Positions 1-35,959 of a stretch of 35,959 nucleotides of DNA are shown here, one piece after another. The notes beneath the pieces were generated by a model. It saw nothing but the letters and a program-made list of their open reading frames with translations. It did not search any database and was not told the origin of the DNA. Position numbers and translations under genes: made by a program. How positions within the stretch are numbered: position 1 is the first letter of the stretch; each line of letters opens with the position of its first letter. The stretch is from an uncultured bacterium (lineage in GTDB: Bacteria; Bacillota_I; Bacilli_A; RF39; UBA660): NCBI GenBank assembly GCA_949284575.1, contig CASDWO010000109.1:1-35959 (forward strand). The letters run 5' to 3'.

Positions 1-270
1 TGATCTTTGAAATTTAAAAAAATGGTATTTTTTCAGATAGGGGGATGATTGCCTTTTTTTGTGTTTAAAACTTTTTTTCGGTTAATTTCTTCAAAATAGC
101 CTTTAATGTCAACATAAATTGGTATTTAGGGAAAATTTCTGCTCCTTTTTAAATTAATTTGCTCTTTTTTGCTGTATAGTTGATTTCTAAACTTAAATTT
201 CAATTAGATAAATTATTTACTGAAATTTAACTTTAAAATTAAGGTAATGGAAAAATAATTTCTAAACATC
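1..270. other. Non-coding AT-rich leader region, no gene seen
   Basis: I see no convincing reading frame on either strand in this stretch. It has several T-runs (for example near 53-59 and 71-77) that could belong to the terminator of a gene lying left of the window, but I could not pair a clear stem. The region ends at the promoter of the tsa genes. Confidence 0.4.
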
Positions 271-300
271 TTGAAAAAGTAATATCTCCTTTGCTATAAT
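271..300 (+). promoter_or_regulatory. Sigma-A-type promoter for tsaE operon
   Basis: TTGAAA at 271-276 and TATAAT at 295-300 are separated by 18 bases, with the tsaE start 27 bases further on behind a GAGGAG ribosome site. Good match to the housekeeping consensus. Confidence 0.65.
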
Positions 301-326
301 TTATAGATAGAAAAGAGGAGAGAATT

Positions 327-785
327 ATGAACTATAAAATTACAAGTACTAGTGAAATGGATACAATTGAATTAGCTCAAAATATTGAGTCTGAAAAATT
401 TCCTAATATGGTTATCTGTCTAATAGGTGATTTAGGATCTGGCAAGACAATTTTTACTAAAGGACTTGCAGCTTCTCTTGAAGTAAAAGAAGAAATAACA
501 TCCCCAACCTTTAATATCATTAAAGAATATACAAGCGGTGAGTTACCTTTATATCATATGGATGTTTATCGCCTAGATGGTAATCCTAATGATATTGGAA
601 TTGAAGACTATTATGATAAGGGTGGAATTACAGTAATTGAATGGGCTGATATGATTAGAGATTATCTTCCAGAAGATCGTTTAGAAATAAAATTTAGACT
701 TTCTAGTGAGGATGAAGATACAAGAATTATCACAATTACACCATATGGTTCAAAATATGAAGAACTATGTGAGGCCATTTTATGA
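327..785 (+). CDS. tsaE: tRNA t6A biosynthesis ATPase TsaE
   Basis: P-loop ATPase that works with TsaB and TsaD to transfer threonylcarbamoyl to A37 of ANN-decoding tRNAs in the cytoplasm. The 152-residue length is typical of the family. The Walker A motif GDLGSGKT lies at about residues 34-41, followed by the family's SPTFNIIKEY segment and the YHMDVYRLDG stretch, and a late IEWADM segment. The ATG start is chosen because a GAGGAG site lies 8 bases upstream. The stop codon overlaps the tsaB start by four bases (ATGA), so the two are translationally coupled. The TGA stop shows that the standard bacterial code is used. Confidence 0.95.
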   Translation: MNYKITSTSEMDTIELAQNIESEKFPNMVICLIGDLGSGKTIFTKGLAASLEVKEEITSPTFNIIKEYTSGELPLYHMDVYRLDGNPNDIGIEDYYDKGGITVIEWADMIRDYLPEDRLEIKFRLSSEDEDTRIITITPYGSKYEELCEAIL

Positions 786-1408
786 AAACCTTATTTATAG
801 ATACGTCAAGTGATTATTTGTATAGTGGTATTGTTATTGATGATAAACTAGTTTCTTTTATCAAAAAAAAATTTGAAAAAGATCTATCTAAAGAAGCTTT
901 ACCTAAAATAATTGAATTATTTGATAAAGCAAATATTACTCCAAAAGATTTAGATAAAATAATAGTAGTAAATGGACCAGGATCTTTTACAGGTATTAGA
1001 ATAGGTATAACAATCGCTAAGACTATTGCCTGGGCTTTAAATATTAATATTACTCCTATATCAGGACTAACAGCAATGGCAATATCTTGTAATACTAATT
1101 CCTTTAAAATGCCTTTAATTGATGCTAGAAGAGGCTATGTTTATGGAGCAATTTATGATAAAGACAATAATCAAGTTTTAGAAGATTCACATATAGAATT
1201 AAAAACTCTATTAACTAAAGCTAAAGACCTAGATATTAAAGCTATTACTAATAATGATTTAGATATAAACATAAAAAAAGAAAGCTATGATCCTGATATC
1301 TTAAAAATAGTCAAACATTTTGAAGAGAGTGATGGAATTAATCCTCATCTAGTAAATCCTATTTACTTAAAAAAGACAGAAGCAGAAGAAAAGCTGGGGA
1401 AAAGATGA
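782..1408 (+). CDS. tsaB: tRNA t6A biosynthesis protein TsaB
   Basis: ASKHA-fold scaffold protein that pairs with TsaD in t6A synthesis. The N-terminal LFIDTSSDYLYSGIV strand-turn-strand and the NGPGSFTGIRIGITIAKTIA segment (about residues 64-83) are characteristic. At 208 residues it is slightly shorter than many homologues (about 220-230), and the C-terminal half is divergent, as is usual for TsaB. It overlaps tsaE at the start codon and is followed four bases later by rimI, so the three form one operon. Confidence 0.93.
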   Translation: MKTLFIDTSSDYLYSGIVIDDKLVSFIKKKFEKDLSKEALPKIIELFDKANITPKDLDKIIVVNGPGSFTGIRIGITIAKTIAWALNINITPISGLTAMAISCNTNSFKMPLIDARRGYVYGAIYDKDNNQVLEDSHIELKTLLTKAKDLDIKAITNNDLDINIKKESYDPDILKIVKHFEESDGINPHLVNPIYLKKTEAEEKLGKR

Positions 1409-1412
1409 GATT

Positions 1413-1820
1413 ATGATTAAGGAATATAATAGTTATCCACAAGATACTGTGGATAATTTTACTTATAAGTTAACAAAAAAAGAGTTTTCCACAAACCCAT
1501 ACTTAAAAATAATTACCTTTGTGGAAAAAGATAAAATAATTGGTTTTCTTCTTTATAGTCTTATCTATGATAGAATTGAAATAGAACAATTTGAAGTAAT
1601 TACAAAAAAACGTAGCCAAGGAATAGGTTCACAACTATTAAGCTATCTAATAGATAAATACCAAAATACTAATATAAAAAATATAACTTTAGAAGTTAAA
1701 GAAGATAACATAGCAGCTATTAATTTATATAAAAAATATGATTTTAAAATCGTTTCTATTAGAGAAAAATATTATGATGGAATTAACGGTTTTTTAATGG
1801 AAAGAATTAACCATAAATAA
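1413..1820 (+). CDS. rimI: GNAT acetyltransferase, RimI-type
   Basis: GNAT-fold N-acetyltransferase of 135 residues. The acetyl-CoA loop RSQGIGSQLL is at about residues 68-77 and the C-terminal AAINLYKKYDFKIVSIREKYY stretch matches the RimI pattern (A-x-x-x-Y-x-x-x-GF-x-x-x-x-x-R-x-x-YY), although the usual Gly before Phe is Asp here. RimI acetylates the N-terminus of ribosomal protein S18 in E. coli; in Firmicutes the gene usually sits between tsaB and tsaD, as it does here. Substrate is inferred from this conserved position, since the GNAT fold alone does not define it. Confidence 0.85.
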   Translation: MIKEYNSYPQDTVDNFTYKLTKKEFSTNPYLKIITFVEKDKIIGFLLYSLIYDRIEIEQFEVITKKRSQGIGSQLLSYLIDKYQNTNIKNITLEVKEDNIAAINLYKKYDFKIVSIREKYYDGINGFLMERINHK

Positions 1821-1849
1821 TTAGCATTTAAATTATCTTATGATATAAT
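1821..1849 (+). promoter_or_regulatory. Promoter for the lipoprotein/tsaD pair
   Basis: TTAGCA at 1821-1826 and TATAAT at 1844-1849 with a 17-base spacer, placed 33 bases before the lipoprotein start. The -10 is perfect and the -35 is a weak match. Confidence 0.5.
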
Positions 1850-1882
1850 ATAGAAAATATAAGTAGTAGAGGTATTATAAAG

Positions 1883-2458
1883 ATGAGAAAAAAGTTTCTA
1901 TTAAGTGTAATATTACTATTATGCTTATTTATTTCAAGCGGTTGCGAAAATAAAGAAAAGGATTCTGTTAAAACGAATAGTAAAGATGTTTCAAAGAAAA
2001 TAGAAAATAGTGATCTAGATGAATTAAAAACAATAGTTAAAGATAATATTAAAAAAACAGAAGAATTAGAAAAAGAACTTGAAAATTCTAAAAAAGAAAA
2101 AGAGGAATTAATTCAAACAATTACCGATCTTGAAAATCAATTAACTGAACTTAAAAATACTACTAATAATATCAATAACACCATAGAGGCAAAATATAAT
2201 GAATTAAAAGGATTAATAGCTAGCAGTATAACAAATGTTTCTAAAACTAACAATTACACTATTAGCAAAAACCAATTAATTGGCACTTGGAAAGATCTAA
2301 ACTCTAGTTCAGTTTTAATATTTACAAATGATAATTGTCAAGTATTAGGTAACTGGGTTATATATAATTATAATAATAGTGAAATGGCTTTTGCATACAT
2401 TTATAAAGATGGAAAACTATATATTTCAGAAGCTGGCTCTACCCTTATTAAACAATAG
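1883..2458 (+). CDS. Putative lipoprotein with coiled coil and lipocalin-like C-terminus
   Basis: Not a protein I can name. The N-terminus has MRKK followed by a hydrophobic stretch and a lipobox-like FISSGC with Cys21, so it is probably a lipid-anchored surface protein; the box is not canonical because Ser rather than Leu is at -3. Residues about 42-105 are a Lys/Glu-rich heptad-type coiled coil. The last 60 residues begin with LIGTWKDLNSSSVLIF and look like the small beta-barrel ('GTW...F...DG') domain common in Firmicute lipoproteins (DUF5640-like). It sits inside the t6A gene group, 17 bases before tsaD, but has its own promoter; no functional link to tRNA modification is implied. Confidence 0.7.
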   Translation: MRKKFLLSVILLLCLFISSGCENKEKDSVKTNSKDVSKKIENSDLDELKTIVKDNIKKTEELEKELENSKKEKEELIQTITDLENQLTELKNTTNNINNTIEAKYNELKGLIASSITNVSKTNNYTISKNQLIGTWKDLNSSSVLIFTNDNCQVLGNWVIYNYNNSEMAFAYIYKDGKLYISEAGSTLIKQ

Positions 2459-2475
2459 AAATCGGAAGTGATAAT

Positions 2476-3480
2476 ATGAAAGATATATATATACTTGGAA
2501 TAGAAAGTAGTTGTGATGAGACTAGTTGTTCAATAGTTAAAAATGGTACTATAGAACTTGCAACTAGTACCTCTAGTCAAATTGCTATCCATGAAAACTT
2601 TGGTGGTGTAGTACCTGAAATTGCAAGTCGTGAGCATGTTAAAAATATAACTCTAGTAATAGAAGACTGTTTAAAAAAAGCTAATATGAAAATAGAGGAT
2701 GTAACTGCCATAGCCATAACTTATGGACCAGGTCTAATTGGTAGCCTTCTAGTAGGATTACAAGCTGCTAAAACTCTAAGTTATATCTATAATAAACCAT
2801 TAGTACCCGTTCATCATATTGCAGGACATATTTATGCTAATAGTCTTGTTGAAGAGTTAAAATTTCCTCTAATCGCTTTAGTTGTTAGTGGTGGTCATAC
2901 AGAACTTATTAAGATGACTGATCATTTTAACTTTGAAAAACTAGGTGGAACTCTAGATGATGCTATAGGTGAGTGTTATGATAAAGTAGCAAGAATAATG
3001 GGACTACCTTATCCAGGAGGTCCTAAATTAGATAAACTATCAAAAGTTGGTAGTCCTACTTATAAACTACCTATACCTTTAAATGATGACTCTTATAATT
3101 TCTCATTTAGTGGCTTAAAGAGTGCAGTTATAAATTTAAATCATAACGAAGAACAAAAGGGTAATGAAATAAATAAAGCTGACCTTGCTGCTTCTTTCCA
3201 AAAAGTTGCCGTTACAAGTATTGTATCTAAGACCAAGAAAGCTTTAAAAGATTATAATATTAACAACTTAATAGTAGCAGGAGGAGTTGCTGCAAATTCT
3301 ATTTTAAGAGAGGCTTTAACTGATATGTGTAATGAAAATAATATTCATTTATCCATCCCACCACTTAAATACTGTACTGATAATGCTGCTATGATCGCTT
3401 CAGCTGGTTACTATGCTTATAAACTTGGAAGAAGAGCTGAGTTTAACCTAAATAGTCTATCGACAACAACTTTAGAGTAA
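2476..3480 (+). CDS. tsaD: tRNA N6-threonylcarbamoyladenosine synthase TsaD
   Basis: Catalytic subunit of t6A37 synthesis (Kae1/TsaD, ASKHA fold). Family marks are present: GIESSCDETS at residues 8-17, GVVPEIASREH, the metal-binding HHIAGH at 113-118, VVSGGHTEL, the GGTLDDAIGECYDKVAR segment, FSFSGLKSAV, and the late NNLIVAGGVAANSILRE with CTDNAAMIA. The length of 334 is normal. The ribosome site GGAAGTGAT precedes the ATG. It completes the TsaB/TsaD/TsaE set; TsaC/Sua5, which makes the threonylcarbamoyl-AMP, is not in this window. Confidence 0.97.
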   Translation: MKDIYILGIESSCDETSCSIVKNGTIELATSTSSQIAIHENFGGVVPEIASREHVKNITLVIEDCLKKANMKIEDVTAIAITYGPGLIGSLLVGLQAAKTLSYIYNKPLVPVHHIAGHIYANSLVEELKFPLIALVVSGGHTELIKMTDHFNFEKLGGTLDDAIGECYDKVARIMGLPYPGGPKLDKLSKVGSPTYKLPIPLNDDSYNFSFSGLKSAVINLNHNEEQKGNEINKADLAASFQKVAVTSIVSKTKKALKDYNINNLIVAGGVAANSILREALTDMCNENNIHLSIPPLKYCTDNAAMIASAGYYAYKLGRRAEFNLNSLSTTTLE

Positions 3481-3530
3481 TATATGTAAACTTAAGTCTA
3501 CCTTTACAAACTTTTAAAATAATTATTCCG

Positions 3531-3560
3531 TCTAGTGTTACAATAATAATATAAACTAGA
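3531..3560 (+). promoter_or_regulatory. Possible promoter/operator before the redox cluster
   Basis: A TATAAA at 3550-3555 is flanked by the inverted repeat TCTAGT (3531-3536) and ACTAGA (3555-3560), just upstream of an AAAGGATG ribosome site. No clear -35 box is seen. The palindrome around the -10 suggests a regulator-binding site, but this is only a pattern. Confidence 0.3.
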
Positions 3561-3572
3561 AAGGATGATTAA

Positions 3573-4457
3573 ATGGATTTAAAAAAATTATTTGGTTATG
3601 TTGGAAAGACTGTTGTAATTACAGGTTCTGCTTCGGGAATGAGTAAATCTGCAACAGAACTTTTACTAGAACTAGGAGCAGAAGTATATGCAATTGACAT
3701 TAATCCTATCGATTTACCTGTAAAGAAAGTCTATAAAGCAGACTTAAGTAATAAAGAAGAAATTGATAAGGTAATTGAAGATTTACCTAATAAAATTGAT
3801 GCTTTATTCTTATGTCACGGTATTGCCGGATTTAAAGGAAAAGAACTATTAGTCCAAAAAGTAAACTTCTATAGTCAAAAATATATGACTGAAAGGCTAC
3901 TTGATAGAATTAAAGATCATGGCTCTGTAACTTTTATCTCATCAGTTGGTGGCTTTGGTTGGCAACAAGTATATCCTAAAGCTGTTGAACTAATCAATTT
4001 AAAAACTTGGGAAGAGGCTATGAAATGGTATGATGAACATCCAAAAGAAATAGAAAGTTCTTATGTTTTCGCTAAACAGTGTCTACTTTCTTATGTAACT
4101 TATAAATGTATGAGTGAAGAGTTCATTGGTAGAAAAATAAGAATTAATGCTATTAACCCAGGAGATACAACAACAGGACTAACAGATGACTTTAATAAAT
4201 CTACAAGTCCAACAGGAAATGCTGAAGAAGGAGCAGCCATGATTGAAAGCATCTTCCTAAAAAGTTGGAATGGTTATGCAGCAGAACCTAAAGATATGGG
4301 ATATCCTATGGTAGTTATAGGAAGTGATATCTGCTCATATATGTCAGGGCAATTAATCTATATCGATTATGGATTAACTTCAAGTTGGACTAGTATGGCC
4401 CTACTTAATAACAACAATAAAACTATTGAAGAAATATCACATGAATCTAATAATTAG
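3573..4457 (+). CDS. Short-chain dehydrogenase/reductase, 3-alpha-HSD / coniferyl-alcohol-dehydrogenase-like
   Basis: NAD(P)-dependent oxidoreductase with Rossmann fold. The cofactor motif TGSASGMS is at residues 17-24 (the last Gly of the usual TGxxxGxG is Ser). An acidic residue, Asp43, ends the second strand in AIDIN, which suggests NAD rather than NADP. LCHGIAG replaces the usual NNAG motif, the catalytic Ser is in FISSVGG (124-125), and the catalytic Tyr165 and Lys169 are in YVFAK. The short substrate loop and the long insert between Ser and Tyr resemble the bacterial 3-alpha-hydroxysteroid/coniferyl alcohol dehydrogenase branch. The substrate cannot be read from sequence. It heads a group of three redox genes but is separated from the next one by a terminator. 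Confidence 0.82.
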   Translation: MDLKKLFGYVGKTVVITGSASGMSKSATELLLELGAEVYAIDINPIDLPVKKVYKADLSNKEEIDKVIEDLPNKIDALFLCHGIAGFKGKELLVQKVNFYSQKYMTERLLDRIKDHGSVTFISSVGGFGWQQVYPKAVELINLKTWEEAMKWYDEHPKEIESSYVFAKQCLLSYVTYKCMSEEFIGRKIRINAINPGDTTTGLTDDFNKSTSPTGNAEEGAAMIESIFLKSWNGYAAEPKDMGYPMVVIGSDICSYMSGQLIYIDYGLTSSWTSMALLNNNNKTIEEISHESNN

Positions 4458-4485
4458 GTCTATCTACATAGATCTATTTATTTTT
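4457..4485 (+). terminator. Terminator after the SDR gene
   Basis: GGTCTAT / ATAGATC form a 7-bp stem (one G-T pair) with loop CTAC, followed by TATTTATTTTTTTT. It begins at the stop codon. Confidence 0.65.
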
Positions 4486-4504
4486 TTTAAAAAACTCTTA
4501 AAAA

Positions 4505-4511
4505 TGTCGAA
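4505..4511 (+). promoter_or_regulatory. Spo0A-box-like heptamer upstream of iron alcohol dehydrogenase
   Basis: TGTCGAA, the core of the Spo0A box, followed closely by TATAAT near 4519-4524. The position overlaps where a -35 box would be. Whether Spo0A acts here is inference. Confidence 0.4.
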
Positions 4512-4548
4512 ATATATGTTATAATTAATAATAAGGGAGGTATTTAAA

Positions 4549-5703
4549 TTGACAAACAGAATTATTTTAAATGGTACTTCTTACTTTGGATATAATGCAA
4601 GGAGAAGTTTACTTGATGAAATTAAAGGAAGAGGATTTGAAAAAGCTTTAGTTGTAACAGATAAATCTTTATTAGATGCCAATGTTACAAGTAAAGTTAC
4701 AGAACTTTTAGAGGAGATATCATTACCATATGAAGTATATAGTGATATCAAACCTAATCCTAATGTCGCAAATGTTAATGAAGGACTAGAAGTTTTAAGA
4801 AATAGTAAAGCAGATTTTTTAATCGCTGTAGGAGGAGGTTCAGTTATTGATACTGCTAAATGTATGAGTATTATTATGACTAATCCTGAGTTTAGTGATG
4901 TAGTTAGTCTTGATGGCGTTGCTTCTACTAAGAATCCAGGTATGCCAATAATCGCATTACCTACAACTGCAGGTACTGCCGCTGAAGTAACAATTAACTA
5001 TGTTATTACAGATGATGAAAGAAAGAAGAAAATGGTATGTGTAGATCCACATGATATCCCAGTAGTTGCAATAATTGATCCAAGTCTTATGGCTACAATG
5101 CCTAAGAGCCTAGCTGCTGCAACTGGAATGGATGCCCTAACTCATGCAATGGAAGGATATATTACCAAAAGTGCATGGTTAATGACTGATATGTTCCATA
5201 AACAAGCGATGAATTTAATTTATCATAACTTAGAAAAAGCAGTTAATGAAAAAGATAAAGATGCTATAGAAGCAGTTGGTTATGGCCAATATATTGCTGG
5301 TATGGGCTTTTCTAATGTAGGACTTGGAATCGTTCATTCAATGGCTCATTCTCTAGGAGCATATTTTGATACACCACACGGTCTTGCTAATGCACTACTT
5401 TTACCACATATCTTAAGATGGAATGGTAAAGTGTGTCCTGATCGTTTTAGAGATATGGGACGTGAGTTTGGACTTGATATGGATAACTTAACAGATGAAG
5501 AAGCTGTTGAAAAAGTATGTGTTGCTGTTGATAGCCTAGCAAGAAGTGTAGGTATACCTAAAACATTAAAAGAAATAGGAATACCATATGATGCTCTTGA
5601 AACACTTGCAGATCAAGCTATTAATGATGTTTGTACTGGCGGTAATCCAAGAGAAGTAACAAAAGAAGATATTTTAGCTTTATATAAAGAAGCTTATGAA
5701 TAG
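4549..5703 (+). CDS. Iron-containing alcohol dehydrogenase, FucO-like (lactaldehyde/diol oxidoreductase type)
   Basis: Group III alcohol dehydrogenase of 384 residues, nearly the same length as E. coli FucO. The dinucleotide site GGGSVIDTAK is at 95-104. Metal ligands are visible at positions equivalent to those of FucO: Asp195 and His199 in MDALTHAMEGY, His263 in GIVHSMAHSLG, and His277 in DTPHG. These enzymes interconvert small aldehydes and alcohols (lactaldehyde/1,2-propanediol, 1,3-propanediol, butanol) with NAD(H). The start is TTG, supported by GGGAGG ten bases upstream. It has its own promoter region carrying a Spo0A-like box, and is followed after 21 bases by the FIST gene and then an aldehyde dehydrogenase, so alcohol and aldehyde steps are probably co-expressed. 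Exact substrate unknown. Confidence 0.9.
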   Translation: MTNRIILNGTSYFGYNARRSLLDEIKGRGFEKALVVTDKSLLDANVTSKVTELLEEISLPYEVYSDIKPNPNVANVNEGLEVLRNSKADFLIAVGGGSVIDTAKCMSIIMTNPEFSDVVSLDGVASTKNPGMPIIALPTTAGTAAEVTINYVITDDERKKKMVCVDPHDIPVVAIIDPSLMATMPKSLAAATGMDALTHAMEGYITKSAWLMTDMFHKQAMNLIYHNLEKAVNEKDKDAIEAVGYGQYIAGMGFSNVGLGIVHSMAHSLGAYFDTPHGLANALLLPHILRWNGKVCPDRFRDMGREFGLDMDNLTDEEAVEKVCVAVDSLARSVGIPKTLKEIGIPYDALETLADQAINDVCTGGNPREVTKEDILALYKEAYE

Positions 5704-5724
5704 ATAAAAAGGGAGGAAAATTTT

Positions 5725-6912
5725 ATGTTAAAAACAAAAGTTGGTTATTCAACTTTACAAAATAGTTATGAAAAAGGAAGAGAAGCAGCTAAACATGCTA
5801 CAGTTGGAATGCGTCCTAAACTAGGAATGATGTATTGTTCTTGTAATGATGACGTTGAAGAAGTAGTAGGTGGAGCTATCTCTGCTATGAAAGGTGCACC
5901 TATTATTGGTTGTACTAGTAGTGGCATGATCATGACTAATGATGGAATTATTGAAAGTGAAGACGGCTTTGCAGGAATGATGACCTTTGATGATCGTAAT
6001 ATGACTGTTGGTGTAGCCTCTCACAAAGCTGGTAAAAATGCTCGCGAAATAGGAAGAAAAGTTGCAAGAAAAGCTGTTGAAAATGCTGGAGAAAACTATT
6101 CTCCAAACTATTTCTATATGGTAGCAAGTCCAAAAGAAGAAGAAGATTACCTAATGGGTATTCAAGATGTTATTGGACGTGTTCCAATGTTTGGCGGAAG
6201 TGCTGCTGATGATACTGTAGAAGGAAACTGGAAAATCTTTTGTAATGATGAAGTATTCTCTGATGGTGTTGCCGTTGCTTTCTTCTATACCGATAATGAC
6301 ATCGTAACATCTTATACAGGAGCATATAATGAAACTGATAACTATGGTCTTATAACTGAAGTTAAAAATAATCGTACTTTAGTTAGTATTGATGGTGTTT
6401 CAGCTTTAAAAAAATATGCAGATTGGATTGGTAAAAAACCAGCAGACCTAAAAGGACAAAATTTACTAGTAGCATCAATTACTAAACCATTAGGTGTAAA
6501 AGATCCGCTAGGAAACTTAACAGTAGTTCGTCATCCAATGTTTGGAGATGATATGGGTACAAGAAGTGTAGCAGATGATGTTATTAATTTAGGTAATAAA
6601 GTAGTTGAAAAAACAGCTATTGTTCAATTAGAAGCTAGTGTAGATGAACTAATTAAATCTACTAAAACTACTCTTAAAGATGCTAAGAGTCAATTAACAA
6701 CAGAACCTGCAGGTTATTTCTTAGTACACTGTGGTGGTCGTAAACTTGGAATTGGTGATAGAATCGATGAAGTTTATAACAATTTAGTAGAAGAAGCTAG
6801 GGGTGTTCCATTTATAACTGTTTTTACTTTTGGTGAATATGGTTATGATGAACATTCTGCTAACATCTGTGGTGGATTAATGCTATCATTTACTGCTTTT
6901 GGCGAAGAATAG
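5725..6912 (+). CDS. FIST N/C-domain protein
   Basis: The protein has the layout of FIST (F-box and intracellular signal transduction) domain proteins: FIST_N over about residues 30-235 (MMYCSCNDDVEEVVGGAI..., PIIGCTSSGMIM, then MFGGSAADD) and FIST_C over about 240-385 (ending in a THDEH-like GEYGYDEHSANICGG). In FIST proteins this architecture has been proposed to bind small ligands such as amino acids. Here it stands alone, with no kinase, receiver or methyl-acceptor domain attached, and is predicted cytoplasmic. It lies 21 bases after the iron alcohol dehydrogenase and 10 bases before the aldehyde dehydrogenase, so it is part of that operon. Its job there is unknown: ligand sensor, chaperone or an uncharacterised enzyme are all open. 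Confidence 0.85.
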   Translation: MLKTKVGYSTLQNSYEKGREAAKHATVGMRPKLGMMYCSCNDDVEEVVGGAISAMKGAPIIGCTSSGMIMTNDGIIESEDGFAGMMTFDDRNMTVGVASHKAGKNAREIGRKVARKAVENAGENYSPNYFYMVASPKEEEDYLMGIQDVIGRVPMFGGSAADDTVEGNWKIFCNDEVFSDGVAVAFFYTDNDIVTSYTGAYNETDNYGLITEVKNNRTLVSIDGVSALKKYADWIGKKPADLKGQNLLVASITKPLGVKDPLGNLTVVRHPMFGDDMGTRSVADDVINLGNKVVEKTAIVQLEASVDELIKSTKTTLKDAKSQLTTEPAGYFLVHCGGRKLGIGDRIDEVYNNLVEEARGVPFITVFTFGEYGYDEHSANICGGLMLSFTAFGEE

Positions 6913-6922
6913 GAGGGGTCCT

Positions 6923-8359
6923 ATGAAGAATTTAATAGGTGGTCGTTTAGTTGATGCTAGCGATGGAAAAGTAATAGAAATAACTAATCCTGCCACAAGA
7001 GAGTTAATAGATACAGTTCCAAATGCTACAGAACAAGATGTTGATATGTGTGTAAAAGAAGCTGTGAAAGCCCAAAAAGTTTGGGCTAAAATGCCTATGC
7101 ATGAACGTGGAGACATACTTTATAAATTTGTTGATTTAGTAGAAGCAAAAGCTGAAGAACTTGCACAGCTTCTATCTAAAGAAACAGGTAAACCAATTAA
7201 AGAAGCAAGAGGAGAAATTGCTAATACAAGAAGTTTTGTATATGGTTATGTAGAAAAAGCCAAACATGAATATGGAAATGTTATTCCTGCAGGAATTGAA
7301 AAAGGTCAAGAGAAAACAATTCAAATGACCTTTCAAGAACCTCTAGGAGTAGTAGGATGTATTATTCCATTTAACTTTCCATGTGACTTATTTGGTCAAA
7401 AAGTTCCAAGTGCTCTAATCATGGGTAATAGTGTTATCGTTAAACCATCTACTTATAATCCATTAACACTTCACACTTACTGTAATTTAATGATGGAAGC
7501 AGGAGTACCTGCTGGAGTAATCAACTGTATTTCAGGTGATGGTCCAACTACTGGCGAAGCTCTTGCCAAACATCCTATGGTAAATTTAATGACTGTTACA
7601 GGAAGTACAGCCGTTGGTAGTGAAGTCATGGCAAACTGTGCAAAAAACATTACTCATGTTATGCTAGAATTAGGTGGAAATGATGCTTTCATCGTTATGA
7701 ATGATGCTGATATGGACCTAGTTATAAATGAAATGGTTTGGGGAAGACTTTATAATACAGGACAAGTATGTTGTGCTAGTAAAAGATTCTTAGTTCAAAA
7801 AGATGTTAAAGATGAATTTATTAAAAAAGCTGTTGAAAAGATTAAGACATTAAAAGTTGCTATGCCTCAAAGTGAAGATGCTGATATTGGTTGCTTAATC
7901 AATGAAAAAGCAGCTATTAGAGTTCAAGATCAAATTAAAAAGACTATTGAACAAGGAGCTAAACTTGTCTATGGAGGTAGAAGAAACGGTGCTTTCCTAG
8001 AACCAACAGTTCTTGATAACGTTACACGTGATATGGACGTTATGAAAGATATGGAAATCTTTGGACCAGTTATTCCTGTATGTAGTTTTGATACAGTAGA
8101 AGAAGCCATTGAAATAGCTAATCAAAGTAGTTATGGACTATGTGGAAATATTATGACACGTGATATGAAAACAGCTTTCAAAGTTGCTAATGCTCTTGAA
8201 GTAGGAGGAGCAGTTATCAATGGAGCAAGCTTCTTTAGAGCAGCTGAAATGCCATTTGGTGGCTGGAAACATTCAGGAATTGGTAATGAAGGAATATCTA
8301 CAACTTTAAAAGAAATGAGTAGAACAAAGACAATAGTCTTAAAGAATATATTAGATTAG
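6923..8359 (+). CDS. NAD(P)-dependent aldehyde dehydrogenase (AldA/lactaldehyde- or succinate-semialdehyde-type)
   Basis: Aldehyde dehydrogenase superfamily, 478 residues. Oxidises an aldehyde to the carboxylic acid. Visible catalytic parts: PFNFP with oxyanion Asn151, VKPS with Lys174, TGSTAVG, general base Glu249 in LELGGND, nucleophile Cys283 in GQVCCASKR, and EIFGPV near the C-terminus. I choose the ATG at 6923 because AGGAGGGG lies 5 bases before it; a TTG 24 bases upstream overlaps the FIST stop and lacks a ribosome site. Last gene of the redox operon, ending at a strong terminator. With the FucO-like enzyme it could turn a diol or alcohol into an acid, but the substrate is inferred only from family likeness. 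Confidence 0.93.
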   Translation: MKNLIGGRLVDASDGKVIEITNPATRELIDTVPNATEQDVDMCVKEAVKAQKVWAKMPMHERGDILYKFVDLVEAKAEELAQLLSKETGKPIKEARGEIANTRSFVYGYVEKAKHEYGNVIPAGIEKGQEKTIQMTFQEPLGVVGCIIPFNFPCDLFGQKVPSALIMGNSVIVKPSTYNPLTLHTYCNLMMEAGVPAGVINCISGDGPTTGEALAKHPMVNLMTVTGSTAVGSEVMANCAKNITHVMLELGGNDAFIVMNDADMDLVINEMVWGRLYNTGQVCCASKRFLVQKDVKDEFIKKAVEKIKTLKVAMPQSEDADIGCLINEKAAIRVQDQIKKTIEQGAKLVYGGRRNGAFLEPTVLDNVTRDMDVMKDMEIFGPVIPVCSFDTVEEAIEIANQSSYGLCGNIMTRDMKTAFKVANALEVGGAVINGASFFRAAEMPFGGWKHSGIGNEGISTTLKEMSRTKTIVLKNILD

Positions 8360-8387
8360 ATTTAAGTACTTTACTTAAGTCTTTTTC
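8358..8387 (+). terminator. Terminator of the redox operon
   Basis: An 11-bp stem (AGATTTAAGTA with TACTTAAGTCT, one G-T pair) and a 3-base loop, followed by TTTTT. The stem begins inside the stop codon of the aldehyde dehydrogenase. Confidence 0.8.
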
Positions 8388-8396
8388 TATAAAGTA

Positions 8397-9248
8397 GTGA
8401 TTAAAATAACAACTAAAAATGAATTAGATAAAATACATAAAAAATTGACTCTAACCCTAGAAGAATATATAAAATCTATAGTTATAAAGTATGGTAGATT
8501 TATACCTAAAGAGCGATTTACATATCTTTCTAATATTAAAGATTATAGCAATATTATTCAAATTTTTGATTACAGCTCCATTAATGGTTATGCTAATAAT
8601 AAATATATATCTTTGCCATTAAGTGCTGATAAAGCTTTTGATGAGTTAAAAAAAATGCCTAATTATGGATCTAATAAAAATCATAAAGTTTATGATAATA
8701 CAAATTTAATTATAAATAATAATACTTTTATGACATATATTAATCATGTTATAAAAAAGGGAATGACTCTAGAAGAATATTTTGCAGATTTATTACTACA
8801 TGAAACAATGCATTTTTGTGGAAGCGGTGGTTCTACAGCCCTTAAAGAAGGAATAAATGAACTTCTAACAAGAAAAATAGCTTTAGAAAATAGCTTTAAA
8901 ACGAGTGGTTGTGGTTACCCAAAGGAAGTCAGAATAGCTTATATATTACAACAAATATTTGGAGAAGATACTATTAATCAAATAGCGTTTATAAATAACG
9001 AATTAGATATTTTAAATTATTTAGAGGATACAATAGGTAAAGAAGCAAGTGATTTATATTTAGATATAGCAAGTATTATGAATAATGAATTTCAAGAAAA
9101 ATATTATAAAGTTATTAATAGTTATAATGGATTAGAGGGAATTAAGAAAAAGGTAGAAAATTACCAAAGTATTGATTATACAAAAGTATATGAACTTATA
9201 GAAGAATATAATAAAAAAACAGATAAACATATAATGAAAGGAAGATAA
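8397..9248 (+). CDS. Putative zinc metallopeptidase (HExxH), unrecognised family
   Basis: I do not recognise the family. The protein has HETMH at about residues 135-139 followed by CGSGGSTALKEGINELLTRK; HExxH with a downstream Glu (151 or 155) is the layout of gluzincin zinc peptidases. It has no signal peptide or clear membrane segment. The start is uncertain: the frame opens with GTG only ten bases after the previous terminator's T-run, with no ribosome site, and the next in-frame ATG is 86 codons further on, so either the gene relies on read-through, starts at an alternative codon (TTG near residue 17), or has lost its 5' end. It ends at a bidirectional terminator shared with the convergent glycosidase. 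Confidence 0.6.
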   Translation: MIKITTKNELDKIHKKLTLTLEEYIKSIVIKYGRFIPKERFTYLSNIKDYSNIIQIFDYSSINGYANNKYISLPLSADKAFDELKKMPNYGSNKNHKVYDNTNLIINNNTFMTYINHVIKKGMTLEEYFADLLLHETMHFCGSGGSTALKEGINELLTRKIALENSFKTSGCGYPKEVRIAYILQQIFGEDTINQIAFINNELDILNYLEDTIGKEASDLYLDIASIMNNEFQEKYYKVINSYNGLEGIKKKVENYQSIDYTKVYELIEEYNKKTDKHIMKGR

Positions 9249-9252
9249 TATA

Positions 9253-9287
9253 AAATAGGTTAAGTCAAATAATCTTAACCTATTTTT
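9253..9287. terminator. Bidirectional terminator
   Basis: A perfect 12-bp stem, AAATAGGTTAAG with CTTAACCTATTT, and a 9-base loop, sits between convergent genes. T-run on the plus strand (TATTTTTG); the A-rich left flank serves the minus strand. Confidence 0.8.
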
Positions 9288-10653
9288 GATTCTCAAATAT
9301 TAAGCCCTTATAATATTTCCAAGCAAGTACTCTAAAAGCTAACTTATCAATTAATCCTTCATCAATAGTATCATTATTAATAGCATCTTTAATATCATTA
9401 AAACTTTCTTCATAATCAGTCGTAATAATTAAATCATTACCAGCAAGTATAGCTTTTACAGTAGCATTATTAATACTAGATACCGCTCCCATCGCTAAAT
9501 CATCAGTAATAATAATTCCTGTAAAGCCTAATTTATTTCTAAGTAAATTATGAATATCAACAGATAAAGAAGCAGGATTACTAGAATCAATATTAGTTAC
9601 AGTATTATGACTTATAAGTACCGCTTCCGCACCTTCATTAATACCAGCTTCAAAAGGAGGCAAATCATTTTTAACTATATCATCATAACTTCTATTATCA
9701 TTAACAACTCCATTATGTGTATCTTTATTATTACCATAACCAGGGAAATGTTTTAAAGTATAAGATACTCCTAATCCTTTACTAGCCTTAATAACAGTTT
9801 TAGCATAAGTACTAGTTAACTCTGTATTTTCTCCTAAAGTTCTCTTATACATATAATCACTAGAATTAGTAGAAACATCTACAACAGGTGCTAGATTTAA
9901 GTTAAGACCAAGTTCAGACAATAATAAACTCTTATTAACAGTATCTTCTTTTATTTTATCAAATCCCCCACTTAAATATAAATCTCTAGGAGATAAAAAC
10001 TTATTACTAGCAAGATTAGGATTACTACTAACTCTAACAACAGTTCCTCCTTCTTCATCAACAGCCGTTAATATAGGTATTTTAGATACATTTTGTAAGT
10101 CATTAATCATTTTCTTTACTTCACTCTTACTCTTATCTTTAAAGTCCTTCTCAAAAAAGATAAACCCACCAAACTGATATTTTTCTAAAGTACTAACTTG
10201 ATTATTTAAAGGATATCTTACAAGAAGTAACTGAGCTATTTTCTCATCTAAACTCATAGTCTTTAACTTCTTCATTGCAAATATATAAAAATCACTAAAG
10301 ATACCATTATCTTGCCAATTACTAGGTATTCCTTCACTATCACTAGTACTATTAATATTCTTATAGTCTAAAACTTCTTTTCTTTGTATCTCTTTATTTT
10401 TATTTAACTTTCCATCAAAACTAACTTTTAAACTATCTCCAAGATTTAAACTACTATCACTTATTCCAAAAGTATAAATAATATTATCACTATCACGAAG
10501 AGTTACATAATCATCATTAATACTAATAACAGAAGCAGTTAAATAATTTACGTCGCTCTCATCATCACTCTTAAATCCTAAGTACAAAGATATACTAAGC
10601 GTAATTAAAAAAACACAGGTTATAAGAGAAATACCAATAACTTTTTTATTCAT
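9280..10653 (-). CDS. nagZ: Membrane-anchored GH3 beta-N-acetylhexosaminidase (NagZ-like)
   Basis: Glycoside hydrolase family 3 N-terminal (NagZ) domain, expected to cleave N-acetylglucosamine from muropeptides in cell-wall recycling. One N-terminal membrane segment (residues about 5-27) places the enzyme outside the membrane. Residues about 37-95 form a small beta-rich (OB-like) region, then the TIM barrel runs from about 125 to 450. The NagZ motif KHFPGYGNNKDTH holds Lys301-His302 and the acid/base dyad Asp311/His313; ITDDLAMGA holds the nucleophile Asp384. The second His of the classic KHFPGHG is Tyr. No C-terminal GH3 domain is present, unlike the two-domain B. subtilis enzyme. GAGGTGAT ribosome site precedes the ATG. 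Divergent from the MerR gene. Confidence 0.88.
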   Translation of the reverse strand: MNKKVIGISLITCVFLITLSISLYLGFKSDDESDVNYLTASVISINDDYVTLRDSDNIIYTFGISDSSLNLGDSLKVSFDGKLNKNKEIQRKEVLDYKNINSTSDSEGIPSNWQDNGIFSDFYIFAMKKLKTMSLDEKIAQLLLVRYPLNNQVSTLEKYQFGGFIFFEKDFKDKSKSEVKKMINDLQNVSKIPILTAVDEEGGTVVRVSSNPNLASNKFLSPRDLYLSGGFDKIKEDTVNKSLLLSELGLNLNLAPVVDVSTNSSDYMYKRTLGENTELTSTYAKTVIKASKGLGVSYTLKHFPGYGNNKDTHNGVVNDNRSYDDIVKNDLPPFEAGINEGAEAVLISHNTVTNIDSSNPASLSVDIHNLLRNKLGFTGIIITDDLAMGAVSSINNATVKAILAGNDLIITTDYEESFNDIKDAINNDTIDEGLIDKLAFRVLAWKYYKGLIFENQK

Positions 10654-10728
10654 TCATATCACCTCAATATTACTATCACTATTATTATACTAAATAAAAA
10701 ATAAAATATGTAAATATTAGATTAACTA

Positions 10729-10759
10729 TTGATTTAGACTATACTCTAAGTGATAATAT
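10729..10759 (+). promoter_or_regulatory. MerR-type promoter/operator (autoregulation)
   Basis: TTGATT at 10729-10734 and TAATAT at 10754-10759 are 19 bases apart, the long spacing typical of MerR-controlled promoters. Inside the spacer is the imperfect dyad TTAGACTATACTCTAAG, resembling operators of the AdhR/NmlR group (CTTAGAGT..ACTCTAAG). Most likely the regulator's own promoter. Confidence 0.6.
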
Positions 10760-10779
10760 AAATATAAAGGAGAAAAATT

Positions 10780-11145
10780 ATGACAATAAAAGAAGTAGCA
10801 GAAAAATTTGATATGACTAATGATACGTTAAGATATTATGAAAAAGTAGGATTAATAGGACCTGTTAAGAAAAATAGTAGTGGTATAAGAGATTATAGTG
10901 AAGAAGATTTAAAAAGAATAGAGTTTATTAAATGTATGCGTAGTGCTGGTATTTCTATAGAAGTATTAAAGAAATATGTTAATTTATACGATAAAGGAGA
11001 AAGTACTAAACTAACTCGCCAACAACTATTAGAAAAAGAACAAGAAAAGCTTGAAGAAAAGATTAAAACTATGAATGCTGCCCTAGATAAACTTAAATAT
11101 AAAATAGAACTATATAAAACAGATAAATTAGATAAATATTTATAA
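10780..11145 (+). CDS. MerR-family transcriptional regulator (AdhR/NmlR-like)
   Basis: DNA-binding regulator of 121 residues. The N-terminal winged helix reads TIKEVAEKFDMTNDTLRYYEKVGLI (helix-turn-helix at residues 2-22, then the typical RYYE-x-x-GL wing), followed by the second helix pair (YSEEDLKRIEFIKCMRSAG) and a long dimerisation coiled coil (residues about 80-118). There is no C-terminal ligand domain, as in AdhR-type proteins; Cys52 is the only cysteine and could be a sensing residue. AdhR in Bacillus responds to aldehydes, which fits the aldehyde genes 2.4 kb away, but I find no matching operator in front of them. The gene stands alone between a divergent glycosidase and a terminator. 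Confidence 0.88.
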   Translation: MTIKEVAEKFDMTNDTLRYYEKVGLIGPVKKNSSGIRDYSEEDLKRIEFIKCMRSAGISIEVLKKYVNLYDKGESTKLTRQQLLEKEQEKLEEKIKTMNAALDKLKYKIELYKTDKLDKYL

Positions 11146-11149
11146 AGAA

Positions 11150-11183
11150 AAAGACTGTTAACAACTAAATGCTAACAGTCTTT
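11150..11183. terminator. Bidirectional terminator
   Basis: AAAGACTGTTA and TAACAGTCTTT form a perfect 11-bp stem with a 12-base loop between the convergent merR-like and lipoprotein genes. Confidence 0.75.
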
Positions 11184-11184
11184 A

Positions 11185-11640
11185 CTATTTACAAATAGCT
11201 CCAAGATTTTCATAAACTTCTTTAATATCATTTATCTTAATCTTACCATCATTTATAAGTTGTCCATTTGAAGAATCAATCTCTAATAATCTATCTGTAT
11301 CGACTTTTTCATAATTAATATTAACAGTAGAAGTTAATTTATGATCATTAATTACAACATTATATTCATAATAATCAATATTATCATAAGGACTATATAA
11401 ATTTTCTATCTCTTCTTTATAACTATTTAAAATATCCAAGTCACTAGTTTCAACAGTTTCTACACTTTTAACTTTTGTTACATAAGAATCTTTATAATTA
11501 ATTGTATACTTTAAAGAAGTCTTAATATTATTTTGATTTTGTGTTCTAGTACAAGTAAGAGTCTCTTTACTATCACTATTACATCCTGTTAATCCTATAA
11601 TACAGACAATGCCAATCAAAAGAACTTTAACCGTCTTCAT
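11185..11640 (-). CDS. Lipoprotein, DUF1307/YehR-like
   Basis: Secreted lipoprotein of 151 residues with signal peptide and a canonical lipobox GLTGC (Cys20). After it, an N-terminal Cys-containing LTCTRTQN strand, repeated beta strands, and a final LGAICK cysteine resemble the YehR-like DUF1307 family (function unknown; two cysteines near the ends). AGGAGGTATAAG ribosome site precedes the ATG. It diverges from the SpoIIB-like gene, and the shared upstream region has two Spo0A-box-like sequences, so sporulation control is possible for either gene. Confidence 0.65.
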   Translation of the reverse strand: MKTVKVLLIGIVCIIGLTGCNSDSKETLTCTRTQNQNNIKTSLKYTINYKDSYVTKVKSVETVETSDLDILNSYKEEIENLYSPYDNIDYYEYNVVINDHKLTSTVNINYEKVDTDRLLEIDSSNGQLINDGKIKINDIKEVYENLGAICK

Positions 11641-11672
11641 CTTATACCTCCTATTATTAATTTATCATTTTT

Positions 11673-11699
11673 TCGATAAATTTACTACACTTTTCGACA
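11673..11699. promoter_or_regulatory. Tandem Spo0A-box-like sites
   Basis: TTCGACA (11693-11699), the complement of the Spo0A core TGTCGAA, follows a one-mismatch copy TTCGATA (11673-11679) exactly 20 bases earlier, that is two helical turns. The flanks also match (TTTCGAYAAATT). They lie between the divergent lipoprotein and SpoIIB-like genes. Confidence 0.45.
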
Positions 11700-11742
11700 A
11701 ATTATTAAAATATCTAATGCTAATATAAAAGCGGTGATAATA

Positions 11743-12195
11743 ATGACAAAGAGTTTTTTTATGACATTAATAGTAGCAATATTTTTAGGAGCGATATTAG
11801 GTAATTACTTATTTGAGCAATATAAACTAGAAGATACTACCGTCGTTAAAGAAGTAAATAGTCTTTATTTCGTAATGGAAGGAAGTTATAATAGCAAGGA
11901 ACAAGCCGAGAATGCCACAAATGACATTGAAGTAAAACTAATTACTAAAGAAGATAATAACTATGTAGTATATTTAGCAATTACAAAAGATGAAGAAAAC
12001 TTAGATAAATTTGCTGATGTCTATCATGATTTAAAGATAAATACTACTATTAAAAAAATGAGTGTTGATAATGAAGAATTTTTAACTTCTTTAGAACAAA
12101 TGGATCTTTTATTAAAGAAAACAACCTATCAAGATGAAGTACTAGCTATTAATGAAGTAGTTCTAGCTAATTATGAACAATTAATTTTAGATTAA
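11743..12195 (+). CDS. SpoIIB/SPOR-like membrane protein
   Basis: One N-terminal membrane segment (residues about 5-21), then an extracytoplasmic region of about 125 residues. The part LYFVMEGSYNSKEQAENATNDI...VYLAITKDEENLDKFADVYHD has the beta-alpha-beta pattern of a SPOR peptidoglycan-binding domain. Bacillus spoIIB, whose product has a SPOR-like domain and helps septal wall thinning during engulfment, lies just upstream of maf-radC; here the gene is directly upstream of radC, which supports the assignment. I start at the ATG at 11743, behind GGTGA; the GTG at 11734 is part of that ribosome site. Confidence 0.6.
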   Translation: MTKSFFMTLIVAIFLGAILGNYLFEQYKLEDTTVVKEVNSLYFVMEGSYNSKEQAENATNDIEVKLITKEDNNYVVYLAITKDEENLDKFADVYHDLKINTTIKKMSVDNEEFLTSLEQMDLLLKKTTYQDEVLAINEVVLANYEQLILD

Positions 12196-12238
12196 AAAAC
12201 ATCTTATTGTATAAAATAATTATAGGGGGTGTTATAAA

Positions 12239-12913
12239 TTGAAAATAAAAGAAATACCTAAAGAAGAACGACCACGGGAAAAACTAATTGAAAATGGAGC
12301 AGAATCTTTATCTACCAGTGAATTACTAGCTATTATTCTTGAAGGCGGTGTAAAAGATACTAATGTTAGTGAACTTGCCTTTAAATTACTAAAAGAAGTT
12401 GGTAATTTAAAAAACTTTTTAGATCTATCAATAACAGAATTAACTAAAATAAAAGGAATAGGTCCTGCTAAAGCTACTAAAATACTAGCAACAGTAGAAC
12501 TTGGTAAAAGAATAATCTTAGAAGAAGATAAACAAAAAATTAAACTTAATAATGCTAAAAATATCTATCTTTATAGTAGATCATTTTTTTACGGTCTTAA
12601 CCAAGAATGTTTCTTTTGTCTATTTTTAAACAGTAGTTTCCATCTCTTAACTCATAAGCTTCTCTTTAAAGGAACTATGACTAAAAGTAGTGTTCATCCA
12701 AGAGAAATATTTAAAGAAGCTTATAAAATAAATGCTAGTTATATTATCTGTCTTCATAATCATCCATCATCTAATGTTAATCCTAGTAAAAAAGATATTG
12801 AATTTACTAACTACTTAGTTAAACTAGGTATATTACATGGTATTCCTATTTTAGATCATCTAATTATATATAATAATAAATATTACAGTTTTTTAGAAAA
12901 TAATCTTTTATAA
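12239..12913 (+). CDS. radC: RadC-family JAB/MPN protein
   Basis: 224 residues. N-terminal RERLLxxG-type segment (ERPREKLIENGAESLS), a helix-hairpin-helix (ITELTKIKGIGPAKATKILA, residues 65-84) and the JAMM-like zinc domain with HPREIF and HNHPSSNVNPSKKD, holding His173, His175 and Asp186. The biochemical role of RadC is still unclear despite the name; a metalloprotease-like or nuclease-like role in repair or competence has been suggested. The start is TTG with AGGGGGTG ten bases upstream. Position between SpoIIB-like and mreC matches the Bacillus locus. Confidence 0.93.
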   Translation: MKIKEIPKEERPREKLIENGAESLSTSELLAIILEGGVKDTNVSELAFKLLKEVGNLKNFLDLSITELTKIKGIGPAKATKILATVELGKRIILEEDKQKIKLNNAKNIYLYSRSFFYGLNQECFFCLFLNSSFHLLTHKLLFKGTMTKSSVHPREIFKEAYKINASYIICLHNHPSSNVNPSKKDIEFTNYLVKLGILHGIPILDHLIIYNNKYYSFLENNLL

Positions 12914-12957
12914 TATAGAAAAAAAGGGTATACTAAAATGAGAAAGGAATTAGTACT

Positions 12958-13755
12958 ATGTATAGAAAAAGAAAGAAACGGAAAAAAATTATTATTATTG
13001 CAATTATTGTTTTTTGTTCTTTTTTTGTCCTTTTTTATTCCCTTTCTTCTAATAGAAAATTAACAACAGTTGAATCCTTTTTTAAAGATGCAGCTATGTT
13101 AGTTATGAAAGGAGTAATGTTACCCTTTACTTCTTTAAATTTAGAAAAAGGAGAAGATTTGACAGAAAGTTATCTTATCCAAAAGAATTTAAATGTTCAT
13201 CTAGAAGAAGAAATAGAACAGTTACGTGATACTTTAGATTTAAATCAAACATTAACAGGCTATACACCTATAAATGCTACTGTAATTACAAGAAATAAAA
13301 GCTATTGGTATCAAACATTAACTATTGATAAAGGAAAAAAAGCAGGTTTAAAGAAAAACATGGTTGCTATTACTAAAAATGGTTTAATTGGTAAAATAGA
13401 GAAAGTTACTAATTATTCTAGTGAAATAAAACTTATAACTGCTAATGACGTTAATAATAAAGTATCTGTTTCTATCGCTACTACTAATGGTGATACAACT
13501 GCTATTTTAAGTGGTTATGATAAAGAAACAAATCTTGTGTTAATTAGCGGTGTAGATAGTATGGTCGAAATAAAAGAAGGCGATGTAGTTACAACTAGTG
13601 GTCTAGGTGGAATGTTTCCTCGTGGTATCTATATTGGTGTTGTTGAAACAATCACTAATGATAAATATGGACTTTCTAAAACCTTAGGAGTTAAAACTTC
13701 TCAAGACTTTAATAATATTCACTATGTTACTATACTAGGGGAGGAGAAAGAATGA
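12958..13755 (+). CDS. mreC: Rod shape-determining protein MreC
   Basis: Scaffold of the elongasome, which connects cytoskeleton and wall synthases outside the membrane. Residues 1-12 are very basic, then one membrane segment (about 13-30), a coiled coil (about 60-90) and the beta-rich MreC domain with the marks NATVITRNKSYWYQTLTIDKG, GLIGKI and VTTSGLGGMFPRGIYIG. Length of 265 is normal. Its stop overlaps the mreD start. mreB, which precedes mreC in Bacillus, is missing from this locus and may be elsewhere. Confidence 0.95.
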   Translation: MYRKRKKRKKIIIIAIIVFCSFFVLFYSLSSNRKLTTVESFFKDAAMLVMKGVMLPFTSLNLEKGEDLTESYLIQKNLNVHLEEEIEQLRDTLDLNQTLTGYTPINATVITRNKSYWYQTLTIDKGKKAGLKKNMVAITKNGLIGKIEKVTNYSSEIKLITANDVNNKVSVSIATTNGDTTAILSGYDKETNLVLISGVDSMVEIKEGDVVTTSGLGGMFPRGIYIGVVETITNDKYGLSKTLGVKTSQDFNNIHYVTILGEEKE

Positions 13756-14252
13756 TTTTACCCATTATTATTGTTATAACTTCTCTTTTCTTAGATGGAA
13801 TCCTAAGTAATTTTTTTCCCTATATGATCAATGATTTATCTCTTTTTACCCCATATTTTACGATTATAAGTCTTATTATTATCTATCCTTTTTTTCAAAA
13901 AAAGAAAAGAAACTACTATATTCTAATTGTCATAATAGGTTATTTCTATGACTTATTATATACTAATCTCTTTTTAGCAGATGCTATTTTCTTTTTTCTT
14001 ACCGCTTTAATAATAACTTTAATTTATCAAAAACTAGAGATAAATATCTTTACTAATATATTCTTAATGCTTCTTACTATCATAATTTACCATACTCTCT
14101 TAGCCCTTAGTCTTTTTATCTTCAATGTTGTACCTATTACTATCAATATTACTATATACTTAATAACAAATAGTCTTCTTTTAAATATAATATATGGTGA
14201 AATTCTTTATTTAATATGCAAATATTTGCCTCATAAAAGACATCTTAATTAA
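13752..14252 (+). CDS. mreD: Rod shape-determining protein MreD
   Basis: Very hydrophobic 166-residue protein with about five membrane segments and the MreD-like start LPIIIVITSLFLDGILSNFFP and middle GYFYDLLYTN. It belongs to the MreBCD wall-elongation complex. The start overlaps mreC by four bases, so the two are coupled. The assignment depends on order and hydrophobic pattern because MreD sequences are weakly conserved. Confidence 0.85.
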   Translation: MILPIIIVITSLFLDGILSNFFPYMINDLSLFTPYFTIISLIIIYPFFQKKKRNYYILIVIIGYFYDLLYTNLFLADAIFFFLTALIITLIYQKLEINIFTNIFLMLLTIIIYHTLLALSLFIFNVVPITINITIYLITNSLLLNIIYGEILYLICKYLPHKRHLN

Positions 14253-14263
14253 TGTCTTTTTTT
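14235..14263 (+). terminator. Terminator after mreD
   Basis: AAAAGACAT / ATGTCTTTT, a 9-bp stem with an 8-base loop and T-run, overlapping the mreD stop codon. It partly insulates the wall genes from the following sporulation pair. Confidence 0.7.
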
Positions 14264-14302
14264 AATTATTTCAGCATATAAATTACTAATAGGAGATAAA
14301 AA

Positions 14303-14887
14303 ATGATAGAATCTAAATTTTATAATAAAAAACAAGAACAAAATACTAATCCAAAATTAAAAAAGAAATTAAGAATTTTAATTACCAAGTTCTTAATAAC
14401 AATAATAATTATGTTAATAATACTAATATCTTTTAAATTAAATAGTGACTTTAAAACTGCTTTTAATGAATATGTCTATAATAAAACTCTTCCTTTTACA
14501 GACTTTAAAGAAATCTATGACTACTTCTTTAAAGGCTCTAAAAAAGAATCTACTAATACAGAAACAGTCTTTTATGAAAATTTAAAATATAAATCTTCAA
14601 GTCTTTATGAAGATGGCGTTAAGCTAACAGTAAATAAAAACTATTTAGTGCCAGCACTTGATAGTGGAATAGTTGTTTTTATTGGTAATAAAGATAAATA
14701 TGGGCAAACAGTAATAATCCAACAAATGAATGGAGTCGATGTTTTTTATGGTAATGTCAATAGTACTGTTAATATGTATGACTATGTTGAAAAAGGTAGT
14801 CTAATTGGTGAAAGCCTAGATACTACTATCTATTTAGCTTTTCAAAAAGAAGGAAAATTTGTCGACTATAAAGAATATCTTTCATAA
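14303..14887 (+). CDS. spoIVFA: SpoIVFA-like protein with M23 (LytM)-like domain
   Basis: Membrane protein of 194 residues: basic cytoplasmic N-terminus, one membrane segment (about 30-46), and an extracytoplasmic part ending in an M23-fold stretch (VPALDSGIVVFIGNKDKYGQTVIIQQMNGVDVFYGNV). The zinc ligands of active M23 peptidases (H/D and HxH) are absent, as in SpoIVFA. In Bacillus, SpoIVFA holds BofA and the protease SpoIVFB together in the outer forespore membrane and takes part in the checkpoint for sigma-K activation. The gene overlaps spoIVFB by 29 bases, which strengthens the call. SpoIIQ-like is an alternative based on the domain alone. Confidence 0.75.
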   Translation: MIESKFYNKKQEQNTNPKLKKKLRILITKFLITIIIMLIILISFKLNSDFKTAFNEYVYNKTLPFTDFKEIYDYFFKGSKKESTNTETVFYENLKYKSSSLYEDGVKLTVNKNYLVPALDSGIVVFIGNKDKYGQTVIIQQMNGVDVFYGNVNSTVNMYDYVEKGSLIGESLDTTIYLAFQKEGKFVDYKEYLS

Positions 14888-15626
14888 AATAGAAATCCAT
14901 AAAAGTTGCTATATCATTATAATATTATCTATTTTATCAGCCAATTTTCTCTTTATTATCATAACTTCTTATTTACTTTTAATTCATGAATGTGGACATT
15001 TCTTTACTGCCACTTTCTTTAAATGGTCTACAGAAAAAATCCATTTCTATCCATTTGGAGGCATATCTAAATTCTCTCATGACCTAAATTGTCCTTTAAA
15101 AGAAGAACTAATAGTTTTATTAATGGGACCTATTATGCAAATACTAGCATATTTCTTAATCATAAAGATACCTTATTTCTATAATTATCACTTTCTAATA
15201 ACCATGATTCATTATAATATATTATTATTTAATCTATTACCCATCTATTCATTAGATGGTGGTAGAATACTACAATGTCTTATATGCTATTTAACTTCTT
15301 ATAATTTAAGTTTCAAACTAATTTATCTAATCTCTTACTTAACTCTAAGTATTTTTATAATTTTCTTTATATATAATCCTAGTCTTAATCTTCTAATAAT
15401 TATCATTCTCTTATTAATTAAATTACTCTTAGAATATAAAAATGTAAAATACTATTTAGAACGTTTTATTCTCGAAAGATATCTTCATAAATACCATTTT
15501 AAAAAAAGTAAGATCGTAAGAAATGAACACCTTTTCAAACGTGATTATCATCATTTAATTAAAGATAAAAATAAATATCTTTTAGAAGAAGAATATCTTA
15601 ATAATAAATATAAAAGCAAAACTTAA
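14859..15626 (+). CDS. spoIVFB: Site-2 protease SpoIVFB (M50)
   Basis: Intramembrane zinc metalloprotease; in Bacillus it cleaves pro-sigma-K in the mother cell. The zinc motif HECGH is at residues 43-47 in the membrane segment, YPFGGISKF follows, and the second active-site motif LLPIYSLDGGR contains the Asp ligand. Six or so membrane segments end around residue 195, and the C-terminal part is a charged tail rather than a full CBS domain (the Bacillus enzyme has one CBS). The start is TTG with AAGGAA upstream, inside spoIVFA. Whether this organism has sigma-K is not visible here. Confidence 0.88.
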   Translation: MSTIKNIFHKIEIHKSCYIIIILSILSANFLFIIITSYLLLIHECGHFFTATFFKWSTEKIHFYPFGGISKFSHDLNCPLKEELIVLLMGPIMQILAYFLIIKIPYFYNYHFLITMIHYNILLFNLLPIYSLDGGRILQCLICYLTSYNLSFKLIYLISYLTLSIFIIFFIYNPSLNLLIIIILLLIKLLLEYKNVKYYLERFILERYLHKYHFKKSKIVRNEHLFKRDYHHLIKDKNKYLLEEEYLNNKYKSKT

Positions 15627-15633
15627 AACCTAT

Positions 15634-15662
15634 TTTACAACTAAGAAGATCCATGTTATACT
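15634..15662 (+). promoter_or_regulatory. Promoter for the 15699 operon
   Basis: TTTACA at 15634-15639 and TATACT at 15657-15662 with a 17-base spacer; the first gene starts 37 bases later behind AAGGAG. Confidence 0.6.
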
Positions 15663-15698
15663 AAACGTAGTAATCCTAATAGTAAGGAGAAAAAAAGT

Positions 15699-16310
15699 AT
15701 GAGTGATAATTTTGAAAAAAGAATGGAACTTGCAAAGAAAAAAGATTTAATAATTAATGATGATTATACTAATTATCGTAAAGTCTTAAATCTTTATAAA
15801 GAAGGATTTTTTACTTTATTGAATAATACTTTTAATTTCTCTTCTATAGATGAGAAAATAGATAAAAGTAATTTATTATTTACTAATATTAAACTTAACG
15901 AAAAATATTCTTCTTTTATATCAAAATACTTTAGATGTCTAAATCAGTTCTATATTGAAAAAATAGAAGAACAATACTTAAATATCTTAATTAAGAAAGA
16001 AAAAATAGATAATGAAGTTTTAAATATTGTAGGGATTACTTATAAAGAAATTTTAAAAAAGGATAATGTCAAGACTGCTACTTATAATCCACCAACATTA
16101 GAAAACATAGTAGAAAATGGTACTATTGTAATAGAACTAGTTTATGGAAAAAATAGTAAAGAATTATCTAAAGAAGAATTTCTAGTTAATTTAAGAAAAC
16201 AAAATGAATTTTTAAAACAACTAATTAGTGATTTAGAAAAAGAAATAATAGAAAAAACAGGTCTAAAAACTAAAATTTTTCTTAATAAAACAACAGGGGA
16301 TTTAAAATGA
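15699..16310 (+). CDS. Unknown cytoplasmic protein, partner of the cysteine-peptidase gene
   Basis: I do not recognise this 203-residue protein. It has no signal peptide or membrane segment. The first 120 residues are predicted mainly helical and rich in Lys, Glu, Asn and aromatic residues. The last third has a short beta segment (GTIVIELVYG) and then a helical LRKQNEFLKQLISDLEKEII stretch. Its stop overlaps the start of the next gene (ATGA), so the two are translationally coupled and likely act together, for example as a cognate chaperone or inhibitor for the peptidase-like protein. That pairing is inference from gene order only. Confidence 0.6.
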   Translation: MSDNFEKRMELAKKKDLIINDDYTNYRKVLNLYKEGFFTLLNNTFNFSSIDEKIDKSNLLFTNIKLNEKYSSFISKYFRCLNQFYIEKIEEQYLNILIKKEKIDNEVLNIVGITYKEILKKDNVKTATYNPPTLENIVENGTIVIELVYGKNSKELSKEEFLVNLRKQNEFLKQLISDLEKEIIEKTGLKTKIFLNKTTGDLK

Positions 16311-17449
16311 CAAGTTTAAAAGCTAATTATAATAATAGAGTAAATATAAAAAATGAAATATCTATTAATAACAATAGTGAAAAGTTTTCTAAATTAACTA
16401 CTGCTAAAGTAGCCAAAGCCATTACTACTACTGTTAATAATGAACAAGTAAAGATTGAAAATCTTAGCACTAGTCCTGTGATTGAAAATAATAATGCTGG
16501 AATTTATAGTGAAGAATGTAAAAAATTAAATCAATATGGTGGTAATCAAGGCAGTTTAAATGATAATGCTGAAAAATTTATTCAGGATGAAAAAATATGG
16601 GAAATCGCTGAAAATTATTATTCTGATATAACTGCTGAAGATTTAGAATTACTATTTTTTAGGATGAATCGTGTAGGATGTGGTTATGTCGCTGCTATTA
16701 ATACTATTTTAGAAGAGTATCTATTTCATGATGAATTAGATTTCTATGCAAGATTTGGTTATCCACCATATAATCTTGCCATTAATGAAGAAACAGGTAA
16801 GGTATATAAAGATTATAATTATGAATATCTTTTCTTAGACTTCTTCTTATATTATGCTAAAAATTATTGCGATTTTGAAACTATTGAAGAAGTTTATGGT
16901 AATGCGGAATTAGAAAGAGAAGTTAGAAATGGCGATGCTGCTTTAGATGAAGAAGAGTTTACTAGAACAGGCGTAAGAGGAAGTTATATTGATAAAGTTG
17001 GTGCTGGTATGGAACAGTTTTTACAAGAAAAGGGTATAACTGTTTCCGTTGAAAATGCTAGGCCAGTATACGAACCAGGCACTGAAGGATGGAATGAAAT
17101 AGCTAGTGAATTTGCTGAAAAAGGAATAGAATTTGATGAAAATACCCCATTATATAAGGATCTTTCGGATATTACTACCCAAGATATTAGAAATATGTTA
17201 AATGATGGAAAACAATTAATAATTTCAGCAAATGACTTTACCCTATATTATCCTGAAGATGTCGACGGTAATGGCTATTTTGATGATAAATATGCTGAAG
17301 ATATTGGAGGTCATGCCATGACTATAACAGGAGTAACAGATGATAAAGTTATTGTCTCTAGTTGGGGAAATGAGTATCTAATGGATCTTGATGACATTTT
17401 GGAAATGGTTTCCTATGATTATGGAGATTTTTCTAATATAGATTATTAA
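16307..17449 (+). CDS. Putative papain-like (C39-type) cysteine peptidase, no signal peptide
   Basis: 380 residues. The first 110 residues are Asn/Ser/Thr/Lys-rich and low in complexity. The core looks like a papain-like fold: nucleophile candidate Cys125 in NRVGCGYVAAINTI, His336 in GGHAMTITGV and Asn355 in SSWGNEY, the order Cys-His-Asn. Between them a DVDGNGYFDD stretch (about 318-327) resembles an EF-hand/dockerin calcium loop. There is no classical secretion signal, so either it acts inside the cell (for example in the mother cell) or leaves by another route. It is coupled to the unknown gene before it and lies 18 bases before dedA. Activity is predicted from the motifs alone. Confidence 0.6.
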   Translation: MTSLKANYNNRVNIKNEISINNNSEKFSKLTTAKVAKAITTTVNNEQVKIENLSTSPVIENNNAGIYSEECKKLNQYGGNQGSLNDNAEKFIQDEKIWEIAENYYSDITAEDLELLFFRMNRVGCGYVAAINTILEEYLFHDELDFYARFGYPPYNLAINEETGKVYKDYNYEYLFLDFFLYYAKNYCDFETIEEVYGNAELEREVRNGDAALDEEEFTRTGVRGSYIDKVGAGMEQFLQEKGITVSVENARPVYEPGTEGWNEIASEFAEKGIEFDENTPLYKDLSDITTQDIRNMLNDGKQLIISANDFTLYYPEDVDGNGYFDDKYAEDIGGHAMTITGVTDDKVIVSSWGNEYLMDLDDILEMVSYDYGDFSNIDY

Positions 17450-17467
17450 AAAGAAAGGAGTTTTATA

Positions 17468-18094
17468 ATGGAACAAATAATAATTAATATAATGGAACAA
17501 GTTGGCTATTTAGGAGTATTTCTTCTAATTGCTATAGAAAATATTTTTCCTCCAATACCATCAGAAGTAATATTGGTATTTGGTGGTTTTATGACTACTT
17601 ATACATCTTTAAATATTCCTATCATGATAGTAGCAGCAACTTTTGGATCACTTCTTGGAGCGATTGTCCTTTACTATATTGGTAAGATCTTTAATAAAGA
17701 AAGATTAAAAAGAATAGTAAATGGTAAAATAGGTAAAGTATTAAGACTTAAAGCAAGTGATATAGAAAAAGCCGATAAATGGTTTGATACTAAAGGAAAT
17801 AAAACAGTTTTCTTCTGTAGATTTATTCCTATTGTAAGAAGCTTAATCTCTATTCCTGCTGGTATGAGTGAGATGCCTATGCAAAAGTTTTTACTATATA
17901 CGATATCAGGTTCTTTAATTTGGAATACTGTCTTAATAATAATAGGTAGTATAGTAGGAGATAAATGGGAGACTATTGTCGGTTACTTAGATAATTTCTC
18001 ACACATAATCTTAATAATATTAGTAATAATATTTGTAGTAGCAATGTACTACTGGTTTGTAATAAGAAAGAAGAAACAAAGTAAAAAGGCTTAG
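17468..18094 (+). CDS. DedA-family membrane protein
   Basis: Integral membrane protein of 208 residues with the DedA (VTT/SNARE-associated) layout: short N-terminus, re-entrant helix with IENIFPPIPSEVILVFGGF (residues about 23-41), amphipathic stretch, then FFCRFIPIVRSLISIPAGMSEM (about 115-136), and two or three further membrane segments ending in a very basic tail. Some members act as lipid-carrier flippases for undecaprenyl phosphate or phosphatidylethanolamine. GGAG ribosome site 7 bases before the ATG. Probably co-transcribed with the peptidase pair and ended by a strong terminator. Confidence 0.92.
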   Translation: MEQIIINIMEQVGYLGVFLLIAIENIFPPIPSEVILVFGGFMTTYTSLNIPIMIVAATFGSLLGAIVLYYIGKIFNKERLKRIVNGKIGKVLRLKASDIEKADKWFDTKGNKTVFFCRFIPIVRSLISIPAGMSEMPMQKFLLYTISGSLIWNTVLIIIGSIVGDKWETIVGYLDNFSHIILIILVIIFVVAMYYWFVIRKKKQSKKA

Positions 18095-18116
18095 AAATAA
18101 AATCCTAGGCCTTTTT
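18083..18116 (+). terminator. Terminator after dedA
   Basis: AAAAAGGCTTAG and CTAGGCCTTTTT pair over 12 bases (one G-T) with a 10-base loop, ending in the T-run. Confidence 0.75.
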
Positions 18117-18169
18117 ATATAAATTATAATTTTTGTAGAGGTAGAAACATCTATGATAGATAATATATT

Positions 18170-18760
18170 TTAGAGGTTTGATACTTTAAAAACTGAAACG
18201 AAAAAGTTTGCTCTAGAAACAGCAGCACTACCAGTATATAAAAACTGAACAGTACTATCTATAGGAGCTTGAATTAATGTTCCATCTTGAATTGTAATAT
18301 CGCTATTAACAGTATTAGTATTATTAGTAGGTGCTAAACGATCTTGAGGTATTCCATTAATAATAGGAATTATAGATCCATTTTGATTAACACCAAATCT
18401 TCCTGTTAAACTAAAATAAACATAATAAGTACCGGGACTTGGTAGAGTAATTGTAGTGTTACTAACAGTAATACTAGGTGTCCCTCCACTAAATTGTAAA
18501 GCTAGTGGAATTACACTACCAGAACTAATATCGGTTGCTTGATTTACAATAAAGGCATAATTATTATTTAGTCCAGGACCAGTAGGACCAGTTGGACCAG
18601 TAACACCTGTAGACCCAGTAATTCCCGTCGCTCCAGTAGGCCCTGTAACACCAGTCGCCCCAGTTGGACCTGTTGGACCAGTAACACCAGATATTCCCAT
18701 AGGACCAGTTGGACCCGTAGGACCCAAAATAAAACAACCATTATGATAAAAGTTTTTCAT
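18170..18760 (-). CDS. Collagen-like spore-surface protein (BclA/exosporium-type)
   Basis: Residues about 13-62 are collagen-like Gly-x-Thr triplets (GPTGPTG, GATGVTG, GITGSTG), then a C-terminal domain of about 130 residues ([26 protein letters not shown]... ending VSVFKVSNL), matching the trimeric TNF-like C-terminal domain of BclA-type exosporium glycoproteins. The short N-terminus ending in [10 protein letters not shown] resembles the exosporium-targeting leader. In Bacillus and Clostridium these proteins form the hair-like nap on spores. It has its own GGTGG site and a possible SigE/SigK-like promoter. Threonines of the triplets are likely glycosylated, by analogy. Confidence 0.82.
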
Positions 18761-18778
18761 TATCTCACCACCTAATAT

Positions 18779-18806
18779 AAAGTATGAAACAACTTACATT
18801 TATGAC
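18779..18806 (-). promoter_or_regulatory. Possible SigE/SigK-type promoter of collagen-like gene
   Basis: On the minus strand, TCATAAA then, after 12 bases, CATACTTT, followed closely by the GGTGGTGAG ribosome site. This resembles the mother-cell -10 (CATANNNT) and -35 (ATA) elements. It is a weak pattern but fits a coat/exosporium gene. Confidence 0.35.
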
Positions 18807-18844
18807 AAAAAAAGCTAGAACAAGCCTAACTTTAATTTTATGCA

Positions 18845-18870
18845 TAATAAAACCCTTGATATACAAGGGA
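18845..18870 (-). terminator. Terminator of the tRNA gene
   Basis: On the minus strand CCCTTG-TATAT-CAAGGG followed by TTTTATTATG, 12 bases after the tRNA 3' end. Confidence 0.7.
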
Positions 18871-18881
18871 TAAATTCTAAA

Positions 18882-18957
18882 TGGTGGAGAATAGGGGGAT
18901 CGAACCCCTGACCTTCACGGTGCAAACGTGACGCTCTCCCAGCTGAGCTAATTCCCC
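18882..18957 (-). tRNA. tRNA-Ala(UGC)
   Basis: Full cloverleaf on the minus strand. The acceptor arm pairs GGGGAAT with ATTCTCC, the D-arm GCTC/GAGC, the anticodon arm TCACG/CGTGA with loop TTTGCAC (anticodon TGC), and the T-arm AGGGG-TTCGATC-CCCCT. Discriminator A and the CCA end are encoded. Single tRNA gene, flanked by its own strong promoter and terminator. Confidence 0.96.
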
Positions 18958-18976
18958 ATTGCTTAAGAACAAATCG

Positions 18977-19006
18977 ATTATATCACAGCAAAAAAACGCT
19001 TGTCAA
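18977..19006 (-). promoter_or_regulatory. Strong promoter of tRNA-Ala
   Basis: On the minus strand, perfect TTGACA (19001-19006) and TATAAT (18977-18982) with an 18-base spacer, ending 19 bases before the mature tRNA 5' end. Confidence 0.8.
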
Positions 19007-19062
19007 TAATTATTTGTAAAAAAAATGCTATTATTAAGCGTGTAAATATAAATTTGTACTTT

Positions 19063-19091
19063 TTGACAGAATAATAAGACAATGATAAAAT
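19063..19091 (+). promoter_or_regulatory. Promoter for the 19160 gene
   Basis: TTGACA at 19063-19068 and TAAAAT at 19086-19091 with the ideal 17-base spacer, leaving a leader of about 60 bases before the next start codon. Confidence 0.65.
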
Positions 19092-19159
19092 TTATTTACT
19101 GTGTATATATAAATGTATTAGAGCTATTGAAAATAATGTAGATTGGATGTGAAATATTA

Positions 19160-19729
19160 ATGGAGATATTTAAATTATTTGAATATAATGATGAGTTAAT
19201 TAAGAAAAGTTTAGAGCTATTTGAATTTGATATTCAAAATATACCATTAGAATTAATTCAACACGTCCCAATGCACAGCTTTAAAGTTACTACTTCATCT
19301 AAACCATTACTATATGTAGATAATTTACAATGTTGCGTATCTATTTGGGCTTTAGCACCTAACTTTGCCTTTGCTTGCCATATTAATCCATCAGTAATTA
19401 GAAATGATGATTTTTATGTTGATAGTGAAGATAATCCAATAAAATTAAAAAGAACAGATGATTTATACGATTCTATTATTAATAGTGACATAAATAAAGA
19501 TGACCCTATTAAAATTGGTCTAACATTTGGAGTTACCACTCTACCTAAAGACAATCAAAATATTTGTCTTATTTATGAAGCTATACAAGAATTGATTATA
19601 AAATTAAAAGAACAAGGCTTAACAACATGTTTTGTTGAAAGAGATTATGGAATGAATTTTATTTTAGATTCTAGAAAAGGTAAAGTAATAGTACCAGAAG
19701 AAGGACAAAAGACAATAAAAGTTCTATAG
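19160..19729 (+). CDS. Unknown protein, possible CheD-like fold
   Basis: 189 residues, no signal or membrane segment. I do not recognise it with confidence. The stretch LQCCVSIWALAPNFAFACHINP (Cys58/Cys59 and His74) and the later YEAIQELIIKLKEQGL with FGVT before it have the same order as CheD chemoreceptor deamidases (LGSCVAV...GGMAHFMLP, then an AxxxLxxxLxxxG helix). The Cys-to-His spacing of 15 residues from Cys59 is slightly short of CheD's. No other chemotaxis gene is present, so a CheD-like amidase acting on another target, or a convergent pattern, are both possible. Single-gene unit with its own good promoter. Confidence 0.5.
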   Translation: MEIFKLFEYNDELIKKSLELFEFDIQNIPLELIQHVPMHSFKVTTSSKPLLYVDNLQCCVSIWALAPNFAFACHINPSVIRNDDFYVDSEDNPIKLKRTDDLYDSIINSDINKDDPIKIGLTFGVTTLPKDNQNICLIYEAIQELIIKLKEQGLTTCFVERDYGMNFILDSRKGKVIVPEEGQKTIKVL

Positions 19730-19785
19730 TTCAATTTTTCAATTAATAAATTTTAGGTATAATAAAAAAAGAAAGGAAAATATTT

Positions 19786-20802
19786 ATGAAAGTTTTATTA
19801 TATGCAGAAGGATTAAAAGTAATAGGAGTAAGTGGACTAGGTAAAGCGATAAAGCATCAAATGAAAGCTTTAGAATTAGAAAATATTTCTTATACCACTG
19901 ATATAAATGATACTTATGATATCGCTCATATTAATACATATTTTTTTAAGTCATATTTTCTTGCAAGAAAATTAAAGAAGAAAGGAATAAAAATCGTATA
20001 CCATGCTCATTCAACAGAAGAAGATTATCGTGATGGTTTTATCTTTGGCCATTTAACAAGTAAGGTATTTAAAAAGTGGTTAATTAAATGTTATCGCTAT
20101 GGAGACATTATTGTAACACCAACAGAATATTCTAAAAATATCTTAGAGCATTATAAAGGATTAGAAAACAAAAAGATAGTTGCTATATCTAATGGCTTAG
20201 AATTAGATTTCTTTAAGCCTGATAAATCATATAAAGAAACATTCCGTAAAAGATATGATTATAAGAAAGATGATAAAGTAATAGTAGGTATAGGAATATA
20301 CAGTAGAAGAAAAGGAATAGTTGACTTTATAGAACTTGCTAAACGCCTACCTCTATATAAATTTATTTGGTTTGGTTCTAGTCCAATCGCTGCAGCGACA
20401 GCTGATGTAAAAAAAGCCTTAAAAGATGCAAAAGACTTACCTAATATAAAGTTCCCAGGACACGTTCCTCAAGAAATAATAAGAGAAGCTTTAGGAGGCT
20501 GTGACTTATACTTATTTCCAACTTTTGAAGAAACAGAAGGTATTCCAATCATCGAAGCATGTGCTATGGAAACTAATACCATAATAAGAGATATCCCAAT
20601 ATTTAATTATCTAACAGATGGAGTTAATGTTTATAAAGCAAAAGATGTTATGGAATTTGAAAAGAAAATAAAAATGTTTTTAAACGGTGAGTTAAAAAGT
20701 GTAAGTAAAGGAGCAAGAAAAATAGCTGAATCTTGTGATATAAAGACAGTAGGTAGAAAGTTAAAAGAAGTATATCTTGAAGTGTTAAAAAAAGAAGACT
20801 AA
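19786..20802 (+). CDS. GT4 glycosyltransferase, glycolipid-synthase-like
   Basis: Glycosyltransferase family 4 with two Rossmann domains, 338 residues. GVSGLGKAIKHQMKAL near the N-terminus is the first glycine loop; the second domain begins near residue 165 (KVIVGIGIYSRRKGI) and carries the E-x7-E element EGIPIIEAC (about residues 258-266). The length, the basic amphipathic segments and VSGLGKA resemble 1,2-diacylglycerol 3-glucosyltransferases of Acholeplasma and other Firmicutes, which make the membrane glycolipid from diacylglycerol and UDP-glucose. Donor and acceptor are inferred from that likeness. A TATAAT lies 22 bases before the start. Confidence 0.8.
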   Translation: MKVLLYAEGLKVIGVSGLGKAIKHQMKALELENISYTTDINDTYDIAHINTYFFKSYFLARKLKKKGIKIVYHAHSTEEDYRDGFIFGHLTSKVFKKWLIKCYRYGDIIVTPTEYSKNILEHYKGLENKKIVAISNGLELDFFKPDKSYKETFRKRYDYKKDDKVIVGIGIYSRRKGIVDFIELAKRLPLYKFIWFGSSPIAAATADVKKALKDAKDLPNIKFPGHVPQEIIREALGGCDLYLFPTFEETEGIPIIEACAMETNTIIRDIPIFNYLTDGVNVYKAKDVMEFEKKIKMFLNGELKSVSKGARKIAESCDIKTVGRKLKEVYLEVLKKED

Positions 20803-20820
20803 TCTCTAGGTCTTCTTTTA
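20790..20820. terminator. Bidirectional terminator
   Basis: AAAGAAGAC (20791-20799) pairs with GTCTTCTTT (20810-20818); it overlaps the ends of both convergent genes, the glycosyltransferase and rodA. Confidence 0.7.
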
Positions 20821-21945
20821 TAAATTATACTCTTTTTCTTTTTCATTACCTATATTTAAAATAATACCAACTAAGATTAAATAAGATAATAAACTACTAC
20901 CACCATAACTAATAAAAGGTAGTGTAATTCCTGTAATAGGTAGGAGTCCTAAAGTCATTCCAATATTTTGAACTTGTTGAAATACAAGCATCCCAATAAT
21001 ACCTGCTAAAACAAATTTATCCCTTGATGCAATTTTTTTAGTAGCCATATTAACTAATCGCATATCAAAAAAGACAATTATCATAATCAAAATTATCGCT
21101 CCTAAAAGTCCAAAATTAGAAGCAAAAACAGCAAAGATAAAATCAGTTCCAGACTCAGGAAAATATATTGGTGTAGCATTAAAACCATGTCCAAATACTC
21201 CTGCAGAACCAATCGCCGCTAAGGCATTTTCAAGTTGTAAGCCACTACCATTTCGCCAGTCTAAGATTCTATCAAATCTATAATATAAATCAGTACCAAA
21301 AATATTAACAAATAAATCTTCATTAAGAAAATAACATCCTAAAACTAAACTTAAAACTATCCCAATAATTCCCCCTAAAATAATAAACCATCTAAGTCTA
21401 ATTCCCGATGTAAACATCATACAAAAATAAATTATAAAATAAATCATAACAGAACCAGTATCAGGCTCTAAAAAAGTTAAAACACTAGGAATTAATACAA
21501 CTATCAAAGTCTTTAAAATAAATACAAACTCTTCTTTAATATTAGGGTGATCAGTATTCTCTCTAAATTTAGCAATCATCACTGCAAGTACTAACATAAT
21601 AAAGATCTTCATAAACTCACTCGGTTGAAAACTACCAATATAAGGAATAACAAACCAACACTTACTATTATTAATCTCTGGAGCAAATAGTAAAAGACAT
21701 ACTAATAAAATATTCCCTATAATATAAAAAAACCAAGCATTTCTATATAAATAATCATTATTAAGCTTTAAAAGTATTACAATTAAAACAATTCCTACTA
21801 AATACCATATCACTTGTTTTAAAGCTAAATTACCATTATCAGGAGAAAGATAAGTCATTGCACTATATATACTAGTAATACTAATTATAAAAAACAAAAT
21901 AATTGGAATAACAATTGTTAAGTCTATTTTTCTTTTACTATTCAT
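20818..21945 (-). CDS. rodA: RodA/FtsW/SpoVE-type peptidoglycan polymerase (RodA-like)
   Basis: SEDS glycosyltransferase with about ten membrane segments, polymerising lipid II. Motifs: FQPSEFMKIFIMLVLA (about 106-121), LTFLEPDTGSVMIY, the catalytic-loop region RILDWRNGSGLQLENALAAIGSAGVFG, ESGTDFIFAV, and the C-terminal GMTLGLLPITGITLPFISYGGSSLL. AIGSAGVFGHGF and TDFIFAVFASNFGLLG favour RodA over FtsW, so wall elongation is likely; a sporulation SpoVE role cannot be excluded. It is a single gene here, 7 kb from mreCD. AAGGCGGTGA site before the ATG and an extended -10 (TGATATAAT) further upstream. Confidence 0.85.
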   Translation of the reverse strand: MNSKRKIDLTIVIPIILFFIISITSIYSAMTYLSPDNGNLALKQVIWYLVGIVLIVILLKLNNDYLYRNAWFFYIIGNILLVCLLLFAPEINNSKCWFVIPYIGSFQPSEFMKIFIMLVLAVMIAKFRENTDHPNIKEEFVFILKTLIVVLIPSVLTFLEPDTGSVMIYFIIYFCMMFTSGIRLRWFIILGGIIGIVLSLVLGCYFLNEDLFVNIFGTDLYYRFDRILDWRNGSGLQLENALAAIGSAGVFGHGFNATPIYFPESGTDFIFAVFASNFGLLGAIILIMIIVFFDMRLVNMATKKIASRDKFVLAGIIGMLVFQQVQNIGMTLGLLPITGITLPFISYGGSSLLSYLILVGIILNIGNEKEKEYNL

Positions 21946-21974
21946 TTAATCACCGCCTTAACTAAGTCATTACT

Positions 21975-21983
21975 ATTATATCA
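21975..21983 (-). promoter_or_regulatory. Extended -10 promoter of rodA-like gene
   Basis: Minus strand TGATATAAT (TG-N-TATAAT), 29 bases before the start codon. No good -35 at 17 bases, as expected for extended -10 promoters. Confidence 0.45.
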
Positions 21984-22038
21984 AAAAACAGTCAATTTTA
22001 TTAGTTAAAAAACATAAAATGTAACAGGAGGAAAAACT

Positions 22039-22365
22039 ATGAAACAATTACCACCAATCTTTAAACTTAACGATAATCCTAAAGATACTAATCAAAAATA
22101 TTATCAAGGAAAGGTAAGTAATATAATAAATACTGAAAAAATAAAAACAAAGAAAGATGATAATCTCTCTATTGAAGAAAAAATAAACAAGATTTTCCGT
22201 ACTAAAGGTTATGCATTTAATATTCCTGTAGAAATTACTTTTTCTAATAAAACTGTAAATACTTATCTAGCTTTAAAGAAAAATGATTCTATCATAACAT
22301 TAGATAATGAAGTAATTCCTATATCTACTATTACTTCCTTAGAAATAAAAAGCCCATCAAAATAA
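22039..22365 (+). CDS. Small protein, possible CotO-like spore-coat protein
   Basis: 108 residues, no signal. After a disordered Lys/Asn-rich N-terminus (about 1-44), the segment LSIEEKINKIFRT is followed by five short beta strands (IPVEITFSN, YLALKKND, SIITLDN, EVIPISTITSLEI), a small SH3/Sm-like barrel. This order (EKI helix, then barrel with final 'dIxSIxI') resembles CotO-type coat morphogenetic proteins, and in Bacillus cotO lies beside cotZ/cotY, as here. The likeness is by eye and short, so the call is tentative. GGAGG ribosome site. It converges on the coat genes and shares a terminator with them. Confidence 0.5.
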   Translation: MKQLPPIFKLNDNPKDTNQKYYQGKVSNIINTEKIKTKKDDNLSIEEKINKIFRTKGYAFNIPVEITFSNKTVNTYLALKKNDSIITLDNEVIPISTITSLEIKSPSK

Positions 22366-22388
22366 AAGATGGACTTCTTTTTTTATTT
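22351..22388. terminator. Bidirectional terminator
   Basis: AGCCCATC and GATGGACT form a stem with one mismatch and a 9-base loop; flanks are A-rich on the left and T-rich on the right, suiting both convergent genes. Confidence 0.55.
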
Positions 22389-22785
22389 AAACACCACTTA
22401 CTAAGACATCAGGTAAACATCTAATAGCAGATACACAGTCTAGATTAATAGTAAAGAATGTACTAGTTACTACATAAGGTTCACTACTACTAGTATCAGA
22501 GTTTAATGCTAATACTCTACAAGTACAACAATTTCCTTCTAAATTTTCAAGTCTAAAAACAGAAGAAGTTCCACTTGTTGTTCCAATAGTATAAGGAAAA
22601 CTCCAAAGCTCTCCAGTTATACAATTATATAAGTTAATTGGTCTTGTATTATAACAAACTAAACTAGGAGTAGGTCCCAAATAAGGCTTATCACATCCAA
22701 AAATTTCGCAATTGTCATCTTTAGCATTCTGTAAGCAAAGAATAGTTTCTAAGATAGATGTTAAGCAATTCTTTTCATTACACAT
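22387..22785 (-). CDS. Spore coat protein, CotY/CotZ family
   Basis: Cys-rich protein of 132 residues (eleven cysteines). The start (CLTSILETILCLQNA), the mid GCDKPYLGPTPSLVCYNTRPINLY, the FRLENLEGNCCTCRVLAL and the end FFTINLDCVSAIRCLPDVLV all match the CotY/CotZ crust/exosporium assembly family, which forms disulfide-linked two-dimensional lattices on spores. It is the second gene of a tandem pair, 14 bases after its paralogue, with an AGGAGGAG ribosome site. The paralogue shares about half the positions by eye. Confidence 0.85.
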   Translation of the reverse strand: MCNEKNCLTSILETILCLQNAKDDNCEIFGCDKPYLGPTPSLVCYNTRPINLYNCITGELWSFPYTIGTTSGTSSVFRLENLEGNCCTCRVLALNSDTSSSEPYVVTSTFFTINLDCVSAIRCLPDVLVSGV

Positions 22786-22799
22786 AAAATCTCCTCCTT

Positions 22800-23204
22800 T
22801 TATAAATTATCAATGATAATATCATCTAAACAACTAACAACACAAATACAATCTAAATTAATAGTTATAAACTCATTAGTAGCTAAAAAAGCTCTATTTA
22901 GATCAGTTGTATCAGGGTTAGCTCTTAAAATACGACACTTAACACAGCAATCATCAACACACTCTACTCTAAAAGTAGAAGAAGTATTAGTAGTATTATT
23001 TAAAGTATAAGTAGTTGTAAAGATACTACCGTCTTTTGTATAGAAAGTAACAGGTCTTGTATTAAAACAAATAATATTAGGACTACTTCCTAAATAAGGT
23101 CTAGTACAGGATTCATCAAAGCAATCATTACCTGAAGCATTCCTTTGTAATATGTCAATAACTTTTAATAATTTACCCAAACAACAAGTTTCTTTATTAT
23201 TCAC
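22800..23204 (-). CDS. Spore coat protein, CotY/CotZ family (paralogue)
   Basis: 134 residues with about a dozen cysteines, with the same architecture as the gene after it: CCLGKLLKVIDILQRNA, ESCTRPYLGSSPNIICFNTRPVTFY, FRVECVDDCCVKCRILRANPD, then TINLDCICVVSCLDDI. Together the pair probably forms the outer coat or crust lattice, and the collagen-like protein 4 kb away could be attached to it, as in Bacillus where CotY anchors BclA. That link is inference. First gene of the pair, expressed from the region at 23205-23290, which carries a 10-bp inverted repeat. Confidence 0.85.
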   Translation of the reverse strand: MNNKETCCLGKLLKVIDILQRNASGNDCFDESCTRPYLGSSPNIICFNTRPVTFYTKDGSIFTTTYTLNNTTNTSSTFRVECVDDCCVKCRILRANPDTTDLNRAFLATNEFITINLDCICVVSCLDDIIIDNL

Positions 23205-23234
23205 TGTTTACACCACCTCTTATCTATTATCTAA

Positions 23235-23280
23235 TATAGGTTATTCTCTATTATTCTTTTTGTGTAGTCTATAACCTATA
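23235..23280. repeat. 10-bp inverted repeat upstream of coat genes
   Basis: TATAGGTTAT (23235-23244) and ATAACCTATA (23271-23280) are perfect inverted copies 26 bases apart. There is no T-run next to either arm, so it is more like an operator or RNA leader hairpin than a terminator. Confidence 0.5.
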
Positions 23281-23363
23281 ATAGTTTATGATAAATTGTA
23301 ATTATAATTTCCACTTTTAAATTCTTTTTAAATATCGTATAATTAAAGTGGGTGATATATATA

Positions 23364-23669
23364 ATGGAATATATAATTATTTTAGTTGTCCTATTAATCA
23401 TTTTATTAGCAGTTTTAAAAGCCAATAAAAAAGATGCTTCAATTGACTTAAATAAATTAGTATTATATTTAGGTGGCAAAGACAATATCATTCAAACAGA
23501 AGTAAAACTTTCTCGTTTTATTGTAACTTTAAAAGATGTTAATAAAGCTGATAAAGATTCTATAATGAAACTTGGTGCTAAAGGTATAGTAGAAATAAAT
23601 AATCAATTAAAAATTATTTTAGGACCAGAATCTAAACAATTAAAAAAATATATTGATGAATTGAAATAG
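23364..23669 (+). CDS. Membrane-anchored degenerate PTS EIIB-like domain protein
   Basis: 101 residues: membrane helix (2-19), then a domain matching the glucose-type PTS EIIB fold: LVLYLGGKDNI (32-42), then SRFIVTLKD (50-58), LGAKGIVEINNQLKIILGP (70-88), and a final helix. The phospho-accepting Cys of the EIIB motif (C-x-T-R-L-R) is Lys48 here, so it cannot carry phosphate in the usual way. It must be a non-catalytic homologue, and its role is unknown. I use the ATG at 23364, behind GGTGA; the GTG at 23352 is part of that site. TATAAT at 23338-23343 is a likely -10. Terminator follows at once, so it is a single-gene unit. Confidence 0.7.
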   Translation: MEYIIILVVLLIILLAVLKANKKDASIDLNKLVLYLGGKDNIIQTEVKLSRFIVTLKDVNKADKDSIMKLGAKGIVEINNQLKIILGPESKQLKKYIDELK

Positions 23670-23690
23670 AGTTTTCTCTATTTTTTCTTT
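23664..23690 (+). terminator. Terminator after the EIIB-like gene
   Basis: AAATAGAG-TTTT-CTCTATTT with T-run, overlapping the stop codon. Confidence 0.8.
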
Positions 23691-23738
23691 ACTTTAGCTA
23701 ATGTTTATATATAATATTTAAATAAAAGAGGTGAAATT

Positions 23739-23864
23739 ATGATCGCAGTATTAAAAATAATTAAAGATTATGTAGAAAACAATAAAATTAAAATTTATAA
23801 AATTAATTTTGATGTGTTATTAAGTAGTTCTGAGAGCGTTTTTAAAGATATTTTAGAAGAATAA
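23739..23864 (+). CDS. Small unknown protein (41 residues)
   Basis: ATG preceded by a good AGAGGTGA ribosome site at a normal distance. The predicted peptide starts MIAVLKIIKDYVENNK and ends KDILEE, with one helical segment and no membrane segment. I do not recognise it. It lies 32 bases before the repeat protein in a different frame, so the two may form an operon, or it may be the remnant of an N-terminal part of that gene; a frameshift at the junction is possible but no shared domain supports it. Confidence 0.45.
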   Translation: MIAVLKIIKDYVENNKIKIYKINFDVLLSSSESVFKDILEE

Positions 23865-23896
23865 GTTTGTTATATTTATATTCAAGTAAGGCTTTT

Positions 23897-24457
23897 ATGG
23901 ATGATAGTAATAAATATAAAAATGATATAATAGGGCTTTTTAAAACAACAGAATTGACAAATTATAAAGCAGAGCATGGAAGTGATGTAGCAAGAGATGA
24001 AAAAATATTAAAAAGAGAAGATGCTCTTGATGTAATAAGTTTAATAGTAAATGCTAAAGAAGAATATCAAGCACAATATGGAAGTAAAGTAGCAACAAAT
24101 AAAAACATATTAAAAAGAGAAGATGCTCTTGCTATAATAAGTTTAATAGTAAATGCTAAAGAAGAATATCAAGCACAATATGGAAGCGAAGTAGCAAGAG
24201 ATGAAAATGTATTGAAAAGAGAAGATGTTAAAAAGTTAGTGAGTTTAATAGTAAATACAAATGATGTTGAATATGCCAAACATATAAATAAAGAAGTAAT
24301 AGATGAACCTATCACACCAACTATAGTAGAATTATATAAAGAATATTTTAGATATGATGATGAATATATAAACTTTATGGATGAATTAGAAAAAACTTCT
24401 AATGAAGTAATTAATAAGTTTGTTAAAAAGTTTAAAAATAAAGTAAAAGAAAAATAG
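23897..24457 (+). CDS. Unknown protein with three 34-residue tandem repeats
   Basis: 187 residues, no signal or membrane segment. Three direct repeats of 34 residues cover residues 23-124. Each starts Y-x-A, has G-S-x-V-A, L-K-R-E-D and S-L-I-V-N, and is mainly helical. The helical C-terminus ends in FVKKFKNKVKEK. I start at the ATG at 23897 because TAAGG precedes it by five bases; the frame could also open at the TTG at 23867, which lacks a ribosome site. The repeats are nearly identical in DNA, suggesting recent duplication. Function unknown; helical repeats suggest a binding role. Confidence 0.6.
   Translation: MDDSNKYKNDIIGLFKTTELTNYKAEHGSDVARDEKILKREDALDVISLIVNAKEEYQAQYGSKVATNKNILKREDALAIISLIVNAKEEYQAQYGSEVARDENVLKREDVKKLVSLIVNTNDVEYAKHINKEVIDEPITPTIVELYKEYFRYDDEYINFMDELEKTSNEVINKFVKKFKNKVKEK
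23963..24268 (+). repeat. Three 102-bp tandem direct repeats
   Basis: Units at 23963-24064, 24065-24166 and 24167-24268, each exactly 34 codons. Units 1 and 2 share a long block ending in TAAGTTTAATAGTAAATGCT, and units 2 and 3 share the opening TATCAAGCACAATATGGAAG. Confidence 0.9.
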
Positions 24458-24492
24458 AGAATAATAAAATAGAATTTTCTCTATTTTTTTCT
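24451..24492 (+). terminator. Terminator after the repeat-protein gene
   Basis: AAAATAGAGAA (24451-24461) pairs with TTCTCTATTTT (24477-24487), followed by T-run. It overlaps the gene's stop. Confidence 0.7.
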
Positions 24493-24505
24493 TTTTCTAT
24501 CTTTT

Positions 24506-24512
24506 TTCGACA
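24506..24512 (-). promoter_or_regulatory. Spo0A-box-like heptamer upstream of histidine kinase
   Basis: TTCGACA on the plus strand is TGTCGAA on the minus strand, within the extended match TTTGTCGAA. It lies 50 bases before the kinase start and 21 bases before TATACT (24534-24539). Confidence 0.45.
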
Positions 24513-24519
24513 AATTTCT

Positions 24520-24542
24520 ACAAGTAAGTAGCATATACTTGT
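24520..24542. promoter_or_regulatory. Inverted repeat over the kinase -10 region
   Basis: ACAAGTA (24520-24526) and TACTTGT (24536-24542) are inverted copies; the second overlaps the putative -10 TATACT. It may be a regulator site. Confidence 0.35.
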
Positions 24543-24561
24543 TTTAGAAAGAAGGAGAAAT

Positions 24562-25818
24562 ATGTCGTATATTGAAGTTATTGTTAAAAGTTGTATATTC
24601 TTATTATGTCCCTTATCAATCTATTTACTTTATACAATCTATAAAAGAAATCTCTCTTTAGAAGAAAAAGACTTAGGCTTTGAAATAGCTATTATAAGTT
24701 CTCTTTATTTTCTTTTAAGATTTGATTGTGCTTTTTATAATGGTTATCCAATTATTCTTTTTGATATTCCTCTTCTAATTTGTTATTACAAAAGAAAAAT
24801 TGGACTTGCTGTCTTTATCTCTTTAATATTAATATTCTATCAAGCTATTACATTTAATATCATGCCTTTATTCTTAGCTTTAGAGTATAGTAGTTATCTT
24901 ATAATGTATTCTGTTTTCATGAGAAGAAAATTAAAATTAATGACTCTTGTTAACTCTTTCGTTGTTATTAAAAGTTTTTCTTTATCTTTAGCAATCTTTT
25001 GGTTTATTAACCCAGAAGCACCTTTTCTTTCTAATTTAACTTATCTTTTCCTTATTATAATTATTATATATATTATAACAAATTTAATTATTTTCTTCTT
25101 TGCTAAAGGAGAAGCTATTGTAGAGTTAAGTAATAACTTAGAAAATATTGAAAAAGAAAAAGAATTAAGAAGCTCTTTATTTAAAGTAACCCATGAAATT
25201 AAAAACCCTATCGCCGTTTGTAAAGGTTATTTAGATATGATCGATATTAATGATAAGAAAAAAGTTAGAAAATATATTCCTATTATAAAAGAAGAGATAA
25301 CAAGAACTTTAATACTAATGGATGATTTTCTTGATTATACAAAAATAAAAATAGAAAAAGATGAAATGGACTTAACAATGCTCTTAGAAGAATTAGAAAC
25401 ATGTTTAGAAGCTCTATTTAAAAAACAAAAAGTTAAAGCCTCTTTTCAAATACCTGATGAAGATATTTATATTGAAGCTGACTATAATAGATTAAAACAA
25501 GTATTTATAAATATTTTAAAAAATGCTATTGAAGCAAGAGATGAAACTAAAAAAGAAATGTATGTAAAAGTAAAAGTAGAAAGTGAAGAAGATAAAATGA
25601 AAATAATAATAGATGATAATGGTATAGGTATGGATAATGAGACTTTAAATAAGGTTAGTGAGATGTTTTTTACAACTAAGAAAAAAGGAAGTGGCTTAGG
25701 TATTAGTTTATCAAAAGAAATAATAGAACAACATGGTGGTAGTATTGTGTATAATTCTGTGAAAAATGAAGGGACTAGAGTAATTGTAACTTTACCTAAA
25801 GCTACTAGTATGCCATAA
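24562..25818 (+). CDS. Orphan membrane histidine kinase, sporulation-kinase-like
   Basis: Sensor kinase of 418 residues. The first 180 residues hold five to six membrane helices with almost no extracellular loops. The HisKA dimerisation domain has phospho-His211 in FKVTHEIKNPIAVCKGYLDM. The ATPase domain has N-box NILKNAIEA, G1 DDNGIGMD and G2 GSGLGISLSKEI. The HEIKNPIAVCKGYL box resembles KinA-KinE sporulation kinases, and there is no response regulator gene next door, as with phosphorelay kinases. With the Spo0A-like box upstream, a feedback loop into Spo0A is a reasonable hypothesis. Directly followed by yqeK, 17 bases later. Confidence 0.88.
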   Translation: MSYIEVIVKSCIFLLCPLSIYLLYTIYKRNLSLEEKDLGFEIAIISSLYFLLRFDCAFYNGYPIILFDIPLLICYYKRKIGLAVFISLILIFYQAITFNIMPLFLALEYSSYLIMYSVFMRRKLKLMTLVNSFVVIKSFSLSLAIFWFINPEAPFLSNLTYLFLIIIIIYIITNLIIFFFAKGEAIVELSNNLENIEKEKELRSSLFKVTHEIKNPIAVCKGYLDMIDINDKKKVRKYIPIIKEEITRTLILMDDFLDYTKIKIEKDEMDLTMLLEELETCLEALFKKQKVKASFQIPDEDIYIEADYNRLKQVFINILKNAIEARDETKKEMYVKVKVESEEDKMKIIIDDNGIGMDNETLNKVSEMFFTTKKKGSGLGISLSKEIIEQHGGSIVYNSVKNEGTRVIVTLPKATSMP

Positions 25819-25835
25819 TATAGTTAGGTGATAAA

Positions 25836-26408
25836 ATGGAAGAAGAGATAAAAAAAGATCTTAAAGAACATCTAAAAGAAAAAAGATATCAACATAGTTT
25901 AAATGTTATGGAAGAAGCATCTAATTTAGCAAAACACTATCATATAGATGAAGAAAAATGTAGACTTTGTGGTTTAATTCATGATATAGCAAAAGAGTTT
26001 ACGAATGAAGAAAATGAAAAGTTTATTAAAGACCATAATTTAGATAAATCTCTTTTAGAAAGTGATAATAAGAAACTTGTTCATGGTTATATAGCAGCTA
26101 TTATTGCTAAAGAAAAATATGGTTTTACTAATGATATGGTAAAAGCCATTAAATATCATACAACAGGGTATCCTAATATGGATCTTTTAGGAAAGATTGT
26201 ATATTTAGCAGATAAAATTGAAAAAGGTAGAAACTATCCTGGAATTATTGAAGAAAGAACTCTAGCTTATCAAAATATTGATAAAGCCATTATTCTTTGT
26301 CTTAATAATCAAATAAATAAATTAAAAAAAGAAAACAAAAAAATTAACCCTCTATCTTATCAAACGTTAAAATCTTTAGAAAATAGTTTTAAAGTTAGTA
26401 GTAATTGA
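25836..26408 (+). CDS. yqeK: HD-domain YqeK (Ap4A hydrolase type)
   Basis: HD-superfamily metal-dependent phosphohydrolase, 190 residues. The metal-binding His and Asp are visible: KRYQHSLNVM (His20), CGLIHDIAKEF (His-Asp, about 49-50), and HGYIAAIIA and KYHTTGYPNM further on. YqeK of Gram-positives hydrolyses diadenosine tetraphosphate symmetrically to ADP. It usually sits with nadD; here it follows a histidine kinase by 17 bases, so the usual neighbour is lost. TTAGGTGAT ribosome site precedes the ATG. Confidence 0.9.
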   Translation: MEEEIKKDLKEHLKEKRYQHSLNVMEEASNLAKHYHIDEEKCRLCGLIHDIAKEFTNEENEKFIKDHNLDKSLLESDNKKLVHGYIAAIIAKEKYGFTNDMVKAIKYHTTGYPNMDLLGKIVYLADKIEKGRNYPGIIEERTLAYQNIDKAIILCLNNQINKLKKENKKINPLSYQTLKSLENSFKVSSN

Positions 26409-26465
26409 AATATTTATTATTTAATGATACAATTAGTTTAACTTGAAAGAAAGTGGTGTTTTCTA

Positions 26466-27653
26466 ATGAATGAGAATAATGATAAAAAAGAAGTAACTGG
26501 AACAAATCAACCTACTACTAATATTAATAAAACTAGTAATACTAGTAATGCTAACATTAGAAAGAAATTAATGAGAGTTATGTTAATAATTATTGGTATT
26601 TTAGTAGTAATTTTAATTATTATCTTAATTATGGGGATTTTTAATGGTCGTAGTAAAAGTTATGAAGAAATAGAATCTATTATGAAAGAAGCAGCTACTG
26701 ACTATTATGAAGTTCAAAGTGGCCTTTTACCTGAAGATGAAGGTGAAACAGTTACTGTAAATGCAGATGCTCTAGCTAATGGTGATTATATGAAACCTTT
26801 AAGTGAATTGCGTAAAGGTGAAGAGTGTAGCGGTAGAGTAGAAGTTAGAAGAGTTGATGGTAAATTAATTTATACCCCATACTTAGACTGTGGAGAAAAT
26901 TATACTTCTAAAGAACTATATAAAGCTATATTAGAACAAGGAATTGTTAGTAGTGGCGAAGGTTTATATGATTTAAACGGTGAAAAAGTATATCGTGGTG
27001 AAGATGTAAATAACTATGTTAAATTAGATCATAATATCTTTAGAATTGTTAAAGTAACTGCTGAAAATAAAGTATTACTAATTTTAAATGAAACTAATTC
27101 AAATATTAGTAGCGATTTTGATGATCGTTATAATAGTGATCGTAACTTTAATAGTGGTTTCAATGATTATCGTGTTAGTAGAATTAATGAATATTTAGAT
27201 AGTCTTTATAATAATACTATAGAAGATATAACCTTTTTAAGTAATGGTGATAAAGAAAAATTAGTAGGTTTCAACTTATGTCTAGGTAAAAGAAATGAAG
27301 GAGAAACTAATAATAGCAATGCTGTTGAATGTAGTGATGTTTTAGAAAATCAAATGATTGGTTTGCTAACTACAAGTGATTATATGAATGCTTCTTTAGA
27401 TACTAACTGTCGTGCTACTACTGATAAGAGTTGTCAAAACTATAACTACTTAAAATTAAAAAATATTGACTGGTGGTTAATAACTGCTAATGCTGCTAAT
27501 TCTTATGAAGCATATGCTGTTAGAAGTAATGGAACAATCGACCTATTTACAACCTCGGCTACTAAAAAAATAAGACCAACCATTATGATAAATAATAATA
27601 TTATGATTAAATCAGGTGATGGTAGTATTTCTAATCCATTTGTTTTAAAATAA
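26466..27653 (+). CDS. Type II membrane protein with SUMF1/C-lectin-like (DUF6273-like) outer domain
   Basis: 395 residues: Asn/Thr-rich cytoplasmic tail (1-37), one membrane helix (about 38-59), and a large outer domain. The end of the domain reads WWLITANAANSYEAYAVRSNGTIDL...KKIRPTIMINNNIMIKSGDGSISNPFVLK, parallel to WWTLTPYSSS...YDGSE...GVRPSINLKSSVRIVDGDGTENNPY of the DGR target at 33125. The 'WW-x-x-T...G...RP-x-I' ending is typical of DUF6273-like domains related to formylglycine-generating-enzyme and C-type-lectin folds, the folds usually diversified by DGRs. No TR-like DNA is present here, so it is probably not diversified. Terminator after the stop. Confidence 0.65.
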   Translation: MNENNDKKEVTGTNQPTTNINKTSNTSNANIRKKLMRVMLIIIGILVVILIIILIMGIFNGRSKSYEEIESIMKEAATDYYEVQSGLLPEDEGETVTVNADALANGDYMKPLSELRKGEECSGRVEVRRVDGKLIYTPYLDCGENYTSKELYKAILEQGIVSSGEGLYDLNGEKVYRGEDVNNYVKLDHNIFRIVKVTAENKVLLILNETNSNISSDFDDRYNSDRNFNSGFNDYRVSRINEYLDSLYNNTIEDITFLSNGDKEKLVGFNLCLGKRNEGETNNSNAVECSDVLENQMIGLLTTSDYMNASLDTNCRATTDKSCQNYNYLKLKNIDWWLITANAANSYEAYAVRSNGTIDLFTTSATKKIRPTIMINNNIMIKSGDGSISNPFVLK

Positions 27654-27673
27654 GAGCTTTGGCTCTTTTTTTG
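27652..27673 (+). terminator. Terminator
   Basis: AAGAGC-TTTG-GCTCTT with seven T's, directly after the stop codon of the preceding gene. Confidence 0.75.
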
Positions 27674-27731
27674 TGAGATTGCATGTCAAAAATATCGATA
27701 TTTGTAATTATTCTTTAATAAAAAAATAATA

Positions 27732-29306
27732 ATGTCTTTAGGAATATTAAGTTTAGGAGTAGTTCTATTAAATAATGCCTTACAAACTAAAATAATAACT
27801 AATACTGTTGATTATTTAGAATATCAAACACCAAATGTTAAAAGTCAAATGGTAAGTAAAATTCTAACTGATAATACCGTAAAAGAAACTCTACCTCATA
27901 TGTTTAATTACACAAGTAATGGTAATATAATTGAAGATTTAGAGTATTATGATATGAGAAACGATCCAGAATATATAACAAATGGTTTATATCAAAGTGA
28001 AGATGAAGATGGCGTTATCTACTATTATCGAGGTAATGTCGATAATAACTATGTTCAATTTGGAGAATATGAAGAAGATTACTATGTATATAGAATGAAT
28101 AATAGTTATTATCAAACTTTAGAAATTTGTGAAGAACAAATTTACAATGAATCTCAAAAATGTGTTAAAACTAAATTAGCTAGTGCTGGTGATAAGATTT
28201 ACTGGCGTATTATTAGAACAAATGGCGATGGTAGTCTAAGATTAATATATGATGGTACAAATAACGATTCAAATATGTATTGGCCCTTTAATTCCCGTTT
28301 AATAAGTAAAAGTCATTATAATAATATGTTTATAGATGGTGAAGATGATTCTAAAAATCCTAAATATATGGGCTATACCTATGATAATGGTATTGCTAGT
28401 AAAGCTAAAGAAGAAGTAGATACTTGGTATAATAATGTCTTAGGTAAAAGTACTTATGATAAAAAAATCGCCCTAACAAAATTTTGTAATGATATGAGTC
28501 AAGATACTAGTGGAACAGATTATGTTCAAGATAATACTAAATATACTGTTTCTAAAAGTCTAGATAGATTAGGTCAATCTTTTTTAAAAAGCATTTCTCA
28601 AACTACTAAAGATAATACCCCTTCTTTAATATGTGCTAGTACTACTGAAAACTATAATTTAAAAGCAGGTTTAATAACTGCTGATGAACTTGTAATGGCT
28701 GGAAATAACCTTTTTGAAGGTGATAATTATCTTATTATTGAAAATGATAGTTTTTGGACAATGACTCCTGCATATCTTATAGGAAAAGATAATGAAGAAG
28801 TAGTTTATACTGAAAATGACCTCTTTTTATTAACAGGAAATCAATTAACTTTCTTACCTGGAAATAACGGTTATAATGATTCATTTGTTGGTATTAGACC
28901 AGTAATAAGTTTATCTAAAGATGTAACAATAACAGGAACAGGTACAAAAGAAAATCCCTATAAAGTTACTGATCCAAATAAATATGAAGGTATGATAACA
29001 ATAGAAGAAGGAAATAATAGTGATATACCTCCTGCTTTTAAAGAAGACGTTCCTTTAGATAAAGAAATAATATGGACAAGTGATGATGAAACCATTTCTA
29101 AAATAGAAAATAATAAAATACTAGGTCTTAAAGAAGGACAAACCATTATTAGAGGTATTAGTAGTGATGGCCTTAGTAGTTACGAAATAAAAGTAACAGT
29201 ATTAAAAAATCCAGAAACTATTAGTACTATCTATATTGCAACTGGTATAACTATAATCTTAATTTTAGGAACAATAACTTATGTAATTTATCAAAAAATT
29301 AAATAA
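27732..29306 (+). CDS. Surface protein with DUF6273-like and Ig-like domains, C-terminal membrane anchor
   Basis: 524 residues. A short hydrophobic N-terminus (residues 3-17) is followed by extracellular sequence. The middle (about 150-420) is a larger relative of the neighbouring domain: WRIIRTNGDGSLRLIYDG, FWTMTPAYLIGKDNEE, VGIRPVISLSKDVTITGTGTKENPYKV. Residues about 425-490 (IWTSDDETISKIENNKILGLKEGQT) look like a Big_2-type Ig domain, then one C-terminal membrane helix and a short basic tail. The ATG lacks a clear ribosome site, and an open frame upstream would add NKKII, completing a normal signal-anchor, so the true N-terminus is doubtful. Probably surface-exposed; function unknown. Confidence 0.6.
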   Translation: MSLGILSLGVVLLNNALQTKIITNTVDYLEYQTPNVKSQMVSKILTDNTVKETLPHMFNYTSNGNIIEDLEYYDMRNDPEYITNGLYQSEDEDGVIYYYRGNVDNNYVQFGEYEEDYYVYRMNNSYYQTLEICEEQIYNESQKCVKTKLASAGDKIYWRIIRTNGDGSLRLIYDGTNNDSNMYWPFNSRLISKSHYNNMFIDGEDDSKNPKYMGYTYDNGIASKAKEEVDTWYNNVLGKSTYDKKIALTKFCNDMSQDTSGTDYVQDNTKYTVSKSLDRLGQSFLKSISQTTKDNTPSLICASTTENYNLKAGLITADELVMAGNNLFEGDNYLIIENDSFWTMTPAYLIGKDNEEVVYTENDLFLLTGNQLTFLPGNNGYNDSFVGIRPVISLSKDVTITGTGTKENPYKVTDPNKYEGMITIEEGNNSDIPPAFKEDVPLDKEIIWTSDDETISKIENNKILGLKEGQTIIRGISSDGLSSYEIKVTVLKNPETISTIYIATGITIILILGTITYVIYQKIK

Positions 29307-29330
29307 TGGCGTTACATCCATTATTTTTTG
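29301..29330 (+). terminator. Terminator
   Basis: AAATAATGG and CCATTATTT form a 9-bp stem with an 8-base loop, followed by a T-run, at the stop codon. Confidence 0.75.
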
Positions 29331-29373
29331 TATAATTTTTTCTTTTCAGGTAAAGCTATTAATGGGTGATAAT

Positions 29374-29823
29374 ATGGTTAATAAACGATATGAAGAAATT
29401 GTAGCAAAAAATAAACCAAAAGAAGACAAATTTAAATATGCTTTAACTGCTTTTTTTGTAGGAGGATTACTAGGAGTATTAGGAGAAACCCTAATAAGAG
29501 TATATATCTATTTCTTTAATATTTCTCGAAATGATGCTTCTACTTATATGATCATAACCTTTATCTTTTTTGCTTCTCTTTTTACAGCTTTAGGTTTCTT
29601 TGATAAATTAGTTGCGAAAGCTAAAGCAGGTCTTTTAATACCTATAACAGGTTTTGCTCATTCTATGACTAGTGCCGCCTTAGATTATAAACATGAAGGA
29701 CCTATTTATGGAATAGGTAGTAATGTTTTTAAATTAGCAGGATCCGTTATTTTTTATGGAGTTGTCTCGGCCTGGTTCTTTGGTCTTATTAGATATTTAT
29801 GGGAGGTCTTAATATGTTCTTAA
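29374..29823 (+). CDS. spoVAC: Stage V sporulation protein AC (SpoVAC)
   Basis: Inner spore-membrane protein of the SpoVA channel, which moves dipicolinic acid and calcium into the forming spore and out on germination; SpoVAC itself acts as a mechanosensitive channel in Bacillus. 149 residues with four membrane segments; AFFVGGLLGVLGETLI near the start, FDKLVAKAKAGLLIPITGFAHSMTSAALDYKHEG and GSNVFKLAGSVIFYGVVSAW are hallmark parts. I start at the ATG at 29374 because the earlier ATG at 29362 overlaps the GGGTGAT ribosome site. It overlaps spoVAD by 10 bases. Confidence 0.93.
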   Translation: MVNKRYEEIVAKNKPKEDKFKYALTAFFVGGLLGVLGETLIRVYIYFFNISRNDASTYMIITFIFFASLFTALGFFDKLVAKAKAGLLIPITGFAHSMTSAALDYKHEGPIYGIGSNVFKLAGSVIFYGVVSAWFFGLIRYLWEVLICS

Positions 29824-30806
29824 ACTTTAGAAATGTTTATCTAGATAATGTTAGTACTGTCTGTGGTCCTTATGAAGCGAAAGGTCCCTTAAAAGCTAAC
29901 TTTGATAAAAAATATAAAGATCTATACTGTTTAGAAAAATCTTTTGAAAAAGCAGAAGTTAGATTACTTGAAGATAGTATAAAAATCCTTTTAAAGAAAA
30001 CTAAACTGACTAAAGATGATATTGAATTAGTAATAGCAGGAGATTTATTAAATCAAATAACTTCATCTTGTTATGGCACCCTAAATCTAAAAAGTCCTTT
30101 TCTAGGTATTTATACAGCTTGTGCTAGTAGTATTGAAGGCATATTAATAGCAGCAACTTTTATAGATAGTGCTAAAGCTAACAACGCCATTGTTGCTTGT
30201 TCTTCTCATAATATGACTAGTGAAAAACAATTCCGTAATCCTACTGAATATGGTTCTCCTAAACCTATGACTGCTACTTTTACTGCCACAGGAGGTGCTA
30301 GTGCCCTACTTAGTAATAAACCAAGTAAAGTAAGAGTTGTAAATGGCTTAATTGGTACTATTATTGACTATAATCAAAAAGATGCTTTTAATATGGGAGC
30401 TGTTATGGCTCCTGCCGCTGCAGATACTTTATATAAATATTTAAAAGCAACTAATACTACTGTAGATGATTATGATTTAATACTAACAGGAGATTTAGGT
30501 AAATATGGTAAAGAGATTCTAAAAGATTTAATGCTAGCTAATTATAATATAAAATTAAAAGATAATTATAATGACTGTGGAACAATGCTCTATGACCTTG
30601 AAAATCAAAAAGAAGTCCTAGCAGGCGGAAGTGGTCCTGTCTGTTCTGCTTTAGTTAATTATAGTACTATCTTTAAAGATCTTTTAAAAAAGAAATATCA
30701 AAAAGTCTTATTAATAGCAACAGGAGCCCTATTTTCTCCCATGACTGTTTATCAAAAAGAAAATATTCTTTCTATTGCAAATTTAGTATGTTTGGAGGCG
30801 ATCTAA
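29814..30806 (+). CDS. spoVAD: Stage V sporulation protein AD (SpoVAD)
   Basis: Thiolase-fold, dipicolinate-binding component on the surface of the SpoVA channel. 330 residues. Family marks: FRNVYLDNVSTVCGPYEAKGPL, LGIYTACASSIEGI (the thiolase-like Cys region), SSHNMTSEKQFRNPTEYGSPKPMTATFTATGG, and LAGGSGPVCSALVNY. The start at 29814 follows GGGAGGT; the ATG at 29799 lies before that ribosome site. It overlaps spoVAC and is followed at once by spoVAE, so the three are one operon. Confidence 0.96.
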   Translation: MFLNFRNVYLDNVSTVCGPYEAKGPLKANFDKKYKDLYCLEKSFEKAEVRLLEDSIKILLKKTKLTKDDIELVIAGDLLNQITSSCYGTLNLKSPFLGIYTACASSIEGILIAATFIDSAKANNAIVACSSHNMTSEKQFRNPTEYGSPKPMTATFTATGGASALLSNKPSKVRVVNGLIGTIIDYNQKDAFNMGAVMAPAAADTLYKYLKATNTTVDDYDLILTGDLGKYGKEILKDLMLANYNIKLKDNYNDCGTMLYDLENQKEVLAGGSGPVCSALVNYSTIFKDLLKKKYQKVLLIATGALFSPMTVYQKENILSIANLVCLEAI

Positions 30807-31157
30807 ATGTATTTCCTTAATTCATTCCTTTTCTGTGGCCTTATCTGTTTAATCGCTGAACTTATTTTAGATAATACTAAACTAACTCCTGGTCATATCA
30901 CATCTTTATTCGTTGTTATCGGCGCAGCCTTAGACTCTTTTGGTATCTATGACTATTTTATCTCTAAAGTAGGCGGAGGAGCCTTACTACCAATCACCTC
31001 ATTTGGTCATTCCTTAATTCATGGTGCTTTACTAGCAGCTGAGTCTCATGGTTTTATTGGCCTTTTAATGGGAATGTTTGATTTAACTGCAACAGGTATA
31101 ACAGCAGCCATTATCTTTACTTTTGTTTTTACTTTAATTTTTAAAGCAAAAGACTAA
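30807..31157 (+). CDS. spoVAE: Stage V sporulation protein AE (SpoVAE/AEB)
   Basis: 116-residue membrane protein with four membrane segments: FLFCGLICLIAELILDNTKLTPGHITSLFVVIGA, then GGGALLPITSFGHSLIHGA, matching the SpoVAEb family. It completes the minimal SpoVAC-AD-AE set that is the most widely kept part of the channel among spore formers. spoVAA, spoVAB, spoVAEa and spoVAF are absent here. GGAGGCGAT precedes the ATG. Confidence 0.94.
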   Translation: MYFLNSFLFCGLICLIAELILDNTKLTPGHITSLFVVIGAALDSFGIYDYFISKVGGGALLPITSFGHSLIHGALLAAESHGFIGLLMGMFDLTATGITAAIIFTFVFTLIFKAKD

Positions 31158-31192
31158 TTACTGCAAATAATAATAGTAGGAGGTAGTTACTA

Positions 31193-32281
31193 ATGAAAAT
31201 ACTTATTACCATACTATTATTTTTTTTATGTTTAAATGTTAATGCTAAAACAATAACAACACCATATCTAAAAGTAAAAGAAGTAGATGCTAATTATAAA
31301 TTAAAGCCTAATGAAAAAATAGAAAAAACTACTTATTACAAACAAGAAAAAATAACTAAAGATTTTAAATATCTAGAAAGACCAAATAATATCTATTCAA
31401 TTAAAACTAATGATCTAAGGTATGGAGAATATACTAATTACACCAAAGAAAGACTTAATGATTCTTCAAAAGATGAAGATACTAAAACTATCTATTATTA
31501 TCAAGAACTAAAGAAAATAAATAGCTTGACTATTAAAAATATAAAGAATCTCTTAATTACTAAAATATCTATAAAATATAAAGATAATCTTATTTATGAA
31601 GGTAATAGTAAAAAGATATCTTTTAATAAAAAGTATAGTCCTGAATATCTAACTTTAGAAATAACTTGTTTTTTAAATCAAGAAGATCTAAAAGGTAGTT
31701 TTGAAATAATAAATTCTAATTATATAAAAGATAATATTATTGTAACTAAAAAAGGCTATAGTAAGATCAAAGTAAAATTAATTAATCATTTAAATAAATT
31801 GCTCTATGAAGATAAAGTCTTAAAGACATCTAATCTAGAAGATAAATATTATATAAAAGTACTAAAAGAAGAAACTTTATATCGTTATCGTAAGAAATAT
31901 TATAAATGTTATAAAGAAGAAATAATTACTGATAAAAAGCTAAGATATGGTTATAAAGTAATAGAAGTAATTAATAAATATTATCTATATAAAAAAGAGA
32001 CTATAGAATTATATGATAATATAATGCTAACTGATTATTTAGATTTAGATAAAATAATTAAAAGTAGTACTATTCCTCTTAGTAATTTAACATTTAATTA
32101 TAATAATACTTGTTCTAAGACTAATTTAACTATTAAATATCAAGATTTTAAAGTAACTACAGATATTACTTTTAAATGTCAAGATAATCCTAAAAGTAAA
32201 GTTCATAAAGGAAAAAATAAGTCTATAAAAAGAGAATTATTTGCTATTTTGTTTAAAACATTATTTTTAAGAAAATTGTAG
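31193..32281 (+). CDS. Secreted protein of unknown function
   Basis: 362 residues with a signal peptide (residues 1-18, cleavage likely after NVNA). I do not recognise it. The rest is very rich in Lys, Tyr, Asn and Ile, with a beta-rich pattern that may form two or three sandwich domains; three cysteines fall near the end (NTCSKTNL, FKCQDN), suggesting a disulfide. A basic tail (KSKVHKGKNKSIKREL) and a final hydrophobic stretch end the protein. It lies 35 bases after spoVAE with an AGGAGGT site, and is probably expressed with the spoVA genes, which suggests a spore or forespore-membrane role. This is inference from position. Confidence 0.55.
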   Translation: MKILITILLFFLCLNVNAKTITTPYLKVKEVDANYKLKPNEKIEKTTYYKQEKITKDFKYLERPNNIYSIKTNDLRYGEYTNYTKERLNDSSKDEDTKTIYYYQELKKINSLTIKNIKNLLITKISIKYKDNLIYEGNSKKISFNKKYSPEYLTLEITCFLNQEDLKGSFEIINSNYIKDNIIVTKKGYSKIKVKLINHLNKLLYEDKVLKTSNLEDKYYIKVLKEETLYRYRKKYYKCYKEEIITDKKLRYGYKVIEVINKYYLYKKETIELYDNIMLTDYLDLDKIIKSSTIPLSNLTFNYNNTCSKTNLTIKYQDFKVTTDITFKCQDNPKSKVHKGKNKSIKRELFAILFKTLFLRKL

Positions 32282-32302
32282 GTTAAAAATAACTTCTAGT
32301 TC

Positions 32303-32309
32303 TGTCGAA
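32303..32309 (+). promoter_or_regulatory. Spo0A-box-like heptamer upstream of sigma factor
   Basis: TGTCGAA lies 57 bases before the sigma-factor start codon. Spo0A directly activates the sigF operon in Bacillus, so the site fits a SigF role. Confidence 0.45.
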
Positions 32310-32365
32310 AGGCTTGTTTCTAAAAAAATAATCTTTATTATTAAGGTAAGAAAGGAACAACTATT

Positions 32366-33010
32366 ATGACAGAAGAAATATTAAAATATGAAGGTCTTGT
32401 TAAAAGTATTACAAACAAATATAATTTTCGTAATGATTATGATGATTTATATCAAGCTGGTATGATAGGTTTAATTACAGCATTAAAGAAATATGATCAA
32501 AAAAGAGAAAGTAATTTTATAGATTATGCTTATTTTTATATTAAAGGAGAAATATTAAAGACAATTAATAGTGATTATCAAGTTAAAGTATCTTGTGATA
32601 CTTATAAATTAAGTAAAGAGATAAATGAAACTAGAATCTTTTTAGCACAAAGTTTAGGAAGAGAACCAACTACTTATGAAATAAGTTATGTATTAGGAGA
32701 AAGTGAAGAAAAGATAATTAGTGTTATAAATGCTCTTAGTAATATTTATAGTTTAGATAATAATAGTCTAGATGAAGATATTAATCTTTATAATAAGATA
32801 GCATTAATAGAAAAAGGATATGATGTTGGAGTATTAGATTTAAAAGAAGCGATAAACACTTTAGAAGAAAGTGAAAGAGAATTAATAACCACAAGATACT
32901 ATCAAGATATGACTCAAAAAGAAACAGCAGAAGTCTTAGGAATTAGTCAAGTTCAAGTAAGTAGAAAAGAAAGTAAAATACTAGAGAAATTAAAAAGTAA
33001 AGTAGCTTAA
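32366..33010 (+). CDS. Sporulation sigma factor, SigF/SigG type
   Basis: Sigma-70 family member of 214 residues. Region 2 is YDDLYQAGMIGLITALKKYDQKRESNFIDYAYFYIKGEILKTI, followed by a region-3 part resembling SigF/SigB/SigG (VKVSCDTYKLSKEINETRIFLAQSLGREPTTYEISYVLG) and region 4 with helix-turn-helix TQKETAEVLGISQVQVSRKESKIL. There is no pro-sequence, which argues against SigE/SigK. In Bacillus, sigF is just upstream of spoVA; here a related sigma lies just downstream, and the Spo0A-like box before it favours SigF over SigG. spoIIAA/spoIIAB are not seen, so its anti-sigma must be encoded elsewhere. Confidence 0.8.
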   Translation: MTEEILKYEGLVKSITNKYNFRNDYDDLYQAGMIGLITALKKYDQKRESNFIDYAYFYIKGEILKTINSDYQVKVSCDTYKLSKEINETRIFLAQSLGREPTTYEISYVLGESEEKIISVINALSNIYSLDNNSLDEDINLYNKIALIEKGYDVGVLDLKEAINTLEESERELITTRYYQDMTQKETAEVLGISQVQVSRKESKILEKLKSKVA

Positions 33011-33026
33011 TTATTATAAAATAAAT

Positions 33027-33056
33027 TTGACTATAATTAATTCTCTATGTTAGAAT
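33027..33056 (+). promoter_or_regulatory. Promoter of the DGR target gene
   Basis: TTGACT at 33027-33032 and TAGAAT at 33051-33056 with an 18-base spacer; the start codon is 69 bases further on. Confidence 0.5.
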
Positions 33057-33059
33057 ACT

Positions 33060-33078
33060 TATAGATAAGATATCTATA
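33060..33078 (+). repeat. 8-bp inverted repeat in the target gene leader
   Basis: TATAGATA-AGA-TATCTATA, perfect, just downstream of the -10. It could be an operator or a 5' hairpin in the mRNA. Confidence 0.4.
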
Positions 33079-33124
33079 ATACCTATATATAAAAAGATAA
33101 CTAAGTAGTAAAGGTGATGATTAT

Positions 33125-35011
33125 ATGAAAAAGAATAAAGAGAAAGTAGTAATAATAAGTTTACTAGTATTATTGCTTGTTTTAACAGTGGGAATAAGTT
33201 ATGCAGCATTTAGTTATAGTGGACTAGGTACAAAGCTAAATACAATTACTACAGGAAGTATTTCTATGACATATAGTGAAACAGATAATGTTATAAGTCT
33301 AGATAAAGCCCTACCTACAACAGATAAGACAGGAAAAACATTAGAAGATTATTTTGAATTTACTGTATCAAGCAACATATCAGGAGATACAAATATTAAT
33401 TATGAGATCAGTGCAAAAGCTGAACCTAATAATACTTTTAGTGGAGAAAATGTTAAGTTATATTTAACAAGAGTAACAGATAATGGTGAAGAAGAAGTAA
33501 TGGCTCCTGAAATATATAATGAAGAGGAAAATGCTAACAGCTTTACAGGAAGACCAGCAAATGAAATGAGCTTATATACTTCAAGTATGAGTGCAAGTGA
33601 ATCAAATACATATCGTTTAAGAATGTATGTAACGGAAGAATATAATCCTCAAGGTGATGGAGGAAATTTAACTTTTAGTGTTAAAGTAAATGTTTATGGA
33701 AAAGATAGAGTAGCTGATGAAGTAAGTGATGTGTTACTTGCAAATATACCTGAAGAAAATCAATATGATGATGGAGTAGATACCTTTATTACAGGAGAAA
33801 ATCCAAACAATTATATATGGTATAGTGGAAAACTATGGAGAGCGGTGTCTATAAATAATGATGCTAAGACAACAAAATTAGTAACCCAGTGGAATATAAG
33901 TACAATTACATATAATCCTATTAATCAAACTAACTTTGAGGGAAGTTTTATGCAAGATTGGTTAAATGATACAACAGTAGATGGTTTTCTTGGTAATTTA
34001 AGGGATTATGAATACTTTATAGTGACAGATGCAGAGTGGGATGCCACATTAGATGCAACTGATTTAGAAAGTATAACAAGACCAAATGGAACAACAGCAG
34101 TAACAGCACCTGTAGGACTTTTAAACATGTATGAGTATCAATCTAGCAATAACGGGAGAACAGATGGATATTTAAATAATGGACTTTGGTGGTGGACCTT
34201 AACACCATATAGTTCGTCATACGTGCGTGGCGTGAGCTACGATGGCAGTGAGTACAGCAATTATCCTTCGTACGCGCGCGGCGTTCGCCCATCAATAAAT
34301 CTAAAATCTAGCGTTCGTATCGTAGATGGTGATGGAACAGAGAATAACCCGTATCGTTTAGAAGGAGATAATGATACAGATCTTTTGGGAACACTACTAA
34401 ATACAAGATATAGCGGTGAATATATTCGTTTTGGAAATGATGAAAATGACCTCTATAGAATAGTAAGTCACGAAAATGGTTCAGGAACAAAAATAGTAAG
34501 TGTTGTTCCTCTAAAAAACAGTGGTTCTTATATAGAAAGCACCTTTGGAAGTAATACATCATATTCAAGTACAAATACAATAGGTACATTCTTAAATGGA
34601 GAATATCTAACAAGTTATGTAGATAGTACATATAGTAATATGATAGAAGATAGTACTATATGGTATTTAGGGACAGTAGGAAGTGGTACATCATATAAAT
34701 TAGCAAAATATGTAGATACCAATATGAGTAGTACAACTACATCAACTACAAATGCCAAAGTAGGGTTACTTCGTATGGGAGAATTAATGGCTGGCCAATT
34801 TGATAGATATAATAATAACACTTATTATTGGATCTTAACACCATATAGTTCGTCAATCGTGCGTAGCGTGACCTACAATGGCATTGAGAACATCGGCAGT
34901 CCTTCGTACGCGTTCGGCGTTCGCCCATCCATAAATCTAAAATCTAACGTACAAATTATAAATGGTGATGGGACCTTAAATTCACCATTTGAAATACAGT
35001 TAGAAAGTTAA
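33125..35011 (+). CDS. DGR target: surface protein with two tandem hypervariable SUMF1/C-lectin-like domains
   Basis: 628 residues. Basic N-terminus and hydrophobic segment (7-27, signal or anchor ending SYAAFSYSG), then a beta-sandwich region (about 28-195) resembling TasA/camelysin-like proteins (ITTGSISMTYSE). Two similar DUF6273-like domains follow: first about 220-415, second about 420-628. Each ends in a variable stretch: residues 364-387 (S-S-Y-V-R-G-V-S-Y-D-G..., VR1) and 576-599 (S-S-I-V-R-S-V-T-Y-N-G..., VR2), both before GVRPSINLKS. The VR DNA differs from the nearby TR almost only at adenines. This marks it as the target protein of a diversity-generating retroelement. Likely a displayed binder; ligand unknown. 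GGTGATG ribosome site and its own promoter. Confidence 0.9.
   Translation: MKKNKEKVVIISLLVLLLVLTVGISYAAFSYSGLGTKLNTITTGSISMTYSETDNVISLDKALPTTDKTGKTLEDYFEFTVSSNISGDTNINYEISAKAEPNNTFSGENVKLYLTRVTDNGEEEVMAPEIYNEEENANSFTGRPANEMSLYTSSMSASESNTYRLRMYVTEEYNPQGDGGNLTFSVKVNVYGKDRVADEVSDVLLANIPEENQYDDGVDTFITGENPNNYIWYSGKLWRAVSINNDAKTTKLVTQWNISTITYNPINQTNFEGSFMQDWLNDTTVDGFLGNLRDYEYFIVTDAEWDATLDATDLESITRPNGTTAVTAPVGLLNMYEYQSSNNGRTDGYLNNGLWWWTLTPYSSSYVRGVSYDGSEYSNYPSYARGVRPSINLKSSVRIVDGDGTENNPYRLEGDNDTDLLGTLLNTRYSGEYIRFGNDENDLYRIVSHENGSGTKIVSVVPLKNSGSYIESTFGSNTSYSSTNTIGTFLNGEYLTSYVDSTYSNMIEDSTIWYLGTVGSGTSYKLAKYVDTNMSSTTTSTTNAKVGLLRMGELMAGQFDRYNNNTYYWILTPYSSSIVRSVTYNGIENIGSPSYAFGVRPSINLKSNVQIINGDGTLNSPFEIQLES
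34213..34286 (+). repeat. DGR variable repeat 1 (VR1)
   Basis: 74 bp aligned without gaps to the TR. 13 of 26 template adenines are changed, including two whole AA pairs (AAC to GGC, AAC to CGC). Among 48 non-adenine positions there is one change (a third-base C to T in the ninth AAY codon). Both ends (TTCGTCA, GGCGTTC) are identical to the TR. Confidence 0.93.
34849..34922 (+). repeat. DGR variable repeat 2 (VR2)
   Basis: 74 bp aligned without gaps to the TR. 12 of 26 template adenines are changed (for example AAC to GGC, AAC to TTC) and none of the 48 non-adenine positions. It differs from VR1 at many of the same adenine-derived sites, so the two sites diversify independently. Confidence 0.95.
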
Positions 35012-35012
35012 C

Positions 35013-35048
35013 AGTCACGAAAGAGAAATATAATTCTCTTTCGTGACT
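35013..35048 (+). repeat. 15-bp perfect hairpin between target gene and TR
   Basis: AGTCACGAAAGAGAA and TTCTCTTTCGTGACT (35013-35027 and 35034-35048) with 6-base loop ATATAA, starting two bases after the stop codon. No T-run follows, so it is not a standard terminator; it might still stop or stabilise the mRNA, or be a DGR cis element such as the hairpin found downstream of VR in the Bordetella phage system. Confidence 0.8.
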
Positions 35049-35060
35049 AATCAAAAAGGC

Positions 35061-35066
35061 TATAAT
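35061..35066 (+). promoter_or_regulatory. Possible -10 of the template RNA
   Basis: TATAAT placed about 40 bases before the TR; the -35 region is poor (it falls in the hairpin stem). Confidence 0.3.
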
Positions 35067-35087
35067 TAGTTTAAAATAGATTATAGT

Positions 35088-35250
35088 AGGAAATTACCAA
35101 AATTTTCGTCAAACGTGCGTAACGTGAACAACAATGGCAATGAGAACAACAACAATCCTTCGAACGCGAACGGCGTTCACCATTTCCTTTTAAACCTAGC
35201 ATTATAGTTAATAACTATATAGAATAGATAAAAGGAACAGGTAATTTCCT
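35088..35250 (+). ncRNA. DGR template RNA region, bracketed by an 11-bp inverted repeat
   Basis: AGGAAATTACC (35088-35098) and GGTAATTTCCT (35240-35250) are perfect inverted copies on either side of the TR, able to close the template RNA as a long stem-loop. Inside, after the TR, is a second palindrome, TATAGTTA-A-TAACTATA (35203-35219). No protein frame covers the region. RNA boundaries are not known; those given are the arms of the repeat. Confidence 0.6.
35105..35178 (+). repeat. DGR template repeat (TR)
   Basis: 74-bp non-coding copy of the VRs, 183 bp after VR2, same strand. Read in the VR frame it has twelve AAY (Asn) codons at exactly the variable residues and GC-rich fixed codons between them. 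The other adenines are the third base of a TCA and the middle base of a GAG. The 3' end matches the VRs through GGCGTTC and then differs (ACCAT against GCCCAT). Shorter than most described TRs. Confidence 0.95.
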
Positions 35251-35286
35251 TGTGTTAAAACACTAAAGACTAGATAGATAATAGAA

Positions 35287-35315
35287 TTGTAATTATTTAT
35301 GAAACTATTTATACA
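35287..35315 (+). promoter_or_regulatory. Possible promoter for the DGR accessory genes
   Basis: TTGTAA at 35287-35292 and TATACA at 35310-35315 with a 17-base spacer, 145 bases before the accessory gene. Confidence 0.4.
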
Positions 35316-35374
35316 CTATCTGACCCTTATAAAACTAAAGGAAAGGTTAGTCCTATGTTTTATGTCAAGTAACA

Positions 35375-35406
35375 TTGTAAATTTATGTAAATACATAAAT
35401 TTACAA
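35375..35406 (+). repeat. 15-bp hairpin upstream of a T18 tract
   Basis: Perfect inverted repeat TTGTAAATTTATGTA (35375-35389) and its complement (35392-35406) separated by two bases. It is 10 bases before the T-tract, slightly far for a standard terminator, but may end the template RNA. Confidence 0.7.
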
Positions 35407-35416
35407 AAATGCTTGA

Positions 35417-35434
35417 TTTTTTTTTTTTTTTTTT
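35417..35434 (+). repeat. T18 homopolymer tract
   Basis: Eighteen T's in a row between the hairpin and the next gene. It could be the U-tract of a terminator for the template RNA and could vary in length by slippage. Confidence 0.75.
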
Positions 35435-35459
35435 GATACATTAAGGGAAAGATGGGAGA

Positions 35460-35807
35460 ATGATAAATATGGAATCTAATTTAGTTTACTTTAAACGTAA
35501 AGGAGTAATGATTTATGTAAATAAGAGTGATAGTTATATTGTTAGTTATCTATTAGATAAACCTTATAAAGATACTTTCTATATTGAAAGAAATTCAATT
35601 AGTAAGTTAATAACTTTATTAAATAAATGTCATATTAATTATCTCTATGATAAGCCTAATACTTTTTCTGATAATAAATATTCTAAGTATCTAGAGTATG
35701 GTAAGTTATCTAATAGAATAGATAAATTATCTACTAACCTAAAGAATTGTTTATATCTAGATAATATTGAAGATATTATTTCTAAGATGGAGAAGTTCTA
35801 TGAGTAG
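35460..35807 (+). CDS. DGR accessory protein, possible MutS-domain-I-like
   Basis: 115 residues. The order VYFKRKGVMIYVNKSDSYIVSYLL, then YIERNSISKLITLLNKCHINYLYD, follows the secondary-structure pattern of the MutS mismatch-binding N-terminal domain ('LLFRMGDFYELF..DA..AA..L', then '[25 protein letters not shown]'). From memory, surveys of DGRs list a MutS-like (MSL) accessory gene type; this fits, but the match is by eye and distant. Start either at 35460 (AAGGGAAAG 8 bases upstream) or at the ATG at 35469 (GGGAG ten bases upstream). Its end overlaps the next frame by eight bases, so the genes are coupled. Confidence 0.55.
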   Translation: MINMESNLVYFKRKGVMIYVNKSDSYIVSYLLDKPYKDTFYIERNSISKLITLLNKCHINYLYDKPNTFSDNKYSKYLEYGKLSNRIDKLSTNLKNCLYLDNIEDIISKMEKFYE

Positions 35808-35959
35808 TTTTGTTTTAGAAAATAAACTTAAAGAAATAGATATTATTACTGATAAAATAATTTTAAATATTAATAATAAATATAAAACACTCAAGAATAA
35901 TATAATAGACTCTAATTATAAATTACTTTATTACTTATATTATACTAATACTTTAGAAA
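35800..35959 (+). CDS. Partial gene running off the window (helical N-terminus)
   Basis: Open frame from ATG at 35800 through the last base, 53 codons visible, starting MSSFVLENKLKEIDIITDKI and continuing with Lys/Asn/Tyr-rich helical sequence (YYLYYTNTLE). It is coupled to the preceding gene by an overlap. No reverse-transcriptase motif is visible in this part; it may be an Avd-like helical-bundle accessory protein or the N-terminal extension of the reverse transcriptase. Which one cannot be decided from here. Confidence 0.6.
   Translation, partial: MSSFVLENKLKEIDIITDKIILNINNKYKTLKNNIIDSNYKLLYYLYYTNTLE

Follow-up and report, generated by a model that had tools for sequence, protein, structure and literature searches.

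The stretch of DNA analysed here (the window, 35,959 nt) is the whole of contig C109 in a 1.48-Mb genome of 110 contigs from a gut bacterium belonging to the Candidatus Onthousia group (Bacilli); the genus-mates used for comparison include Candidatus Onthousia species. The window carries a DGR cassette in the order target gene, template repeat (TR), MutS-I-like ORF (MSL) and Avd-like gene, the last of which reaches the contig end (Table 1). The differences between the TR and the variable repeats (VR1 and VR2) lie at template adenines, in the window as in the genus-mates, and two VRs of a single TR are found inside one ORF. Upstream of the target gene, positions 29362-33010 hold SpoVAC, SpoVAD and SpoVAE genes and a SigF-type sigma factor.

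Table 1. Features of the DGR cassette, in window positions
Feature	Position	Strand	Remarks
Target gene, 628 aa	33125..35011	+	ORF; hydrophobic N-terminus, beta-rich module and two tandem DUF6273; conserved in genus-mates
N-terminal secretion signal and beta-sandwich module, possibly TasA/bundling-pilus-like	33125..33772	+	model, Foldseek
Domain D1 (DUF6273), holds VR1	33782..34375	+	DUF6273 33.3 bits
VR1	34213..34289	+	77 nt; differs from TR at 14/27 A and 1/50 non-A
VR1 3' flank motif (CATCAATAAATCTAAAATCTAGC), candidate homing signal within the CDS	34290..34312	+	third-position conservation near 1.0 (DGR-class D1 genes); Leu CTA 33/35
Domain D2 (DUF6273), holds VR2	34376..35008	+	DUF6273 25.5 bits
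VR2	34849..34925	+	77 nt; differs from TR at 13/27 A and 0/50 non-A
VR2 3' flank motif (CATCCATAAATCTAAAATCTAAC)	34926..34948	+	Leu CTA 31/33 (DGR-class D2 genes)
Strong 15-bp hairpin, candidate terminator or DGR hairpin	35013..35048	+	directly 3' of target stop; DNA fold -15.5 kcal/mol, z -7.9
TR	35105..35181	+	77 nt, non-coding; in frame 14 variable codons, no reachable stop
MutS-domain-I-like small accessory ORF (MSL), 115 aa	35460..35807	+	kept between TR and Avd in genus-mates
Start of Avd-like gene	35800..35959	+	ends at contig end; first 53 aa match the genus-mate gene that separates MSL from RT

The cassette and its accessory genes

In the same 77-nt register, the bias of the TR-to-VR changes towards adenine is highly significant for both repeats (Fisher p 2.9e-7 for VR1 and 1.1e-7 for VR2). 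Of the 15 sites at which the two VRs disagree, 14 are template A; both VRs have the flanks CTTAACACCATATAGTTCGTCA on the 5' side and CATCNATAAATCTAAAATCT on the 3' side. These results agree with an earlier note on this DNA, which had placed TR, VR1 and VR2 where they are found here, with A-specific differences, and had described the flanks before and after both VRs as invariant. The outer flanks of the VRs are absent from the TR, the 3' side of which reads ATTTCC... Both VRs are in frame in the 628-aa ORF and in the identical reading phase. Most of the variable codons of the TR (12 of 14) are AAY, with 15 residues each, and the 14 codons together give a repertoire of about 2e15 variants per VR. 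Codon-shuffled VRs reach a maximum template score of 12.6, compared with 49 for VR1 and 53 for VR2, and a scan letting only A change found no other TR/VR pair on the window's + strand.

Pfam gives no direct match for the window MSL; in hhalign MSL reaches 91% to an ORF of another DGR-like locus of the same genome, which passes the Pfam MutS_I cut-off. MSL is present in 18 of the 60 genomes searched, the window genome included, all from one genus. The Avd-like start is 68–98% identical, over 33–53 aa, to the genus-mate gene between MSL and the reverse transcriptase (RT) gene. The genus-mate Avd-like proteins score 13.9–16.9 bits against bAvd, under the 40-bit Pfam cut-off; their size and position fit Avd. 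The genus-mate cassettes run target-TR-MSL-Avd-RT, with acetate kinase 3' of the RT in five of them, and the RT, where complete, has 301–317 aa with IGNYTSQ and YMDD, the former in the GxxxSQ form known as the DGR signature. An RT is thus expected downstream of the window Avd-like gene. The contig stops inside that gene, the RT of the window cassette is not in the assembly, and no complete RT copy was found; contig C106 has, beside a truncated TR, the C-terminal part of an RT that is 85% identical to that of the genus-mates.

The C106 locus (L195, positions 7-1143) is a second cassette remnant, which includes the D2 end of another target. Its TR is broken at a 32-nt palindrome, CGCGAATTATAAGACATGTCTTATAATTCGCG, and a group-II-intron-like 3' end (GAGCCGTATGCGGG...) is fused to the last 80 DGR RT codons, followed by acetate kinase. 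In four genomes (L072, L078, L080 and L195), much the same palindrome interrupts TR-like sequence at a closely similar position. Two more DGR-like RT loci with bAvd genes occur in the window genome, on contigs C39 (L003) and C74 (L004), the former also with a MutS_I-like ORF and the end of a target-like ORF upstream. Near these two RT loci no credible TR/VR pair was detected, the sole match resembling AT-rich chance.

The two-domain target and the motif behind each variable repeat

D1 and D2 each pass the Pfam DUF6273 cut-off (23.5 bits) as whole domains. Profile comparison aligns them with an E-value of 7e-24, but the alignment is confined to the 86 C-terminal columns in which the VR lies; no relation between their N-terminal halves is detectable. 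The duplication of the whole domain proposed in the earlier note is thus visible in part, in the C-terminal halves. DUF6273 is described as C-lectin-like, with the VR forming a surface hairpin (PMC10743442). In the AlphaFold model of the whole target the mean pLDDT is 49, D1 modelled with D1+D2 sequences reaches 48.8, and both domains are mostly below 50, a level at which the relative orientation of the variable faces is not readable. The low-confidence domain model yields weak structural matches (Z 2.2–3.7) to Lcl, NKp80 and NKR-P1, among others.

Model confidence is fair for the N-terminal module (pLDDT mostly 65–91 at residues 40–190), which has no Pfam family match; its best Foldseek match is the bundling pilus 7ueg (E 9e-4, TM-score 0.42 by target length). 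That pilus is reportedly linked to TasA-type biofilm fibres (reference listed in PMC9674648), and the target may be displayed on a surface fibre. Bivalent or dual-specificity binding by the target, as envisaged before, could be realised with about even probability. Between cassettes (the window compared with L100–L112), the N-terminal module varies, with MKKNKEK, LTKMAKR and MDKSRKK types, and D1–D2 are conserved, which suggests that N-terminal modules may have been swapped.

The motif AATCTAAAATCTA follows both VRs, is conserved at synonymous sites and is missing from the TR; over the 21–24 nt 3' of each VR the same synonymous codons are used in both domains. The Leu codon in this flank is CTA in 64 of 68 DGR-class VRs compared with 45 of 64 VRs without a template match, and the share of CTA in the other window genes is 20%. 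Within a protein, the third-position identity of D1 and D2 is 0.82 in the 3' flank as against 0.38 outside the VR, and the 5' flank is less conserved (0.50). Common ancestry of the paralogues accounts for part of this conservation within each domain, not between domains. In the BPP-1 DGR, a 24-bp element directly 3' of the VR is required and upstream sequences are dispensable (PMC3240598). By analogy, we infer that AATCTAAAATCTA is a candidate homing signal. The locus resembles BPP-1 (Mtd) in its TR/VR logic and in having the motif at the place of the 24-bp element; the BPP-1 element, however, is a hairpin after a single C-terminal VR (PMC3240598), whereas the Onthousia motif is coding, follows both VRs and shows no hairpin. 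A BPP-1-type short hairpin was found beside neither VR1 nor VR2, and the hairpin after the target stop is far from VR1. With the motif behind both VRs, the internal one included, DGR target-site marking becomes testable where the signal also encodes protein.

Probable rewriting of both variable repeats across the genus

Seven cassettes of the genus, that of the window included, each combine one TR with two A-mutated VRs: in the six genus-mates, too, two segments of the target match the one TR that separates it from MSL, and both are changed mainly at A. Summed in fixed registers, VR1 differs from TR at 89 of 173 A and 17 of 373 non-A positions, and VR2 at 66 of 150 and 8 of 316, with L096 left out of the VR2 sum as a misregistered cassette. 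These fixed-register counts are fairer than the score of the A-only scan by which VRs are found, which favours few non-A changes. A sites changed in both VRs number 45 compared with 40 expected, and in 19 of the 45 the substituted base is the same. Substitutions in VR1 and VR2 are therefore close to independence, as had been surmised for the window.

Relatives of the target are numerous. The genome has 45 matches to it, about 20 of which span parts of both domains; at least five other paralogues carry template-coherent VR pairs (own-pair third-position identity 0.83–0.96), whereas only two TRs were found, one intact and the other, on C106, truncated. The VRs of one locus (L017) resemble a template type known from genus-mates. 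No relatives were found among the viral contigs searched, so that there is no sign of a phage target. In relatives (L118, L137, L149 and L164), two full-length two-domain target genes lie close by on one contig.

The two domains of a protein and its two VRs show opposite patterns of identity. Among ten loci of the cassette type, D1 and D2 within a protein share about 24% amino acid identity outside the VR, compared with 78% (D1–D1) and 74% (D2–D2) between loci. Third codon positions outside the VR are 38% identical between D1 and D2 within a protein as against 63–66% for the same domain between species; in the VR, the relation is reversed, with 87% identity between VR1 and VR2 of one protein and 60–64% between proteins. 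In a VR-only codon alignment of the ten loci, mean identity is 0.67 for other pairs and 0.89 for the own pair, and none of 100,000 permutations reached the latter. The trend extends to the 86 two-domain paralogues sampled, with a third-position mean of 0.74 for own pairs and 0.54 between proteins (permutation maximum 0.595). Own-pair identity is 0.83 or above in 34 of these genes, and many of the others look decayed or never targeted. Both VRs match a TR known in the genus in 24 of the 86 genes, compared with 0 of 172 shuffled VRs. Among genes matched to a common template, both VRs vary at A and scarcely at other positions; in one pair of 87%-identical genes, VR1 differs at 14 of 24 A and 1 of 57 non-A positions, and VR2 at 11 of 28 and 3 of 60.

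Identity that is high within and low between proteins in the VRs, the reverse of the rest of the domain, indicates that a shared template rewrites both VRs. The simplest reading of these alignments is that the TR would repeatedly overwrite both sites, in a two-domain layout that is, judging from the sequences compared, older than the split of the sampled species. One template can thus hold two sites of one protein under rewriting while the remainder diverges, and cross-species comparison of this kind offers a way to infer DGR activity from assembled genomes without reads.

Origin of the paired repeats and relation to known systems

The locus is very probably a chromosomal DGR of a Candidatus Onthousia-type Bacilli genome in which both VRs of one protein are written from one TR. 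By analogy with known DGR biochemistry, the TR RNA would be copied, with errors at A, by the RT and an accessory protein, and the cDNA would replace VR1 or VR2 in separate events, each VR being recognised through its own 3' end and the downstream AATCTAAAATCTA motif. The exported target would then present two independently changing C-type-lectin-like faces, allowing combinatorial binding.

The earlier note had already seen one template serving two DGR-competent VRs in homologous tandem domains of a single polypeptide, which stands; it had traced the likeness of the VRs to the duplication itself, which does not, the domains being anciently diverged (about 24%) and the VRs re-homogenised by the template. 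A recent whole-domain duplication that left two similar VRs, both still changing, would fit the DUF6273 affiliation of both domains and the strong alignment of their C-terminal halves, but is barely credible given that D1 and D2 of one protein are far less alike outside the VR than the same domain in different species (24 against 74–78% of amino acids, 38 against 63–66% of third positions) and that the two-domain layout predates the split of these species. It is also highly improbable that the DGR writes only the TR-adjacent VR2, with VR1 obtaining its sequence from VR2 by gene conversion. VR2 does occupy the C-terminal position, where most DGR targets have their VR (PMC8144416), and the single non-A mismatch in the window sits in VR1; yet the two VRs differ at 14 of 27 A sites, and the sharing of substituted bases is near chance across cassettes. 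Gene conversion would be expected to bring D2 flanks into D1, whereas the domains outside the VR stay about 24% identical. Neither VR is consistently nearer its template across paralogues, a greater fidelity of VR2, hinted at by the seven cassettes, being absent in the set of 86.

A further question concerns present activity and is compatible with the writing of both VRs from one TR: the cassette might be dead and its VRs fossils. The missing RT, the C106 remnant with its truncated TR and broken RT, and damaged MSL or RT genes in several relatives would all accord with such a relic, which we nevertheless regard as unlikely. Non-A mismatches to the TR are 0 of 50 in VR2 and one in VR1, so that the last writing was recent relative to drift; the surviving part of the cassette runs stop-free to the contig end, and five genus-mates (L096, L101, L102, L105 and L112) keep an RT ORF of 304–317 aa with both motifs, the TR and two matching VRs.

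Far more tentatively, and with less than even probability, the genus may run a template-governed repertoire of two-headed surface proteins. Each small genome would contain about 20 two-domain paralogues and one or two TR cassettes; many of the paralogues would be stranded, their VR pairs still bearing the mark of templates that the genome itself no longer has. Template turnover would then leave an archive of frozen binding specificities, and internal sites would be opened to homing by the short coding motif that follows each VR.

A target with two VRs is already a reported, though uncommon, layout of the known DGR system, of which the window provides a new example in Bacilli with unusually clear comparative evidence that both VRs are held in step with their template; no DGR paper for Onthousia was found in the open-access literature. 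That most described targets have one VR, as previously stated, is true, with the qualification that proteins with several VRs have been published (PMC3521204, PMC6642488, PMC10907252). Among these, Marichromatium purpuratum 984 has several VRs in one target (PMC3521204), and the VRs of one target of Thiohalocapsa PB-PSB1 DGR 4 have been diversified in nature to different extents (PMC10907252). The Onthousia target resembles that of M. purpuratum 984 and those of PB-PSB1 DGR 4/5 in its tandem C-type-lectin domains with a VR in each (PMC10907252, PMC3521204). Those, however, have three VRs and are vWA/FGE-sulfatase-type proteins that belong to conflict systems of purple sulfur bacteria, whereas the Onthousia target joins an N-terminal beta module to two diverged DUF6273 domains and comes with an MSL gene and a large family of paralogues. 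The MetaCSST cases, 31 DGRs with several VRs in one ORF, share the overlap of several VRs with one target ORF but come from a survey only, and the case it highlights, from Pseudomonas, shows few A-to-N changes in its 21 VRs (PMC6642488). DUF6273 is shared with gut phage DGR targets, the tentaclins and those of Faecalibacterium prophages, in which the VR is a surface hairpin in published models; these, by contrast, are phage proteins with their VRs in separate genes (PMC10743442, PMC11792537).
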